A stretch of DNA of 62,335 nucleotides from Cytophagales bacterium (GTDB lineage Bacteria; Bacteroidota; Bacteroidia; Cytophagales; Thermoflexibacteraceae). Position 1 is the stretch's first letter. Every line of letters begins with the position of its first letter. Both the position numbers and the translations under genes were made by a program. The notes beneath the pieces were generated by a model. It was not told where the DNA came from and made no database searches. It worked only from the letters and a program-made list of their open reading frames with translations. The stretch spans positions 1 through 62,335 of the forward strand of contig CANGYA010000002.1 in NCBI GenBank assembly GCA_947457925.1, in the 5' to 3' direction. Below, piece by piece: positions 1 through 62,335 of this stretch.

Positions 1-369
1 AAAAAATCAAACCCCGTTGTTTATTTTGAAATCCCAGTAACTGACATTGACAGAGCAATAAAGTTTTACAAGGCTGTATTCCACTTTGACTTTGACAAAG
101 AAACTATTGACAATAATGAAATGGCGTTGTTCCCTTTTGCTGATGAATACTCAGGAATTTCAGGAGCATTAGCAAAAGGAGAAATTTACAAGCCGACAAA
201 AGACGGAGTAGTTATTTATTTCAAGACAGAAAATATTGATGAAACACTTAGATTGGCTATATCAAATGGTGGACAAATTTTATATCCTAAAACAGACAAT
301 GGAATTGGACTTGTTGCTGAATTTGAAGACACAGAAGGAAACAGAATTGCATTATATCAAACTAAATAA
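1..369 (+). CDS. VOC-family (glyoxalase/bleomycin-resistance fold) protein, 5' truncated by window edge
   Basis: The reading frame is open from base 1, so the gene begins before the window; an internal ATG at 121 is not the real start. The N-terminal part reads PVVYFEIPVTDIDRAIKFYK, the usual first strand and helix of a VOC domain, and the end (GLVAEFEDTEGNRIALYQ) is the usual closing strand with the metal-ligand-type Glu. Total visible length is about 122 aa, close to a complete single-domain VOC protein, so only a few residues are missing. The substrate cannot be told; many such genes are uncharacterised or give small-molecule resistance. An HD-domain gene follows 24 bp downstream on the same strand, suggesting co-transcription. 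Confidence 0.85.
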   Translation, partial: KKSNPVVYFEIPVTDIDRAIKFYKAVFHFDFDKETIDNNEMALFPFADEYSGISGALAKGEIYKPTKDGVVIYFKTENIDETLRLAISNGGQILYPKTDNGIGLVAEFEDTEGNRIALYQTK

Positions 370-393
370 TGACGACAGAAAAGACAAAATAGA

Positions 394-978
394 ATGAAAA
401 TAATACCAGATACACCAATTATCAGCGAAGCCTTACAAATCGTAAAAGCCGCTTTAAGTGATAATATTTTCAACCATTCGATGAGAACATATCTCTACGG
501 ATATGAATTTGCCAAAAAACGTAAAAGTGTATTCTCAGAAGAAGAACTTCTGTTAGTTGCTTTGTTTCACGATATTGGTTTTTATTCACCCTATCAAATT
601 AAAGGAAAACCATTCCAAATCGGAAGTTCTAACGCACTAAAAGAGTATTTATTAGTGCATAAAAAAATACAGCCAGCAAGAATTAATGCGATGATGGAAG
701 CCATTGATTATCATTTTCAATTTAAGCCAAGATGGGATAAAGGCGAAATAGCTGGACTACTTCAGGTAGGGGCACATATCGATGTGATGGGAACAAAAGC
801 AAAATCAATAGAAAAAGAAAAGAGAAATCAAATTCTAAGAGATTATCCTAAAAATTATTTTTTCTTAGAGTTCAATACTTGTTTAATTAAAACTTTTACA
901 AACTTTGATACTATCAAAGGACTTTTTTATCCTGAAAATTGTTGTGGAAAAACTCATTATTTAAACCTTAATTTATAA
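394..978 (+). CDS. HD-domain phosphohydrolase-like protein
   Basis: This is a 194-aa soluble protein. It carries an HD-superfamily pattern: an NHSMRTY helix with the first His, then FHDIGFY with the paired His-Asp, then DYHF and HIDVMG in the later helices. The NHS-RTY...HD layout resembles the small cyanamide-hydratase-like HD group, but the substrate cannot be deduced. It lies between the VOC gene (24 bp upstream) and a small membrane protein (4 bp downstream), so the three are probably one transcript. The last 20 residues, containing Cys-Cys, are outside the recognisable domain. Confidence 0.75.
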   Translation: MKIIPDTPIISEALQIVKAALSDNIFNHSMRTYLYGYEFAKKRKSVFSEEELLLVALFHDIGFYSPYQIKGKPFQIGSSNALKEYLLVHKKIQPARINAMMEAIDYHFQFKPRWDKGEIAGLLQVGAHIDVMGTKAKSIEKEKRNQILRDYPKNYFFLEFNTCLIKTFTNFDTIKGLFYPENCCGKTHYLNLNL

Positions 979-982
979 TTAT

Positions 983-1363
983 ATGGAACTATTATTTAGA
1001 ATTATTCTATTTGTTGCAGGGGTTATTAACCTCCTTCCTTCATTATTAGCATTTCTTCCTGAGAAGATAGCCAAATCCTATGGGATTGAAATACCTAACC
1101 CAAATTATGAATTACTACTAAGACATCGGGCAATTCTTTTTGGAATAATTGGTGGACTTATGATTTATTCTGCAATAGTTAAAAAACACTACGAACTTTC
1201 AACTATTGCTGGATTAGTTAGTATGACATCATTTATTATACTTTACTTCTTAATCGGCAACGATATTAATTCGGAGCTTAAAAAAGTAATGATGATTGAC
1301 GTTGTTGCGACAGTAATTCTTTGCGTTGGATTTATTTTATTTTTGCTTAAATCAAAAACATAA
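983..1363 (+). CDS. Small four-helix integral membrane protein, unknown function
   Basis: A 126-aa protein with four predicted membrane segments, roughly at residues 3-25, 48-66, 72-92 and 102-122. Between the first two is a short polar stretch with conserved-looking LLRHRAILFG. Similar small membrane proteins are common in Bacteroidota and are sometimes misannotated as phosphopantetheine adenylyltransferase; I see no nucleotidyltransferase motif here. The start is 4 bp after the stop of the HD gene, indicating translational coupling. Function unknown. Confidence 0.7.
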   Translation: MELLFRIILFVAGVINLLPSLLAFLPEKIAKSYGIEIPNPNYELLLRHRAILFGIIGGLMIYSAIVKKHYELSTIAGLVSMTSFIILYFLIGNDINSELKKVMMIDVVATVILCVGFILFLLKSKT

Positions 1364-1547
1364 AACAATGAATTAATTAAACAGAATAATAATCAAGTAT
1401 TTAATAACAAAGTATATCATAGTTGTTCCCTTCGCAAATATATACATTATTCACAATTATAAAAATAGTGTTTGACGAGTAAAAAACCGAAGTTTTTGAA
1501 ACTCAGTTGGCGGTTTTTGAAACCAGAAGCAAGCCTAAGTTTTTGAT

Positions 1548-1576
1548 AAAAGCAAGTCAAAATAGGACTTGCTTTT
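1548..1576 (+). terminator. Rho-independent terminator-like hairpin after the three-gene unit
   Basis: Perfect 11-bp arms AAAAGCAAGTC (1548-1558) and GACTTGCTTTT (1566-1576) with a 7-nt loop, followed by a T-rich tract. It sits about 185 bp after the membrane-protein stop and just before the Rpn nuclease gene. Confidence 0.6.
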
Positions 1577-1586
1577 TGTTTTTTCG

Positions 1587-1594
1587 TATCTTTG
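1587..1594 (+). promoter_or_regulatory. Possible Bacteroidota -7 element for the Rpn gene
   Basis: TATCTTTG matches TAnnTTTG exactly and lies 28 bp before the ATG at 1623. The nearest upstream TTG (1569-1571) leaves only 15 nt, shorter than the usual spacing, so this is a weak call. Confidence 0.35.
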
Positions 1595-1622
1595 CGATAG
1601 ATTTTTTTAATAACGAAAAATT

Positions 1623-2504
1623 ATGAGCAAAAAACTAATTCGTTTTGATTGGGCAGTCAAGAAATTACTTCGCAACAAAGCTAACTTTGTAGTGCTGGAA
1701 GGTTTTTTGTCTGAACTTCTATTTGATACAATTAAAATAGAGAGAATTTTAGAAAGCGAAGGAAATCAAGAAACAGATGATGACAAGTATAACCGAGTGG
1801 ATATTTTAACCCAAAACTCTAAAAATGAGTTAGTTATCATAGAAATTCAGAACACTTATGAAATAGACTACTTTCACAGAATGGCTTATGGAACTTCCAA
1901 AGCCTTAGCAGAACATTTAAGTTTAGGGCAGGCTTATTCGCAAATCAAAAAAGTAATTTCTATCAATGTCGTTTATTTTGATTTAGGGCAAGGTAAAGAT
2001 TATGTTTACAAAGGTAAAACAAACTTTGAAGGCTTACACGAAAAAGATATCTTACAACTTTCAATACAGCAGAAACAAACTTTTGCTAAACAAAATGTGT
2101 CAGATATTTTCCCCGAATACTACATTATCAAAGTCAATCAATTTAACGACATTGCAAAAGATACGTTGGACGAATGGATTTACTTTTTGAAAAACAGCGA
2201 AGTCAAAGACGAATTTAAAGCAAAAGGCTTGGTGGAGGCGAAAGAAGTTTTAGACATTATGCGTTTGGATAAAGAACAACAGTATGGTTACAATCGTTAT
2301 TTAGATTATTTGCACGTCAAAGCAAGTGAAGCACTTTCCTTACAAATTGAGGCAGAGGAAAAAGTAAGGAAAGACGAAAATCATAAAAAAGCAGTTGAAA
2401 TGGCTAAAATTATGTTAGTAAATAATGAGCCTAACGAAAAAATTATGCTATATACAGGCTTAACCGTTGAACAAATAGAGCAACTGCGTAGCGAAACAGA
2501 ATAA
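1623..2504 (+). CDS. Rpn-family recombination-promoting nuclease / PD-(D/E)XK transposase-like protein
   Basis: 293-aa protein of the family annotated as Rpn nuclease or PD-(D/E)XK nuclease family transposase. The N-terminal FDWAVKKLLRNK, the core NRVDILTQNSKNELVIIEIQNTYEIDYFHRM (Asp then E-x-Q replacing E-x-K, as is common in this family) and the YSQIKKVISINVVYFDLG strand fit the PDDEXK fold. The C-terminal third is charged and helical and ends in a short MLVNNEPNEKI...TGLTVEQIEQLR segment typical of the group. Related proteins promote RecA-independent recombination and behave as selfish DNA nucleases; activity here is inferred. It has its own terminator upstream and a long palindromic structure immediately downstream, so it is a separate unit and may be mobile. 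Confidence 0.85.
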   Translation: MSKKLIRFDWAVKKLLRNKANFVVLEGFLSELLFDTIKIERILESEGNQETDDDKYNRVDILTQNSKNELVIIEIQNTYEIDYFHRMAYGTSKALAEHLSLGQAYSQIKKVISINVVYFDLGQGKDYVYKGKTNFEGLHEKDILQLSIQQKQTFAKQNVSDIFPEYYIIKVNQFNDIAKDTLDEWIYFLKNSEVKDEFKAKGLVEAKEVLDIMRLDKEQQYGYNRYLDYLHVKASEALSLQIEAEEKVRKDENHKKAVEMAKIMLVNNEPNEKIMLYTGLTVEQIEQLRSETE

Positions 2505-2510
2505 AACTGT

Positions 2511-2642
2511 GCCTAACATTATGTTTGCGAAAAGGCGGGCTAATGTGCTAATTTGAAACTTTTGTACTTTCTATAAACTTTGTGCGTAGGGCAAGGGAAG
2601 TGCTATTAAACCCCGCCCTTCGCAAACATTTTTCCGTTGAAC
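2511..2642 (+). repeat. Long imperfect stem with attC-like ends
   Basis: Starts with GCCTAAC (2511-2517, fits RYYYAAC) and ends with GTTGAAC (2636-2642, fits GTTRRRY). Inside are perfect 11-bp arms ATGTTTGCGAA (2521-2531) and TTCGCAAACAT (2619-2629), then GGCGGG (2534-2539) pairing with CCCGCC (2612-2617). The 132-bp span is within the size range of integron attC sites. No integrase is present and the terminal heptamers pair imperfectly with each other, so an ordinary palindromic repeat is also possible. Confidence 0.4.
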
Positions 2643-2669
2643 AAAATGCGAGGCTATGCCTTGCTCGTT

Positions 2670-2703
2670 GGTCTTAGAGTTAGTGTCAGCGTACTCTAAG
2701 ACC
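2670..2703 (+). terminator. Hairpin with 11-bp perfect arms followed by T tract
   Basis: GGTCTTAGAGT (2670-2680) pairs with ACTCTAAGACC (2693-2703), followed by TTTTTCTT. A second small hairpin, GCAAATCT/AGATTTGC, follows at 2713-2730. It could terminate the Rpn transcript. Confidence 0.5.
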
Positions 2704-2805
2704 TTTTTCTTAGCAAATCTCCAGATTTGCGGTTATATTTCATGTTGTACTAACTCAGCACAAAAGGCAAGTATTACAAGGAGTTTTAAACTTAAACCCC
2801 ATTAT

Positions 2806-2848
2806 AAATAAAACAACCTACACTTTATGAGTGTAGGTTGTTTTATTT
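2806..2848. terminator. Bidirectional terminator between convergent genes
   Basis: Perfect 19-bp arms (2806-2824 and 2830-2848) with a 5-nt TTATG loop. The arms begin with AAATAAAA and end with TTTTATTT, giving a U tract in both directions. It lies between the plus-strand Rpn unit and the minus-strand HisA gene. Confidence 0.85.
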
Positions 2849-2866
2849 GAATTTTATTAGCCAAAA

Positions 2867-3604
2867 TTAACCATTTTGGTTTTGGGCAATGTACTGTTCT
2901 ATTTCTTTCAAAGAAACATAGCCATCATAATAGGCTTTGCCCACAATAACGCCATATACTCCCATGTCATTCAACCGTTTGATGTCGTCCATAGAACTCA
3001 CACCACCACTTGCAAATAGTTTGACATTAGGGAAAATACTAATTATTTTTTTGTATAAATCAAAGTTTGGCGACTGCAAAGCCCCATCTTTTGAAATATC
3101 TGCACACTTCAAATACATAATACTACGGTCTGCATAATATTCTATGTGTTCCATCAAATCTATTTGCGTGTTTTTTAACCTACCACTTACAGCTACTTTG
3201 CCATTGAGTACGTCTGCACTTAAAATAATTTTTGACCGACCATAAGAAACTATCCAAGAAGAGAACAATTCTCGGTTGGTGGCAGCTACACTACCTACAG
3301 TAACCATTTTGGCACCATATTCAAAGGCTTTGCTCACATCTCCAAAAGACTGTATGCCTCCGCCAAAATCTACGTTGAGTTGCGTATGCCCTGCAATAAG
3401 TTGCAAGGTAGGGTAATTGATGACGGTACGGCTTTTTGCACCGTCTAAGTCAATAATATGTAAACGGCGGATACCATGCTCCTCGAAACGCATAGCTATT
3501 TCCAAAGGAGTTTCTTTATAAACGGTTTTGCTGTTGTAATCTCCCTTGATGAGTCTTACACATTTGCCTTCTAAAATAGACAAGGAAGGGATAATTTCTA
3601 TCAT
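2867..3604 (-). CDS. hisA: HisA-type phosphoribosylformimino-AICAR-P isomerase (ProFAR isomerase)
   Basis: A 245-aa (beta/alpha)8 protein of the HisA/HisF family, which in histidine synthesis converts ProFAR to PRFAR. The start chosen is ATG at 3604 (MIEIIPSLSILEGKCVRL); an upstream in-frame TTG would add 14 atypical residues. Family motifs are present: EGKCVRLIKGDY, HIIDLDGAK, VDFGGGIQ, ILSADVLNGKVAVSGR (with the second catalytic Asp), DISKDG, ASGGVSS and GVIVGKAYYDG. The first catalytic Asp of the PA(I/L)D signature is Ser here (PSLSI), which is odd. No other his genes are in the window, so the gene stands apart from a histidine operon. Flanked by strong hairpins on both sides. Confidence 0.85.
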   Translation of the reverse strand: MIEIIPSLSILEGKCVRLIKGDYNSKTVYKETPLEIAMRFEEHGIRRLHIIDLDGAKSRTVINYPTLQLIAGHTQLNVDFGGGIQSFGDVSKAFEYGAKMVTVGSVAATNRELFSSWIVSYGRSKIILSADVLNGKVAVSGRLKNTQIDLMEHIEYYADRSIMYLKCADISKDGALQSPNFDLYKKIISIFPNVKLFASGGVSSMDDIKRLNDMGVYGVIVGKAYYDGYVSLKEIEQYIAQNQNG

Positions 3605-3780
3605 AGTTGTTGATTTGTGTGTTAAATAATAAATTAGGTAATCCAATATACTATTTTAGTATCGTAAGTCAAAGGTTTTAACTACTTTTATCTTGTTAAA
3701 TGCCTTTGTAAGATTGTTACTACAAACATAACACTGCCAAACGATAATCATGACTTTCTATCGTAAAACTTTTTAAATAA

Positions 3781-3819
3781 AGCAACTCATAAGTTTTAAA
3801 CAAAAACTTATGAGTTGCT
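3781..3819. terminator. Strong hairpin, 17-bp perfect arms
   Basis: Arms 3781-3797 (AGCAACTCATAAGTTTT) and 3803-3819 with a 5-nt loop. No long T tract on either side. It lies between two minus-strand genes (permease upstream, hisA downstream) and may terminate the permease transcript together with the next hairpin. Confidence 0.5.
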
Positions 3820-3856
3820 TGGTATGAATAATATATAAGGTAATTTTTGTGTTGGT

Positions 3857-3940
3857 AAATGTACCGTACTCTTTAGGGTGCAAGGTCAAGTTGTTAAAAA
3901 TTATATTTTAACCTTGCCCCCTAAAGAGTACGGTACATTT
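3857..3940. repeat. 84-bp palindromic element with 22-bp perfect arms
   Basis: Outer arms 3857-3878 and 3919-3940 are perfect inverted repeats (core GTACCGTACTCTTTAGGG). After 1-2 unpaired bases a second stem follows, GCAAGGT (3880-3886) with ACCTTGC (3911-3917). The right end is 21 bp from the permease stop, so it could act as a terminator or 3' stabiliser. No second copy was seen in the window. Confidence 0.7.
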
Positions 3941-3961
3941 GATAAGTACGCAAAAACGATG

Positions 3962-5212
3962 TTACTTAGAACGAATAGCCTCTACGGGGTCTAAATTGGC
4001 AGCAGAAATAGCTGGCATGATACCCGACAAAATGCCTATCAGCGTAGAAATCAGCAAGCCTTTGCCAATGTGCGACATATTTATCACAATCTCAAAACTG
4101 TCTGTTGATAAGAACGTAAGCATAGACACCAACAGCAAACCTGCCACCCCACCAATGCCACTTAAAAAGATAGCCTCAAACAAAAATTGAAACAAAATGA
4201 AGTAGTTTTTTGCTCCTAAAGATTTTTGAATGCCAATCAAATTAGTTCTTTCTTTGACAGACACAAACATAATATTGGCAATACCGAAACCTCCCACCAA
4301 TAAAGAAAAGAAACTAATGAACCAACCGGCTTTGGTCAAAATACCAATCAAATTATCTATAAAATTTGACAACATTTCGGGACGGTTCAACGAAAAATTG
4401 TCTTCTTGGAGTGGTTTTAGTCCTCTTACGCCTCGCATACTTTCTCGTAAATCTGCCTCCAATAACTCCAGCCCTGCATCTGCACTTGGGTCGCCTTTTA
4501 CCGCAATCGTGGGGTTGAGTCTTCTTTTGTTGCTAAATACTTTGATGAAATAGTTGTAAGGCGTGATACAAAGATTGTCTGAACTTGGCGTATCCAATAG
4601 ACTTGCCCCTTGTTTTTTCATAACGGCAATGATACGCACTACTTTATTCTTAATTTTTATTTCTTTGCCAATGGGGTTTTCAGTACCGAACAAGTCTTCT
4701 GCCAATACAGCACCAATAAGGGCTACATTAGCTCCACCTTCACACTCTTGCATAGAGAAATAACGACCTGTTTCTATTCGCACATCAGACACTTTGTCGT
4801 GGTAGTAAGACACGCCAATCACACTGATACCACTTACACTGCTGTTGCCGTGCTTGGCAGTAAGGTTGCCACGCACTGCCGAAATAGACAGGGCGGTAGA
4901 GGCGGTTAGGCGTTTTTCTAAGGCTTTGTACTCGTCATATTTTGGGGTAGGACGGTTCACGTATTTCCACCAGGGGTAGTCATCTACAAAAAGCCAAGGC
5001 CATTTGGCTACATAAATGACATCACTGCCCAAGAAGTTAAAACTGGCTTTGATACTTTTTTCTAATGTATCGACCATCGCCAATACGCCAATGATAGCGA
5101 AAATACCCACCGTAACCCCCAACAAAGAGAGGATAGTACGCAAGATATTTTCCCGCAATGCTCCTAATGCAAATAGGAGGCTTTCATAAATAAGTCTGAG
5201 AGTGAGTAGCAT
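3962..5212 (-). CDS. ABC transporter permease, MacB/FtsX type
   Basis: About 416 aa with the MacB layout: an N-terminal membrane helix (LSLLGVTVGIFAIIGVLAMVDTLEK), a large periplasmic MacB-PCD domain (about residues 50-280, containing GSDVIYVAKWPW and the VRIETGRYFSMQECEGG and VALIGAVLAEDLFG signatures), then three C-terminal helices of the FtsX domain with the SVKERTNLIGIQKSLGAK loop and a final PVEAIRSK. The ATG at 5212 is preferred to a GTG at 5236, since MLLTLRLIYESL matches family N-termini. No ATP-binding subunit or adaptor lies next to it, so its partner is elsewhere. Such permeases act in mechanotransmission-driven export of lipoproteins, peptides or drugs; the substrate here is unknown. 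Confidence 0.88.
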   Translation of the reverse strand: MLLTLRLIYESLLFALGALRENILRTILSLLGVTVGIFAIIGVLAMVDTLEKSIKASFNFLGSDVIYVAKWPWLFVDDYPWWKYVNRPTPKYDEYKALEKRLTASTALSISAVRGNLTAKHGNSSVSGISVIGVSYYHDKVSDVRIETGRYFSMQECEGGANVALIGAVLAEDLFGTENPIGKEIKIKNKVVRIIAVMKKQGASLLDTPSSDNLCITPYNYFIKVFSNKRRLNPTIAVKGDPSADAGLELLEADLRESMRGVRGLKPLQEDNFSLNRPEMLSNFIDNLIGILTKAGWFISFFSLLVGGFGIANIMFVSVKERTNLIGIQKSLGAKNYFILFQFLFEAIFLSGIGGVAGLLLVSMLTFLSTDSFEIVINMSHIGKGLLISTLIGILSGIMPAISAANLDPVEAIRSK

Positions 5213-5428
5213 AAAGATTTTTGAGTTAGCAGGCACAATTTCGTATTTTTTTCTTGAAAATAGGAATCTTTGAAAACAAAATAGCTAAAAGATTTGATTC
5301 TACTATGATTTGTACGGAGAAGTTGTTTAGGATTGTAAAAGATTTCCAATCAAAGGGGTATTTTAGGTGTACAATCCAAAAAAATTTTTATGGAAATCTT
5401 AAGCAAAGGTAGTATTTGTAAGTATATT

Positions 5429-5510
5429 AGAGTTTATGAATAATTTTTTGTTATAGCCCCACACAACCCTTCTCACAGGGAGGGGTGAAAAGTAGTTATT
5501 CATAAACTCT
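5429..5510. repeat. Palindromic element, shell AGAGTTTATGAATAA with GC-rich core (copy 1)
   Basis: Perfect 15-bp terminal inverted repeats AGAGTTTATGAATAA (5429-5443) and TTATTCATAAACTCT (5496-5510). The core is an imperfect palindrome of type AGCCCCACAC...GGGAGGGG. Other shell copies are at 44577-44685, 46734-46809 and 49506-49590. Confidence 0.75.
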
Positions 5511-5826
5511 ATTTTACCATACCTATAAGTAGGGAGTTTTGGCAAAACCCTCAATAATGATGGGGACACCTAGTCTTTACGATTGAGATTGTTTCAGCAA
5601 TTCTCTATCGGTTAAAAATAGGCGTACAGTCTCAACGGCGAACTGTGGCTTTTTTTACCCATAAAAGCCATTTTTAGCTCCAAAAGTATTGCTTGGCAAG
5701 TGGGTTTATTATCATTTTCGTGAGTAGGTGAAGAATGGCTAAATTTACTACTTTTATAATTTATGGTCATTTTTATACGAAGAATGGTCAGAAAAACTAA
5801 ATCCTAAACAACTTCTACATTAGATG
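5511..5826. other. Intergenic stretch without a recognisable gene
   Basis: No credible ORF on either strand. It holds GGGGACACCTAGTCT (5562-5576), which recurs with one difference at 46240-46254 inside another repeat. The rest is AT-rich and I see nothing else I can name. Confidence 0.6.
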
Positions 5827-5927
5827 TTATTAAGGTTTTGTAACATAGACTTTAGTCTGTGTAGTAGTTATTTGATTACCAATATATTACAGGCAAAGAA
5901 TAAAGTCTATGCTACAAACTTTAATAA
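5827..5927. repeat. Palindromic element with GACTTTAGTC-type core, divergent copy
   Basis: Outer TTATTAA (5827-5833) and TTAATAA (5921-5927), inner TAACATAGACTTTA (5841-5854) with TAAAGTCTATGCTA (5901-5914). It belongs with the elements at 20454-20518, 44577-44685 (core) and 46222-46300. It occupies the leader of the DUF2490 gene. Confidence 0.6.
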
Positions 5928-5965
5928 CTTCTATTATTCTTTAACATATTTCTTATTTATAGCTT

Positions 5966-6715
5966 ATGTTTCAAATAAATTTACGACCATCTTTTATACA
6001 CCTTTTAGTTAGTATTATACAGTTGTATTGTTGGGTAGGTCATTCGGCTTTAGCACAAAACCCTGACGAGGTAGGTAGTTGGAGTGTATTTAATACCAAA
6101 CTTAATTTTAATAGCAAATGGTCGGTATTTGGAGAAGGACAATTAAGAAGCTTAGGGTTTTATAATCAGTTTCATTATTACGAATACAAAGGAGGATTTA
6201 ATTACAAACTTAATAAGAGTTTTTCTTTTTCTGTGGGATTAGGTCATTACAACACTTATCAAGCAGGGGGAAGTTTTGTTACACCCAAACAGAATGACGA
6301 GTTGAGAAGTTGGGTACAAATAACAATGCAACAGTTTTTAGAAATCATCAAGTTTGAGCATAGGTATCGTATTGAACAACGCTGGCAAAGTAAAGGGTAT
6401 AGGAATAGGTTTCGTTATAGATTTAATGTAGCTGTTCCATTAAATAGTAAGGAGTTAAAAACGAAAACTATTTATACGATGACGTGGTTAGAGGTTTTTG
6501 GTACAGACATTCCGCCCTATTTTGAGAGGCTGCGTTTTTTTACAGGTATAGGCTATGATGTATCTCCTACGGTATCCTTACAAACTGGTTGGCTGCGTCA
6601 ATTTGACTACAAGGTAGTAGATGAAATAGGTCATAATTTTTTACAGTTTTCTTTGTTGCTTGACCTACAATGGAAAAAAGAAAGTAATAAGTCTTTACCA
6701 ACTGTTATTGATTAA
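5966..6715 (+). CDS. DUF2490 domain outer-membrane-type protein
   Basis: 249 aa with an N-terminal signal peptide ending near SALAQ (residue 31). The mature part alternates hydrophobic and aromatic residues in short strands and carries the DUF2490 pattern: VGSWSVFNTKLNFNSKWSVFGEGQLRS at the start, a central FEHRYRIEQRW, then YRNRFRYRFNVAVPL and an ERLRFFTGIGYDVSPTVSLQTGWLRQF strand pair near the end. The family is thought to form small outer-membrane beta-barrels in Bacteroidota; function unknown. It stands alone, with a palindromic repeat upstream and a strong bidirectional terminator downstream. The ATG at 5966 gives a slightly long signal peptide but no better start is visible. Confidence 0.85.
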   Translation: MFQINLRPSFIHLLVSIIQLYCWVGHSALAQNPDEVGSWSVFNTKLNFNSKWSVFGEGQLRSLGFYNQFHYYEYKGGFNYKLNKSFSFSVGLGHYNTYQAGGSFVTPKQNDELRSWVQITMQQFLEIIKFEHRYRIEQRWQSKGYRNRFRYRFNVAVPLNSKELKTKTIYTMTWLEVFGTDIPPYFERLRFFTGIGYDVSPTVSLQTGWLRQFDYKVVDEIGHNFLQFSLLLDLQWKKESNKSLPTVID

Positions 6716-6763
6716 AAAGGTTGGCTTCAACACAAGATTTTGAATTTGTTTTTTTTCGCAAGC

Positions 6764-6805
6764 ATAAACGCCATTATAGCTATTCCATGCTATAATGGCG
6801 TTTAT
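6764..6805. terminator. Bidirectional terminator, 17-bp perfect arms
   Basis: ATAAACGCCATTATAGC (6764-6780) pairs with 6789-6805 across an 8-nt loop. It lies between the convergent DUF2490 gene and the repeat protein. Confidence 0.8.
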
Positions 6806-6820
6806 ACTTTTATTGATGAC

Positions 6821-8014
6821 TTACTGTTCTTTCTTAGTATAGTTAATTTTGTCGTAGTACACTGCGGTTTCGTTGCCATAAGCATCTTTGAAACGGATAT
6901 AAACAGACCTTTCTCCGTAGCCACCTTTGTCCAATTTCCACATCATAATCTCTGCGTAAGGTTGCCATGTAGCTCCGTAGAAGTCTAAACCGTTGCTTAC
7001 TAAGATTTGTGTGGCTTCTTTGGCTGCAATTTTTAGTTTTACTATTCGGTCTGGGTGTGTCGTTTGTTCTGCCCCATCGTCTATGACTATGGAACAATCT
7101 GTTGGTGGTGTGTTATCAAAAATAATTTCAGATGAAGTTACAGCCGATTCGTTTTTGGCATCATCTCTAAATTTTGCATAGATTTTAGATTTGCCTTGTT
7201 TCGTAAGTTTCCATTTTAAGTTTGTACTGTAGGGTTGCCATGTAGCTTCCGAAAAGTCTGCGTTTTCACTTACTAACATTTCCAAACCATCACGAACAAA
7301 TAATGTTAGTTGAATATTAGCATCTGTGGTAAATGTTTTGGCATTATTAATCGTTATTTTCTCATCTACTGGGGCTTGTGTATCTATCATTACGGTTGCA
7401 AAAGAAGGTTCTGCCACGTTGCCGCCTTTATCCCTAAACTTCACGTACACTTGTTTGAGTCCATCTTGTGAACCATCATTTTTTACTTCCAAATTAAACT
7501 CTACTTCGGGCTTAAATACCTCCCAACGGGCATTATAAAAATCTTTTTGGTTAGATAACATCATATAAGCTGCCCCTTCAGACTGTAATTTGAGTTTTAC
7601 AGGCTTTGTAGGATTACTAATAATTCCGTTTTCGGCTTCTATTTCTATGGCAGAATTAATGGGCGGAGTACGGTCAAGAATAATTTTATCATTGACTGCC
7701 GCACTTTCTTTGCCTTGTGCATCTTTGAATTTGGCATACACGAATTTATCACCCTCGCCATTTTCTAAAATCCATTGTGGCAAGGTGGGGACGTATTTCT
7801 GCCATGTAGCTCCTCTAAAAGTGCTATCATTGGCTATCAGCATTTGCAAAGCCCCTACAGCTTCTATTCTCAAGGCTACTGTACGAATTTTAGTGTAGGT
7901 TACATTGGCATTGATAACAATTCTTGTATTAGTAACTTTTGATTGAGCCTTTACAGAGTTGGCAACCGTTAAACCTACTATAAATAGGGAGCAAAATAAA
8001 TATTTATGATACAT
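6821..8014 (-). CDS. Secreted protein of four Ig-like repeats
   Basis: 397 aa with a signal peptide ending at VKAQ (about residue 24). The mature protein is four repeats of about 90 aa. Each has a MLxSNxxDFxxATWQPY-type strand, a hydrophobic W-L strand, then VYxKFRDxxGNES and an xIIxDxTPP linker. The last repeat ends near the C terminus with no further domain or sorting signal. The spacing and the DTxPP boundaries resemble bacterial Ig-like or fibronectin-like tandem domains, which usually serve adhesion or a structural role at the cell surface. No specific family name can be given. The gene is monocistronic, convergent to DUF2490 and downstream of a hybrid kinase. Confidence 0.75.
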   Translation of the reverse strand: MYHKYLFCSLFIVGLTVANSVKAQSKVTNTRIVINANVTYTKIRTVALRIEAVGALQMLIANDSTFRGATWQKYVPTLPQWILENGEGDKFVYAKFKDAQGKESAAVNDKIILDRTPPINSAIEIEAENGIISNPTKPVKLKLQSEGAAYMMLSNQKDFYNARWEVFKPEVEFNLEVKNDGSQDGLKQVYVKFRDKGGNVAEPSFATVMIDTQAPVDEKITINNAKTFTTDANIQLTLFVRDGLEMLVSENADFSEATWQPYSTNLKWKLTKQGKSKIYAKFRDDAKNESAVTSSEIIFDNTPPTDCSIVIDDGAEQTTHPDRIVKLKIAAKEATQILVSNGLDFYGATWQPYAEIMMWKLDKGGYGERSVYIRFKDAYGNETAVYYDKINYTKKEQ

Positions 8015-8153
8015 AAACTAAGTCGTTTTGGTGAAACAAATTTTGATTAGCAAAGAAAAGAGTGTGCCACAAGCTATATTTTTTGATTCAAAATTACTAC
8101 TACTTTTTGTTTTTGTTACTATGGCTATACTTAGTAACTCTCTACCAACATTT

Positions 8154-10547
8154 CTATCGTCCCATATACAGACTCACTTCCCTTAATAATTGCTTTGTTA
8201 TGGCTAAATGATAGGCTATTTGTGAGAAGTCTTGTTGTTTTGCTTGCTCGTCTGCATACTCCATGAATTTCTGCATTCTTTCTAAGCCTATTACGCCTGA
8301 ACTTCCTTTCAATTTATGAAAACAGTTTTTAATGATGGTATATTCTTGTTTTCGCAGAGCTGTTTCGGCTTCGGTTAATGCCTCTGTACTTTCTTCACAA
8401 AAATCGTTGAGGGTAGATAGCCAAAATTCCTCATTCATATATTGTTTCATATTTTGAACAACTTGTGTGTTAAACATGGGCAACTCTGCTAATCTTGCCA
8501 TAGAAAAAGGCGTATTTTTTTGTGTACTTTGCCCAACTAAATCACTGGTAACTTGTGAGTTAGGTTCTATCCATTGTTGTATTTTCTTGATTAGTAAGTT
8601 TGGATTAATTGGTTTTGCTACACAGTCGTCCATTCCCTCTCGTATAAATTTTTCTTGTTCTTCTGGTTGCGAAAAAGCACTAATAGCAATGATTGGTGGG
8701 CATTTTTCTCCTAATAACTCTCTAATTTGGCGAGTAGCCTCCAAACCATTCATCGTGGGCATCTGAATATCCATTAAGACAAGGTCAAATGCTTGTTTTT
8801 GGACTAATTCTATGGCTTTCAAGCCACTATTTGCCGTTGTTACTTGAGCATTTGCCTTTTGCAAAATATGTTGGGCAATAGTTAAATTTGTCTGTGTGTC
8901 ATCTACTACCAAAATCTTAGCAGATTTTGTCAGTAGATTGGTAGTGGTATTGTTATCTTTAGTACGTATATTCAATACGTCTTTTGCAGTACAAGTAGTA
9001 ATAGGAATGTTGAACCAAAAATTACTTCCTTCCCCTAACTTAGATTGCACACCTATTTCGCCCTGCATCAACTTGCATAATTCCTTTGAAATAGCCAAGC
9101 CCAAGCCTGTACCATTATAAGATTTTTGGTAGGCATTGTCTATTTGATAGAAACTATCAAACAATTTATGTTGATTTTCTTCTGAAATTCCAATTCCTGT
9201 ATCTATTACTTCAAATTTCAAATTTCTATAACTATCATGCGTAGATGCTATTTCACTCACGACGATTTTCACAATGCCATTTTCGGTAAATTTAATAGCA
9301 TTTGACACTAAGTTGGACAAGATTTGCAGTAAACGAGTTTCATCTACCCAAATAAAAATAGGCACATTTCTGGGTATTTTATACAATAGTTTTGTTTTTT
9401 TGATAGATGCCTGATGCAGAAATAAACTATGCAGTCTTTCTAATAGCTCGTCTAATGCCACAGGTTGTGGTTTTATTTCTACTTTGCCTACTTCCAACTT
9501 TGACAACATTAAAATATCGTTTAGGATACTTAGTAAGGTTTCAGATGACCTTTTCATCGTCTGAATAAGGTCTTTTTGGTAAGGAGTCAAATAGGTATCA
9601 GACAATATGTCTATCATGCCAATCAAACCATTCATAGGAGTTCTTATTTCGTGGTTCATATTCGCAAAGAACTGCCGTTTAATATCTAAGTTTTTTTCTG
9701 CGATATTACGAGCCTGAATCAATCTGTTTTGATTGAACAGACGGTTCATTTCTATGCCCAAGACATTGAATAAGGGCAAGTAGTGGGTAGCCTGCGATTT
9801 TGTGAACTCATTGATTAGTACCCATTCTACCGAATTTTCCCCCTCTATAGGAAGCAGAACAACTGGGTATTCTTGTCCTTTAGACATAACCTCATTGGGC
9901 AAGAAGAACACTTCTTTGTGTTGAAAAATAGTTGGATAGGCTGAAGCATCTAATTCAAAAAAATTTGTTACTACATGGTTACTCAACGTCATTTGATAAT
10001 CTAAATAGGCTCTATTTAAGTTTTTTTGTACTTTGTAGTAGCCTCCTCCATTTATATATTGTTTGTTTTTTAGAAAAGTTAAAAGTTCTTTAAAAATTTG
10101 AGTTGCCTCATGATTAAAGTCTATATTTTTTAGTATCTTTTTAATATCCAACAAGTCTTGTGGGTTAATCAGGCTATAACTTGTGTAGGAGCTGTGCATC
10201 ATAGGAAGTTCTTTGCACAAAATACAGAGTGCCTCTTGCCCCTTGTAATTGAGTTTCTGCAATAACATTTCACCTTGTTGCACCTCTTGTTCTTCGTGAA
10301 GTTGGAATAGAAAAGTAGTTTGTGTTACCTCATCAGAGTTCCATGCCTCATGAAAAGAATTATGTAAAAAAGCAGTATCCACCTTTATTTTTTTTAGTAA
10401 AACAAAGGAACTATTGCCTATCAAATTTTCCTTAGGCTCTTCTAAAAAACGAACAGCCATTGAATTAATATCAACAACTTTTAGATGGCTGTCTATGATA
10501 ATGGAAGGGAAAGGAGAGTTATCAAATAGTTGTTGGTATAAATTCAT
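8154..10547 (-). CDS. Hybrid histidine kinase: PAS, HisKA, HATPase, receiver, Hpt
   Basis: 797 aa, no membrane segment seen, so probably cytoplasmic. Domains in order: N-terminal PAS-like domain (FDNSPFPSIIIDSHLKVVDIN, about residues 8-110), a region that may be GAF-like (about 130-280), HisKA with H-box MNHEIRTPMNG (His299), HATPase with NLVSNAIKF, DTGIGIS and GTGLGLAIS, a receiver KILVVDDT...LVLMDIQMP (phospho-acceptor Asp593), and an Hpt domain with FHKLKGSSG (His744). All phosphorelay residues are present, so it can carry a full His-Asp-His relay; the final response regulator is not adjacent. The signal is unknown. Gene is monocistronic on the minus strand, with an AT-rich gap on each side. 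Confidence 0.93.
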   Translation of the reverse strand: MNLYQQLFDNSPFPSIIIDSHLKVVDINSMAVRFLEEPKENLIGNSSFVLLKKIKVDTAFLHNSFHEAWNSDEVTQTTFLFQLHEEQEVQQGEMLLQKLNYKGQEALCILCKELPMMHSSYTSYSLINPQDLLDIKKILKNIDFNHEATQIFKELLTFLKNKQYINGGGYYKVQKNLNRAYLDYQMTLSNHVVTNFFELDASAYPTIFQHKEVFFLPNEVMSKGQEYPVVLLPIEGENSVEWVLINEFTKSQATHYLPLFNVLGIEMNRLFNQNRLIQARNIAEKNLDIKRQFFANMNHEIRTPMNGLIGMIDILSDTYLTPYQKDLIQTMKRSSETLLSILNDILMLSKLEVGKVEIKPQPVALDELLERLHSLFLHQASIKKTKLLYKIPRNVPIFIWVDETRLLQILSNLVSNAIKFTENGIVKIVVSEIASTHDSYRNLKFEVIDTGIGISEENQHKLFDSFYQIDNAYQKSYNGTGLGLAISKELCKLMQGEIGVQSKLGEGSNFWFNIPITTCTAKDVLNIRTKDNNTTTNLLTKSAKILVVDDTQTNLTIAQHILQKANAQVTTANSGLKAIELVQKQAFDLVLMDIQMPTMNGLEATRQIRELLGEKCPPIIAISAFSQPEEQEKFIREGMDDCVAKPINPNLLIKKIQQWIEPNSQVTSDLVGQSTQKNTPFSMARLAELPMFNTQVVQNMKQYMNEEFWLSTLNDFCEESTEALTEAETALRKQEYTIIKNCFHKLKGSSGVIGLERMQKFMEYADEQAKQQDFSQIAYHLAITKQLLREVSLYMGR

Positions 10548-10659
10548 ACTTTTGCGTATAGGATAGGTGTACTAAGCTGTATTTAGGGGCATCTAATAAT
10601 AGCACAAAGGCAATTATTTTTAGCTATGAATAAAATAAAAGATGTTTTTAAATTTTAAA

Positions 10660-10711
10660 AAAGCATTATCACTAACTTAGTGTTTTTTATTAAAAATTGT
10701 AATAATGCTTT
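10660..10711 (-). terminator. Hairpin after the esterase gene
   Basis: AAAGCATTAT (10660-10669) pairs with ATAATGCTTT (10702-10711), with a long AT-rich loop. It lies just past the stop of the minus-strand esterase gene. Confidence 0.4.
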
Positions 10712-10716
10712 GCTTA

Positions 10717-11910
10717 TTAAGTGGCTAATATCTCTGTTTTAACAATTACTTTCCTAAATACAGTACGTTGTAGCACTTGTATTTGGAAATAATAAATGCC
10801 ATCGTCCAAGTCATCTACATCAAACTCCTCCTCATTCGCTGGGCTTAGTGTTTGCACATAATCCCAATGTGAATTATAGACTTTGATTGTTTTTGTGTCT
10901 GAAGGCGGCATCCAAATCAATTCATTTTTAGCCTCTCTGAAAATAGCTGCTTCGTGCCGAATCATGTCCTCAAATTCTTCACATTGCACATCTTTGAACA
11001 ACCATTTATAGGCTATTGGAAATTCTCTGCACCAAAACCATTCACTGTGCATACCGTCTGGGCGTGCTATTAGTTCTAATTCATCTTTCTGAAAACCAAT
11101 ACTTTGCAGTGTAGCATACATCGTTTTCATATTGCTAATCATGGTCGAGCTTTCTCTTTCGCCACCAATCATATAGATTTTGGTAGGCAAAAACTTAATC
11201 CTTTCTCTTACCACTTTGAAAATATTATTGCCAAACCAAAAAGAGGGCGAAAAAATACCTAATTTAGAAAAAACTTCGGGGTGTTTAAAACCTGCATACA
11301 TCGCAATCAAAGCCCCCATAGAACTTCCAATAATTCCTGTGGTTTCTCGTTCAGGCATCGTACGATAATGCCTGTCTATGTAAGGTTTTAAGGTATGCAC
11401 CAAGAAATCTATGTACGCATCTCCCTCTCCGCCACCATAATTTGCATTTCTCCAAGGCGAATATTCATTGAGGCGGTTCATACCTCCGTTATCTACGCCT
11501 ACGACTATAGCCCCATAGTCGCCTTGTGCTTGTAGTAGATTCATGGACTCATCTACCTGCCACTCTCCGCTATAAGAAGTAGAAACGTCAAAAAGATTTT
11601 GCCCGTCTTGCATATAAATAACAGGATATGCTTTTTCTGTCTGGTGGTAATCTAAGGGCAAATAGACCCAGACTCTGCGGTTACGCTGGAGTTGGGGCAT
11701 ATAAAAGTCGTTGATAATCGTAACATTGGGGGTAGCTGTGCTGCGTGGCATCTCTATGACTAAATCTTGCCAACGGACACTCCCGCCTATTATTCTTAAG
11801 GTACTACCTGTTATTTGGTGTTTAAATGGCTTTTCTGTCTTGACTCTCGGCTGCCAATTACCTTTCCAAAGTTTAAACGGCACTACTTTTTTAACATCAT
11901 TTGTACTCAC
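10717..11910 (-). CDS. Putative esterase, alpha/beta hydrolase fold (enterochelin-esterase-like)
   Basis: 397 aa without a signal peptide. From about residue 70 it follows the putative esterase family: RRVWVYLPLDYHQTEKAYPVIYMQDGQNLFD, a WQVDE segment, VVGVDNGG, then the nucleophile elbow GSSMGALIAMYAGFKHPEVF with catalytic Ser, an IYMIGGERE strand for the acid, and RPDGMHSEWFW with the likely catalytic His. The first 65 residues and the last 80 (ending in a beta-rich YYFQIQVLQRTVFRKVIVK segment resembling a small sandwich domain) are extra to the hydrolase core. Related enzymes cleave siderophore, feruloyl or other ester bonds; the substrate is unknown. It is the last gene before a long intergenic region. 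Confidence 0.85.
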   Translation of the reverse strand: MSTNDVKKVVPFKLWKGNWQPRVKTEKPFKHQITGSTLRIIGGSVRWQDLVIEMPRSTATPNVTIINDFYMPQLQRNRRVWVYLPLDYHQTEKAYPVIYMQDGQNLFDVSTSYSGEWQVDESMNLLQAQGDYGAIVVGVDNGGMNRLNEYSPWRNANYGGGEGDAYIDFLVHTLKPYIDRHYRTMPERETTGIIGSSMGALIAMYAGFKHPEVFSKLGIFSPSFWFGNNIFKVVRERIKFLPTKIYMIGGERESSTMISNMKTMYATLQSIGFQKDELELIARPDGMHSEWFWCREFPIAYKWLFKDVQCEEFEDMIRHEAAIFREAKNELIWMPPSDTKTIKVYNSHWDYVQTLSPANEEEFDVDDLDDGIYYFQIQVLQRTVFRKVIVKTEILAT

Positions 11911-12633
11911 TTGTGTAAAGTTTTATCTATAAAAAATAGCAAATAAGTTGTACTGATACAATTCACTCTGTTGTATTTATTTTTACAAGTTACATAAAAA
12001 AACATTTCTTAACAATATCTTGTAAGGAAATTAATAAATTTACAACTAATTAAAGGCTACATTGTTGTTGGACTGATGAAAGTATTAATAAAATTAGGGG
12101 TGCTTAGTTAGTTGCTACTTGGTTATCAACAAAAGGGAGAGTAGCACAACTATATGCTTTAAAAAAGTATAATTTTATTGCTATTTATTTATTAGTCAAA
12201 ATATAACTATTAGTGTAAAAAATACACTCAGTTTTATGTTTTACTTATATTCAATAGCTTAAAAAAACTTACATATTCTTGTTTATTAATATAACATTTT
12301 TTAGATTTGCGACAATGATTGATACAATCATATTTATCGGCTATGCTTCTTTCATTTGCTTTTAGCAAAAAACACACTTCCTACTAACAACAAATTTTTC
12401 ATTAGTACAAAGAATGCACTTAGATACTTGCAAACTTTTTTGAAATCTATGATTTCATATTGAGTTCTTGCTGTAATTTTTTTATGTGTTCGTCAAAAAC
12501 TATTCATCTAACTTATTAGTACCTCATGACGTAGTAGAATAGCTATTAGTCAGGTGATTTGTTCGATTATTTGTTATCATACATTCTTTAAAAGCTATTT
12601 TTCTATATTTATCATCTAAATCATCATACTTTT
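11911..12633. other. 723-bp AT-rich intergenic region between divergent genes
   Basis: No credible ORF, hairpin terminator or repeat copy was found. It separates the minus-strand esterase from the plus-strand block beginning at 12634 and holds one good promoter match (12279-12309). The distance leaves a possible leader of about 320 nt. Confidence 0.5.
12279..12309 (+). promoter_or_regulatory. Bacteroidota-type promoter match
   Basis: TTG (12279-12281), 20-nt spacer, TAGATTTG (12302-12309), which fits the TTG-N19-ish-TAnnTTTG pattern. If used, transcription would start near 12315 and run through a long leader into the gene at 12634. Confidence 0.45.
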
Positions 12634-14025
12634 ATGAAGTTTAACATTTTACTATTGTTATTACTTTTTATTTCGTACTTTAAGTTATGTGCCCAAGTGT
12701 CATCGGAAACACAGTTTTCGGTCATACGAATAAAGGGTAAAATCTTTAATATCAGCCAAAGTAATAAAGAAATTAGTCGCGGCGATAAAATTAAAGCCAC
12801 CGACCAGCTTCGTTTTCTCACCAAAGACAGTAAAGTAAGAGTAATAGCCCCTCGTCATGGTACTTTCGATATAGGTTTGGAACAGACCAACACAGCGAAA
12901 GAATCTGAATTGATGGCGTTTGTAAAAAATGTACTATTGCCACTGCCAAATACCAATTCTCTTTCTACAAGGGCAGTAGAGTTAGACGCAGTGCAGGATT
13001 TACAGGAGCATTTTGGGGAAAAATTTGCGATTATTGGTGATACTTACAAGATGCGTATCAATACCGACAAGTACCCTCTAAGTGCTAACCAATACTTCAT
13101 TTATCAGTACACTTATAATAATACAAAGGTAACTAAGAAGATAGGTATAAGTAAAGATACTCTTATTTTTGACAAGAAGAAACTGTACATCGTAGGTGCA
13201 TCGCCCATCTCACCTACCGATATAGCAGAGGTGAGCATAGCCTATATGCGAGATGCACAAGCCACAAGTTTTGAGGCTATCAGCACTCTAAAAGTAGATT
13301 TTATAGAACTGAATCACCTACAAGATGACTTCAATACGTTGCGGGAGTTTTACCTTAGCAAAGAAGTTAGTCAAGAACAGGCTTTTGATGAAAGTTTGGC
13401 GTATGTGTCAAGTGCCTATGGCAAAGTTGATATAAAGTATTTTAAAGATTGGTACGAGAACCAAATGCGTATGCCCTTGCCCAACACACAAAATACACCA
13501 CCAGCTAACCCCAATACATCAATACAACCCGTTACAGAAACAAAACCCGTTACAGAAACAAAACAACCAAGTATAGATAACAGCAAATCTACGAATGATT
13601 TATACAGTTCGCCTCACGTCATTGGTATGATAGCTGCCCCAGATGCGGTGCAGGCGTATGTGAATGGCAACTATGATTTATGCTTAAAATTAGTAGAAAA
13701 ATACATCAGCACCCAACCATTAGACATGGCAAAGGCGTATGCTCTGAAAGGCTTGGCTTTGTATAAACAAGGTAAGCCGACAATGGCGTTTGTGGATTTG
13801 AACAATTCAGAGTTTTATGCTAAAAATGATGCGGATTTTGTGGCAAGTTTTTATGCCCAAGCTGCCTATTATGCTTTGCAAAATAAAGAACCTATTGCTA
13901 TTCGCTATTTGAGATTAGCCATAGAAAAAGGCTTTAATGACAAAAGTAAACTTACGGCAGACGTGGATTTTGAGAATATCAAAAAATCGGCTGCCTTTAA
14001 TGACCTTTTGAGTAAAATTAAATAA
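12634..14025 (+). CDS. Exported TPR-containing protein, unknown function (caspase-block gene 1)
   Basis: 463 aa with a signal peptide (about residues 1-20, ending LCAQ). The N-terminal 100 residues (FSVIRIKGKIFNISQSNKEISRGDKIKATDQLRF...KVRVIAPRHGTFDI) look like an FecR-like beta sandwich: a value set, then a surface, state or threshold. The middle is not recognised. A proline/threonine-rich linker with a repeated PVTETK segment (about 285-310) leads to a C-terminal TPR-like helical region (about 335-463, with YVNGNYDLCLKLVEKYI and AKAYALKGLALYKQGKPTMAFVDLNNSE). First of five co-oriented genes for exported or membrane proteins ending with a caspase-family protein. Function not known. Confidence 0.7.
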   Translation: MKFNILLLLLLFISYFKLCAQVSSETQFSVIRIKGKIFNISQSNKEISRGDKIKATDQLRFLTKDSKVRVIAPRHGTFDIGLEQTNTAKESELMAFVKNVLLPLPNTNSLSTRAVELDAVQDLQEHFGEKFAIIGDTYKMRINTDKYPLSANQYFIYQYTYNNTKVTKKIGISKDTLIFDKKKLYIVGASPISPTDIAEVSIAYMRDAQATSFEAISTLKVDFIELNHLQDDFNTLREFYLSKEVSQEQAFDESLAYVSSAYGKVDIKYFKDWYENQMRMPLPNTQNTPPANPNTSIQPVTETKPVTETKQPSIDNSKSTNDLYSSPHVIGMIAAPDAVQAYVNGNYDLCLKLVEKYISTQPLDMAKAYALKGLALYKQGKPTMAFVDLNNSEFYAKNDADFVASFYAQAAYYALQNKEPIAIRYLRLAIEKGFNDKSKLTADVDFENIKKSAAFNDLLSKIK

Positions 14026-14182
14026 GCATAAACACTAAGTGCTAATGCACAATGATTAATTAGTAAATTTTTAATTAAAAATTATTTTAAGTTGTTGATA
14101 ATTAAGTTGTTGATAAAATTTTTATTCTAAAAAAATAATCAAAACTAATTCTTGGCAACTACTTATCTTCTCATTTTTTAGT

Positions 14183-15406
14183 ATGAAAAATCAAATACTA
14201 TTATTGGTAGCTGCGACATTGTTAGGTGCTTGTTCGGCAAACGACGAAGAAAAAGTGTCCAAAAGTAATACTTTAGACAGTCTTTTGATAGTAGCTAATA
14301 TTGAAAACCAAAAACGGAATGAAACGGACTCTTTGATGAATTTATTGGGTGTGGCAATGGATTCTATGAATCATCTGCAAAAAGAGATTCAAGAAGTACG
14401 CCAACGCAAAGGTTCTATTCGGGGGTCTTCGGGCATGACCACCAAGGTTTCTCAGTTGGAGCAGCTTTTGCAACAAAGTATGTCTAAAATTACACAGTTG
14501 CAAGACAAATTACGAGATGCTGAGATGCTCAATCAACAAGCCAATTCCCAAATACAAATGTTAGGCACGCAGCTCAATAAATTGAATGAACTGAACCAAC
14601 AACAAAGTGGGGATAATTCTCAAATAGCAGCCTTACAAACGCAAGTAGAAAGGCTCAAAGAAATGCAACGCCAAAATATAGAAAAAGACCAACAAATAAA
14701 GGCTTTAATCAGCCAGATGGAAAAACTAAAAATCAATAACACACAAAGTAGTGCTGCGATTGGTGGTAGTAATAAAGAAGTAGAGGAACTTAAAGCATTG
14801 TTGGAAACCCAAAAAGACATTATGCGTAAGCAAATGGCAACCTACCAGCAAGAAATAGCCAATTTGAAACAACAAGTCAATACTACAGCTGCCGACAAAG
14901 GACTAACCTTGCCTACATCGGGAACTAAAGAGGTAAGCAATGCGGGTTTGTTGCGAGTAATAGACCAGCTCAAAGAGCAATTATTGATTAAAGAGGAAGA
15001 AATAGTAGCTTTGCGAGCCGAACTCAAAGGCGTAAAAGAAGTTTTAGTAGTTGTTAATCAAGAAAGGGAGGCTTTGGCTCAAACAGTAGTACAGAAAGAG
15101 CAAGAACTAAAAACAACCCAAGAGGTACTTAGCCAACAACAACAACAAGCCGAAACCCTGAAAAAGCAAATGAAAATAGTAGGCGATATTCGCAATCTAT
15201 TGGCAGAGGGTGATAGTGAAATAGCTAAAGGCGATGAACTTAAAAAAGGTTTGGGCAAATTGTTTAAGAAAAATGAGGCGAATGAACACTATCAAAAAGC
15301 CTTAGCTTTGTATAGACGTGCTGCGGATTTGGCATACCAACAAACGGAAATTCCCGAGAAAACCATCAGAGAAAAAATTAAACAAGCAGACGAAAAACTT
15401 AAATAG
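14183..15406 (+). CDS. Coiled-coil lipoprotein, unknown function (caspase-block gene 2)
   Basis: 407 aa. The N terminus MKNQILLLVAATLLGACSAN carries a lipobox (LGAC), so it should be lipid-anchored in the periplasm or outer membrane. From about residue 45 to 340 it is almost entirely heptad-like and rich in Gln, Leu, Glu and Lys, with long coiled-coil stretches (for example KITQLQDKLRDAEMLNQQ). The last 60 residues (GDELKKGLGKLFKKNEANEHYQKALALYRRAADLAYQQ) look like a short TPR or helical hairpin. No catalytic motif. It lies 157 bp after gene 1 and 116 bp before the CHASE2 gene. Confidence 0.75.
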   Translation: MKNQILLLVAATLLGACSANDEEKVSKSNTLDSLLIVANIENQKRNETDSLMNLLGVAMDSMNHLQKEIQEVRQRKGSIRGSSGMTTKVSQLEQLLQQSMSKITQLQDKLRDAEMLNQQANSQIQMLGTQLNKLNELNQQQSGDNSQIAALQTQVERLKEMQRQNIEKDQQIKALISQMEKLKINNTQSSAAIGGSNKEVEELKALLETQKDIMRKQMATYQQEIANLKQQVNTTAADKGLTLPTSGTKEVSNAGLLRVIDQLKEQLLIKEEEIVALRAELKGVKEVLVVVNQEREALAQTVVQKEQELKTTQEVLSQQQQQAETLKKQMKIVGDIRNLLAEGDSEIAKGDELKKGLGKLFKKNEANEHYQKALALYRRAADLAYQQTEIPEKTIREKIKQADEKLK

Positions 15407-15424
15407 TTTGAGCAGCATTTTTCG

Positions 15425-15460
15425 GAGATTAACCCCTAATTTTGATTAGTCGTTAATCTC
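15425..15460 (+). terminator. Hairpin between coiled-coil lipoprotein and CHASE2 genes
   Basis: GAGATTAAC (15425-15433) pairs with GTTAATCTC (15452-15460), with an inner CTAAT/ATTAG pair. There is no strong T tract, so it may only attenuate or protect the upstream message. Confidence 0.4.
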
Positions 15461-15522
15461 TGCCTTCTAACAATGACCTCGACAATGGCTCAATACTCCA
15501 TGAAAAGCCTCTACATACCAAT

Positions 15523-16779
15523 ATGACAAACTTCTCTTTATTTTATCAATTTTTTAATAAAAAAAGGTTTATTCTCTTTGCTTTCCTCAATTCTTTGTTG
15601 ATGACAGCATTTACTTTTATTTGGTTAGCTTCTCCGTTTTGGTCAGGAGATGAAATTCACCTTATACAGTACACCTCTGCCTTCAAAAGATTACTCTTTA
15701 CCAAAGAGATGCCTTCTCCAGACCGTTTCGTATTTGTAGATATAGCGTGGGAGAAAGACTTGATAGACAAGATAGACAATGACTTTCCGATTGGTAAGCA
15801 GAGTATTGTTAATAGACAATCTTTATATGAGTTTTTCAGAGAATTAGATGAAAATAATGTAAAACCAAGTTTTGTTATTTGTGATGTTTCTTTTGTAGAG
15901 GCTTCTGATAACACTACAGATAGCTTATTTTGTGGTGTATTGAAAAAATTTCCTAACCTATTAGTAGCTGCAGAAAAGGGTGATAATGGCATCATTTTAC
16001 CAATTTGCAAAGATGTTCCTTACGGCATCACGCACTATGAAACCATCGAGGAAACAAAGTTTATCAAATTTCCATTAGTAGTAGATTCTGTTCTGTCCTT
16101 GCCACTCAAAATGTATATGCAACTACACAAGAAATCATACGAACATGGACGTTTTTTTAACTATTTGGGAGGCAAACCCATCATTAGTAACCCCATCATA
16201 GACTTACGCATACGCAATTACCACCTCCAAAAAGGAGAAAATTTACAAGCAGATAGCAGTAATACTATAGGCTTGGCTAAAGCAGCAGACGACTATGTGA
16301 AGTACCAAAAAATGTATATGTCTGATGCCTTAGTAACTTTTGAGTCTGTGGTAGATGCAGAAGAAATACAAAAATTATTTAATAATAAAATTATTGTGAT
16401 TGGAGATTTTGAAGATAGAGATATAAAAGAAACTATTTATGGCATGACCCCAGGCGCATTGATTCTATTGAATGTATTTCTTAGTGTAGAGGCAGGCGAC
16501 AATACCATCTCTATCTGGTTTTTGTTGTTTCTTGTGATAGGGTATTGGTTAATTTCTTTGAAATGGTTTATCAAAACAGACATTGTGGAAAGTTTCTTGA
16601 CGAGGTTCTTTCGCACCAAAAGTAGTTTTTTATTTGGCTTGGTTTCTTACTTGGGCTTGCTGATTCTAATGTCCGTTATTTCTTATTATTTATTTAGTAT
16701 TCATCTTACTATTTTACTGTTAGCCTTGTACCTCAACTTAGCAGGAAATATTATTAGTCGTAGGGTGCATGGGGTGTAA
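15523..16779 (+). CDS. CHASE2-domain membrane protein without a kinase domain (caspase-block gene 3)
   Basis: 418 aa. An N-terminal membrane helix (about 16-36) is followed by a large extracytoplasmic CHASE2-type sensor domain (about 45-320): RFVFVDIAWEKDLID early, a central domain with NVKPSFVICDVSFVE and FPNLLVAAEK, and the end NNKIIVIGDFEDRDIKETIYGMTPGALILLNVFLS, which is characteristic of CHASE2. Two further hydrophobic stretches (about 325-345 and 370-412, perhaps two helices) close the protein. CHASE2 normally feeds a kinase, cyclase or similar output; here there is no cytoplasmic output domain, so the signal must pass to a partner. The neighbouring caspase-family gene is the natural candidate. 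Confidence 0.82.
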   Translation: MTNFSLFYQFFNKKRFILFAFLNSLLMTAFTFIWLASPFWSGDEIHLIQYTSAFKRLLFTKEMPSPDRFVFVDIAWEKDLIDKIDNDFPIGKQSIVNRQSLYEFFRELDENNVKPSFVICDVSFVEASDNTTDSLFCGVLKKFPNLLVAAEKGDNGIILPICKDVPYGITHYETIEETKFIKFPLVVDSVLSLPLKMYMQLHKKSYEHGRFFNYLGGKPIISNPIIDLRIRNYHLQKGENLQADSSNTIGLAKAADDYVKYQKMYMSDALVTFESVVDAEEIQKLFNNKIIVIGDFEDRDIKETIYGMTPGALILLNVFLSVEAGDNTISIWFLLFLVIGYWLISLKWFIKTDIVESFLTRFFRTKSSFLFGLVSYLGLLILMSVISYYLFSIHLTILLLALYLNLAGNIISRRVHGV

Positions 16780-16871
16780 TATTGGCTTTATTTACGTAGC
16801 ACAATCTACTTGTACACATACTTTTGTATTTATCTTTCTTTAACCCTATTTATCTTAACTATTTATTGATT

Positions 16872-17738
16872 ATGAAAAAAAATATGATTAATTTTAGCTG
16901 TTCTATCTACTTTTTAGTGTTATTTTTTTTAGCCCCAATATATTCAGTATTGGCTCAAGACATCGTATTGCCTGCGGAAGACACCTATAAGTATTACAAC
17001 GCTGTTTTTGTGAGTAAAGATACCACTATGGAGATTTCTTACTATATACAAGCTGGTAAGAAGTTAAAAAACTTTGCACACCTCTATAATGTAGAATTAT
17101 ACTATTCGAAGGACGGTGGGCAAACTTTTAGAGGACCTATGAAGGCAGTAAAAGGCGATGTAGGCATGGGCGTAAAAGCCACTTTAGAGAAAACATTAAA
17201 GATTATCAAATGGAAGCCTTTGGAAGATGATGACGATTTTAGTGGTCAAAACATTGTATTAGAAGTACGCCCTACCATGTATATTCCCGCCAATGCAAAA
17301 CACAACAAGGGACCTCAATTTGGGGCATTAAATATTGTGATGCCGGGTTTGGGAGATTATTTTGTAAGACCGGGTTCTGGTAGAGCTTTATTGCCTATCT
17401 TTCTTGGTGCATTAATAGGCGGTGGTGTCTATGCAAATAAAATGGCGAATGACTCTTATAATAGTTACCTCACAGCTACGGAGGCATCACAAATGAACAA
17501 GTCGTATGACGAGGCAAAAATTTATGACATGGTTTCCAAAGGATTAGTTTATACGGCTATTGGCATTTGGGGAATTGATGTGATAACAGGTGTGATTAAA
17601 GGTTTTAGGAATCAAGGTTTTAGAGCAAAATATGAGAACCAAACTCTCAAAAAATCTACTGCGTACACCCCAAAACTGGAGTTATTTGGTGGTTATGCAG
17701 GCACAGCAGGTCAGCTGGGTGTAAGGCTCAAATTCTAA
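16872..17738 (+). CDS. Secreted or outer-membrane protein, unknown function (caspase-block gene 4)
   Basis: 288 aa from ATG at 16872; an upstream in-frame ATG at 16824 would place 16 residues before the Lys-rich signal peptide start MKKNMINF, so the later start is preferred. Signal peptide ends at VLAQ. The N-terminal half has a beta-rich domain with NVELYYSKDGGQTFRGPMKAVKGDVG and IKWKPLEDDDDF, the pattern often seen in Bacteroidota proteins near PEGA- or Ig-like domains. The second half contains two hydrophobic segments (about 165-185 and 225-245; GALNIVMPGLGDYFV...LLPIFLGALIGGGVYA) and ends in beta strands (LELFGGYAG...LGVRLKF), a typical outer-membrane C-terminal end. No known family name. 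Confidence 0.7.
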   Translation: MKKNMINFSCSIYFLVLFFLAPIYSVLAQDIVLPAEDTYKYYNAVFVSKDTTMEISYYIQAGKKLKNFAHLYNVELYYSKDGGQTFRGPMKAVKGDVGMGVKATLEKTLKIIKWKPLEDDDDFSGQNIVLEVRPTMYIPANAKHNKGPQFGALNIVMPGLGDYFVRPGSGRALLPIFLGALIGGGVYANKMANDSYNSYLTATEASQMNKSYDEAKIYDMVSKGLVYTAIGIWGIDVITGVIKGFRNQGFRAKYENQTLKKSTAYTPKLELFGGYAGTAGQLGVRLKF

Positions 17739-18081
17739 CCCTTTTTTGTAAAACTAAAAAAGCCACCTACTAAGATTTTGAAGGTCTAATCAAAAACCTT
17801 TCATCTGTTCAGTAGGTTTTCCGCATAAAAAATTACAAGTAATTTTTATGTAATAAAGATACATTTAACGTAAATTTTGGAACACAGACAACGCAGACCA
17901 CGCAGAGTTGCACGGATTGTTTTTTACTTATACAATTAAAATATAGCTTCAATACAATCCAAACTATGTTTTCTATGTGGTTGAAAAATTTTGATGCAGA
18001 AAACCTATCTGTCAGCCATGTTGGCTTTCTCTAATTTGATTGAAATAATTACATTTTTATTTTTCTAATCTTTGTTCAATT
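17739..18081. other. Intergenic region before the caspase-family gene
   Basis: Contains a weak inverted pair (ACCTACT at about 17765 and AGTAGGT at about 17811) that may end the upstream message. At about 17880 is CACAGACAACGCAGA, similar to the CACAGAT/ATCTGTG-type repeat found at 26236-26330. Only a poor promoter match (AATCTTTG) lies close to the 18082 start. No ORF. Confidence 0.5.
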
Positions 18082-19284
18082 ATGACTAAATTAAGTATTA
18101 TTTATATTATCTGTTGGTTATGTACTACTCTCCAGATTTATGCACAAGTAAAAGACGGAACAACCAAAGATGTCATGCGTAGTGATGTCATCAATATAAC
18201 GGGTTTTAAGGCTAAAGACAAAAAACCGCCTGTAATTACCCTATTGACCCCAAAATTGAACTATACTGGTGAAGTTTTGAGAGAGAACAAAGAAAATTTG
18301 CATATACTACTCTCTGTAACAGACAACGAAACCGTAGAAGAAGTAACAGTGAACAGTTATGTAGCCAAATCTACCACCAAAGATGTGTATGAAGTAACTA
18401 TACCTCTGAAAGTTGGTAGCAACCTTATCTGTGTGATAGCTAAAGATAAACTCCTCAATCAAAGTCAATTTGATTTCAGCGTCATTAGAGAAGTGCCTCA
18501 GCTCACCATAGCAAGTACAGACACCGAAGACTTGAACATAGACATAGACATTAGTGCAACTCAAAATAACACAAAGTATCATGCCTTGTTGATAGCTGTA
18601 GAAGACTACCAAAACTCAAGCATTAATAAGTTGGACAAACCTGTCAAAGATGCAGATAGTTTACGCAAGGTCTTGTGTAGCTACTATAATTTTGAAGAAA
18701 GTAATGTTACATTTTTAAAAAATCCTACTCGTGAGCAAATTGTCATTACGTTTGATGAATTGAGTAAAAAACTTACCAACAAAGACAATTTACTCATCTT
18801 CTATGCGGGGCATGGAATATGGGACGAGAAAATGAAAAAAGGCTATTGGCTGCCAGCAGATGCCCAAAAAGATAGCAGAGCCGGCTGGTTTTCTAACAGT
18901 GATTTACGTGATTATATTGGCGGGATTGGAACAAAGCATACACTACTTATTGCAGATGCTTGTTTCAGTGGGGGAATTTTCAAGACAAGAGATGCCTTTG
19001 AAAATGCCTCACCGTCTATGAAAGAGTTATACAAAATGTCCAGCCGAAAAGCTATGACAAGTGGAGCTTTAAAAACAGTACCCGACGAGAGTGTGTTCAT
19101 CAAGTACCTTTTGCGTAGATTAACAGATAACCAACAGGCATTTTTAACAGCCATAGATTTGTTTGGCTCTCTGAAAACTGCCGTTATGAATAACAGCCCC
19201 AACGGACAAGTCCCCATGTTTGGCGAAATCAAAGAAACGGGAGATGAAGGTGGAGATTTCATTTTTATTAAGAAAAGAAAATAA
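18082..19284 (+). CDS. Exported caspase-family (peptidase C14) protein (caspase-block gene 5)
   Basis: 400 aa. A signal peptide (ends YAQ, about residue 22) is followed by an Ig-like domain (about 50-140; PPVITLLTPKLNYTGEVL...CVIAKDKLLNQSQFDFSVIRE) and then a peptidase C14/caspase domain (about 165-395). The catalytic dyad is present: LIFYAGHG with His244 and LLIADACFSGG with Cys294. N-terminal caspase signatures ALLIAVEDYQ and DADSLRKVL are also there. Relatives prefer basic (Arg/Lys) P1 sites and are often called orthocaspases or metacaspase-like; the target here is unknown. The export signal puts the enzyme outside the cytoplasm. It follows the CHASE2 and lipoprotein genes in one direction, and an intended partner lipoprotein immediately downstream is broken. 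Confidence 0.9.
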   Translation: MTKLSIIYIICWLCTTLQIYAQVKDGTTKDVMRSDVINITGFKAKDKKPPVITLLTPKLNYTGEVLRENKENLHILLSVTDNETVEEVTVNSYVAKSTTKDVYEVTIPLKVGSNLICVIAKDKLLNQSQFDFSVIREVPQLTIASTDTEDLNIDIDISATQNNTKYHALLIAVEDYQNSSINKLDKPVKDADSLRKVLCSYYNFEESNVTFLKNPTREQIVITFDELSKKLTNKDNLLIFYAGHGIWDEKMKKGYWLPADAQKDSRAGWFSNSDLRDYIGGIGTKHTLLIADACFSGGIFKTRDAFENASPSMKELYKMSSRKAMTSGALKTVPDESVFIKYLLRRLTDNQQAFLTAIDLFGSLKTAVMNNSPNGQVPMFGEIKETGDEGGDFIFIKKRK

Positions 19285-19312
19285 GTAATAACCCTAAAAC
19301 AACTTTACCATC

Positions 19313-20207
19313 ATGATACAAAAAACATACATTTATTTATTTATCACTGCCTTTTTGTTTGCGTGTACGCCATTAGACGTAAAAAGAGTAGTCATTTTCA
19401 GAGATACGCCTGAAATCAATAGTATCCAAAACACTTCTGCCCAAGCCAATGTGTTGGTGTTAGACAAAGGTTAATTTGAGGTTGTAGAGCATGGTTTTGT
19501 CGTAGCTACTTATGCCATTGGCTTCCTTACAAAACTCCGTAAGCATCATTAAATTAGGAAAACCTAATGGTACGACACCCTTCTCTATAAGTTCTACCAT
19601 CAGCCTACCCAATGCTGGCACGAAATACTACCTAAGAGCATACATCAGCAATGCACAAGGAGCAACAGCCTACAGCAAAGAAGTAGCTTTTGAAACAAAA
19701 AAAGGTCCTACAATAGTTAGTTTTGCTCCTACGAGTACAAATATTAATGCAATTATTACGATAGAAGGTAGAGATTTTGGGAATAATCCTTTTGTTACTT
19801 TATCATCTCCAACTACAAATAATGTTGTACTCTCCCCTACGACCTTTACAAGCAGCAGATTTAACTTTGTTGTTCCAGAAGATTTGGTGGCAGGCAACTA
19901 TAGCATTACATTAAGTGACGGAATTAATACTACACAAGCAAGCAATCAACTTGCTGTAAATGCCACTGTTACGGAATACCCAACAACAGCAGCCCCAACT
20001 GAAAGTTGGTTTATACGAGGTACAGGCTTTGGGCGTAATTTAAGCCTGATTGATGTCAATATAGCCAATACAAAATTGGTCGTAAATTCGGTAAGTCCTA
20101 ATCTTATTGTTTGTACTCTACCCAACGCCACAGGAAGTTTTGTACCTTCAATTACTATCAATGGGCAAAGAGTAGCTGTAACACAAACTATCACACTAAG
20201 ACGATAA
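19313..20207 (+). pseudogene. IPT/TIG-domain lipoprotein, broken by a stop codon and a frameshift
   Basis: An ATG at 19313 opens a lipoprotein signal with lipobox-like FLFACTP, followed by about 35 residues ending at a TAA at 19472. The frame then continues (FEVVEHGFVVATYA), and after a +1 shift near 19500-19512 the rest is intact: ISLPNAGTKYYLRAYISNAQGATAYSKEVAFET completes a fibronectin-like domain, followed by two IPT/TIG domains (TIVSFAPTSTNINAIITIEGRDFG; then ESWFIRGTGFGRNLSLIDVNI). So this was one protein of about 297 aa. It lies 28 bp after the caspase-family gene, which suggests it was a surface-anchored partner. A sequencing error could explain the two defects and should be excluded. 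Confidence 0.75.
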
Positions 20208-20221
20208 GCCAAACTCAGATA

Positions 20222-20282
20222 AAAAACTAATCATCACGATTTTAGCACGAAACTACTTGCTATATCTTGATGATTAGTTTTT
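20222..20282 (+). terminator. Hairpin terminator of the caspase block
   Basis: AAAAACTAATCATCA (20222-20236) pairs perfectly with TGATGATTAGTTTTT (20268-20282), loop 31 nt, T tract at the end. Confidence 0.75.
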
Positions 20283-20453
20283 GCTTTAAATCATATAAAT
20301 TTTTTATCAAAAGTGTAACTTAGTATAAGTTTACGGGTAATTGAGCTATAATTTAAAAAACCAAAAGATAACTACCTGAAAACTAAATAATTAGAGGTAA
20401 TTAGTAATAGACAAATTCTACTAAGTAAGAGTAACTAATTAATTGATAATATT

Positions 20454-20518
20454 GTACCACAGACTTTAGTCTGTGATTCTTTGATTATCAAGAGATTACA
20501 GACTAAAGTCTGTGGTAC
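20454..20518. repeat. Palindromic element with GACTTTAGTC core, 21-bp perfect arms
   Basis: Arms 20454-20474 and 20498-20518 (both contain GTACCACAGACTTTAG or its complement). The loop has GATTCTTTGATTATCAAGAG. The same element in the opposite orientation is at 46222-46300. Confidence 0.8.
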
Positions 20519-20580
20519 ATTTATTTTTTCCAATTACTTATACTTCTCTAACAACACTTTCAAGATATATAATTTGATAA

Positions 20581-23500
20581 ATGCAAAAAATCTTAGCTAT
20601 TTACAAAAGACGGTTGGCAAACCTCAATACCAACAACAAAAGTTTGTTGCTATTGCGGTTAAATAGTCGGCAACACCTCGACTTACACACCTGCGATTTT
20701 ATCACACAACAGCCTTCTTTTGCCCTTATTTCGCAACTAATAGCTCGTAAAAAAAAGATTTTGCTTGCTGCCAACGTAGAAAGTAGAGATAAAAATAGCA
20801 ACCAAGTAGCCTACCAACTCCACCAAATCCGCAGAACCGACAACCTTTTATGGGAAGAAAGAGGGGCAAAAGACTTATTCATTGGTTATCCGTTTGTGGA
20901 AGGAAAACTGCAAGATGATACGCCTGTCCGTTGTCCACTTTTGTTGTTTTCGGTAGAGTTACTATTAGAAAACAATCAATGGTATTTGGTAAGAAAAGAA
21001 AATGGTACAATTCAATGGAACACAAATTTTCTCTTGGCTTATTCCCATTTTAACCAAGTAAATTTGCCTGATGAGTTGTTGGAACAAGACTTTGAGGATT
21101 TTAGCAAAGAAAGCAGAGTATTTTTAACAGAACTCTATAATTATCTGGAAAACAGTTACTTAGAACTTGACTTCAACGTAGAAAATTTTGAAGAAAAGTT
21201 AAAATATTTTACAGAACACAGCAAAACAGATTTTTTGCGTTGGACATCCACAGGAAAACTTAAACTACAAAACGAGGCTGTTTTGGGTATTTTTCCACAA
21301 TCCAATAGCTTTTTATTGCCCGACTATGAATATTTACAAAATAATCCTACTATTCCATTAACTTCTCCGTTTTGGCAAGAGTACGAGATTTCCTCAAAAA
21401 CCTCACCCTCTCAAAATGAAAAGGAGAGGTTTTATGGCAACTTTGACCTTAAAAGGTCAAAAAAAGCCTCTCTCCAAATGGAGAGGGGTTGGGGTGAGGT
21501 ACTTGCTACAGGCATTTACCCATACAGCATAGATGCCTCACAAGAACAAGTTTTACAGGCAATAGAACAAGGTAAATCTGTAGTAGTGCAAGGTCCCCCT
21601 GGGACAGGTAAGTCGCAGTTGATTTGTAATATTATTGCGAATGGTATAGCCACAGGGAAACGGATTTTGTTGGTGTGCCAAAAACGTGCAGCTTTAGATG
21701 TGGTCTATCAACGGTTAGCAGAACAAAATTTTTCGCCTTTTGTAGGCTTAGTCCATGATATTCAGTATGATAGACGTACCATTTACGAAAAACTGTTGGC
21801 ACACATAGAAAACATAGCCGAATACCAACAGTTAAATCAGGGTTTTGATAGTCTGTATGCACAAAACCGTTTTGATAGGTTGCAAGAGGAAATTACGCAG
21901 ATTTGTGAGCAACTGAACCACTACCGCAAAGCCCTATTCGATACTTCGCAGTTTGGTATAGCTGCCAAAGAACTATATGTAAGTACACAAGCACCCGCAA
22001 TAACATGGGAATATGAACAAAAAGAATTGATAGCTACCGTAGAAAAATATCAATTTCAGTACAATGATTTGCTCAGTTTTCAACAAAAAATAGATTTAAT
22101 TCAAAAAGTCTATTCACAAATATTACAAGCTGTTAGTAGCAAAAATACGTGGAAAAGTTTTGATTTTTGGGAGTTACGACTGCCCTTTGACACAGAAGAA
22201 ACAAGTTTAGTACATCATTTACAAAAAAATTTGACTAATTTATTAGAAAATAATCCTTTAAAAAATACTATTGATTTACAAAATCTTATTATTGCCAAAG
22301 AATTTGACGATTACCAAAGTTTTACAACTTTATTAGAAAAGCAACAAAGTATTGTAGAGTTATTAATTTTTTTTCAAAAAAATAACTACTTCTATTGGGC
22401 AAAATATTTACACAAACAAAAACCGCAAGAGAAAAAGCAAATAGCAGAGTACGAGAGTATTATTCAAAATTTTTTAGAGCAACCTATTGATTATGAATTA
22501 GTTGATAAAAAAGAAAACGGTGAAGATATAGCTACGATATTGACCACTTATGCCACTACCTACCAAAGTATAGGCTCAAAACTGCATTGGTTTTTTACGG
22601 CTAAACATAAAAAATTAGTTACACAACTTTTTGAAAAATATAAATTAACTAAGAATTATGAAAATACAAAGCTATTAATTACAAAAATAGTAAACGGCAG
22701 ACGGTTGAAACAAGCCATTCAAGCTATGCAAACTTTGTATGCAAGCTACGAAATAGAGTTGGGAGATTGGAATAAAATAGAAGAATTAGGGCATTATTTC
22801 AACAATTACTTAGCTGATTACCAACAAGTTAAAGAGTTTATTACAACAATTTTTCCTGAAAATTTTTGGTCAAAAAAAATAGACTTTTGGCAGTTTACGC
22901 CTATAAAAGTTGTGGCTGTATTACAAGAATTGCAAGAGGTTTTACACACTCAACAGCAATTACTCAACACTGCACAAGGCTATTTGAGTGAGGCACAAAT
23001 TACGTTGATTTGGAATAAAGATGTTGATAATGAAGCAATTAGCTTGTATTTAATAACGCACTTCTCTAATTTACGGGCAATAGATTTGCTCAAAAAAGAT
23101 TTTTCTTTGGCAGAAAAAAGTCTTTGGCAAGTCATTATTCAACAATCTTTTAGTGAATTAAGTAAGCATTTTCTAAGCCCCACCCCTCAAGAAACTCCCT
23201 CCCCTAAGGGGGAGGGCTGGGGTGGGGGCTTTTCAGCGAAAAACAATCAAAATATTAATTCACTTAGCCAGCATTTTGCCGAGCAAATTCGTTTGGCGTG
23301 GTTGTTTAGTTTAGAAAAACAGCAGCCTATTTTACGTACTTCTGCCCTGCAACTTTCGCAATGGGGCGAAATTTTGCAAAAAAATATTCAGGAACAACAA
23401 GAATGGTCGCAAGCCATTGTCTTACAAAAAGCAAGGGAACAGAGTTACAAAGATTTGATTTTCAATAGGTTAAATAACTTATTGACTTACAGAGAACTGA

Positions 23501-24747
23501 AGCACCAAGTAAGCAAAAAGAAGTTTGTGTTTCCTTTACGAAAACTTTTTCAGCACCATGCAGACGATATTTTTCGGTTGATGCCTTGTTGGTTGGCTTC
23601 TCCAGAAACGGTGTCTGCCTTGTTTCAAATGACGCAACTCTTTGATTGTGTGATATTTGACGAGGCTTCGCAGTGTTTTGCAGAAAGAGGTATTCCTGCC
23701 CTCCTGCGAGGCAAGCAAGTGGTCATAGCGGGGGACAGCCAACAGTTACCGCCATTAGACTTATACCGTTTCCGTTGGGAAGAAGAATATGACAAAAACG
23801 AGGAAACTAATGTAGCCTTAGAGGTCAATTCTTTGTTGGATTTAGGCGAACAATACCTGCCCACTTTGACAATAACAGGGCATTACCGCAGTCAATCTTT
23901 GGATTTGATAGACTTTTCTAACCAAGCATTTTACAAAGGAAAATTGCGGTTAATTCCTCATTTTCAGTATTTTAAAAATCAAACACCTGCCATTCATTAC
24001 CATAAAGTAAATGGCTATTGGGAAAAAAACACCAACCCCATAGAAGCCCTTGCCGTAGTAGATTTATTGCTGCAACTGTTGGCTACAGGCGAAGAAAGTA
24101 TTGGTATTATTACGTTTAATTTGCAACAACAAAATTTAATTTTAGATAGTATAGAGGAAAGAAACATTGCCTTGCCTGCCTCTGTTTTTGTCAAAAATCT
24201 TGAAAATGTGCAAGGCGATGAACGGAATATTATCATTTTTTCGGTTGCCTACTCCCCTACCCTATCAGGCAAAATGAACCGCCAATTTGGTTTATTAAGT
24301 TGGGAACAAGGCGAAAATAGGTTGAATGTGGCGGTTACAAGAGCCAAAAAATCCATTCATTTGCTTACAAGTATTTTTCCGCACCAACTCCACACCGAAG
24401 AATTGCAAAACAACGGCGTGCGGTACTTACAAGCCTATCTACAGTATGCTCTTGATGTGTCTTCGCAAAAGTACAAACCGACTTTGCCCACACCAACAAC
24501 GCAACGCCCAACGTGGTTTTTGAAGCAACAACTTTTGCAAGAACACCCCGAAAAAGAGGCTTTGCAGCCCTTATTGCCTTTTGCAGATTTTTATCACACC
24601 GACCAAACTTTGTGGTTTACAGATGACGATTTGTACTATAACTCATTGTCTGTTAAAGACTTTCACGCCTATTTGCCTCTGCAACTTCGTCAAAAAGGCT
24701 GGAAATTTCGGCAGTTTTGGAGTAGAGAATGGTGGTTGCGGGAGTAA
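20581..24747 (+). CDS. Superfamily 1 DNA/RNA helicase (AAA, DNA2/NAM7-like), 1388 aa
   Basis: Helicase motifs in order: Walker A GPPGTGKS (residues 338-345), KRILLVCQKRAALD (Ia), FDEASQ (motif II, near residue 1027), GDSQQLPP (III), GHYRSQS (IV), VQGDERNIIIFS (V) and NRLNVAVTRAKKSIHLL (VI). The first 330 residues resemble the DUF4011-type N-terminal domain seen in large bacterial NAM7/DNA2-like helicases. About 680 residues lie between motif Ia and motif II and are largely helical. Two palindromic DNA repeats are inserted in frame, encoding residues about 274-307, immediately before the Q motif, and about 865-884. These insertions do not break the frame, so the protein is probably expressed. 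Such helicases are often linked to defence or nucleic-acid metabolism; the role here is unknown. It stands alone. Confidence 0.9.
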   Translation: MQKILAIYKRRLANLNTNNKSLLLLRLNSRQHLDLHTCDFITQQPSFALISQLIARKKKILLAANVESRDKNSNQVAYQLHQIRRTDNLLWEERGAKDLFIGYPFVEGKLQDDTPVRCPLLLFSVELLLENNQWYLVRKENGTIQWNTNFLLAYSHFNQVNLPDELLEQDFEDFSKESRVFLTELYNYLENSYLELDFNVENFEEKLKYFTEHSKTDFLRWTSTGKLKLQNEAVLGIFPQSNSFLLPDYEYLQNNPTIPLTSPFWQEYEISSKTSPSQNEKERFYGNFDLKRSKKASLQMERGWGEVLATGIYPYSIDASQEQVLQAIEQGKSVVVQGPPGTGKSQLICNIIANGIATGKRILLVCQKRAALDVVYQRLAEQNFSPFVGLVHDIQYDRRTIYEKLLAHIENIAEYQQLNQGFDSLYAQNRFDRLQEEITQICEQLNHYRKALFDTSQFGIAAKELYVSTQAPAITWEYEQKELIATVEKYQFQYNDLLSFQQKIDLIQKVYSQILQAVSSKNTWKSFDFWELRLPFDTEETSLVHHLQKNLTNLLENNPLKNTIDLQNLIIAKEFDDYQSFTTLLEKQQSIVELLIFFQKNNYFYWAKYLHKQKPQEKKQIAEYESIIQNFLEQPIDYELVDKKENGEDIATILTTYATTYQSIGSKLHWFFTAKHKKLVTQLFEKYKLTKNYENTKLLITKIVNGRRLKQAIQAMQTLYASYEIELGDWNKIEELGHYFNNYLADYQQVKEFITTIFPENFWSKKIDFWQFTPIKVVAVLQELQEVLHTQQQLLNTAQGYLSEAQITLIWNKDVDNEAISLYLITHFSNLRAIDLLKKDFSLAEKSLWQVIIQQSFSELSKHFLSPTPQETPSPKGEGWGGGFSAKNNQNINSLSQHFAEQIRLAWLFSLEKQQPILRTSALQLSQWGEILQKNIQEQQEWSQAIVLQKAREQSYKDLIFNRLNNLLTYRELKHQVSKKKFVFPLRKLFQHHADDIFRLMPCWLASPETVSALFQMTQLFDCVIFDEASQCFAERGIPALLRGKQVVIAGDSQQLPPLDLYRFRWEEEYDKNEETNVALEVNSLLDLGEQYLPTLTITGHYRSQSLDLIDFSNQAFYKGKLRLIPHFQYFKNQTPAIHYHKVNGYWEKNTNPIEALAVVDLLLQLLATGEESIGIITFNLQQQNLILDSIEERNIALPASVFVKNLENVQGDERNIIIFSVAYSPTLSGKMNRQFGLLSWEQGENRLNVAVTRAKKSIHLLTSIFPHQLHTEELQNNGVRYLQAYLQYALDVSSQKYKPTLPTPTTQRPTWFLKQQLLQEHPEKEALQPLLPFADFYHTDQTLWFTDDDLYYNSLSVKDFHAYLPLQLRQKGWKFRQFWSREWWLRE
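21401..21499. repeat. Palindromic repeat inserted in frame in the helicase gene (1)
   Basis: 99 bp (33 codons) bounded by CCTCACCCTCTC and GGGTGAGG. Internal palindromes include GACCTTAAAAGGTC and TCTCCAAATGGAGA. The right part is nearly the reverse complement of the core at 49531-49570. Translated, it gives SLQMERGWGEV, a low-complexity insert unlike the surrounding helicase. Confidence 0.75.
23175..23232. repeat. Palindromic repeat inserted in frame in the helicase gene (2)
   Basis: About 58-60 bp with outer AAGCCCCACCCC and GGGGTGGGGGCTT and inner CTCCCTCCCC/GGGGGAGGG. Translated it reads SPTPQETPSPKGEGWGGG. It resembles the cores at 5451-5488 and 46757-46793. Confidence 0.75.
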
Positions 24748-24879
24748 GCACCTCATTCTATTCCGTTTTTCTTCAAATAGTATAACTTTAGAGGTGGTTT
24801 TTTGGGCAAGGAAGTATTTACAGCTATCAAGACTTGGAAAGTATAAATGCTGCCCCTACCTATCCCACTTATTTGAATA

Positions 24880-25008
24880 ATACCAATTATAATTAGTAGA
24901 TAGTTCAATGTGTAAAGATGTCATCTTTTGTAAAAAGAGTAAAATTGTAAGTTTTTATGCTTGTAAAAAGATGACATCTTTGGGCTGTATTTTATTTATA
25001 ATTGGTAT
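24880..25008. repeat. Palindromic element with ATACCAATTATAA ends
   Basis: Perfect 13-bp ends ATACCAATTATAA (24880-24892) and TTATAATTGGTAT (24996-25008) enclose a second perfect 16-bp pair (24914-24929 and 24966-24981; AAAGATGTCATCTTTT). A truncated copy of the left half is at 26100-26152. Confidence 0.75.
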
Positions 25009-25048
25009 AACTACCTATAAACCAAGCACTTAAAAAAAACTTAACAAT

Positions 25049-25199
25049 ATGATAGGAGCTATAGCTGGCGATATTATCGGCTCTATTTACGAAACTCGCA
25101 GCATTTAAAGCAAAGACTATGACCAAGTAGTTGGCTATTCGCCTAAATTTACTATTTTTGAAGACGGTTCGGCTTTAACAGCCCAAAAACATTTATCCA
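25049..25199 (+). pseudogene. Remnant of an ADP-ribosylglycohydrolase gene
   Basis: ATG at 25049 gives MIGAIAGDIIGSIYETRSI, the typical N terminus of an ADP-ribosylglycohydrolase (DraG family), then a TAA, then the same frame continues [24 protein letters not shown], which matches the next conserved segment with the metal-binding DDT motif degraded to EDG. The remainder of the gene is missing: the Fur gene starts at 25200. This family removes ADP-ribose from proteins or other targets. Only about 50 codons remain, so it is not functional. Confidence 0.7.
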
Positions 25200-25661
25200 A
25201 TGAACAAAGAGAAATACGAAGAAGTAGTAAAAATATTTACAGCTTATTTGGAAAACAAACAGCTACGCAAAACCCCCGAAAGATATGCCATTTTAGAGGA
25301 AATTTATAGTAGAGATGGGCATTTTGACGTAGAGTCTTTGTATATAAGCATGAAAAACAAAAACTACCAAGTCAGTCGTGCTACAGTGTACAATACCTTA
25401 GACCTTTTAGTCGAGTGTGATTTGGTCAGTAAACACCAATTTGGGCGGAATTTGGCACAATACGAAAAATCGTATGGTTACCGCCAACACGACCACATGA
25501 TTTGTACCGAATGCCACAAAGTAGTAGAGTTTTGCGACCCTCGCATTCATGGCATACAAACAATGGCTGGCGACTTGCTCAATTTCAGGGTCTTACACCA
25601 CTCTCTTATCTTGTACGGTGTTTGTGGCGACTGCCAAGCTAAATTAAAATTAAACTCTTAA
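25200..25661 (+). CDS. Fur-family metalloregulator
   Basis: 153 aa with the Fur/PerR/Zur layout: an N-terminal winged helix ([52 protein letters not shown]) and a C-terminal dimerisation domain with the [17 protein letters not shown] metal region and a second CxxC near the end ([11 protein letters not shown]). Four Cys in two CxxC pairs would bind structural zinc. The exact metal or peroxide specificity cannot be told. It begins immediately after the ADP-ribosylglycohydrolase remnant and is followed 15 bp later by a STAS protein, probably as one transcript. Confidence 0.92.
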
Positions 25662-25676
25662 TACAAAACTACAACT

Positions 25677-26018
25677 ATGGAATTTACACACCAATTAAAA
25701 AATCAAATCCTCATTATTGAAGCCACAGGCGACTTGTTGGGCTTGCAAAATGATGTAAAAGTATTAGAATATATCAATAATGACTTGGACGAAAACATTA
25801 ATAAGTGCATTATTGATATCTCAAATATCAACTACATGAACAGTTCTGGTTTGAGTATGCTCATCAGAATTTTAACCAAAATGAGAAACAGAGGCGGTGA
25901 TTTGGTCTTGGTAAACCCTTCTGAATCAGTCAATAAACTCTTGGTTATTACAAAACTCAATGCCATTTTTGGTATTACAAAATCTGTGGCAGAGGCAGAA
26001 GATATTTTGAGAAAGTAA
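25677..26018 (+). CDS. STAS-domain anti-sigma-factor antagonist
   Basis: 113 aa, a single STAS domain: a first strand LIIEATGDLLG, the characteristic KCIIDISNINYMNSSGLSMLIRIL with the phosphorylatable Ser region (NSSG), RGGDLVLVNPSESVNKLL and a final helix. Such proteins act in partner-switching with an anti-sigma kinase and are dephosphorylated by PP2C/SpoIIE phosphatases. A SpoIIE-domain protein lies 5 kb downstream (31311), but no anti-sigma kinase was seen. It lies 15 bp after the Fur gene and probably shares its transcript. Confidence 0.9.
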   Translation: MEFTHQLKNQILIIEATGDLLGLQNDVKVLEYINNDLDENINKCIIDISNINYMNSSGLSMLIRILTKMRNRGGDLVLVNPSESVNKLLVITKLNAIFGITKSVAEAEDILRK

Positions 26019-26041
26019 TTGATAATTATATTTTCAATTAG

Positions 26042-26069
26042 ACCTATAAGGTTTTTAAAACCTTGTAGT
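26042..26069. repeat. ACCTATAAGGTTTT-type hairpin
   Basis: AAGGTTTT (26048-26055) and AAAACCTT (26057-26064), with imperfect flanks. It belongs with related hairpins at 38009-38041 and 54673-54707. Confidence 0.5.
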
Positions 26070-26099
26070 GTCGTGCTTTAAAAACTTATAGTAAAACTA

Positions 26100-26152
26100 A
26101 TACCAATTATAAATCATATAGTTCAAAGCTGTCACCTTTTAGAAAGATGACG
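26100..26152. repeat. Truncated copy of the ATACCAATTATAA element
   Basis: TACCAATTATAA at 26101 followed by TAGTTCAA and TGTCA-type sequence similar to the left half of the 24880-25008 element. The right end is absent or very degraded. Confidence 0.55.
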
Positions 26153-26178
26153 ACACTAATAGGTTTTCTGTAAAATAA

Positions 26179-26378
26179 ATTGGTAGTGGTAAAAAATGTA
26201 TGATTTCTAATTTACTGATAACGAACTATTTAAGGAAACACAGATGATACGGGTTAGACTGATATTCACAGATTTTTCTAGTTTATTTGTGATTATCCGT
26301 TAAATCTGCGTTATCTGTGTGCAACAAATTATTGATAATCAAGTATTTATTTATCATACATTTTTTACCACTACCAAT
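26179..26378. mobile_element. MITE-like 200-bp element with 25-bp perfect terminal inverted repeats
   Basis: Left end 26179-26203 (starts ATTGGTAGTGGTAAAAAATG) and right end 26354-26378 are perfect inverted repeats. Inside is a further imperfect palindrome built on ACACAGAT/ATCTGTGT (about 26240 and 26325). No ORF. The PIG-L gene stop follows 15 bp after the right end. A hairpin with the same ATTGGTAGT start is at 56511-56563. No transposase is visible and target-site duplication is not obvious. Confidence 0.65.
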
Positions 26379-26392
26379 AATATTTATCTTGC

Positions 26393-29026
26393 CTATTTCC
26401 CCACCGAAATCAAGTTCGCAAACAACCGATACGCCCCCGCAACCCCCGCAGGTAGCTGCCTAAAAAACGACAAACCTGTATAAACATACATACCTTTGCC
26501 GTATTTGGCTACTAACAAACTGCCGTCTTTGGCGGTTTCGCCTTTGTCGTTGCAACTAAAAATAGCTTCATATTGTGCGTCCCAAGAGTTCGGGAAGTAC
26601 AAGCCTCTTTCTTGTACCCAACCCTCAAAATCTGCCGAATTTATTTTGTTAGGGGTGTTCAAAACGGCGTGTTCAGGTTTCAAAATCCGCAGTGTTGCGT
26701 CTTCTTCTGTAACCCTGTCCCTCGAAATTTTGAGAGGATACGGGGCAAAATTAGTTGCCACCATTTCAGAAATTTGGTTGGCAGTGTTGTATTGCACCAG
26801 CACCGTACCGCCATTTTCTACATACCGCAAAATTTTGTCTTGGTATTTTCGCAACAATTCATTCGTATTGTAGGCACGAATACCAAAAACTATAGCATCA
26901 AAACTTTGCAAAGTCTTTTCATTCTGCAAAATATCTTCGGTAATGGTCGTAACCGTACAACCAATTTGCGACAAAGCAGCAGGAATTTCATCACCAGCTC
27001 CTTCTACATAGCCTATGTTTTTTGCCTTTGTAACTACTTGACTTACCACTACTTTGGCGGTAGCATCAGGAAACTGCGTTTGTATCGGAATATGCTCATA
27101 GTTAATTCGTTTCAGGCTTTGTTGGTAAAGTTTACCTTCTACTTCTGCCGTAGCTTTGAGTTCAAAGGTGCTATTGCCTCTTTGGTCTGCCAAATTTGAG
27201 CCTATTTCTATGCTAACCGTTTGTACTTGCCCTTTGGTTTTGAGGTCAAATTCGGGTTCTGTTACCCCAAAAATTTTCGGGTGGTTGCTTTGCAACTTCA
27301 CCTTGCCCTTTACATTGTTGCGTTGGGCTTGTATGGTCAAAATCACTTTGCTTGGTTTGCCGTCATTGAGCAGGTAGGCAGCTTGGTCAAAATTCAAGGT
27401 AACAGGTGGTGGTATTTCCAAATTGCGGTACAATTCGCCCCTTACATCATCTGTCCATTTGTAAACCACAGGTCTATACACCATAAAAGTTTGGTCGCCC
27501 AACTGCACTGTAAATTTTACACGCATTGCAGGCAAATTTTCGGGTAAACCTATTAATTCTTGGTCATTTACCGTAAACATACCTTTACTTTCGGGCTGTA
27601 CCAACCAATACGGTGCTGTATAAGGTAGATTTTCAGGAATAACTACACCTTGTTTAAATTCTTGTAACACATTGTAAGGCAAGTTATTCGCCAAATCTTT
27701 CTGTTGTTGTGCCAAAAAGTTTTGGAAATTTTGAGCAGGTCTGTAAAAAGACAAAGCTCTTGCTTCTACGTTTTGTTGCTTATTTTCAATCAATTCGTAT
27801 TCTAATTGTTTCAACAACACGTTGGTATTGCCTCTTTTAATAATATTGGCAGAAAAATACAAACTATCATTCGGCACTACAGCGTAGCTTTTCGCAACGG
27901 CTTCGCACCAAATTCCCGCACAATTCAGTATAATGTTTTGTAGTTCAGCAGCTTTTTGCGTTTTCCAATAACTATTTGGTAGTTTTTGAATTTCCGCATT
28001 GATTTCCAATAAGATAGCTAAACTTTTATCGGGATTTTCTATATCAAAATTTTCATTTGCCTTTGCTAATAACTTGGCTACTTTGCTTGCACCTGCCCAC
28101 GCCTCCACAAAAGGCAAAGCATTGATGCCATTCACAATGTTCAAAGGGCTGGTAGAAGGAAACACAGTAGGCGTTAAATCCTCCAAATATTCCATGCGTT
28201 GTCCTCTAACGGCAGGCACGCCAAAGCCCTGACTTTTGTGTTGGCTACGGCTTTCCGCAGCTATTTCACCATAATCTTTGCCCAATAACACATTAAATTT
28301 ACCTAAATCTATGGGAATCAAGCCTTTGGTGAGTTCCTCCATAGATTTTTTGGGGTCGTTAGGGGCAAATGCAGGGCGTAAAGGTTTCCAATTATTCCAA
28401 AAAATACGTTGGGGCTGCCATACTTCCACATATTTCAGTTGTTCGGGAAATACGTTTTTATCGCCAGCCACCCGAAATGCCGTTTCTGCCAAAATAGCCG
28501 AAGCCCAATGGTGTCCGTGTCCTGCGTCTGCCGTTTTTGGGAAACGAGTAATGATAATATCAGGGCGAAACTTGCGAATAGTCCAAACTACATCTGCCAA
28601 AACTTGCACACTATCCCAAATCGCAAGGGTTTCTTGTGGACTTTTCGAGAAACCAAAGTCATTTGCCCTTGTAAAAAACTGTTCTGCTCCGTCTGTTCTA
28701 CGTGCAGCCAAGAGTTCTTGTGTGCGAATAATGCCTAACTGCTCTCGCACTTCTTTGCCTATGAGGTTTTGTCCGCCGTCCCCTCTGGTAATAGACAAGT
28801 AGCCTGTACGGTAGCCTTCATTCGCAAAATAGCCCAAGAGTCTTGTGTTTTCGTCATCGGGGTGGGCTGCTACGTACAAAACTGCTCCCATGACTTGCAT
28901 TTTTTTCAATGCTAATTTGATTTCGGCAGGGTTTTGAGTGCGAGGTGGCGTGGTTTGTGCAATAGCTATTTGCGAAGCCAAAGACAAAACCAATAGACAC
29001 AAAAAAGTAAAGCAATTATTTATCAT
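26393..29026 (-). CDS. Large exported PIG-L (LmbE-type) deacetylase
   Basis: 877 aa with a signal peptide (ends IAQ, about residue 24). The N-terminal 250 residues form a PIG-L/GlcNAc-deacetylase domain: LYVAAHPDDEN (metal-binding AHPDDE), ITRGDGGQN, GVRT-like RTDGAEQFF and GHGHHWAS (second metal-binding His set). The middle region (about 300-700) is beta-rich and unrecognised. The last 230 residues (ADQRGNSTFE... AIVFGIRAYNTNELL...RYVENGGTVLVQYN) match the GATase-like domain often appended to such large deacetylases in Bacteroidota. Predicted reaction: removal of acetyl from N-acetylglucosamine-type sugar. It stands alone on the minus strand. Confidence 0.9.
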   Translation of the reverse strand: MINNCFTFLCLLVLSLASQIAIAQTTPPRTQNPAEIKLALKKMQVMGAVLYVAAHPDDENTRLLGYFANEGYRTGYLSITRGDGGQNLIGKEVREQLGIIRTQELLAARRTDGAEQFFTRANDFGFSKSPQETLAIWDSVQVLADVVWTIRKFRPDIIITRFPKTADAGHGHHWASAILAETAFRVAGDKNVFPEQLKYVEVWQPQRIFWNNWKPLRPAFAPNDPKKSMEELTKGLIPIDLGKFNVLLGKDYGEIAAESRSQHKSQGFGVPAVRGQRMEYLEDLTPTVFPSTSPLNIVNGINALPFVEAWAGASKVAKLLAKANENFDIENPDKSLAILLEINAEIQKLPNSYWKTQKAAELQNIILNCAGIWCEAVAKSYAVVPNDSLYFSANIIKRGNTNVLLKQLEYELIENKQQNVEARALSFYRPAQNFQNFLAQQQKDLANNLPYNVLQEFKQGVVIPENLPYTAPYWLVQPESKGMFTVNDQELIGLPENLPAMRVKFTVQLGDQTFMVYRPVVYKWTDDVRGELYRNLEIPPPVTLNFDQAAYLLNDGKPSKVILTIQAQRNNVKGKVKLQSNHPKIFGVTEPEFDLKTKGQVQTVSIEIGSNLADQRGNSTFELKATAEVEGKLYQQSLKRINYEHIPIQTQFPDATAKVVVSQVVTKAKNIGYVEGAGDEIPAALSQIGCTVTTITEDILQNEKTLQSFDAIVFGIRAYNTNELLRKYQDKILRYVENGGTVLVQYNTANQISEMVATNFAPYPLKISRDRVTEEDATLRILKPEHAVLNTPNKINSADFEGWVQERGLYFPNSWDAQYEAIFSCNDKGETAKDGSLLVAKYGKGMYVYTGLSFFRQLPAGVAGAYRLFANLISVGK

Positions 29027-29121
29027 ATTAGGTAATTAATGTAATATTGAATTTGTTATAGCTATGTAATAAATTTTGAAATTTAGTAGTAACAAAATTA
29101 CTAAGTCCTGCTTATAATATG

Positions 29122-29129
29122 TATGTTTG
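29122..29129 (+). promoter_or_regulatory. Possible -7 element of the TPR kinase gene
   Basis: TATGTTTG fits TAnnTTTG. It overlaps an in-frame ATG (29123), which supports the later start at 29207 for the kinase. No -33 TTG at the right distance was seen. Confidence 0.3.
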
Positions 29130-29206
29130 TCATGGCTTTTAACCTTTTTTACCACCTTTTGCAGTATTTCTTTTCATATTGTTTATCCTTGCCCTATAAT
29201 ATACAT

Positions 29207-31213
29207 ATGCTAAGGATTCTATCATTTTTTTTAGTTCTATACTTTTCAATTTATCATATTTTTGCACAAGATGGTAGAGTTACTGCTGTATTGGTACAAC
29301 AAGTACCAGATTATTTGTATCCCTCTATTGATTCTTTGCTACTTTTTTCCGAAAATTTATATAGAATTTACCCAGATTCAGCCTTATTACACACTGAAAA
29401 AGCCTTACAATTAGCTTATCAATCCAAAGACAATCTACGGGTAGCCAAATGTTTACGACAAAAAGCTGCTTGTTTAAGAGCATTAGGCAAATATGAAAAA
29501 GCCTTAAAAATTAATGCAGAGGCTTTACATATTTCTATGCAATTACAAGATAACATAGAAATAATACGCAATACCAATGACATAGGCGATATTTATGCCT
29601 TAGAAGGTAACTACAAATGGGCTACGGAGCAGTACCTCGAAGCCCTGAAAATGAGCCGTACTATTAATTATAAAAAAGGAATAGGGCGAAGTTTAAATGA
29701 TTTAGGAAGTATTAACGAGGCTATGGAACAAATAGACAAAGCCCTTAAATATTGGCAAGAGTCTATGATAGTGTGTAAAGAAATCGGTGACGTGTACGGT
29801 TTGGGTACTGCCCAAAAAAATATAGCCTTAGCTTATTTCAAACAACACCAATATAACAAGGCATTGTATTATAACCAGAAAGCCACAGCAAATTTCTTAC
29901 TTATCAACAATATTCCTCGCTATGTAGCAAGTTTAGTAAGTACAAGTGAGGTGTACCAAGCTATACATGAATACGATTCTGCATTTTTTTATGCTCAAAA
30001 GGCTTCGTATTTAGGACAATACCACAAAGACCATCACAAAGAAGCCTTAGCTGCAATTAATATGGGCGGTATTTATGCACAGCAAAATAAACAAGTGCCT
30101 GCTCTTAAGTATCTTCATTATGGTTTTAAAGTAGCCCAAAAGTATCATCATAAAAGATTGGCACAGTTGGCTGCTGAAAAGTTATATGTTTTACACAAGC
30201 ATCATCAAGAAAAAGATTCGGCTTTATTTTATCACGAATTATTGATGGTAGTCAAAGATAGTTTATTAGATATAGAAAAGGCACAACAAATCACCGCCTT
30301 GCAACTTTCTTATGATTTAGAAACCAAACATAAAGAGTTGGCACAAAAAGAACAAGTTATACACAGCCAACGCCTCATGACATTGGGTTTAGTGGTTTTG
30401 TCTGCTCTATTAGCCTTACTTGCATTTAGTTTTTACTTTCAACAAAGAAAACTCAATAAGCAAAATACTATTTTGGAAGTGCAAAACAGAAAAATTGGCT
30501 TGCAAGCCGAACAGATGACGCAACTTAATAACCTAAAAGACAAACTTTTCTCGATTATTTCACATGATTTACGTTCTCCACTACAAAATTTACAAGGAAC
30601 ACTCGAGTTATTAAATACAGAAAATGCGTTGAAACATGAAGAAATATTACAAATTACTACTTCTATTCAACAACAAACTGAAAATGTATCTGTGGTGATG
30701 GAAAATCTTTTGCAGTGGTCATTAGCCCAAATGAAAGGACAAAAACTACAAATTACTCAAATTAATTTATTAATAGCTACACAAGAAGCTATTAATTTAC
30801 TACAAAATATTGCTAAGAATAAAAATATTACTATTTCTTCTTTTATAGATTCTGCATTAGATATATGGACAGATGAAAATCATTTAAAGTTTATAGTCCG
30901 TAACCTATTGGCAAATGCCATAAAGTTTACACCTATGGGCGGGCATATTTCCTTGCACAGCAAAGTTACAGGCGAAATGGTCGTTGTAAGTGTAGAAGAC
31001 ACAGGCGTAGGTATGACTCCAGAGCAATGCCAAAGTTTGTTCAATGTCAATACACATTTCTCTACCACAGGTACACAGGCAGAAAAAGGAACAGGTTTGG
31101 GGCTGCTATTAGTAAAAGACTTTGTTGAGCTTAATGGAGGCGAAGTTTTTGTAAAAAGTGAAGTAGGCAAAGGCACTACCTTTTCTTTCACAATAAAAAG
31201 GGCTGTTAAATAG
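29207..31213 (+). CDS. TPR-sensor histidine kinase
   Basis: 668 aa from ATG at 29207 (an earlier ATG at 29123 adds 28 residues ahead of an obvious signal peptide MLRILSFFLVLYFSIYHIFAQ). After the signal come tandem TPRs (about residues 25-370; typical YEKALKINAEAL, ALYYNQKATANF), a membrane helix (about 390-410), a coiled coil, HisKA with FSIISHDLRSPLQNL (His453), and HATPase with NLLANAIKF, DTGVGM and GTGLGLLLVKDF. The periplasmic TPR sensor and single membrane helix are typical of Bacteroidota. No response regulator is adjacent. It is a paralogue of 50693-52858. Confidence 0.92.
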   Translation: MLRILSFFLVLYFSIYHIFAQDGRVTAVLVQQVPDYLYPSIDSLLLFSENLYRIYPDSALLHTEKALQLAYQSKDNLRVAKCLRQKAACLRALGKYEKALKINAEALHISMQLQDNIEIIRNTNDIGDIYALEGNYKWATEQYLEALKMSRTINYKKGIGRSLNDLGSINEAMEQIDKALKYWQESMIVCKEIGDVYGLGTAQKNIALAYFKQHQYNKALYYNQKATANFLLINNIPRYVASLVSTSEVYQAIHEYDSAFFYAQKASYLGQYHKDHHKEALAAINMGGIYAQQNKQVPALKYLHYGFKVAQKYHHKRLAQLAAEKLYVLHKHHQEKDSALFYHELLMVVKDSLLDIEKAQQITALQLSYDLETKHKELAQKEQVIHSQRLMTLGLVVLSALLALLAFSFYFQQRKLNKQNTILEVQNRKIGLQAEQMTQLNNLKDKLFSIISHDLRSPLQNLQGTLELLNTENALKHEEILQITTSIQQQTENVSVVMENLLQWSLAQMKGQKLQITQINLLIATQEAINLLQNIAKNKNITISSFIDSALDIWTDENHLKFIVRNLLANAIKFTPMGGHISLHSKVTGEMVVVSVEDTGVGMTPEQCQSLFNVNTHFSTTGTQAEKGTGLGLLLVKDFVELNGGEVFVKSEVGKGTTFSFTIKRAVK

Positions 31214-31310
31214 TTGTGTTAATAGTTGTAAAATTAGTAGCTATTTTATTTATTTGTTAAAAGTATCTACTTGAATAGTTGTATAGCTATTTGTTTCCGT
31301 TTTTGAGAAA

Positions 31311-34300
31311 ATGAAACACTTTTTCTTCCTTATTTTTGCTTATTTTTGCTACTACTCCTTACATGGGCAGGTTCATCAGTTACCTCCCTCACAACCTCTA
31401 TCTCAATACGTCCTGAACAAATGGAACAAAGACACAGGTTTACCAACCAATAATCTGAATGGCTTAATTCAATCTTCTGATGGTTATATTTGGGCAACTA
31501 GTTATAGTGGCATTATTCGATTTGACGGTACTCGGTTTACATTATTTGACAAAGACAATTTGCCTTTACTTAATACGAATCCAACAGAATTATTATTTGA
31601 GAGAAAAGATAAATCTCTACTGATTTCCACAGAAACAAGTGGTATTTTACAATATGCTCGTAATACATTCAGTAGTTTTTTAGAGCATGACCAATTAGGC
31701 TCATTGGTCAATACAATGGTAGAATCTCAAGACGGTGGGCTGTGGTTAGGCACACAAAAAAGTGGCGTTTTCTACTACAAAGATGGCATATTAGAAAAAC
31801 CATTAGAGAAAATAAAAGAACTTAATCATTTGAATATCAAGGCATTATGTATTGATAATAAAAATAAGTTATGGATAGGTACAGATGCAGGTTTATTTGT
31901 ATGGCATAATAACAATATCACCACTTACAACAAAAAAAATGGATTGTGGAGTGATAATATCAATGTATTAGAAGTACAAGAAAATAAAGTTTGGATAGGC
32001 ACAACACAAGGTTTACATTTTGTTGAAAATCAGGTAATTAACAGTATCCAACAAACAGCTACTTTCCCTGTTCGCCATATTATTTACAACCCTATCTCCC
32101 GATTATTTTGGGTAGCTACCCAGAAGGGTTTGTTTCGTATCCAAGACAAACTAAACAAAGCCGAGTTATTTGATGACAAGAATGGCTTACCCATAGCCGA
32201 TATCCGCAATTTGTGGATAGACCATGAGGGCAGCTTATGGGGAGTATTGTATCGGCAAGGACTAATTAGATTTAAAGGGAGTAATTTTGAAAACTATACC
32301 GAAAAAGACGGCATTCCTGCGGGTACTGCCAATACTATCTGCGAAATCTCACCAAATACCTACTTAATTGGTACAGACGTTGGCAAAATATTCAAACTTT
32401 CAGAAGGTAAATTACAAGAGTTTTTTCTAAAAACTCCCTTGATAACGGATAAAAGAATTAAAAGAATTTACAAAGATAAAAAACAAAATATTTGGATTTG
32501 TAGCTATAATGGTTTGATAAAAATCAATTTATCGGGACAGGAAACTGTATTTGGTGCTGCACAAGGACTGAAAGCTTCGCAAGTACGCACCGTTTTAGAA
32601 ACATCAGACGGTACAATTTGGGTGGGAACACGCGAGGCTGGTGTTTTTAAAATGCCTGTTAATCAAGAATTTACGCATTTGACAAACCCTGAATTGACGT
32701 CTAATTTTATCATGTGTCTTAATGAAGATGCTATGGGCAATGTTTGGGTAGGGACAAATGATGCAGGCATTTTTGTTGTGAATAAAGAAGGACAAATTAT
32801 AAGGAAATATGATATAACAAATGGCTTAGCTACCAATTTAGTATTTAATATTACATTTGATACTAAAAACAATGTTTGGATAGGCACTAATGCGGGCATT
32901 GCTATTTTAGATAATCAAAGTCAAAAAATACGTTTAATTACGGCTAAAAATAGTGGCTTACCCGATGAAGGTATTTTTGATATAGCCTTAGACGACAGCC
33001 GTAGGCTTTGGTGTACTTCTAATAAAGGTTTGATTACTGTTCCCCTGAATGACATAGAAAAACTAATTGCCTCTAATTTTCAACAACAAATTCATTATGT
33101 TTTGTATGACAAACAAGACGGTATGAGTAGCTCTGAATGTACGGGGGCTTGTGAAATCTTACAAGATACGCAAGGCAGACTTTTTGTTCCTACGCTGGGC
33201 GGTATTTCGGTGCTTAATGCCAAAAATATTGCCAAAAACAACACCCCGCCACCCATTCAAGTAGAAAATATTTTGGCAAACGACACCAGTTATGTAGTCG
33301 ACGAAGTCTTGGTTTTGCCCGCAGGTACTCAACGCATCATTATTAACTACACAGGATTAAGTTTGATAGCCCCACAGAAAAACAAGTACAAATACCAGTT
33401 AAAAAATCTTGATAACCAATGGGTTGAAGACAACATAGGTGAGTGTAAAGCTGTTTATACCAACTTGTCGCCAAATACTTATACTTTCAGGGTGATTGGC
33501 TCAAATAATGATGGAGTTTGGAATGAAAAAGGTAAATCTATAAAAATTACTATCCTACCTTATTTCTACCAAACTTGGTGGTTTAGGGGCTTAATGGTCT
33601 TATTAGTGCTTGCCTTTATCACTTTTATTTACTATTATCAACTCAATAGAGTTAGGCGTAGAAATGAAGAATTGGAGAGAGAGGTTGCTTTACGCACACA
33701 AGAAATTACAGAACAAAACGTAGAGATTATTAGTAAAAGTGAAGAACTTTTGCAACGCCAGCACGAGATTTTGGCACAACAAGACACGATTGAAGAAAAG
33801 AACACAAAATTAGAGCAGTTACTTGGAAGTGTTACATCAAGTATTCAATATGCCAAACGTATCCAAGAGGCAATGTTGCCCACTGAAGAACAAATACAAG
33901 AAATTTTCCCCAATACTTTTATTCTGTATCTACCAAGGGATATTGTAAGTGGCGATTTTTATTGGTTTCAACAACTACAAACACAAAGCCAAGACGGAGA
34001 AGTGATATTACAAAATAAGTACATGATAGCCGTAGCCGATTGTACGGGGCATGGTGTACCGGGGGCTTTTATGTCTATGGCAGGACAAGTATTTTTGAAC
34101 CAAATTGTAAGTATTCAGGGTATTCACAAACCTCACTTGGTGCTTTCAGAGCTACATAAAGACATAAGATATGCACTCAAACAAGAGTTTGGCGAAAATC
34201 GGGACGGTATGGACATAGCTTTATGTAAAGTGAACTATGACACAGCCACCTTGTATTTTGCAGGGGCTAAGAGTTCATTATTATGCGTACAACCTAATGA

Positions 34301-34637
34301 AGAAGGTGTAGCTACGTTACGCCACATAGAGGGAGATAAAATGCCTATTGGGGGTGCTTGGGGCAAAGACAATGATACCAGAGAGTTTACCCTTAAAACC
34401 ATACCTATCCCACAAAAAGACGTTACTACATTGTATATGTTCTCTGATGGTTATCACGACCAATTTGGTAGCCAAGAAAACAAGAGGTTTAGCTCAAGAC
34501 GTTTGCGAGAACTATTGTTAAGTATTCATACAATGGGAGCTGTAGCCCAAAAAGAATATCTCAAAGCCACCTTTGAGAATTGGAAGGGTACAAAAACACA
34601 AATAGATGATGTGTTGGTAATGAGTGTGCGTATCTAA
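31311..34637 (+). CDS. Two-component-propeller (Reg_prop) sensor fused to SpoIIE/PP2C phosphatase
   Basis: 1108 aa. A signal peptide (ends HGQ) is followed by a beta-propeller built of Reg_prop repeats (about 30-640; repeated GxxSDGxIWATSYSGIIRFDG, DGGLWLGTQKSG, NKLWIGTDAGLF), a YYY domain (about 660-745; PAGTQRIIINYTGLSLIAPQKNKYKYQL), a membrane helix near 755, a coiled coil, and a SpoIIE-type phosphatase (about 860-1108; LPRDIVSGDFYWF, VADCTGHGVPGAFMSM, MFSDGYHDQFG) with the metal-binding Asp residues. The propeller senses an outside ligand, and the phosphatase probably removes phosphate from a STAS protein. A candidate target is the STAS protein at 25677. Gene follows the TPR kinase by about 100 bp. 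Confidence 0.92.
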   Translation: MKHFFFLIFAYFCYYSLHGQVHQLPPSQPLSQYVLNKWNKDTGLPTNNLNGLIQSSDGYIWATSYSGIIRFDGTRFTLFDKDNLPLLNTNPTELLFERKDKSLLISTETSGILQYARNTFSSFLEHDQLGSLVNTMVESQDGGLWLGTQKSGVFYYKDGILEKPLEKIKELNHLNIKALCIDNKNKLWIGTDAGLFVWHNNNITTYNKKNGLWSDNINVLEVQENKVWIGTTQGLHFVENQVINSIQQTATFPVRHIIYNPISRLFWVATQKGLFRIQDKLNKAELFDDKNGLPIADIRNLWIDHEGSLWGVLYRQGLIRFKGSNFENYTEKDGIPAGTANTICEISPNTYLIGTDVGKIFKLSEGKLQEFFLKTPLITDKRIKRIYKDKKQNIWICSYNGLIKINLSGQETVFGAAQGLKASQVRTVLETSDGTIWVGTREAGVFKMPVNQEFTHLTNPELTSNFIMCLNEDAMGNVWVGTNDAGIFVVNKEGQIIRKYDITNGLATNLVFNITFDTKNNVWIGTNAGIAILDNQSQKIRLITAKNSGLPDEGIFDIALDDSRRLWCTSNKGLITVPLNDIEKLIASNFQQQIHYVLYDKQDGMSSSECTGACEILQDTQGRLFVPTLGGISVLNAKNIAKNNTPPPIQVENILANDTSYVVDEVLVLPAGTQRIIINYTGLSLIAPQKNKYKYQLKNLDNQWVEDNIGECKAVYTNLSPNTYTFRVIGSNNDGVWNEKGKSIKITILPYFYQTWWFRGLMVLLVLAFITFIYYYQLNRVRRRNEELEREVALRTQEITEQNVEIISKSEELLQRQHEILAQQDTIEEKNTKLEQLLGSVTSSIQYAKRIQEAMLPTEEQIQEIFPNTFILYLPRDIVSGDFYWFQQLQTQSQDGEVILQNKYMIAVADCTGHGVPGAFMSMAGQVFLNQIVSIQGIHKPHLVLSELHKDIRYALKQEFGENRDGMDIALCKVNYDTATLYFAGAKSSLLCVQPNEEGVATLRHIEGDKMPIGGAWGKDNDTREFTLKTIPIPQKDVTTLYMFSDGYHDQFGSQENKRFSSRRLRELLLSIHTMGAVAQKEYLKATFENWKGTKTQIDDVLVMSVRI

Positions 34638-34676
34638 ATAATTTTTCCATTGTTTTTTTAAGACGCAAATAATAGA

Positions 34677-34684
34677 TAGTTTTG
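34677..34684 (+). promoter_or_regulatory. Possible -7 element before the methyltransferase gene
   Basis: TAGTTTTG fits TAnnTTTG and lies 16 bp before the ATG at 34701. The nearest TTG (34650-34652) is 24 nt upstream, a bit long. Confidence 0.3.
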
Positions 34685-34700
34685 CGTAAAATTGAAAGAA

Positions 34701-35465
34701 ATGGACAAAAATTACTACAAAGACTATTATCACTTAGAAAGACATAATTGGTGGTTTACTGTAAGAAGTAAGATTTTAGCCGAAAGAATCAAAGCCTCTT
34801 GCCAATCCCCCAAAGACCTTCACATCTTAAATGTAGGGGTGGCTACGGGTGCTACTTCCGAAATGTTAGGGCAATTTGGCGAGGTAATGTCTGTCGAGTA
34901 TGATAGAGAATGTTATGAATTTACTAAATCCATTCTCTCTACACCTATTATCAACGGTTCTATCTTAGAACTCCCTTTTGCAAACAACTCTTATGATTTG
35001 GTCTGTGCTTTTGATGTCATTGAGCATGTAAAAGATGACGCAAAGGCTGTAGCAGAAATGGTGAGAGTATGCAAACCCAACGGCTGGATAGTAGTAACCG
35101 TACCAACTTTTATGAGTCTGTGGGGACAACATGATGTAATTAATCACCATTACAAACGATACGTAATGCCAGAATTAGTGCAATTATTCAATACCCATCA
35201 TGGAAAAATTTTATATCAATCTTACTTTAATTCCTTGCTTTTTCCACCTATTTATGCTTTTCGGAATCTAATGCGTGTATTGCCCAAAAATCTTTTTCGC
35301 AAGAAAGATGGTGTCGGTTCAGACCATGATATTATTCATCAGGATAGTTTTGTGAATCAAGTTTTAGAAACCGTTTTCAGTATTGAAAAAAAATTACTTC
35401 ACCACAATATCACTTTCCCTGTTGGCGTTTCGGCAGTAATTGTGTGGCAGAAAAACATACTTTAA
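34701..35465 (+). CDS. Class I SAM-dependent methyltransferase
   Basis: 254 aa from ATG at 34701 (a TTG three codons earlier is unlikely). The Rossmann SAM-binding motif is modified: LHILNVGVATGATSEMLG in place of DVGCG, followed by MSVEYDRECYEF (acidic residue for the ribose), then LPFANNSYDLVCAFDVIEHVKDD and LVRVCKPNGWIVVTVP-like strand. This is the Methyltransf_11 type found in glycan and lipid pathways. The final residues lie 4 bp before the next gene, a polymerase-like membrane protein. Substrate unknown; context suggests a sugar or lipid intermediate of surface polysaccharide. Confidence 0.85.
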   Translation: MDKNYYKDYYHLERHNWWFTVRSKILAERIKASCQSPKDLHILNVGVATGATSEMLGQFGEVMSVEYDRECYEFTKSILSTPIINGSILELPFANNSYDLVCAFDVIEHVKDDAKAVAEMVRVCKPNGWIVVTVPTFMSLWGQHDVINHHYKRYVMPELVQLFNTHHGKILYQSYFNSLLFPPIYAFRNLMRVLPKNLFRKKDGVGSDHDIIHQDSFVNQVLETVFSIEKKLLHHNITFPVGVSAVIVWQKNIL

Positions 35466-35469
35466 TCCT

Positions 35470-36876
35470 ATGTTATTATTTCTTCTGTATATTCCGTATC
35501 TTTTCACACTAACCATTTCTCCAACCTCTCCCAAAGAATTGTTTTGGACTTGTTGGTTTGGTCATTTTGTTATTTACGCCTTGTCTTTTTCAGGAATATT
35601 AACCCCATTGCCAAAAGATAGACCTTTTTTCCAACAGTTTTTTCGCCCTTTTATCTATACACAGCTACTCTATACACTCATTACAGGGGTGTCTTCCATT
35701 TTTTATTTTGCAGATAGTTTAGGCTACTTTTTTTTAACAAAAGTTACTATTGAAGTAAATTCAAGTGAAATAGCACTCATAGCCACCATAGAGCAATACC
35801 AATTACTGGCACATACAACTTTAGCACATGGCTTGTTATTAACGATTAACGCCTATCCTAAAAACAAGAAGGATTTTTATTATAATAACAATATTTTAGA
35901 CAAAGGTTTTTACAAAACAATATTAATAATCATTATACTATATTTTTCCTTTGCTGTTACTGGTCTTTTTTCTGGTATTGCTAACAAGCTCATTTTAGTT
36001 GTTGGCAATTTATTTCTTTTATCTTTTGCCAACAGTTTAGAAACTGGGAAAAAAAGTATCGTAAGTGGGATTGTGTTCTTGGGATTTCTTGGTATAGCTG
36101 CCACTTCTGGCATGAAAGAAGGGCTTGCAATGATTGGCATCTTTTTTACACTTTATTTTTTCCCTAAAAGACCTATTATTACTACCTTCTTAGCATTGGT
36201 GGGCGGATATTACTTTTTTGATTTTTACGTTCCATTGACTATTTATATAAGAAAATATGCTTGGTATGGCGGAAGTTCTACTTTTGAGGTTGTTGCTATG
36301 TATTGGGCAGAATATACTAAGGATTTAGTAATAGATAAAGAAAAACTTCAATGGGCATTCCTAACAGATAGGCTTAATTTGTTAAGTACAAGTACCAAAT
36401 ATTTCGAGTATATTCCTACGATAAGAGATTTTTTTGGCTGGGAACTAATAGATAGTATGCTAATGTCTATCATTCCTGCTGGTCTAAGATGGGATAACAT
36501 GACAATAGACGGAACAGCAATAGCAAGAGCTATAGAATGTGGAGCTGTAGAAAAGTTTATTGCAGATGGCGGAACTTCTGTTAAACCTACTTTTTTTGAA
36601 GATTCTTATGTCTTGGCTGGTACTCCTACAGTAATTATTTGCCACTTTATATGGGGCTATTTGGCGAACTTGATGGGTGTATGGACTGAAAAATTATTTG
36701 GAGGATACGATATCGGGTGTATTGTAATTTATTTAGGAGCTTGCAATCATTTTAATATTGTGGCATCTTTTGAAAATGCTTTTAGCTCTACTGTATATTC
36801 TATTGTTCTAATTCTTATATTATTTTATATATTTAAGTATCTCAAAATTATAGAGAAAAACCCCCAACTATCTTGA
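35470..36876 (+). CDS. Polytopic membrane protein, O-antigen-polymerase-like
   Basis: 468 aa. About ten to twelve hydrophobic segments run through the protein, with a larger loop at about residues 250-390 (YIRKYAWYGGSSTFEVVAMYWAEYTKDL...). The layout and the position between a methyltransferase and a glycosyltransferase suggest a Wzy/O-antigen ligase-type polymerase, but no signature residues are convincing by eye. ATG at 35470 is chosen (an upstream in-frame ATG at 35440 lies inside the methyltransferase gene). Its stop overlaps the start of the next gene (TTGA). Confidence 0.7.
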   Translation: MLLFLLYIPYLFTLTISPTSPKELFWTCWFGHFVIYALSFSGILTPLPKDRPFFQQFFRPFIYTQLLYTLITGVSSIFYFADSLGYFFLTKVTIEVNSSEIALIATIEQYQLLAHTTLAHGLLLTINAYPKNKKDFYYNNNILDKGFYKTILIIIILYFSFAVTGLFSGIANKLILVVGNLFLLSFANSLETGKKSIVSGIVFLGFLGIAATSGMKEGLAMIGIFFTLYFFPKRPIITTFLALVGGYYFFDFYVPLTIYIRKYAWYGGSSTFEVVAMYWAEYTKDLVIDKEKLQWAFLTDRLNLLSTSTKYFEYIPTIRDFFGWELIDSMLMSIIPAGLRWDNMTIDGTAIARAIECGAVEKFIADGGTSVKPTFFEDSYVLAGTPTVIICHFIWGYLANLMGVWTEKLFGGYDIGCIVIYLGACNHFNIVASFENAFSSTVYSIVLILILFYIFKYLKIIEKNPQLS

Positions 36877-38018
36877 AAATTTTACATATAACACCGTCTT
36901 ATAAACCTGCATTTATTTATGGTGGCACGACTGTATCGGTGAGTGCCTTGTGCGAAAATTTAGCAAAGTTTGGACATGAAGTTACAGTCTATACTACCAC
37001 AGCCAATGGTACAACAGAGTTGCCTTTATACAATAAAATTCCTGCTACGGTAGAAGGTGTAAACGTCTTTTATTTCAACCGAATCACAAAAGACCATACG
37101 CATTTTTCGCCTGAATTATTGATAAACTTGTGGGAAAATGCAAAAAAATTTGAGGCTATTCACATTCATTCTTGGTGGAATTTGGTAGCCGTTTTTGCTA
37201 CATTAATTTGTTGGCTCAAAGGCATCAAACCTATTTTAGCTCCCAGAGGAATGTTGAGTGAATATAGTTTTACACATGAAAATTCACTCAAAAAACAATT
37301 CATTCATACTTTTTTGGGTAAATTTTTATTATCAAAAACTATTCTACACGCCACTGCCTCACAAGAACTGCAAGAAGGAAAACTACTTATTCCAAATTGG
37401 CAGGGCTTTGTTTTACCTAATATATTGCAACTACCTACCTATCATATAACAAAAATTAAAACAGCCCTTACTCAAAATTTTACTATCTTATTTTTGTCGA
37501 GAATAGATAAGAAAAAAGGGGTAGAAATTTTGTTGGAGGCACTACAAAACACTACTTTTCCCTTTCATCTACACCTTGTAGGAAGTGGAGAGGCAAAGTA
37601 TATTGAACAACTCAAAAATTTGGCAGAAAAGTACCAACTCACCAATAAAATTACATGGCATGGACGCATAGAAGGCAACATGAGATATGATTTATATGCA
37701 GAGGCAGATATTTTTGTCTTGCCTTCTTACAATGAAAACTTTGCGAATGTCGTCATAGAGGCTTTATCTGTGGGTACGCCTGTCATCGTGTCTAAGTATG
37801 TGGGTTTGGCAGATTATGTAAGCCAACACCAATTAGGCGAAGTCATCAATTTATCAGCTACGGAACTGCTCAAAGCATTGGAAAATTTATATAAAAATAC
37901 TACTTTGAGGCAGAAAATTAGGCAAACTGCCCCGCAGCAAATTCAAAAAGACTTTTCTGCCGAAAACCTAACAGCGGCTTATACAAAAATTTACCAAGAA
38001 TATCATTTAAACCTATAA
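36873..38018 (+). CDS. Glycosyltransferase family 4-type
   Basis: 381 aa starting at TTG in a TTGA overlap with the preceding stop. GT-B fold with N-terminal KILHITPSYKPAFIYGGTTVSVSALCENLAKFGHEVTVYT and C-terminal domain with FLSRIDKKKGVEILLEAL, LVGSGE, ITWHGRIEG and ADIFVLPSYNENFANVVIEALSVGTPVI, including the family E-x7-E. Donor and acceptor unknown. Translational coupling with the membrane polymerase-like gene supports a shared surface-polysaccharide function. The last bases form part of a hairpin (38009-38041). Confidence 0.92.
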   Translation: MKILHITPSYKPAFIYGGTTVSVSALCENLAKFGHEVTVYTTTANGTTELPLYNKIPATVEGVNVFYFNRITKDHTHFSPELLINLWENAKKFEAIHIHSWWNLVAVFATLICWLKGIKPILAPRGMLSEYSFTHENSLKKQFIHTFLGKFLLSKTILHATASQELQEGKLLIPNWQGFVLPNILQLPTYHITKIKTALTQNFTILFLSRIDKKKGVEILLEALQNTTFPFHLHLVGSGEAKYIEQLKNLAEKYQLTNKITWHGRIEGNMRYDLYAEADIFVLPSYNENFANVVIEALSVGTPVIVSKYVGLADYVSQHQLGEVINLSATELLKALENLYKNTTLRQKIRQTAPQQIQKDFSAENLTAAYTKIYQEYHLNL

Positions 38019-38041
38019 AGGTTTGAGAACTTTATAGGTTT
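38009..38041. repeat. AAACCTATAAAG hairpin overlapping the glycosyltransferase stop
   Basis: AAACCTATAAAG (38009-38020) pairs perfectly with CTTTATAGGTTT (38030-38041), loop 9 nt, no T tract. The glycosyltransferase TAA (38016-38018) is within the left arm. Confidence 0.6.
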
Positions 38042-38063
38042 GACTACTACAAATTCTGATGAT

Positions 38064-39767
38064 ATGAAAAAAATTTTTATTTTGATAGGCTTAGTAGCCA
38101 TTACTACTACACTTACCTATGCCCAAAGTACGTATATAAGCACCAATCCCGACTACCAGCATTTGGTAGAAAGGTACGAGATTAGGCAAGGGAAATTGTC
38201 TGAACATTTATTTACGACCATGAAGCCCTACAGTCGACGAGGCATAGCTGCCGTAGCAGATTCGGCGTGGAAACAGTCCAATTTGTCTACAGCAGACAAA
38301 TTTAATTTGTTGTATTTGCTCAATGACAATGCAGAATGGGCGGATAGTTTGGACAATAAAAGTAAAAAACCTTTCCTCAAATATTTTTACCAAAACAAAG
38401 CTGATTTGTATAGTCTTGATAACCAAGATATTAACTTACATATTAACCCTATTTTGTATGCGGGTGCTGGCATAGAAAACAAGTTAGATGATGCACGCCA
38501 CAATGGTATCAACCAAATTTTCAGTAGAGGTGTAGAAGTGCGTGGCATCATAGCCCAAAGAGTAGGCTTTTATACTTCATTTACAGAAAATCAAATGAAT
38601 TTGCCCTACTATTTCCGCCAACGCACCGCAGACGCAGACGCAATACCACAAGAAGGTTTTTGGAAAACTACAGACGTAGCAGGCGTAGCCAAAGACAAAA
38701 CCACTGACTTTTTGACCGCAAGAGGCTATTTCACTTTCAATATTGCTAAGAAAATAGATGTGCAGTTTGGGCATGACCGTCATTTTTGGGGCAATGGTAT
38801 GAGGTCTTTGATGTTGTCAGATTTTTCTTCGCCCTACTTATTTCTTAAAATCAATACACAAATTGGACGTTTCAAATACACCAATTTGTTTACACAAATG
38901 ACTGCCGAAGTTTTGGCAGCTAACCAAGAGTTTCCTAAAAAATATGCAAATTTTCATCATTTAGGTATCAATATTGGTAAAAACTTTAATATTGGCGTGT
39001 TTGAGGGCATTGTTTTTGGTCGTGAGGACACACTTCGCAGAACGAATAGCTATGAATTGGGCTACCTCAATCCGATTATTTTGTACCGTTTTGTAGAGCA
39101 ACAATTTGGGAGTATAGACAATGCAATATTAGGCATAGATTTTAAATGGAATATCAAAAAACATTGGCAGCTATACGGACAAGTCATGTTAGATGAGTTT
39201 GTCTTAGGCGAAATCCGTTCGGGCAAAGGCTGGTGGAGCAACAAACAATCTGTGCAGGTGGGCATGAAATATATTGATGTTTTTGGAATACAAAACCTTG
39301 ATTTACAAGGAGAAATGAATTTTGTACGACCATTTACTTACGGACACGAAAATCTCTATACAAGTTATACGAATTACCAAACACCATTGGCTCACCCTTT
39401 GGGGGCTAATTTTACGGAATTTATTGGTAATTTGCGTTATCAACCTCTGCCACGTTTGCAACTGACTGCCCAAGTGATGTATGCTAAAAAAGGAGAGGAC
39501 AAAGACGGCAAAAACTATGGAGGAAACCCTTTGCTACCAAGTGCCACAAGAGTACAAGATTATGACAACCGCACAGGGCAAGGGGCAGCCACGACGATTT
39601 TATTTGCAGATTTTCGGGCTTCCTATCAAATAAAGCACAATGTATTTTTAGAATTCCGCCAACTTATACGCAACTCCGAAAGTGAATTGACAAAATATAA
39701 TTATAATACAACTTCTACTTTTTTTGCCTTGCGTTGGAATATGGCGGTGAGAAATGATGTGTTTTAG
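38064..39767 (+). CDS. Capsule-assembly Wzi-family outer-membrane protein
   Basis: 567 aa. Start at ATG 38064 (MKKIFILIGLVAITTTLTYAQ signal peptide); an in-frame GTG-like start at 38040 lies inside a hairpin. The mature protein is a large beta-barrel with repeated short aromatic strands (for example GRFKYTNLFTQMTAEVL, NFNIGVFEGIVFG, IKHNVFLEFRQLIRN) and the Wzi-family pattern HDRHFWGNGMRSLMLSD and the RGVEVRGIIAQRVGFYTSFTENQ region, also annotated as gliding-motility RemB-like in Bacteroidota. It fits the surface-polysaccharide genes upstream. No other Wz genes are near. Confidence 0.85.
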   Translation: MKKIFILIGLVAITTTLTYAQSTYISTNPDYQHLVERYEIRQGKLSEHLFTTMKPYSRRGIAAVADSAWKQSNLSTADKFNLLYLLNDNAEWADSLDNKSKKPFLKYFYQNKADLYSLDNQDINLHINPILYAGAGIENKLDDARHNGINQIFSRGVEVRGIIAQRVGFYTSFTENQMNLPYYFRQRTADADAIPQEGFWKTTDVAGVAKDKTTDFLTARGYFTFNIAKKIDVQFGHDRHFWGNGMRSLMLSDFSSPYLFLKINTQIGRFKYTNLFTQMTAEVLAANQEFPKKYANFHHLGINIGKNFNIGVFEGIVFGREDTLRRTNSYELGYLNPIILYRFVEQQFGSIDNAILGIDFKWNIKKHWQLYGQVMLDEFVLGEIRSGKGWWSNKQSVQVGMKYIDVFGIQNLDLQGEMNFVRPFTYGHENLYTSYTNYQTPLAHPLGANFTEFIGNLRYQPLPRLQLTAQVMYAKKGEDKDGKNYGGNPLLPSATRVQDYDNRTGQGAATTILFADFRASYQIKHNVFLEFRQLIRNSESELTKYNYNTTSTFFALRWNMAVRNDVF

Positions 39768-39789
39768 CTACTTCCTAAGCCTGTGTGTG

Positions 39790-39826
39790 AATATTCCTTT
39801 GAAAACAATATTTTCAAAGGAATATT
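39790..39826 (+). terminator. Terminator of the polysaccharide/Wzi transcript
   Basis: AATATTCCTTTGAAAA (39790-39805) pairs perfectly with TTTTCAAAGGAATATT (39811-39826), followed by TTTTTT. Confidence 0.85.
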
Positions 39827-39986
39827 TTTTTATAACAGCCCTCCCTTATGGTTCTTCACAAAACCTTAATATTTCTAAGCCACTAACTAAGTTTTTTTTA
39901 ACTAATTTTTAGAATTTGTATAAAAAATGCTTACTTTATTTGCACAACGTTTAGTTTTGGTTATTAATTTTTCCCAAAAAAGTAAT

Positions 39987-41000
39987 ATGAAAAAACCTTA
40001 TTTCTTTCTATTTTTTTGCTTTTTGTGTATCACACATAGAGGTACTGCACAAGATACTTTGCGTTTGACACTTAGACAGGCAGATAGTTTACTGTTAGTC
40101 AATAATTTAACTTTGATTACAGCCAACTACCAAATAGATATAGCCAAAGCCCAAGTTTTGCAGACGAAGTTGGGTGATTATGTAGAAAAAGGGCAGTTAT
40201 TAGCTGTGGTGCGAAGTGGAGAAGCTGCTGATTTTGAAAGGCAATTAGTACAAGCAAAAAGTGATTTGTTAGTAACTCAAAAAAACCTAAGAGTACAACA
40301 AGACCTGTTGGAAAGCCGCCTTACTTCTGAGAGAGAAGTAACCGCAGCACAAGGAGAAGTACAAAAAGCAAAAGCAGATTTGGCACGTATCAACGAGTTG
40401 ATGAACATTTACAACATTAATCAACAGACAGAATATCGTATTCAGTCGCCTTTGTCGGGTTTTATTATCGAGAAAAATATTAATCGTGATATGACTTTGC
40501 GGTCAGACAAGTCTGATAATGTCTTTACGATTGCCCAAATAGACGAGGTTTGGGTTACTGCCAATGTTTATGAAAGTGAAATTGCCAAAGTAAAATTGGG
40601 AATGCCCACAGAAATAAAGGTATTGAGCTACCCCGACAAAAAGTTTAATGGCACTGTAGATAAAATTTTCAACGTCTTAGACCCTATTTCTAAGACCATG
40701 CGAATTAGGATAAAACTCAAAAATCCAGATTATCTATTTAAACCCGAAATGGTGGCGACAGTCAAAATCATAGCCGAAGAACCCCGCCAAGCTGTAGCTA
40801 TTCCTTCGGGTGCAGTAGTTTTTGATAAAAGTCGCCAATTTGTAATTATTTACAAAGACCGTAACCATTTGGAAACCAGAGAGATAATCGTAGAAAATAG
40901 CACCGAAGGCATCAGCTATGTAAAAAATGGTTTGCAAGATGGCGAAGTAGTGATAAGTAAAAATGCTTTGTTTGTGTATGAGGCAATGAATGAAAAGTAA
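39987..41000 (+). CDS. Chimeric RND gene: TolC signal/first helix fused to truncated CusB-type adaptor
   Basis: 337 aa from ATG at 39987. Residues 1-62 (MKKPYFFLFFCFLCITHRGTAQ signal, then DTLRLTLRQADSLLLVNNLTLITANYQIDIAKAQVLQTKL) are the N terminus of a TolC-family outer-membrane efflux protein. From about residue 63 the sequence is GDYVEKGQLLAVVRSGEAADFE, typical of the lipoyl region of a CusB/HlyD adaptor, continuing through a coiled coil (residues about 85-140) and the barrel and membrane-proximal domains to the end (AIPSGAVVFDKSRQFVII). The TolC body and the first part of the adaptor are missing. This is best read as a deletion that fused two neighbouring genes of a CzcCBA/CusCBA operon, with a shared KLGDY-like junction near 40173. 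Adaptor function is doubtful. Confidence 0.85.
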   Translation: MKKPYFFLFFCFLCITHRGTAQDTLRLTLRQADSLLLVNNLTLITANYQIDIAKAQVLQTKLGDYVEKGQLLAVVRSGEAADFERQLVQAKSDLLVTQKNLRVQQDLLESRLTSEREVTAAQGEVQKAKADLARINELMNIYNINQQTEYRIQSPLSGFIIEKNINRDMTLRSDKSDNVFTIAQIDEVWVTANVYESEIAKVKLGMPTEIKVLSYPDKKFNGTVDKIFNVLDPISKTMRIRIKLKNPDYLFKPEMVATVKIIAEEPRQAVAIPSGAVVFDKSRQFVIIYKDRNHLETREIIVENSTEGISYVKNGLQDGEVVISKNALFVYEAMNEK

Positions 41001-41010
41001 CTATACCTAA

Positions 41011-41073
41011 CTGTAGAACGGACATTAGTCCGTTTATGCAAGTGCGATAAACGGACTAATGTCCGTTCTACAG
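41011..41073. repeat. Palindromic element, 27-bp perfect arms (left of Uma2 pair)
   Basis: Arms 41011-41037 (contain GTAGAACGGACATTAGTCCG) and 41047-41073, loop GCAAGTGCG. It differs from the copy at 42351-42413 by one base in each arm, and the two changes compensate. Confidence 0.9.
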
Positions 41074-41085
41074 GTTATTGAGCAA

Positions 41086-41682
41086 TTAATCTGCAAAAAT
41101 TTCATTAACATCTACAGTTAATTGTGGAAAAATATGGGAAGTCAAAGTTTCGTTTTGTGCAGCCACATAGAGTAGTTGGAAATGGTGCTGCTTGTTTAAG
41201 AAAAATTGTTGAATGTAGTTTTCCATTGGGTTCGCAATCCAATATTCTTTGACACCTGCCTCTTCATAAATTTTATATTTATCAAAAAGGTCAGTTTTAG
41301 AATTAGAAGGGGAGAGAATTTCTACAATTAAGTCGGGGCTACCCAAACAACCTGCATCATCTAATTTGCTAAGGTCGCAAACCACGCAAATATCGGGTTG
41401 AACAACGGTGTAAATGTCTTTGGGCTTTTTGCCAACGGGGTTTTTCTTGGGCAAACGAACATCAAAAGGAGCAGCATAGACTTTGCAAGGGTGCCCTTTA
41501 AAAGTAAAATAAAAAGTGCTACCAAGACGCATAGAGGCTGTTTGGTGCTTACGACTGGGTGCAGCCATTTGGCGAAGGTAGCCTTTCAAAAGTTCTACCC
41601 TTTCGTTGAATTTCCACAATACATAATCTGCGTAGGTGTATTGTTTCGTAAGGTCTAATTGTGATAAAGAGTTGATTTCCAT
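41086..41682 (-). CDS. Uma2-family PD-(D/E)XK endonuclease (copy 1)
   Basis: 198 aa with the Uma2 layout: an N-terminal TKQYTYADYVLWKFNERVELLKGYLRQM, then PDICVVCDLSKLDDAGCLGSPDLIVEILSPSNSKTDLFDKYKIYEEAGVKEYWIANP, which contains the PD, E and D-x-K/Y residues of the nuclease core. The family is widespread in cyanobacteria and Bacteroidota and of unknown biological role. It is about 75-80% identical by eye to the next gene and diverges in a block near residues 50-70 and in the last 40 residues. Minus strand, inserted between the TolC-CusB chimera and the pump pseudogene, and bracketed by the palindromes at 41011 and 42351. Confidence 0.9.
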   Translation of the reverse strand: MEINSLSQLDLTKQYTYADYVLWKFNERVELLKGYLRQMAAPSRKHQTASMRLGSTFYFTFKGHPCKVYAAPFDVRLPKKNPVGKKPKDIYTVVQPDICVVCDLSKLDDAGCLGSPDLIVEILSPSNSKTDLFDKYKIYEEAGVKEYWIANPMENYIQQFFLNKQHHFQLLYVAAQNETLTSHIFPQLTVDVNEIFAD

Positions 41683-41717
41683 AAAGTTATATTATATTTA
41701 TATACCAAAGTAGGTGT

Positions 41718-42317
41718 TTAGTCTTCAAAAATGTCTGCCACATTTACCACCAACATAGGAAAAATATGTGCAGTAAGTTGTTCGTCAGTAGTTGCAACAT
41801 TGAGCAACTCATACCTTTGGCTAATATCGTTTAAAATATATTGTTGTAATAATTTTTCCATTGGGTTCGCAATCCAATATTCTTTGACACCTGCCTCTTC
41901 ATAAATTTTATATTTATCAAAAAGGTCGGTTTTAGAATTGGAAGGAGAGAGAATTTCAACAATTAGGTCAGGGCTACCCAAACAACCCGCATCATCTAAT
42001 TTGCTCAGGTCACAAACCACGCAAATATCAGGTTGAACAACGGTGTAAACATCTTTTGGGTTTATACCAACAGGGTTTTTCTTGGGTAAACGGACATCAA
42101 AAGGGGCTACATACACCTTACAAGGGTGTTGTTTAAAAGTTTTTACAAAAGCATAAGTAAGATTAACAGAAGCTGTTTGGTGCTTACGACTGGGTGCAGC
42201 CATTTGGCGAAGGTAGCCTTTCAAAAGTTCTACCCTTTCGTTGAATTTCCACAATACATAATCTGCATAGGTGTATTGTTTCGTAAGGTCTAATTGTGAT
42301 AAAGAGTTGATTTCCAT
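41718..42317 (-). CDS. Uma2-family PD-(D/E)XK endonuclease (copy 2)
   Basis: 199 aa from ATG at 42317 (MEINSLSQLDLTKQYTYADYVLWK); an upstream in-frame ATG adds four residues. The first 50 residues and the core from CKVYVAPFDVRLPKKNPVG to EAGVKEYWIANPME are nearly identical to copy 1, including the same PD...E...DLFDKY catalytic region. Divergent blocks are NLTYAFVKTFKQHP in the middle and the last 40 residues. The pattern, long identical stretches next to diverged ones, indicates duplication followed by local gene conversion or recombination. 35 bp separate the two genes. Confidence 0.9.
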   Translation of the reverse strand: MEINSLSQLDLTKQYTYADYVLWKFNERVELLKGYLRQMAAPSRKHQTASVNLTYAFVKTFKQHPCKVYVAPFDVRLPKKNPVGINPKDVYTVVQPDICVVCDLSKLDDAGCLGSPDLIVEILSPSNSKTDLFDKYKIYEEAGVKEYWIANPMEKLLQQYILNDISQRYELLNVATTDEQLTAHIFPMLVVNVADIFED

Positions 42318-42350
42318 AGCATTAAACATTTAATTAAAATATACACCTAC

Positions 42351-42413
42351 CTGTAGAACGGACTTTAGTCCGTTTATGTAAGTGTGATAAACGGACTAAA
42401 GTCCGTTCTACAG
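42351..42413. repeat. Palindromic element, 27-bp perfect arms (right of Uma2 pair)
   Basis: Arms 42351-42377 (contain GTAGAACGGACTTTAGTCCG) and 42387-42413, loop GTAAGTGTG. The short flanks CACCTA and TAGGTG extend the stem. Confidence 0.9.
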
Positions 42414-42484
42414 ATAGGTGCTTATACAAAAATAAACAATAATTACCAATCTATCAACGGGCTTTTGTCCATTATGAATGAAGT

Positions 42485-44537
42485 ATGGAAAGATTTTTCA
42501 GAAATATTGTAGCTTTTTCTATTCGCCACAGGCTATTTACTTTCTTTTGGGTGGGCATTGTGGCAATGATGGGCATAGTGAGTTTTTTACGTACCCCTAT
42601 TGAGGCTTTTCCTGACGTAACGAACACCCAAATCATTATCGTAACGCAATGGGCGGGGCGAAGTGCAGAAGAAATAGAGAGGTTCGTAACCATTCCTATT
42701 GAGGTCAGCATGAACTCTGTACAACGAAAAACCAATGTCCGTTCAACTTCTATGTTTGGTTTGTCTATCGTCAAAATCATTTTTGACGACACTGCCGAAG
42801 ATTTTTTTGCTCGCCAACAAGTAATGAACCAACTCCAAAACGTCAGTTTGCCCGAAGGCGTAGAACCCGAAGTACAACCACCGTATGGTCTCCCACAGGC
42901 GAAATTTTGCGGTATGTTTTGCAAAGTCCTACCCGCACCAGAGAACTTTTGACATGGCAAGATTGGGTAATAGACAGGCAGTTACGCAGCGTGGCGGGTG
43001 TGGCAGATGTCGTGGCTTTTGGCGGTAGAGAAAAGATTTATGAAATTCAGGCAACGCCAGCCTTATTAGTAAAATATGACATTACACCTTTAGAAATCTA
43101 TCAGGCGGTTTCACGCAGCAATATCAACGTGGGCGGAGATGTGATACAGAAAAACGGACAGGCGGGCGTATGTGGTGCGTGGCATGGGCTTATTAAATTC
43201 TATTGAAGACATTGAAAATATTATTATAGAAAATCTGAATGGTGTGCCTTTGTTGGTCAAGCACGTAGCCAAAGTAGTAGAAACAGATTTGCCAAGAGTG
43301 GGACAAGTGGGCTACAACGAAATAGATGACGTAGTAGAAGGAATTATTGTGATGCGAAAAGGCGAAAATCCCAGCGAAGTGTTGAAAAGAGTGAAAGAAA
43401 AAATAGCCGAATTAGACGAAATGGACACCCAACTCAAACAATATCAGGGCATTAACTACAATTATTCGCAACCAATCATAGACAATGTAACCGAAGCTGT
43501 GGCGGGTATGAATGCGAATAATGCCGTAAAAAATTTTTGGGAATGATTTTGACAAATTAGATGAATTAGCCACAAAAATAGTAGAGGCTATTCAAAATGT
43601 GGAGGGCATCAAAGACGTAGGCGTATTGCGAAATGTGGGACAGCCCGAAATTCAAATTTTATTTGATGAAGAAAAAATGGCTTTGTACGGTGTTTCTATG
43701 GCAGATGCCCAAGCCGTAATAGAAATGGCTATTGGGGGAAAAACCCGCCAATCAGAGGAAAATATTGAAAAATTAAAAGTGCCAACTTTGCAAAATACAA
43801 GAATTTTATTGAGTGAAATAGCCACAATAAAAATTTTGACAGGCCCTGCTTTTGTCTATCGGGACAATAACAAAAGGTTTATTGGCGTGAAATTTTCGGT
43901 GCGTGAAAGGGATTTGGGTAGCACCATTGCCGAAGCACAAGCCAACGTAAAAGCACAGGTGAAATTGCCAAAAGGCTATACCATGAATTGGACAGGAGAG
44001 TTTGAAAACCAAGTTCGGGCTATTGATACTCTCGTTAAAGTTGTGCCTATCAGTGTCTTAGGAATTTTTATTTTGCTGTTCATAAGTTTGGGTTCAATGG
44101 AAGATGCAGGTTTGGTATTGCTCAACGTGCCTTTTGCCCTCATTGGTGGCATCTTAATTTTGCACGCAACAGGCATGAACTTTGGTATTTCTGGCGGTGT
44201 GGGTTTCATTGCCTTGTTCGGAATTTGTGTACAAAACGGTGTCATCTTGATTTCGGAGTTCAACGACAACTTAGGGCGAAGGTTAAGCCTTGATGATGCT
44301 ATCAAATTAGGTATTAAACACCGCACAAGACCTGTAGTAATGACTGCTCTCATGGCTTCTATTGGTCTGCTGCCTGCTGCACTTTCTACGGGTATTGGTT
44401 CAGAAAGCCAAAAACCATTGGCTATTGTCATCATTGGCGGTTTAATCACAGCTACGATTTTGACTTTGTTGGTTTTTCCAATTATCTATTGGTTTGCTCA
44501 TAGGGGGTGGCGAAAATTAGAAACAAAAGAACAATAG
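42485..44537 (+). pseudogene. CusA/CzcA-type RND pump, frameshifted and internally deleted
   Basis: The start (MERFFRNIVAFSIRHRLFTFFWVGIVAMMGIVSFLRTPIEAFPDVTN) and the end (NFGISGGVGFIALFGICVQNGVILISEFND...SIGLLPAALSTGIGSESQKPLAIVIIGGLI) are those of a heavy-metal RND pump, which normally has about 1030 aa. Three frameshifts were traced: a 2-nt insertion near 42890, a 4-nt GGCG duplication at 43165-43168, and an extra A in a run near 43530. In addition about 330 residues are missing in the middle (junction near 43425), covering several membrane helices, and about 20 residues near 43745. The pump cannot work. Together with the TolC-CusB chimera upstream, it forms a decayed CusCBA/CzcCBA locus. 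Confidence 0.9.
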
Positions 44538-44576
44538 ACTTGACAACAAAAAAGGATTGATAAAAATATTATCAAT

Positions 44577-44685
44577 AGAGTTTATGAATAATTTGTATAA
44601 CAGACTTTATTCTGTTTTTAAGTATCTGAAAATCAATAGCTTGCACAGACTAAAGTCTATGCTACAACAATTATTCATAAACTCT
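44577..44685. repeat. Palindromic element, shell AGAGTTTATGAATAA with GACTTTAGTC-type core (copy 2)
   Basis: AGAGTTTATGAATAATT (44577-44593) and 44669-44685 are perfect 17-bp ends. The core (CAGACTTTATTCTG ... CAGACTAAAGTCTATG) is of the GACTTTAGTC type and not the GC-rich type found in the other shells. It lies between convergent pump and MATE genes, with GGATT/AATCC just outside, and may also terminate transcription. Confidence 0.75.
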
Positions 44686-44809
44686 AATCCTTTTTGTATG
44701 TAATAGTTTGAATAAAAAAATATGGGTTTGCAAACCCTATTCTATGCAAACTATTTTATGCAAAAATAAATAACACATACAATTTCTACTATACTTAATA
44801 GCTCCTCCC

Positions 44810-46162
44810 CTACCCTTTTGCTTGCCTTGCCACCAACACAAAAAATCTACGGCTCAACATAATGGCTGCTGCACCCAACGCAACGGCTAAACCCGTCCAG
44901 ATACCTACACCGCCCCAACCTACGTAAAACGTAAAGAATGCCCCCAAAGGCAAGCCGACTACCCAATAAGCAATTAAAGTAATAATCGTAGGTACTTTTA
45001 CATCTTCCAGCCCTCTTAAAATGCCCATAGTAACCACTTGCAAGCCGTCGAATAATTGGAAAATGGCTGCAACTAATAGCAATGACGCAGCAATTTGTTC
45101 TACTTCGGGGCTATCTACATAGAGTTGTGGCAATAAATTTCTGAATAGAACCATTAACAAGGCACACAAACTCATGTACGCCATGACCAAGTGCATCGCA
45201 CTTTTGCCTGCTAACTCCATGCCTTCGGTATTGCCCAAGCCTCTTTGTTGGGCGGTGCGAATAGAGGCTGCCATACTTAAGCCTGATGCGATTAAGAAGG
45301 TTGTAGCTGCTATGTTCAAAGCTATTTGGTGGGCTGCCAATGTCTTGCCATTGTCTGCTACCCAACCCGCCATGACTGCCGAAGCCGAAAAACAAGATGC
45401 CTCAAAGGTCATTTGTATGCCTATCGGAATACCAATTTTGAGTAATTGTGAAAAATATTTTTGTTCTACGTCCCAATTAAAACTAAAACGAAAAGGTTGG
45501 TAGGTTTTTTTATTCATAAAAATATAAACTATAATAGCCACCATAAGGAAACGAGTAAGCAAGGTAGCCAAACCCGAACCTATTAGCCCTAAACGTGGAA
45601 AACCTAAAAAACCAAAGACTAAGACAACATTTAAGACTGCATTCAAGACTTCGCCAATAAGGGCTACATACATCGCATCTTTGGGGTGAGCTATGCCCTC
45701 CATAAATTGTTTAAATCCAAAATAAAACATGGAAGGAACAATAGAAAATCCTACTAAGTGCATAAACGGAATAGCCATTGCTACAATGTGGGGGGGCTGT
45801 TTAAAATACGGCAGAGCCATAGACAATGCCCATATCACAACGTATAAAGCTATACCTATACTTGTGTACAAAACTAAACCATGTTTGAGTAATTTTTTAC
45901 AACTTTGTGTGTCGCCTGTTGCAGCAGCCGAAGCCACAGGCGGCGTAAGCCCAAAAGAAATACCCATACCCAAAATGACCACTAACATATACAAGGCATG
46001 AGCTAATCCCGCAGCAGCCAAAGCTTCTGGGCTAAATCTACCAACGGCGATGTTGTCCGTTATCATGATGATAATGGTAGAAAGTTGCCCTAAAATAATA
46101 GGGTATGCCAACTGCAAGGTTTCTCGGTAGTGGTGGCGGTAGGCGGTAGAAATGCTGAACAT
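44810..46162 (-). CDS. MATE-family efflux transporter
   Basis: 450 aa from ATG at 46162 (MFSISTAYRHHYRETLQLAYPIILGQLSTIIIMITDNIAVGRF); an upstream in-frame start would add 37 atypical residues. Twelve membrane segments can be traced, with the two-fold MATE layout and typical motifs: QLAYPIILGQL in helix 1 and the family pattern ADNIAVGRF, GLAxALYML, and GLTPPVASAAATGD, QCRGLGNTEGM... region in the second half. It exports cationic drugs or metabolites with Na+ or H+; the substrate is unknown. It stands alone, with palindromic repeats on both sides. Confidence 0.9.
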   Translation of the reverse strand: MFSISTAYRHHYRETLQLAYPIILGQLSTIIIMITDNIAVGRFSPEALAAAGLAHALYMLVVILGMGISFGLTPPVASAAATGDTQSCKKLLKHGLVLYTSIGIALYVVIWALSMALPYFKQPPHIVAMAIPFMHLVGFSIVPSMFYFGFKQFMEGIAHPKDAMYVALIGEVLNAVLNVVLVFGFLGFPRLGLIGSGLATLLTRFLMVAIIVYIFMNKKTYQPFRFSFNWDVEQKYFSQLLKIGIPIGIQMTFEASCFSASAVMAGWVADNGKTLAAHQIALNIAATTFLIASGLSMAASIRTAQQRGLGNTEGMELAGKSAMHLVMAYMSLCALLMVLFRNLLPQLYVDSPEVEQIAASLLLVAAIFQLFDGLQVVTMGILRGLEDVKVPTIITLIAYWVVGLPLGAFFTFYVGWGGVGIWTGLAVALGAAAIMLSRRFFVLVARQAKG

Positions 46163-46221
46163 AGCTGTTTGTTTTATGAAAAGAATAAGTTGTTTGTTGT
46201 AAGTAATTGGAAAAAATAAAT

Positions 46222-46300
46222 GTACCACAGACTTTAGTCGGGGACGCCTAGTCTGTAATCTCTTGACAATCAAAGACTCACAGACTAAAGTCTGTGGTAC
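46222..46300. repeat. Palindromic element with GACTTTAGTC core, interrupted copy
   Basis: GTACCACAGACTTTAGTC (46222-46239) and GACTAAAGTCTGTGGTAC at the right end (46283-46300). The left arm is interrupted by GGGGACGCCTAGTC (46240-46253), which also occurs with one difference at 5562. The loop matches, in reverse orientation, that of the copy at 20454-20518. Confidence 0.75.
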
Positions 46301-46382
46301 AATACTATCAATTAATTAGTTATTCGTACTTATAAGAAATATTTAGCACTAACATTTTGAATATTAGTGCTAAATTGGAAAG

Positions 46383-46688
46383 TTACAAAGACTCTAAAAT
46401 ACTTCTAAAAGCTACAAATTTTCCTTTGTAACGTCTGGAATGTTCAAATTGTAAGCCTTTGGCAAATTTTTCTTGGTATAACTGGTAATCTGCCATGTTT
46501 TTCGCAAAATATTGTACGGAATAAGTAGTGCCTGTATTTTCTTCTACTTCTGAAAGTAGCCTGAAAAGTTTGTATTCAACAAATAAACCTGTGTGCATGA
46601 CATCAGGAATATGTACTTCTTGCATCCATTGTAGCCATTCAGCAGCTACATCATTCTCTACATTTACAGTTACATTGTATAAAATCAT
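46383..46688 (-). CDS. DUF4286 family protein
   Basis: 101 aa small soluble protein. The pattern MILYNVTVNVENDVAAEWLQWMQEVHIPDVMHTGLFVEYKLFRLL, then YSVQYFAKNMADYQLYQEKFAKGLQ, matches the DUF4286 family, a ferredoxin-like fold found mainly in Bacteroidota. Function unknown. It stands alone between the MATE gene and the TPR gene. Confidence 0.85.
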   Translation of the reverse strand: MILYNVTVNVENDVAAEWLQWMQEVHIPDVMHTGLFVEYKLFRLLSEVEENTGTTYSVQYFAKNMADYQLYQEKFAKGLQFEHSRRYKGKFVAFRSILESL

Positions 46689-46733
46689 GCTATTTATGAT
46701 AAAATTGTTTGTAAAATTATATTTTAAAAACTA

Positions 46734-46809
46734 TAGTTTATTGAATAATTTTTCACTATAGCCCCACCCAACCCTCCCCACTGGGAGGGCTAAAAAGGAA
46801 TTATTCATA
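46734..46809. repeat. Palindromic element, shell with GC-rich core (copy 3), overlapping a stop codon
   Basis: Left TAGTTTATTGAATAATT (46734-46750, degenerate), right AATTATTCATA (46799-46809), core AGCCCCACCC...GGGAGGGCT. The right arm supplies the last two codons and the stop (TAT GAA TAA) of the TPR gene at 46801. Confidence 0.7.
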
Positions 46810-47844
46810 CGATTTTCTTGACCATTTTTGCTTAGTCAAGTCTATTGGATTTTCCACAAACCACGTAATAAAACGGCTAAATTGTGGGGCATTGTCATTT
46901 GTCCATTGCTCAAACTCTGCCTCGTCCCCTTGATTCAACAACCAATGAATGTATGGAATTGTGTAGTCTTCTTGGTCTATCAGTATCCAATAATGTATGA
47001 GATGTGGAAAGTTTGCTTTAAGTTCAGGCGTAGCCAACCACTCTTTTACAAAAGCCTGCCGTAACAAAGCTACCTTTTCTATGGTTGTTCCATGAATGTT
47101 AAGTGTTGTTTTTTTCAAAATATCTCCACAATTTTTACCAAATTTAGACGTAAAACAACTATCAGCTACTTGTATTCTCCATGTAGAATTACTGCTTTGC
47201 ACCACTATTTTAGTGTAAGTATCATACAATAACTTGCTCATTTCATAAGTTCTGGCACTGTTTCTTTCGGCATTGGCAAAGAGTTCTCCATACAAAAGTC
47301 CCCACCAAATATTTCCACCGTTCAAATGCACTTTGGCAGCCCAATAACAATTATTGATAAACTTAGCATCTTCTAAAATTCCTGTTTCAAAATATTCTAA
47401 GGCTATTTCTCTTTGTTTTTTCATCAAATAAATATTGCCTAAATCATGGTAAAACTTACCGTCATGGGGCGAAAGTTTAATCCCTTCTTTATAAAATTCA
47501 ATAGCTTTTTCTTGTTGCCCCAAATTGTCATAACTATTTGCCAATAAACGTATCATATTGGGCGAAACATCTCTATGAGACATTAAAGGGCGTAAAATAC
47601 GCACTACTTGTTTAAAATCTTTGCCTAAAAAATGTACCGAAGCTACTTGGTATTGGTAGTTGATATTGGCTGTGTCTAACTGCTGGGCTTGTTTAAAAAA
47701 CTTCATCGCAGCTTTTACATCTCCACTATCCAAAGCCGACAAGCCCTGTCTGCTTAAAGTACGAGCCTGCTGTTGCGGTGTTTGGGCTACTGCAACACTT
47801 ACAAGCATCAAAAATAAGTAAAAAAAAGTAGTTAGTTGTTTCAT
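46801..47844 (-). CDS. Exported TPR-repeat protein
   Basis: 347 aa with a signal peptide (ends AVAQ, about residue 20). The N-terminal half holds about four TPRs (for example SRQGLSALDSGDVKAAMKFFKQAQQLD, NSYDNLGQQEKAIEFYKEGIKLSPHDG, LGNIYLMKKQREIALEYFETGI). The C-terminal half is unrecognised, with NSTWRIQVADSCFTSKFGKNCGD, two Cys that could form a disulfide, and no enzymatic motif. It may act as a periplasmic or outer-membrane scaffold. The stop lies inside a palindromic repeat. A hairpin at 47899-47954 separates it from the adaptor gene upstream. Confidence 0.8.
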   Translation of the reverse strand: MKQLTTFFYLFLMLVSVAVAQTPQQQARTLSRQGLSALDSGDVKAAMKFFKQAQQLDTANINYQYQVASVHFLGKDFKQVVRILRPLMSHRDVSPNMIRLLANSYDNLGQQEKAIEFYKEGIKLSPHDGKFYHDLGNIYLMKKQREIALEYFETGILEDAKFINNCYWAAKVHLNGGNIWWGLLYGELFANAERNSARTYEMSKLLYDTYTKIVVQSSNSTWRIQVADSCFTSKFGKNCGDILKKTTLNIHGTTIEKVALLRQAFVKEWLATPELKANFPHLIHYWILIDQEDYTIPYIHWLLNQGDEAEFEQWTNDNAPQFSRFITWFVENPIDLTKQKWSRKSYE

Positions 47845-47898
47845 ATATTCCTGAAAAACAAAGAGTTAATGGGTTATTGCTATCTATTTTATTGCACC

Positions 47899-47954
47899 AC
47901 AAGGACACTTAAAACACAAGTTGAGTAACTATCATTGTGTTTGAGTGTCCTTGT
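47899..47954 (-). terminator. Hairpin terminator after the RND adaptor
   Basis: ACAAGGACACTTAAAACACAA (47899-47919) pairs with 47935-47954 with one bulge or mismatch. It lies just past the minus-strand adaptor. Confidence 0.6.
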
Positions 47955-47993
47955 AGGAGAATTTTTTGAGAAAGAATTACTTGTTAGGAAGTA

Positions 47994-49373
47994 TTATTCT
48001 TCTTCTTTCTTATCTTTTTTCTTTTCTTCTTTCAGCTTCACTTTTTCACCATCTTTTAACTTTTTAGAAACAGCCGTAAAAGGTCCTGTGATTACTTCAT
48101 CACCTTCTTGTAAGCCCGACAAAATTTCTATATTGTCAAAATCACTGATGCCTGTGGTAACTTCTACCATTTTAGCCTCACCGTTTCTCATCACAAAGAT
48201 TACTTCTTTAATGTCTTCTTTTTGCGAAGATTTTTTGCTGTCGTCTGCTGGCTTTTCGTCTTTGTTTTCCTCACCTTCAGGGCTATCTAAGGCTTTCATG
48301 TTACGAGTAGTTACGGCAGACAAAGGTACAGACAAGACATTTTCTTTGCGGTTGGTCAAAACCTCTACGCTGGCAGTCATACCGGGGCGGAACGGATAAC
48401 GCATTCTGTTTGTAATCAAAGATTGGTAAGACGTAGGCAACATACGAATTTTTACTTCAAACTCCGTAACGCCGTCTGTCAAGGCAGAAGCCCCTACGGT
48501 TTCTTTGGCAGAGTTCGCAATAGAAGTTACCACACCTTTGAATTTTTGTTTGGTATGTGAATACGCATCTACATCTACGATTGCCGTATCGCCTAATTTG
48601 ATACGAATAATGTCGTTTTCATTCACATCTACTCGTACTTCCATTGTATTCAAATCCGCAATTCTCAACATTTCTGTACCTGCCATTTGCACAGTACCTA
48701 CCACTCTTTCGCCTTTTTTCACTGCCAATTTAGACACGATACCACCCATAGGGGCAGAAACCATTGTCAAAGACAAGTTTTCTCTGGCTTCTTTTACAGA
48801 TGCCTCCGCACTTTGTACCGTAAACCTTGATGCCTCAATAGTTTGTTTGGCTGCATTAAAGTCGGCTTGGGCAGATTCGTAGCTGGCTTTTGCCGTTTCC
48901 AATTCGGCTTGCGAAGCTACCTTCATGCTATACAATTTTTGCACTCTTTCGTATTCGTTTTTACTTCTTTCCAACTGTGCTTTAGACTGTTCTAAACGGG
49001 CAATGGTTTGTGAAAGTGTAGCTTTTTGTGTATTCAAAGACGCAGATGTTCTGTCGACAATAGATTGGTAGTTGTCGGGGCGAATTTTGAGCAACAACTG
49101 TCCTTTTTGCACAGAGTCGCCTTCGGCTATCCACAGCTCCCTGATTTCTCCCGAAACGTCTGGAGCTAATTTTACTTCCACTTCGGGCTGTAATTTACCA
49201 GACGCACTGACTTTTTCAATAATCGTAAGGCGTTGGGCTTTGGCTAAGGTAACTTCGGTAGCTTTTTTGCCACCTATCCAACCTCTGGATTTTGCCACCA
49301 ACAACCCGACTACCACAACGGCAACTACACCGCCGATAATATACCAAGTTTTTTTAGAGTTAGGCTTTGCCAT
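47994..49373 (-). CDS. RND/ABC efflux periplasmic adaptor (MacA/HlyD type)
   Basis: 459 aa. N-terminal membrane anchor (SKKTWYIIGGVVAVVVVGLLVAKSRG), lipoyl half-motifs SASGKLQPEVEVKLAPDVSGEIRELWIAEGDSVQKGQLLLKI and APMGGIVSKLAVKKGERVVGTVQMAG, a long coiled coil between (about residues 105-195; ERSKNEYERVQKLYSMKVASQAELETAKASYESAQADFN), then beta-barrel and membrane-proximal domains ending GLQEGDEVITGPF. A charged insertion (about 380-410; EGEENKDEKPADDSKKSSQKEDI) and a Lys/Glu-rich C terminus are unusual. It connects an inner-membrane MacB- or RND-type pump with TolC. No pump is next to it in the window; the lone permease at 3962 is a possible but distant partner. Confidence 0.9.
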   Translation of the reverse strand: MAKPNSKKTWYIIGGVVAVVVVGLLVAKSRGWIGGKKATEVTLAKAQRLTIIEKVSASGKLQPEVEVKLAPDVSGEIRELWIAEGDSVQKGQLLLKIRPDNYQSIVDRTSASLNTQKATLSQTIARLEQSKAQLERSKNEYERVQKLYSMKVASQAELETAKASYESAQADFNAAKQTIEASRFTVQSAEASVKEARENLSLTMVSAPMGGIVSKLAVKKGERVVGTVQMAGTEMLRIADLNTMEVRVDVNENDIIRIKLGDTAIVDVDAYSHTKQKFKGVVTSIANSAKETVGASALTDGVTEFEVKIRMLPTSYQSLITNRMRYPFRPGMTASVEVLTNRKENVLSVPLSAVTTRNMKALDSPEGEENKDEKPADDSKKSSQKEDIKEVIFVMRNGEAKMVEVTTGISDFDNIEILSGLQEGDEVITGPFTAVSKKLKDGEKVKLKEEKKKDKKEEE

Positions 49374-49505
49374 AATTGTAATGAAGATAGATTTTTTAAG
49401 TTAGTAATAATGCACAATCATCAAATTAGATGTAGGCAAATGTACTGATTCGCCACGTATTCGCATAAAACCTATTAGAGTTTTATTTTGCTTTTTGTGC
49501 CTAAT

Positions 49506-49590
49506 AGAATTTTATGAATGTATTTTGTAGCACCTCACCCTGCCCTCTCCATTTGGAGAGGGTTCTTTGGAATGGTTCATGAACCCTAAT
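49506..49590. repeat. Palindromic element, degenerate shell with GC-rich core (copy 4), overlapping a stop codon
   Basis: Left part TAGAATTTTATGAATG (from 49505), right part TTCATGAACCCTAAT (up to 49590), core CACCTCACCCTG...TCTCCATTTGGAGA. The FkbM stop (reverse of CTA, 49586-49588) lies in the right arm. The core is nearly the reverse complement of the insert at 21401-21499. Confidence 0.65.
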
Positions 49591-50398
49591 GAGTAGGTTT
49601 TGCTTGAAATACTAAGAGGTTATAGGCTATTTGTTCTACTTCATAGCCAAAAGATTTTACCCACTGGATAAGTTCTTCCTCACTTTGTCCCATTGTTTGT
49701 AGGGTGTAGTGGTGAATTTCTACCAATAAATATTGGATACGTTGAGCTTGTAAAAGATTTTTCGCCCCTTTAAGTGCCTCCAATTCAAAACCCTCAATGT
49801 CTATTTTTATCAACTTGATGCTTTGCGGGAAAACGTCTGTAAGGTGGTCTAAAGTCTGAATGTAAATATGTTGTTGCCCATATAACCATTTGCGAAGGGC
49901 TGGAAACGATACTTTGAAGTTAAATTCATTGGCAAAACTACTTGCCCCTGTGTTTAGGCTTGAGTACAAATTAATCATGGTTTCGCCTGTAGTTGCACCA
50001 ATGCCATAGGGTAAAATCTGCACATTCCCACATTCATTCAGCGAAGCATTTTTGGTAATCACTTCCCACAATCTTTGTTGCGGTTCTATGGCAAAAACTC
50101 TACCCGTATTGCCCACAATTTTGGACGCAATGATAGAAAAGAATCCTTCATTAGCCCCTAAGTCTATAAATGTATCTCCTTTGGCTAACAAAGATGATAT
50201 TTTGCTGGTCATGAGTTCTTCGTAAGCCTCGTTGTTGGTCAATTTTAAGCCGAAATCCGACAAAGGGTCTATATAAAGGCGTAAACCGTTGGGCAGTTGG
50301 TGTATGGTGCGTTGCACCCTCAAAAACCACTTTAAGAGTAAAGCTGCTTCTATTGGACGAATCTTAGTGGCTATAAATTGGGCTGTGCTTGGTTTCAT
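49586..50398 (-). CDS. FkbM-family methyltransferase
   Basis: 270 aa. Class I methyltransferase with SAM motif DTFIDLGANEGFFSIIASKIVGNTGRVFAIEPQQRL, ENASLNECGNVQILPYGIG, then TLDHLTDVFPQSIKLIKIDIEGFELEALKGAKNLL, which is the FkbM signature (KIDIEGxE). Such enzymes methylate hydroxyls of sugars or polyketides; the acceptor is unknown. Its stop is in a palindromic repeat. It is the first minus-strand gene before a 294-bp divergent gap, where I see only AT-rich DNA. Confidence 0.9.
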   Translation of the reverse strand: MKPSTAQFIATKIRPIEAALLLKWFLRVQRTIHQLPNGLRLYIDPLSDFGLKLTNNEAYEELMTSKISSLLAKGDTFIDLGANEGFFSIIASKIVGNTGRVFAIEPQQRLWEVITKNASLNECGNVQILPYGIGATTGETMINLYSSLNTGASSFANEFNFKVSFPALRKWLYGQQHIYIQTLDHLTDVFPQSIKLIKIDIEGFELEALKGAKNLLQAQRIQYLLVEIHHYTLQTMGQSEEELIQWVKSFGYEVEQIAYNLLVFQAKPTH

Positions 50399-50692
50399 TT
50401 TGAAATAAAATTGAGAATAAAAGCAAAAAATAACAGCTTGACAATGTGTTTATTGCGAAAATCAATAAAGTAATAATCGTAGTTGTTTTCTTTGCCAAAT
50501 AGGTAATTTAACAAATTTAGAAGTTAAAAGAAAGAAACAAAAAAGACTTGTCTTGTTTTTTACTTGTGATACCATCTTTGTTATTAAGTATGTAGTATAT
50601 TCACAACAAATTGGTAGTAGAGCCAGCATAATTTACAAATAACAAACTACTCATTGTTTACTTCTTTACTTACAACCTAACTACTTTGGCTT

Positions 50693-52858
50693 ATGTACTC
50701 ACTAAAAACATTCTTACTTCTCTGTTTTTTGCTTGCTAACTACTTCTCATTTGCCCAACGCCAACAAATAGACAGTCTGCAACGCATTGTGCAGCAACTT
50801 CAACAAAATAAAAATTTTGAACAAGATACTTTTTATATCAAACAACTACAAAGTTTAGCAATCCATTATGTCTATGTGTACCCAGATTCTACGATTTTAT
50901 TAGGAAAAAAAGTGCAAGTTCTTAGCAAGGAGATAGAGTACCAACGAGGTAACTTGTACGGCTTAATGGCTATTTTGGCTGGTAACCAAGCAAAAGGTTT
51001 GAACTACTTGAATCAAGCTTTTTTTGTGGAAGCTATCCAATTAAGTCAAAAATTAGGGGAAAAAAGTATTGAGGCACGTGCCTATAACCAAATGGCAAGT
51101 ATGCTTAGAGATGCTGGCGTAGGAAAAGATTCAGTGGTAGCATTGTACCAAAAATCTTTGCAAATTCGACAAGAATTAAAAGAAATACGCGGAACTATAT
51201 CAAGTATGCACAACATAGGTCTTGCTCATGCGTCTTTCGGAGATTATGAAGCCGCCTTGGAGCAATATTTGGAGGTGCTGAGGCTATCAGAAAAAAATGA
51301 TTTACAAGACCATAAAGGTCATGTACTTTTGAGCATTGCAGAACTCTACACAAAGCAAAATAAATATATAGAGGCTGCTAAATACTATACACAAGCAAAG
51401 GAAATATTTGAACAAATCGGTAATAAAAGAGGGCAAGGCATTATTTTACAAGAATTAGGAGATATGGCACAAAGAAAAGGCGACAAGGTGGCAGCTTTGC
51501 AGTATTACCAACAATCGTTGGCACTGCGAATGGCTATCAAAGACCACAAAGGTATTAGCTACAGTTACAGTAGTTTAGGTAAATACTACCAACAACAAGA
51601 TAGTTTTAGTAAGGCAGTGGAGTATTATACCAAAGCCATTCATACAAAAGAAACCATACACGAAATTACAGAGCTTCCACAAGACTATAATGGTATAGGA
51701 CAGTGCTTTTTGGTATTACACGACTATAAAAATGCCTTACAATTTACTCATAAAGGGCTATACGTTGCTAAAAAAAATGGTACAAAACTACAAATTAGAG
51801 ATTGTTTGCAACTCGTCAGCCAAATCTATAAGACTACAAAATATTATGACTCGTCATTATATTATTTTGAACAATTCAAACTATATGCCGACAGTTTAAA
51901 TAACCAAGATATAGAACGGAAGACAGCACAACTACAAGCCCAATATGAATTTGAAAAGAAAGAAGAACTATTAAAACGTGAACATGAGGTAGAAAAAAGA
52001 ATGTATTTTTGGCTAAACCTACTGATAGTCTGTGTGTTAATAGGAGCTTTAATTTTTAGTATTTACATTTACAAAAGTAGAATACAACTACAAAAATCAT
52101 ATAATAATTTGGCAAAGGCTAATGATACAATACAAATACAAGCAACCGCCTTAGCACAACAAACCCAAGAGTTAGTTACGGCTAACCAAACCAAAGACAA
52201 AATATTTGCTATCATTGGGCATGACCTCAAAAGCCCCATAGCTTCGCTGTTAGGCTTACTGAATTTGTTGGCAAGTCATGATGTTTCACAAGAGGAATTT
52301 ATAGAAATGGCACATCATATAGAGAAAAATTTATCGCAAGTCAATTTTACACTCAACAACCTATTGGAATGGGCAAAAAGCCAACTAAAAGGTATCCAGA
52401 CTGTTCCACAGACCTTACAACTACAAGATTTGGTAGTGGAAAATATGAATTTGTTAGCGGAAATAGCCCGCAACAAAGACATTACAATAACTCCGAATGT
52501 AGCAGCCAACAGCTTTGTATGGGCAGACAGAGAACAGATTAATTTAATACTTCGAAATTTATTGAGTAATGCTATTAAATTCTCAGAAAAAGGTGGGACG
52601 ATTAGTATTAATGCAGAGGAGAAAGAGCAAAAGTATTATGAAATAACTATTCGTGATGATGGTGTAGGTATGTCTGCCGAAAGACTTGCTCGACTATTTG
52701 ACGTACCAACAACAACCTACGGTACAAAAGGCGAAAAAGGTACAGGCTTGGGACTTACTTTGTGCAAGGATTTTGTCCAAAAAAACGGCGGGGAAATATG
52801 GGTAACAAGTGAACCCCATAAAGGTAGCACATTCTATTTCACACTACCCAAAGCATAA
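50693..52858 (+). CDS. TPR-sensor histidine kinase (second copy)
   Basis: 721 aa. Signal peptide (MYSLKTFLLLCFLLANYFSFAQ), tandem TPRs (about 60-400; SMHNIGLAHASFGDYEAALEQYLEVLRLSE, LGDMAQRKGDKVAALQYYQQSLALR), a membrane helix at about 435-455, coiled coil, HisKA with IFAIIGHDLKSPIASL (His510), and HATPase with NLLSNAIKF, DDGVGMS and GTGLGLTLCKDF. Same architecture as 29207-31213, so the two are paralogues. No response regulator is adjacent. A long AT-rich gap precedes the gene. Confidence 0.92.
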   Translation: MYSLKTFLLLCFLLANYFSFAQRQQIDSLQRIVQQLQQNKNFEQDTFYIKQLQSLAIHYVYVYPDSTILLGKKVQVLSKEIEYQRGNLYGLMAILAGNQAKGLNYLNQAFFVEAIQLSQKLGEKSIEARAYNQMASMLRDAGVGKDSVVALYQKSLQIRQELKEIRGTISSMHNIGLAHASFGDYEAALEQYLEVLRLSEKNDLQDHKGHVLLSIAELYTKQNKYIEAAKYYTQAKEIFEQIGNKRGQGIILQELGDMAQRKGDKVAALQYYQQSLALRMAIKDHKGISYSYSSLGKYYQQQDSFSKAVEYYTKAIHTKETIHEITELPQDYNGIGQCFLVLHDYKNALQFTHKGLYVAKKNGTKLQIRDCLQLVSQIYKTTKYYDSSLYYFEQFKLYADSLNNQDIERKTAQLQAQYEFEKKEELLKREHEVEKRMYFWLNLLIVCVLIGALIFSIYIYKSRIQLQKSYNNLAKANDTIQIQATALAQQTQELVTANQTKDKIFAIIGHDLKSPIASLLGLLNLLASHDVSQEEFIEMAHHIEKNLSQVNFTLNNLLEWAKSQLKGIQTVPQTLQLQDLVVENMNLLAEIARNKDITITPNVAANSFVWADREQINLILRNLLSNAIKFSEKGGTISINAEEKEQKYYEITIRDDGVGMSAERLARLFDVPTTTYGTKGEKGTGLGLTLCKDFVQKNGGEIWVTSEPHKGSTFYFTLPKA

Positions 52859-52943
52859 AAACACCCAAGAAAATTCACAAAAAACTATACAAAAACTACA
52901 ACTATTTTAAAGCCTTTTCGTAAAAATAAAAAAGAGGAAAAAC

Positions 52944-52973
52944 TTGTTTTTTTCGTTTAAACTCTTATTATTG
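52944..52973 (+). promoter_or_regulatory. Bacteroidota-type promoter of a short transcript
   Basis: TTG (52944-52946), exactly 19 nt, then TATTATTG (52966-52973), one mismatch from TAnnTTTG. Transcription would start near 52980, 17 nt before the small ORF. Confidence 0.55.
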
Positions 52974-52996
52974 CATTCATAAACACTGCATATAAA

Positions 52997-53125
52997 ATGC
53001 TACTACAACATAACGATATAAACTTACAACCAAATGCCATTTTAGCAGGTAGCTGTCAAGCTATTTCGTGTTGGCTGCGTTGTTGCGAATATCTGGGTGT
53101 AGCACATTGCAAGTTGGTCAAGTAA
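52997..53125 (+). CDS. Possible 42-aa Cys-rich peptide, unknown
   Basis: ATG at 52997 to TAA at 53123. The product begins MLLQHNDINLQPNAILAG and its second half has five Cys (SCQAISCWLRCCEYLGVAHCK). There is a promoter match just upstream and a good terminator downstream, so the unit of about 215 nt is bounded as a transcript. No known family recognised; no leader-type or signal peptide. It may instead be an untranslated small RNA. Confidence 0.4.
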   Translation: MLLQHNDINLQPNAILAGSCQAISCWLRCCEYLGVAHCKLVK

Positions 53126-53151
53126 TTTTACTCTCCTAACAGCATATAGAC

Positions 53152-53193
53152 ACACCCAAACTTACTTCTATCAAAAAAAGCAGGTTTGGGTGT
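53152..53193 (+). terminator. Terminator of the small-ORF unit
   Basis: ACACCCAAAC (53152-53161) pairs with GTTTGGGTGT (53184-53193), followed by TTTATTTT. Confidence 0.75.
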
Positions 53194-53442
53194 TTTATTT
53201 TACCTACTTTCTACTTCACATTTTGTCAGGTTTACCGCAAACGGAACACTTATTGCAATACAAAGGATAAAAAATAGCTTAAAAATTTGTATTTGTGTTA
53301 AAAATGTGTTAAAGCTACCAAAACAAAGTAACGATTTTTTTTGTACCAACGTACATACATTACGTAGTGAGAGGCTTACTTGCACTCACAAACTAACAAT
53401 CAAACAATAACCTATTTTCTTTCACCACAAACTCCTACTATT

Positions 53443-53631
53443 ATGAAAACTGTTTGGAACAATTCTCGAACTTCCGACACCCAAAGAGGTAAAGGCGAAA
53501 GACGTACAGACCGTACTCCTCGCCCTGAAACAGGAAGCCAAAAAGAACAAAAATCTGGCGAAAAATTAAAGCCAAATAATGTTCTTGTTTCTGAGCAGGC
53601 AGCTGCCTGCTCAGAGATTATTTCCCACTAA
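53443..53631 (+). CDS. Small hydrophilic basic protein, 62 aa, unknown
   Basis: ATG at 53443 gives MKTVWNNSRTSDTQRGKGER..., rich in Arg, Lys, Gln, Glu and Pro, with no hydrophobic segment. The C-terminal part (VSEQAAACSE) is encoded by a perfect 26-bp palindrome (53590-53615), which looks inserted. A clear terminator overlaps the stop by 2 bp. It may be a small DNA- or RNA-binding or unstructured protein. Real status is uncertain, but start and terminator spacing favour a gene. Confidence 0.5.
   Translation: MKTVWNNSRTSDTQRGKGERRTDRTPRPETGSQKEQKSGEKLKPNNVLVSEQAAACSEIISH
53590..53615. repeat. Perfect 26-bp palindrome inside the small gene
   Basis: TCTGAGCAGGCAG followed by its exact reverse complement, with no loop. 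GC-rich relative to surroundings. It could be a protein-binding site or the tail of a mobile palindromic repeat. Confidence 0.7.
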
Positions 53632-53664
53632 AAAGTCATCTTTCACAAAAAAAGATGACTTTTT
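53630..53664 (+). terminator. Rho-independent terminator
   Basis: AAAAAGTCATCTTT (53630-53643) pairs perfectly with AAAGATGACTTTTT (53651-53664), loop 7 nt, T-rich end. Confidence 0.85.
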
Positions 53665-53705
53665 TAATTTAGTACATTCACCTTTAGGCGAATATAATTT
53701 ACAAC

Positions 53706-54641
53706 CTATAACAACCTTTTTTTAGTTGCCTCCAAATCTGCAATAAGTTCTTGCATGACCTCTGCCACAGGACGCACAGCTTGTACTTGCATCGCCACTT
53801 GTCCTATCTCCCACTCCCCTTCTTGCCAATCTCCTTCAAAAATTCCTTTTTTAGCACGTCCTTTTCCTAACAAATCTGTTAGAACTTCGGGAGTAGCTCC
53901 GTTATTTTCTGCCTCTTTTACTTTTTCCCAAAATGGATTTTTGACCAACCGCACAGGTGTTAATTGTTTCATGACTAATTCGGTTTCGCCTTCTTGTAAA
54001 CTCACGATTTTGTCTTTAAAAGCCTGATGTGCAGACGATTCTGTAGTGGCTGCAAACAAAGTACCTATTTGTACGCCCTCCGCCCCTAATGCCAACATTG
54101 CCAAAATAGCACGTCCAGAGGCTATACCACCTGCTGCAATGACAGGAATTTTTACGGTAGCTGCCACCGCAGGAATGAGGCACAGTGTAGTGGTTTCTTC
54201 TCTGCCATTGTGTCCTCCCGCCTCAAAACCTTCTGCAACTATGGCATCTACTCCAGCCTCTTGGCTTTTCAGGGCAAATTTCACACTTGATACTACGTGA
54301 ACTACCGTAACTCCATGTTGTTTCAAGAACGGTGTCCATGTTTTAGGGCTACCCGCCGAAGTAAATACAATTTTTACCCCTTCGTCTATAATCACTTGTA
54401 TCGTTTCTTGAATACGAGAGTACAACAGTGGAATATTTACACCAAAAGGCTTATCTGTGGCTTGTTGGCATTGGCGGATATGCTCACGTAGGAGTTCGGG
54501 AGGCATAGAACCTGCCCCAATTAAGCCCAAACCGCCTGCATTGCTCACCGCAGCAGCCAAACGCCAACCGCTGCACCAAACCATGCCTGCTTGTATGATA
54601 GGATATTGTATGCCAAATAATTTTGTAATGGCTGTAGTCAT
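53706..54641 (-). CDS. Nitronate monooxygenase / FMN-dependent NPD-family oxidoreductase
   Basis: 311 aa TIM-barrel flavoprotein. Signatures: KLFGIQYPIIQAGMVWCSG at the N terminus, SNAGGLGLIGAGSM, GVNIPL, VFTSAGSPKTW, IVAEGFEAGGHNGRE with the catalytic-type His, and the FMN phosphate-binding IAAGGIASGRAILAMLALGAEGVQIGT. The family includes nitronate monooxygenase and FabK-like enoyl reductases; lack of FabK context makes nitronate or another oxidation more likely. Monocistronic minus strand, between a terminator and an exosortase gene. Confidence 0.9.
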   Translation of the reverse strand: MTTAITKLFGIQYPIIQAGMVWCSGWRLAAAVSNAGGLGLIGAGSMPPELLREHIRQCQQATDKPFGVNIPLLYSRIQETIQVIIDEGVKIVFTSAGSPKTWTPFLKQHGVTVVHVVSSVKFALKSQEAGVDAIVAEGFEAGGHNGREETTTLCLIPAVAATVKIPVIAAGGIASGRAILAMLALGAEGVQIGTLFAATTESSAHQAFKDKIVSLQEGETELVMKQLTPVRLVKNPFWEKVKEAENNGATPEVLTDLLGKGRAKKGIFEGDWQEGEWEIGQVAMQVQAVRPVAEVMQELIADLEATKKRLL

Positions 54642-54672
54642 TATTAAATATAGTTAAGGATTAATTTAAAAC

Positions 54673-54707
54673 TAACTCCGCAAGGGCTTGAAACCCTTGC
54701 GGAGTTA
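54673..54707. repeat. CCGCAAGGG hairpin (14-bp perfect arms)
   Basis: TAACTCCGCAAGGG (54673-54686) pairs with CCCTTGCGGAGTTA (54694-54707), loop CTTGAAA. It lies upstream of the minus-strand oxidoreductase and downstream of the minus-strand exosortase. It looks like a REP-type repeat; related hairpins with AAGG...CCTT are at 26042 and 38009. Confidence 0.6.
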
Positions 54708-54732
54708 ATCCATTTGAGCTTTAACAGGAAGT

Positions 54733-55245
54733 TTATTGAATAGGTGAAGTTTTCGCAGAAAATTGCTTCGACCACCACACCCACAACAAAAAAATGAAAC
54801 CGTACACAATGACCTCAAACAAATACCGATGGTTAAAGTCAAAAGTAGCAGGAGAATAAATGACATTGAGGCTGAGTAATGCCACTCGCAATACGTTGAG
54901 GATAAAAATACCCACAATGCCCAAAGGAATAAACCAGAGTTTGTGCCAACTACTGCCCGCAAAACCCATGATAAAAATAGCAAAAACGGCATAGAGTTTC
55001 AGTCCGTTGCAAGGAGAACCCACCGAAAGTAGAGATTTGTTATCTACACAGACAATATGCCCTTCTAACAAAGAGGTATTGTAGCCTATCAGTTGTAGCA
55101 AATTACTACTCAAAGAGGCTATTTGGTAGTTGAGCCAATGGTCTAAGGCATTTTCGGGAGGTACTAAAAATTCATAGACGAGCCAAGCCGTTGCACCTAC
55201 AACAGCCGTAAAAATGACAAACCGCAACCAATCTTTTTGTAACAT
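54733..55245 (-). CDS. Exosortase/archaeosortase-family membrane protein
   Basis: 170 aa with five or so membrane segments. It has the family triad: Cys in GSPCNGLKLYAVFAIF, Arg in LNVLRVALLSLN, and His in NHRYLFEVIVYGF. These enzymes are thought to cleave and re-anchor proteins with a C-terminal sorting signal (PEP-CTERM-like). No protein with a clear sorting signal is in the window. The small size fits the short Bacteroidota exosortases (XrtF/XrtX-like), but the subgroup cannot be assigned by eye. It stands alone near surface-polysaccharide genes. Confidence 0.82.
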   Translation of the reverse strand: MLQKDWLRFVIFTAVVGATAWLVYEFLVPPENALDHWLNYQIASLSSNLLQLIGYNTSLLEGHIVCVDNKSLLSVGSPCNGLKLYAVFAIFIMGFAGSSWHKLWFIPLGIVGIFILNVLRVALLSLNVIYSPATFDFNHRYLFEVIVYGFIFLLWVWWSKQFSAKTSPIQ

Positions 55246-55402
55246 GACAAAGGGGTTATTTTGACAAAAATACAGAAATAGCTAAATTTTTAAGCATTAT
55301 TCATTGCGAATCTACCAAACTTAACGGCATTGTAACACAAATAATGAACTTAGAAAAGTTGATAGGTGTTAAGCTACAATACTAAACTAACTTCAAAAAT
55401 TT

Positions 55403-56392
55403 ATGCAAATAGCAGACTCTCATTGCGACTTATTAGCCTATTTATTGTATGACGAGGGACACCAATATGACGAAGTGGCTCGTTGTTCTGTTCCACAACT
55501 CAAAGCAGGCAATGTTATTTTTCAAACCTTAGCCATTTATACCAATACATCTGAAGAATCAAGCTCTACAAGTGGCTACTTACAGAGTGAACTTTTCAAA
55601 GATTTGGTAGAAGAAGAAACAGAACTTAGACTTATTAATAGTGCCGAAGACTTAGAAGATTTGGAAGAAAGTAGGCAAATTGGTGTAATGGCATCTATAG
55701 AAAATGCCTCTGGGTTTTGTGCAGAAGGGGAGGACATTGCAGATGGTTTTAAGAATTTGGAAGCTATTATAGACAACGTAGGCGGAAGATTATTGTATAT
55801 AAGCCTTACTCACCACCACAAAAACCGTTTTGGTGGCGGTAATTACACCCGAACAGGGCTAAAAGATGACGGTTGTAGATTGTTGGACTACTTGGACGGT
55901 AGAGGCATTGCCGTAGATTTTTCACATACAAGTGATAAATTGGCTTATGATATTTTGAATTATATCACTACCCAAAATTTAGATATTCCTGTGATGGCAA
56001 GCCACTCAAATTTGCGTACTGTTCATAAACATAGGCGGAATTTGCCTACAGAAATAGCCCAAGAAATTCTGGAAAGAGGTGGCGTAATTGGTTTTAATTG
56101 GATTAAAGAATTTTTAGGCAAAAATTGGGGATACTACATCAAAAATATAGCAACAGCCTTTGATACTTTTGGCGAAGACGCAGCTATTTGTATGGGAACA
56201 GACTTTTTTCACACTCCACAGTTAGAAGACGAAGAAGACAGTGATTTTTTTGAAGGCTACCAAACTGCCGCAGATTACCCTACAATGGTTGAGGCTTTGT
56301 ATGCCACCAATTTATTTAATGAACAGCAAATTGAAAACTTTACAAAAAATAATTTATTGAATTTTGTGGAAAAAGTATTGGTGAACTATTGA
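55403..56392 (+). CDS. Membrane dipeptidase-type metallopeptidase (M19)
   Basis: 329 aa amidohydrolase-like TIM barrel. Metal-binding residues seen: HCD in IADSHCDLLAYLL, Glu in MASIENASGF, the central SLTHHHKNRFGGG, His in FSHTSDKL and MASHSNLRTVHKHRRNLP, and Asp in CMGTDFFHTP. All fit the M19 family (renal dipeptidase-like). No signal peptide, so likely cytoplasmic. It hydrolyses dipeptides or D-amino-acid dipeptides. Monocistronic plus strand, with a 19-bp-arm terminator at 56511-56563. Confidence 0.92.
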   Translation: MQIADSHCDLLAYLLYDEGHQYDEVARCSVPQLKAGNVIFQTLAIYTNTSEESSSTSGYLQSELFKDLVEEETELRLINSAEDLEDLEESRQIGVMASIENASGFCAEGEDIADGFKNLEAIIDNVGGRLLYISLTHHHKNRFGGGNYTRTGLKDDGCRLLDYLDGRGIAVDFSHTSDKLAYDILNYITTQNLDIPVMASHSNLRTVHKHRRNLPTEIAQEILERGGVIGFNWIKEFLGKNWGYYIKNIATAFDTFGEDAAICMGTDFFHTPQLEDEEDSDFFEGYQTAADYPTMVEALYATNLFNEQQIENFTKNNLLNFVEKVLVNY

Positions 56393-56510
56393 TTAGTAAG
56401 TAATAGGAAATACTTAAATTGTAGTTATACTTTTCTGTAACTACTTGTAAATGAGCCACAAAGATGCAAACTCACTAAGAGAAAATAGTAGCTTGTTCTT
56501 CTTCTTATTG

Positions 56511-56563
56511 ATTGGTAGTAAGGCAAATAGCTTGATAAACAATGTATTTGCCTTACTACCAAT
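56511..56563. terminator. Convergent terminator with 19-bp perfect arms
   Basis: ATTGGTAGTAAGGCAAATA (56511-56529) pairs perfectly with 56545-56563, loop 15 nt. It lies between convergent dipeptidase and glycosyltransferase genes. The ATTGGTAGT start matches the ends of the 26179-26378 element. Confidence 0.7.
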
Positions 56564-56608
56564 ACGATTTTAGCCTGCCCACTTAATTTTTATGACTGCT
56601 TACTCCTG

Positions 56609-57784
56609 CTATAAATCTGCCACAATTTTCATAAAATCTAAGGCAAATTTTTGTACCATTTTCCGATAATCATCTTGGTATTTTGGCAAGGCTTTGTGAT
56701 GATAAATAGCTGACAGTTTCTCTGCCAAACTTTCGGGCTGGTACGGGTCAAAAAAAGTTCCCTCTTTCCCTAACTGTTCATCATGTACGGGTAGATTTGA
56801 TGCAATGATACATTGGTTCATCGCCTTAGCATCTTCTATAACGGTACTCCAGCCCTCAAACAAGGACGGTTGAATCACCGCCATTGCCTCTTTCATTAGC
56901 CTTAACTGTTCTTTTCTGTCTATAAAACCTAAAAAACGAATATTATCTGCCAAACCATGTGTAGTTACGTAATCTTTTAGGTCTTGCGAATAAGTTGCAT
57001 TACGATAATCATGTTCTTTCCCCGAAAAAGCAACAACACACTCTATACCTTGTTCTTTTAGCAACTGAATTGCCTTAATTACTACTATATGATTTTTGTG
57101 TACCCAAAACTGATTAGGGGCAAAAAAATAACGAGAAGGCAAAGAAAATTTTTGTAGAACAGTCTGCCTATCTACCTCCTCATAGTTGGGGTGTGTAACG
57201 GCAAATTGTAAAACAGCCGTCTTATTAGTAGCTTCGGGATAAAATTGTTGGAAATCTTCTAAGGCATTGTAACTACTGAACACCAAAGGGACTTGTAGGT
57301 TTACAAGTTTTTGGTGTTGTGTAGCCCTATTTTCTAACTCCGCAGCAGAAAAAAAGTGCGGTAAGTATCTTTCCTGAAAATCAGGTATCCAATGTAGCAT
57401 TTTATTGGCGGGTACTCTGCCAAAAAAGTAGGCTTTAGGCGGATTAGGGAATAAAACAGCTAAATTTTTAGGTCTTTTGTCTATCAATATTTTCCCTGTG
57501 GCAATTAGACTAATTTTGTTGATAAGTCTTTCTGTAATCTTGTAACTATTTGAATTGTAAGCTGTTGCATCATCAAATAAGTGATAAGATATAAACGGAT
57601 AGGCTAAGGGGAGAATAGGCTCTATGTCTTTTTCTTGGTAAACAAACAAACAAATATGTGGTTGTTGTTCTGTAGGCAAGGTCTTTAGTGCCTCTATCAA
57701 ATTCATAATATAGTACGAACCAGCTATCCAATCTGGTAAGTATGAAAAAATTAATCCTATTTGAATTCGTTGGTTTTCAGCCAT
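56609..57784 (-). CDS. Glycosyltransferase, GT4-like (operon gene 6)
   Basis: 391 aa GT-B protein. N-terminal RIQIGLIFSYLPDWIAGSYYIMNLIEALKTL, then C-terminal domain with SRYFFAPNQFWVHKNHIVVIKAIQLLKEQGI, VVAFSGKEHD, IRFLGFIDRKEQLRLMKEAMAVIQPSLFEGWSTVIEDAKAMNQCIIASN, which is the nucleotide-sugar binding E-x7-E-like region. Sugar unknown. It overlaps the preceding epimerase gene by 28 bp, so translation is coupled. Last gene of the operon. Confidence 0.9.
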   Translation of the reverse strand: MAENQRIQIGLIFSYLPDWIAGSYYIMNLIEALKTLPTEQQPHICLFVYQEKDIEPILPLAYPFISYHLFDDATAYNSNSYKITERLINKISLIATGKILIDKRPKNLAVLFPNPPKAYFFGRVPANKMLHWIPDFQERYLPHFFSAAELENRATQHQKLVNLQVPLVFSSYNALEDFQQFYPEATNKTAVLQFAVTHPNYEEVDRQTVLQKFSLPSRYFFAPNQFWVHKNHIVVIKAIQLLKEQGIECVVAFSGKEHDYRNATYSQDLKDYVTTHGLADNIRFLGFIDRKEQLRLMKEAMAVIQPSLFEGWSTVIEDAKAMNQCIIASNLPVHDEQLGKEGTFFDPYQPESLAEKLSAIYHHKALPKYQDDYRKMVQKFALDFMKIVADL

Positions 57785-58656
57785 TGTACATATCGTTTAA
57801 TACCTTCTTCTTTGGAAACAGTTTGAACAAAACCCAATTGCTGCAAGGCACTAATATCGGCTTGCCAATACAAAGGGTCGCCTTGCTTTTGTTCGTTTGA
57901 AAAACCAAAGTTAATACGATTATCTAATTCTTTAAAGAATAAGGTAGCAACTTCTCGAATAGTCGTACTTGTACCTGTGGCTGCATTATAGACTTCACCC
58001 TTGCAAGGGGCTTTTGTAATTATTAACTCTATGACTTGCAAAAGGTCGTCGATATGAATAAAATCTCTGGTTTCATTACCTGTACCAAATAAACAAATTG
58101 GCTTTTGTTGCAAACTCTTTTGGTACAAATCCCAAAAAAGTTGTTTTTTAATGCCTTCGCCATACGCCGAAAAGATACGCAGACTACAAGTAGCCAAGCC
58201 AAAAAAATTGGCATACTCCGTTAATAGGTATTCACTTTGTAACTTATGGAAACCATAAGGCGAAACAGGTTTGGTAGGACTTTCTTCTTTGATAGGCAAT
58301 ACAGCAGGGTTTCCGTACACCGCAGCACTCGACAAGTTAATGAACTTACAAGTTGGGTTTTCCTTCTTAATAATAGATAATAGTTTGTTTACGTTAGAAA
58401 CATTCAACTCAAAATCTATTTCAGGATACTCGAATGAAAACGCAACATTGGCACTACCTGAAGCATTGATACAAACGTCATAGTGGCGAGGGGTAAATAA
58501 TGAAGAAAAATCTGCATTAAACTTGGTAATTTGGGTAAAATTGGCTTGTTCACTATGTCGCAAACCACAAGCCCAAACGTCATGCCCCTTTGCAGAAAAG
58601 TAACGAATACAATGACTCCCGATAAAGCCTTGACCACCAATGACTAATATTTTCAT
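57757..58656 (-). CDS. NAD-dependent epimerase/dehydratase (operon gene 5)
   Basis: 299 aa extended SDR. Rossmann motif LVIGGQGFIGSHCIRYF, INASGSANV, SSAAVYGNP (Ser), then catalytic YGFHKLQSEYLL (Tyr-x3-Lys), RIFSAYGEGIK, ETRDFIHIDDLLQVIELI and YNAATGTSTTIREVA. It probably forms an NDP-sugar by 4-epimerisation or dehydration. Start overlaps the methyltransferase by 4 bp and its end overlaps the GT by 28 bp. Confidence 0.92.
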   Translation of the reverse strand: MKILVIGGQGFIGSHCIRYFSAKGHDVWACGLRHSEQANFTQITKFNADFSSLFTPRHYDVCINASGSANVAFSFEYPEIDFELNVSNVNKLLSIIKKENPTCKFINLSSAAVYGNPAVLPIKEESPTKPVSPYGFHKLQSEYLLTEYANFFGLATCSLRIFSAYGEGIKKQLFWDLYQKSLQQKPICLFGTGNETRDFIHIDDLLQVIELIITKAPCKGEVYNAATGTSTTIREVATLFFKELDNRINFGFSNEQKQGDPLYWQADISALQQLGFVQTVSKEEGIKRYVQWLKTNEFK

Positions 58657-59528
58657 ATCTTTTTTGCTATGTAGGAGTACATACGTCCAGCTACAGCCAT
58701 TTCATCAAAAATACCCGTATAACCCGTTTTTTTATCTAAATACCAATTAAACAATTCAAATAGTAAAGGAATATATACTGCCCATGCAAACCTACGTGCA
58801 AAAATACTTTGCCTTACCCGTCTAATTTCTGCTTGGAAGGCTGTAGTAGAAAGAGGGAAGTAATTAATCACACTGTCATAGTGTTTAAGTTCTTTCAAGA
58901 CCTCTAAACCTGCTTTTTGCATAGCATTTTTATATTCTGTGGGCGAAAAAGCATTTTCACCACCATAATATTTCTGTAAGGGGTGGCTTTCTAAAAACCA
59001 TTGTTTGTCTGCCTCATCAAATACTACATGGTCTCTGATAGTTACTAAAATGCCTCCTTTTTTCAGCACTCTGGCACATTCTGCTATAAATTTATCCAAA
59101 TCGTAAGCATGGTGCATAGCTTGACGAACATACACAATATCATAAGTTTGGTCTGGAAACTTGATGTCCTCTGCAAAAGCCTCAAAAACTTCTATATTTT
59201 GCAGTTGGTAGTGTTGTACTAATTGGCGAATAGCTCCAGCCCCAATCGTAAGGCTGCTATCAGGCTCTACGGCTGTAACTTCATAGCCATTAAGGGCAAA
59301 TGCAATACTACTAATGCCGTTACCACAACCAATATCTAATACTTTTTTACCTTGTGGTTGGTATGCTTGAATCAGTTGTAGAGTGGCTATGAACTCCTCA
59401 CTATGCCTAAACCTTTCTATATTTAAAGGTAAATCTTCCTCAAAATAGGCTTTCTCTACCAAATCCTTAAATTCAGGTTCTTGGCGGATATGAATAATGG
59501 TTTCTTCCCAAGTCATTTTATCTTTCAT
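58653..59528 (-). CDS. Class I SAM-dependent methyltransferase (operon gene 4)
   Basis: 291 aa. SAM motif KKVLDIGCGNGISSIAFALNGYEVTAVEPDSSL, then EVFEAFAEDIKFPDQTYDIVYVRQAMHHAYDLDKFIAECARVLKKGGILVTIRDHVV. The C-terminal region is unrecognised. The acceptor is probably a sugar or small molecule in the same pathway. Four-bp overlap with gene 5 and 11-bp overlap with gene 3. Confidence 0.88.
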   Translation of the reverse strand: MKDKMTWEETIIHIRQEPEFKDLVEKAYFEEDLPLNIERFRHSEEFIATLQLIQAYQPQGKKVLDIGCGNGISSIAFALNGYEVTAVEPDSSLTIGAGAIRQLVQHYQLQNIEVFEAFAEDIKFPDQTYDIVYVRQAMHHAYDLDKFIAECARVLKKGGILVTIRDHVVFDEADKQWFLESHPLQKYYGGENAFSPTEYKNAMQKAGLEVLKELKHYDSVINYFPLSTTAFQAEIRRVRQSIFARRFAWAVYIPLLFELFNWYLDKKTGYTGIFDEMAVAGRMYSYIAKKI

Positions 59529-60171
59529 CTGCTGGTATAGTACGTATAATAGTTGCGGGATTACCGCCTACGATTGTCCAATCGGGTACATCTTTAGTTA
59601 CAACACTTCCCGAAGCTACTATTGCCCCTTCTCCAATCGTAACACCTTTTAGAATAATAGAGTTAAAACCAATCCAAGCCTTATCTTTAATAGTAATTTT
59701 GGCTCTTTTTACATTTGTCCAATCTTTGTAATAGCCTATTTTATTTTCATCTACTCCTCTTTTCCAATCTTTTACATCATTTTGTCTTTCTACCCAGTTG
59801 GTAGAGTGTGAATTATTATCAGCTACAGTACAACCCCATGAAAACATGACATCATTACCAATTTCAATTTCTTCTATACAAATGAACATTCCTCCTCCTA
59901 TAAACGTATTATTCCCAATAGTAATTTTGCCTGTTTGTACCTCAAAAATAAATTGTCCACTAATCAAAGAATCTGTGCCAATAGTCATATATTTTTTCCC
60001 TGCTTGTGGATTACGAACACTCAAATAAAAATTATCAAGGCGTGTATTTGCACCTATTAAAGCATGGTTAGTTAAGAGTTCCTCTTGTTCATTTTTTGGA
60101 GGAGTTGGTGGTACATCTGTTGTCAATTTTCTTAACAAAAAATGTAATATTCTTTTAATTAGATTTTTCAT
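59518..60171 (-). CDS. Left-handed beta-helix O-acetyltransferase-like protein (operon gene 3)
   Basis: 217 aa with hexapeptide repeats: TIGTDSLISGQFIFEVQTGKITIGNNTFIGGGMFICIEEIEIGNDVMFSWGCTVADNNSHS, and AWIGFNSIILKGVTIGEGAIVASGSVVTKDVPDWTIVGGNPATIIR at the end, which is typical of WcaF/CysE-type acyltransferases. The catalytic-type His is in DNNSHST. It probably acetylates a sugar. Four-bp overlap with the glycosyltransferase upstream. Confidence 0.88.
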   Translation of the reverse strand: MKNLIKRILHFLLRKLTTDVPPTPPKNEQEELLTNHALIGANTRLDNFYLSVRNPQAGKKYMTIGTDSLISGQFIFEVQTGKITIGNNTFIGGGMFICIEEIEIGNDVMFSWGCTVADNNSHSTNWVERQNDVKDWKRGVDENKIGYYKDWTNVKRAKITIKDKAWIGFNSIILKGVTIGEGAIVASGSVVTKDVPDWTIVGGNPATIIRTIPADER

Positions 60172-61265
60172 AAATATTGTTGAAAATAAGCCAACATCAA
60201 TTTCATATTTTCTGCGTATGAATACTGCGTCAGTGTCTTTCGCTGACCATTTTTGGCTATTTCTTGCCTTTCTGCATCATGTTGTAAGTAATACAAGGCT
60301 TTTTCAACAGCATCTTCTGGCGAATCATAATACACTACTTCGTGGTCATCAAACAATCTGTATTTAGACTGTTTTCCATCTGTCAAAAGTAATGTTCCTA
60401 CCCCTGTGGCTTCATACATACGCATATTGACGGCATACTCACCCGCAATATCTATGTGTGCATTGAAGGTAATTTTTGACCTTTGTAAAGTCCTAAACAT
60501 CTCTAAACCCCAAACAGCTTCATGTAAACGGTGGCGTGTTGGGTGTGTAAATAATCTTTTAAATAGAAAATTCCGCCTATCTTGTATTGCTATATTTTCT
60601 GTTCCCAAACCAAAAATTTCTAAGGGAGTTTTTTGGAATAAGTAATTGACTAACTCTATTCTTTTGGTGTGTGAGCCACTTAGACTGCCTACAAAACTAA
60701 AAGGAATATCTTGTGCGGGTGCGTATTGTTGTAGCCCTGCCAATATAGAAGTATCGAAAGCAGCAGGTAATAATTCAGCTTGATAACCCGTTGCCCTAAA
60801 TTTATCTACATAACTTGGCAATGAAGTAAGTACCAATGATAACTGTGTAGGTTCCTTACCTTCTGGAATAGGGCAAGAAATCCAACCATAAATCTTTTTA
60901 GTAGTAGGTTTTATAGCCTCTAAAAATTCGCCATAATACTGAAACATACTACCAATAAAAAACACATCGGGTTGTATTTGCTTTGCCTGAGCTATAGGAA
61001 TTGTAAACTCCCAATGCGTTTCGTCAAAAGGTACATTATTTTCTTTTGCCCATGCTTGTTGTAACGGCTTGGCATTGGCAATGATAAGATGTGCTTCCGC
61101 CCCCAGTAAATTAGCATGATGCGTGTATGCCCCAAAAACTCCAAAAAAGTCATTCATCAAAGCCTTTAACTGTTCTTGATAAGGGGCTTCTACTAAATGA
61201 GGTCTATTTCCATAGAAATTCTTTAAATAGTCTGCGTAATAGGTGGCAAAATAGATAATTTTCAT
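60168..61265 (-). CDS. Glycosyltransferase (operon gene 2)
   Basis: 365 aa from ATG at 61265 (MKIIYFATYYADYLKNFYG); a farther upstream start at 61406 lies within the aminotransferase gene and adds an implausible basic segment. GT-B like, with IPFSFVGSLSGSHTKRIELVNYLF, ITFNAHIDIAGEYAVNMRMYEATGVGTLLLTD, the glycosyltransferase family 1-like C-terminal half. Donor and acceptor unknown. Four-bp overlaps on both sides indicate translational coupling. Confidence 0.85.
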   Translation of the reverse strand: MKIIYFATYYADYLKNFYGNRPHLVEAPYQEQLKALMNDFFGVFGAYTHHANLLGAEAHLIIANAKPLQQAWAKENNVPFDETHWEFTIPIAQAKQIQPDVFFIGSMFQYYGEFLEAIKPTTKKIYGWISCPIPEGKEPTQLSLVLTSLPSYVDKFRATGYQAELLPAAFDTSILAGLQQYAPAQDIPFSFVGSLSGSHTKRIELVNYLFQKTPLEIFGLGTENIAIQDRRNFLFKRLFTHPTRHRLHEAVWGLEMFRTLQRSKITFNAHIDIAGEYAVNMRMYEATGVGTLLLTDGKQSKYRLFDDHEVVYYDSPEDAVEKALYYLQHDAERQEIAKNGQRKTLTQYSYAENMKLMLAYFQQYL

Positions 61266-62335
61266 ACATTTTTCTGGATAACTTCTTTCACATACATAAT
61301 TTCCTCTGCACTCAAATCCGCATACATAGGCAAAGATAAAATTTCTTTTTGATATTGATAGGCTACAGGAAAATCTTTGGCGGTGTAGCCTTCGTGTGCA
61401 TAACAAGGCAAAAACGGCAGCGAAGTAGGATAATGGATAGATGTCTGTATGCCGTTGGCTTGTAAAAATTCTTGTAAGGCAGTTCTGTCCACAGTCCTAA
61501 TCACGTATAAATGAAAAACGTGATAAGCATTTTCTCTAATTTTAGGTAAAATTATACCTTTTAGCCCTTCCAATAACTGATTGTATAACAAGCCATTCGC
61601 ATTGCGTTTTTCATTCCAGCTATTCAAATGAGGTAGTTTTACATTCAAAATAGCAGCTTGCAGGGTGTCCAAACGGCTGTTGCGTCCTTCTATCTGGTGG
61701 TCATGCTTCTGAATTTGCCCATGATTGGCTATACGGCGAGCAGTTTCAGCTATTTGGTCGTTGTTGGTGGTCATACCGCCAGCATCTCCGTAAGCTCCTA
61801 AATTTTTACCGGGGTAAAAGCTAAAACTTGCAGCATCTCCAAACGTCCCTACTTGTTGTCCACTGATTTTTGCTCCATGTGCTTGTGCCACATCTTCAAT
61901 CACAATTAAATTGTGTTTTTTTGCAATTTCCATAATGGCGGGCATATTAGCAGGCTGTCCGTATAAATGCACAGGAATAATAGCCTTTGTTTTTGACGTA
62001 ATTTTCGCCTCAATCAGTGCAGGGTTGACGGTATAATAATCTTCTTCTGCATCTACAAAAACAGGTTTTGCCCCCATGTTGCTCACCGTTTCGGAGGTAG
62101 AAATCCAAGACATGGCAGGTACAATGACTTCATCACCTACGCCAATACCAAAGGCTTTAAGCAAAATCTCTATCGAATCTGTACCATTGCCACAAGCTAT
62201 ACAGTGTTTTACCCCTACAAATTGGGCAAAAGACTTCTCAAATTGCTTGACAGGCTCACCACCTACAAACGTGGTGGTCGTTAATATATGTTGAATAGCT
62301 TGGTCAATGTCTGTCTTAATAGACAAATATTGTGC
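61262..62335 (-). CDS. DegT/DnrJ/EryC1/StrS sugar aminotransferase, truncated by window edge (operon gene 1)
   Basis: About 357 visible aa; the reading frame runs off the window (AQYLSIKTDIDQAIQ at the edge, so the internal TTG at 62326 is not the start). PLP-dependent fold with GNGTDSIEILLKAFGIGVGDEV, DVAQAHGA, SFYPGKNLGAYGDAGG with the PLP-binding Lys, NSRLDTLQAAIL and HLYVIRT. Transfers amino to a keto-sugar (for example 3- or 4-keto NDP-sugar). First gene of the six-gene operon in the window. Confidence 0.93.
   Translation of the reverse strand, partial: AQYLSIKTDIDQAIQHILTTTTFVGGEPVKQFEKSFAQFVGVKHCIACGNGTDSIEILLKAFGIGVGDEVIVPAMSWISTSETVSNMGAKPVFVDAEEDYYTVNPALIEAKITSKTKAIIPVHLYGQPANMPAIMEIAKKHNLIVIEDVAQAHGAKISGQQVGTFGDAASFSFYPGKNLGAYGDAGGMTTNNDQIAETARRIANHGQIQKHDHQIEGRNSRLDTLQAAILNVKLPHLNSWNEKRNANGLLYNQLLEGLKGIILPKIRENAYHVFHLYVIRTVDRTALQEFLQANGIQTSIHYPTSLPFLPCYAHEGYTAKDFPVAYQYQKEILSLPMYADLSAEEIMYVKEVIQKNV

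Follow-up and report, generated by a model that had tools for sequence, protein, structure and literature searches.

Do the consecutive genes of an envelope locus in a Cytophagales genome form one pathway from stimulus to protease? The window (the whole stretch of DNA analysed here, 62,335 nucleotides of contig CANGYA010000002.1) carries five consecutive, co-oriented genes, A to E, all of them open reading frames, followed by a broken sixth, F (Table 1). A sequence-only reading had proposed that these five exported or membrane proteins make up a caspase module with a CHASE2 sensor, and the row itself, on the forward strand, is as it described. We find that the A-to-E row is two conserved blocks, A with C and D with E, joined beyond chance, and that the association of these blocks is real, recurrent and modular. 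To our knowledge, the roles of bacterial caspases are mostly open. A CHASE2 protein lacking an output domain that recurs beside an apparently exported caspase is a compact case in which to ask what the sensor receives and what the caspase cuts, and the pairing bears on whether caspase signalling can run in the bacterial envelope. The stimulus of the CHASE2 domain itself is called unknown in a 2016 paper (PMC5192318).

Table 1. Features of the locus, numbered from the first letter of the window
Feature	Position	Strand	Length and character
Gene A	12634..14025	+	463 aa
Gene B	14183..15406	+	407 aa, lipobox LGAC, coiled-coil-type sequence
Gene C	15523..16779	+	418 aa, CHASE2-type membrane protein without output domain
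Gene D	16872..17738	+	288 aa, hydrophobic N-terminus, looks to have Ig-like and DUF5683-like parts
Gene E	18082..19284	+	400 aa, caspase-family protease (predicted), signal-like N-terminus
Codon of catalytic His244 in gene E	18811..18813	+	from sequence; conserved in 26/26
Codon of catalytic Cys294 in gene E	18961..18963	+	from sequence; conserved in 26/26
Gene F	19313..20207	+	broken TIG lipoprotein

Gene C has three hydrophobic segments by hydropathy (residues 17-35, 328-346 and 368-386), and one more can be made out by eye at about 389-405. The protein terminates in RRVHGV with no output domain after the last transmembrane segment. This is the topology of CHASE2 receptors, with an N-terminal transmembrane segment, an ectodomain and three C-terminal transmembrane segments (the last by eye), and it upholds the description of gene C as an output-less CHASE2-type protein. 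The CHASE2 label rests on its relatives, because the window protein itself gives no Pfam match at E<=1, PF05226 included. Indeed, 18 of the 26 aligned family members match PF05226 (CHASE2) at E<=0.01, two of the 26 being proteins of another subfamily from the same genome, and relatives share 27-44% identity with the window protein. Further, two C-type proteins among the 52 loci considered below carry a guanylate cyclase domain after the last transmembrane position, one by Pfam (L058) and one by eye (L101), which supports the interpretation of gene C as a receptor. Elsewhere in the same genome, contig C172 holds a tandem pair of CHASE2 genes of another subfamily (L147, 203-2929, minus strand; PF05226 E 1.7e-22 and 3.2e-17), with a lipoprotein-like gene upstream and no gene E match on the contig.

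Gene A, which has a hydrophobic N-terminal segment by hydropathy, had been labelled a FecR-like/TPR protein, and only the second half of that label survives. Its C-terminus (residues 332-461) matches the NCBIfam family TPR_END_plus (E 1.5e-11), and its AlphaFold2 model (mean pLDDT 73.1, pTM 0.51) aligns with a TPR domain at Z 10.3 and rmsd 3.2 over 120 residues. This extension is missing from the relatives read, which are about 275-335 aa long. FecR was rejected on two profile tests, for which the comparison set lay outside the LysM-type FecR proteins of CHASE2 operons. There was no PF04773 match at E<=0.05 in the 18 rows scanned, two of which are not true relatives, and hhalign gave a probability of 0.5% against 30 FecR-domain stretches, at least one of them offset on a short contig flank, while the control between halves of the FecR set gave 100%. 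The rest of the model comprises a beta region at residues 27-81, Ig-like beta structure at 120-225 and helices to 277, and weak fold matches of the model suggest that the second of these is an Ig-like part. Foldseek listed no match to the model at E<=0.001. In second-look fold lists for A and D, matches were middling and Ig-like or helical, the TPR of A excepted, and FecR was absent from the rows. PDB sequence searches with genes A and C returned only rows at E 0.18-0.72, and a profile comparison of A with D found no kinship.

By its profile and catalytic dyad, gene E is a member of the Peptidase C14 caspases (PF00656, E 2.1e-18) and a predicted protease. The dyad said to be intact, His244 and Cys294, is indeed aligned in every family protein compared. 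The first 22 residues of gene E, ending in YAQ, resemble a signal peptide by eye and fall below the hydropathy threshold; a signal-like start is seen by eye in 25 of 26 family proteins, the exception being L058, whose start lies inside the frame under the ORF rule used. A Glucodextran_B-like stretch at residues 69-133 scores below the family cut-off, and a PDB sequence search found no match at E<=0.01. Against the EACC1-associated caspases (NF047832) gene E reaches 75.4 bits (E 4.2e-21) with a cut-off of 140, and it is therefore not filed among them.

Gene D has a hydrophobic N-terminal segment by hydropathy, and the label of an outer-membrane-type protein found no support. Its model (mean pLDDT 73.7) returned middling Ig-like and helical fold matches, none at E<=0.001 in the Foldseek list, and its own sequence scores 15.4 bits against DUF5683 (PF18935), below the curated cut-off of 26.7. 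Nine of the 12 proteins compared in its family have a DUF5683 match at E<=0.05 (best 7.8e-06). Gene D appears to consist of an Ig-like part followed by a DUF5683-like helical part. Gene B has a lipobox, in keeping with the lipoprotein it was taken for; among the 96 genomes searched it has matches at E<=1e-5 in three, its own included, and no relative beside C. Gene F is broken as described: a lipoprotein-like start at 19313 runs into a stop after 53 codons, and the TIG part follows in another frame at 19512-20207. This piece covers residues 70-298 of an intact relative at 33% identity and lacks the relative's Kelch part; an intact Kelch-bearing copy is present in a genome of the same family (L036).

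The intergenic gaps across A to E measure 157, 116, 92 and 343 bp, and the last contains a weak terminator-like site (18011-18025); both features count against a joined module, as do the solitary B and the broken F. Terminator-like sites in the window are no commoner than in shuffled sequence, and a Bacteroidota-type promoter pattern matched four times in the window against 7.8 by chance, never in the locus. Given the gaps and the terminator-like site, a single transcript across A to E is putative.

The conservation of the first block is apparent across 390 genomes of the order. Gene C was found in 48 of them (E<=1e-15) and gene A in 57 (E<=1e-6), with A in 43 of the 48 genomes that have C and in 14 of the 342 that do not (Fisher 3e-39), figures favoured by profiles that were built from loci where A and C adjoin. 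We examined 52 C loci from 45 genomes, having set aside three genomes with only distant matches; three distant CHASE2 loci (L109-L111, 120-135 bits) likewise lie outside this set. At 34 of the 52, a gene A on the same strand is no more than 6 kb away. Because of these loci and the co-occurrence across genomes, we regard A and C as a conserved unit. The remaining 18 loci have no gene A within 6 kb, which counts against a joined module. A further 21 named loci reduced to 16 after removal of five duplicates, of which 11 overlap with the 52 and five are new (L062, L068, L070, L072 and L080); A is present at all five, and a caspase at one (L068). In the window gene B is inserted between A and C. 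Gene A is also commonly found without C, a further point against the module, with two such copies in the same genome. Among 20 fetched loci with A and no C, 17 showed no gene E match in the stretches read. The other three (L181-L183) were chosen partly for a known nearby caspase; gene E directly precedes A in L182, and does so at a contig end in L181. At three loci without A (L046, 2487-5498; L074; L076, 6795-9806), the place directly upstream of C is taken by a TPR-like membrane protein some 1003 aa long, perhaps an alternative partner.

The second block recurs in the same way. Relatives of gene D occur in 49 of the 390 genomes (E<=1e-8). Of the 38 strongest D loci, 17 have a same-strand E-type caspase no more than 6 kb away, or 18 of 39 with L146, a locus kept out of the count as it was fetched in the knowledge that E is adjacent. 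The two are direct neighbours at four of the 17, and at seven they are separated by a gene of about 470-505 aa, in which Pfam recognises PKD in both examples tested (L050 and L112). A match to an F-like TIG lipoprotein lies near six of the 17 D-E loci and near 12 of the 39 D loci tabulated.

The two blocks meet more often than expected. Eight of the 52 C loci have a same-strand E-type caspase no more than 6 kb away, namely the window, L036, L050, L051, L058, L099, L100 and, weakly, L102, against about 0.4 expected (p 6e-9; this and the other p values of the analysis are made too small by the phylogenetic non-independence of the loci). The L102 caspase is a weak match (46 bits) 3 kb from C, and dropping it gives p 1.4e-7. 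The background density was taken as 298 Peptidase_C14 matches in 281 Mb. Since this is an undercount, with two matches against three in the window's own genome, twofold and fourfold densities were also checked, and p is 1.6e-4 at the fourfold density. A separate caspase search that scored three candidates per genome served for positions, not for counts. Outside the order, caspase matches were followed on four plasmids, two from Azospirillum and one each from Pseudoalteromonas and Runella; the stretches read there contain no A or C match, which counts against the module.

The form of the joining varies between genomes. A, C, D and E occur together at two of the 52 C loci, the window and the same-family L036, whose C proteins share 43% identity and group together with support on the C tree. 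In the window A-B-C comes first and D-E-F follows; in L036 the blocks are swapped, with D-F-E ahead of A-C. Two congeneric genomes (L050 and L100) have C between D and E, with one gene between D and C and without A, and the caspases joined to C in L051, L099 and L068 are longer and WD40-protein-like by eye. Co-occurrence beyond chance, the check that the sequence-only reading called for, is borne out, while a single fixed five-gene system is not: B has no counterpart beside C in the genomes searched, and the full set of A, C, D and E is confined to two loci. When the label of a nearby caspase (eight rows, with L068 included and L102 excluded) is mapped on a tree of 56 C proteins, six changes are needed, at least two of them forced by starred branches, and 20 of 500 label shuffles need as few (mean 7.6). 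The tree was a quick one and drew long-branch warnings on six rows, L058 and L051 among them; together with the shuffles this leaves the number of caspase-C origins unsure. Between A and C in L068 (6099-9980) there is a protein of 1293 aa, with stretches that by eye resemble TPR and WD40 repeats, which gives an E-type caspase match of 56 bits; the record is labelled Thermoplasmatota and may be a misbinned Bacteroidota contig. In L058 (5949-9623) a caspase, a CHASE2-guanylate cyclase and an FGE-sulfatase-domain protein stand in a row, the last with a weak D-like N-terminal match (25 bits).

Joining beyond chance and a swapped order are what would be expected if both blocks work together, and are not proof of it. 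Our main reading, to which we assign a probability of about 0.45, is an envelope module of two separable blocks, with A and C sensing some condition and then controlling the exported caspase E. Gene pairing and co-occurrence across genomes are observed for A and C; their physical partnership is inferred from these, with A as a putative secreted periplasmic protein that would work with the ectodomain of C, presumably in the inner membrane, as a sensor pair. Likewise, the pairing of D with E and the intact dyad are observed, and E is probably exported. The second block would be an effector cassette of D and E, frequently accompanied by a lipoprotein of TIG or PKD type like F, built around an exported and presumably active caspase-type cysteine protease. 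As C ends after its last transmembrane helix, the likeliest signal route is through periplasmic partners, and caspase E appears to be on the same side as the CHASE2 ectodomain and A. A sensed envelope state would change A-C and so license or restrain E, which would cleave an envelope substrate, with D and the lipoprotein holding or presenting E; signal flow from C to E, as well as the sensing, the contact and the substrate, is conjectural. That a conserved membrane sensor of two genes adjoins a conserved cassette with an exported caspase-like protease suggests, short of proof, a link between sensing and proteolysis outside the cytoplasm. We speculate, with rather more doubt, about the specific version of this pathway: a trans-envelope one, in which an output-less CHASE2 receptor and its MtxA-like partner gate an exported caspase, with both sensing and proteolysis outside the cytoplasm.

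A serious rival, which we consider quite possible, is that two independent envelope units simply lie side by side, A-C being a sensor with another output and D-E-F processing surface proteins, with no signal between them. Each pair also occurs alone, with no E-type caspase within 6 kb at 44 of the 52 C loci and no C within 6 kb at 13 of the 17 D-E loci, as such units would predict. Against this, the joining exceeds chance, and it extends to the longer WD40-like caspases and to the swapped order. That the locus is a decaying remnant of a module being lost is improbable: the stop and frame change in F and the lack of a C match in a genome of the same genus (G001) would fit, whereas genes A to E are open, and E keeps its dyad and about 54-55% identity to the same-family copy in L036. 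Slightly less likely still is a cell-death or anti-phage system with E as the killer. In its favour, the PADLOC model for caspases recognises gene E (E 3.9e-13), and a helicase-like defence candidate (PDC-S37, E 6.8e-124) begins 373 bp after F. Against it, E looks exported, its neighbours are envelope proteins, the rest of the PADLOC scan (six proteins) gave only weak coiled-coil or short matches at E 0.0012 or worse, and L036 has no helicase-sized ORF in the 16 kb read. The helicase-like protein, of 1388 aa, is encoded at 20581-24747 on the forward strand, after two stem-loop sites at 20458-20516.

The module of two separable blocks has partial precedents. FecR-CHASE2 operons, the pair of MtxA with a CHASE2 cyclase and caspase-CHASE2 fusions are already in print. 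In the BiofilmReg operon of Burkholderia, and in a related pair in P. aeruginosa, a LysM and FecR protein is encoded beside a CHASE2 histidine kinase, and most listed genomes also have a response regulator (PMC5192318). The shared element is a secreted-protein gene beside a CHASE2 membrane-protein gene; our locus differs in that it has a caspase close by and lacks both a FecR match and a kinase domain. Another parallel is MtxA of Magnetospirillum, a secreted protein with an Ig-like and then a TPR-like part, whose gene is followed by that of an adenylate-cyclase-like CHASE2 protein (PMC4439547; PDB 4z29). The model of gene A has a TPR part and, by weak fold matches, an Ig-like part, and its gene has a CHASE2 neighbour (at 34 of the 52 C loci), here without the output domain of the Magnetospirillum protein. 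In the fold list for gene A, 4z29 appears at Z 4.6 with rmsd 6.3 over 143 residues, tied with unrelated rows.

For the caspase side, a search of openly licensed literature found no description of an exported-caspase set with D. The published links between caspases and CHASE2 considered here lie within single proteins. Trichodesmium erythraeum has a caspase-CHASE2 fusion with an N-terminal caspase before the membrane part (PMC3501461 and PMC2853523), unlike the separate proteins seen here, of which the caspase seems to be exported to the face of the membrane where the CHASE2 ectodomain lies. The EACC2-caspase proteins have variable C-termini, CHASE2 among them, and are encoded beside TRADD-N genes (PMC8195603). 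They resemble our locus in bringing a caspase and CHASE2 into one system, and differ in doing so within one protein that carries an EACC2 domain, whereas gene E has a different N-terminal part.
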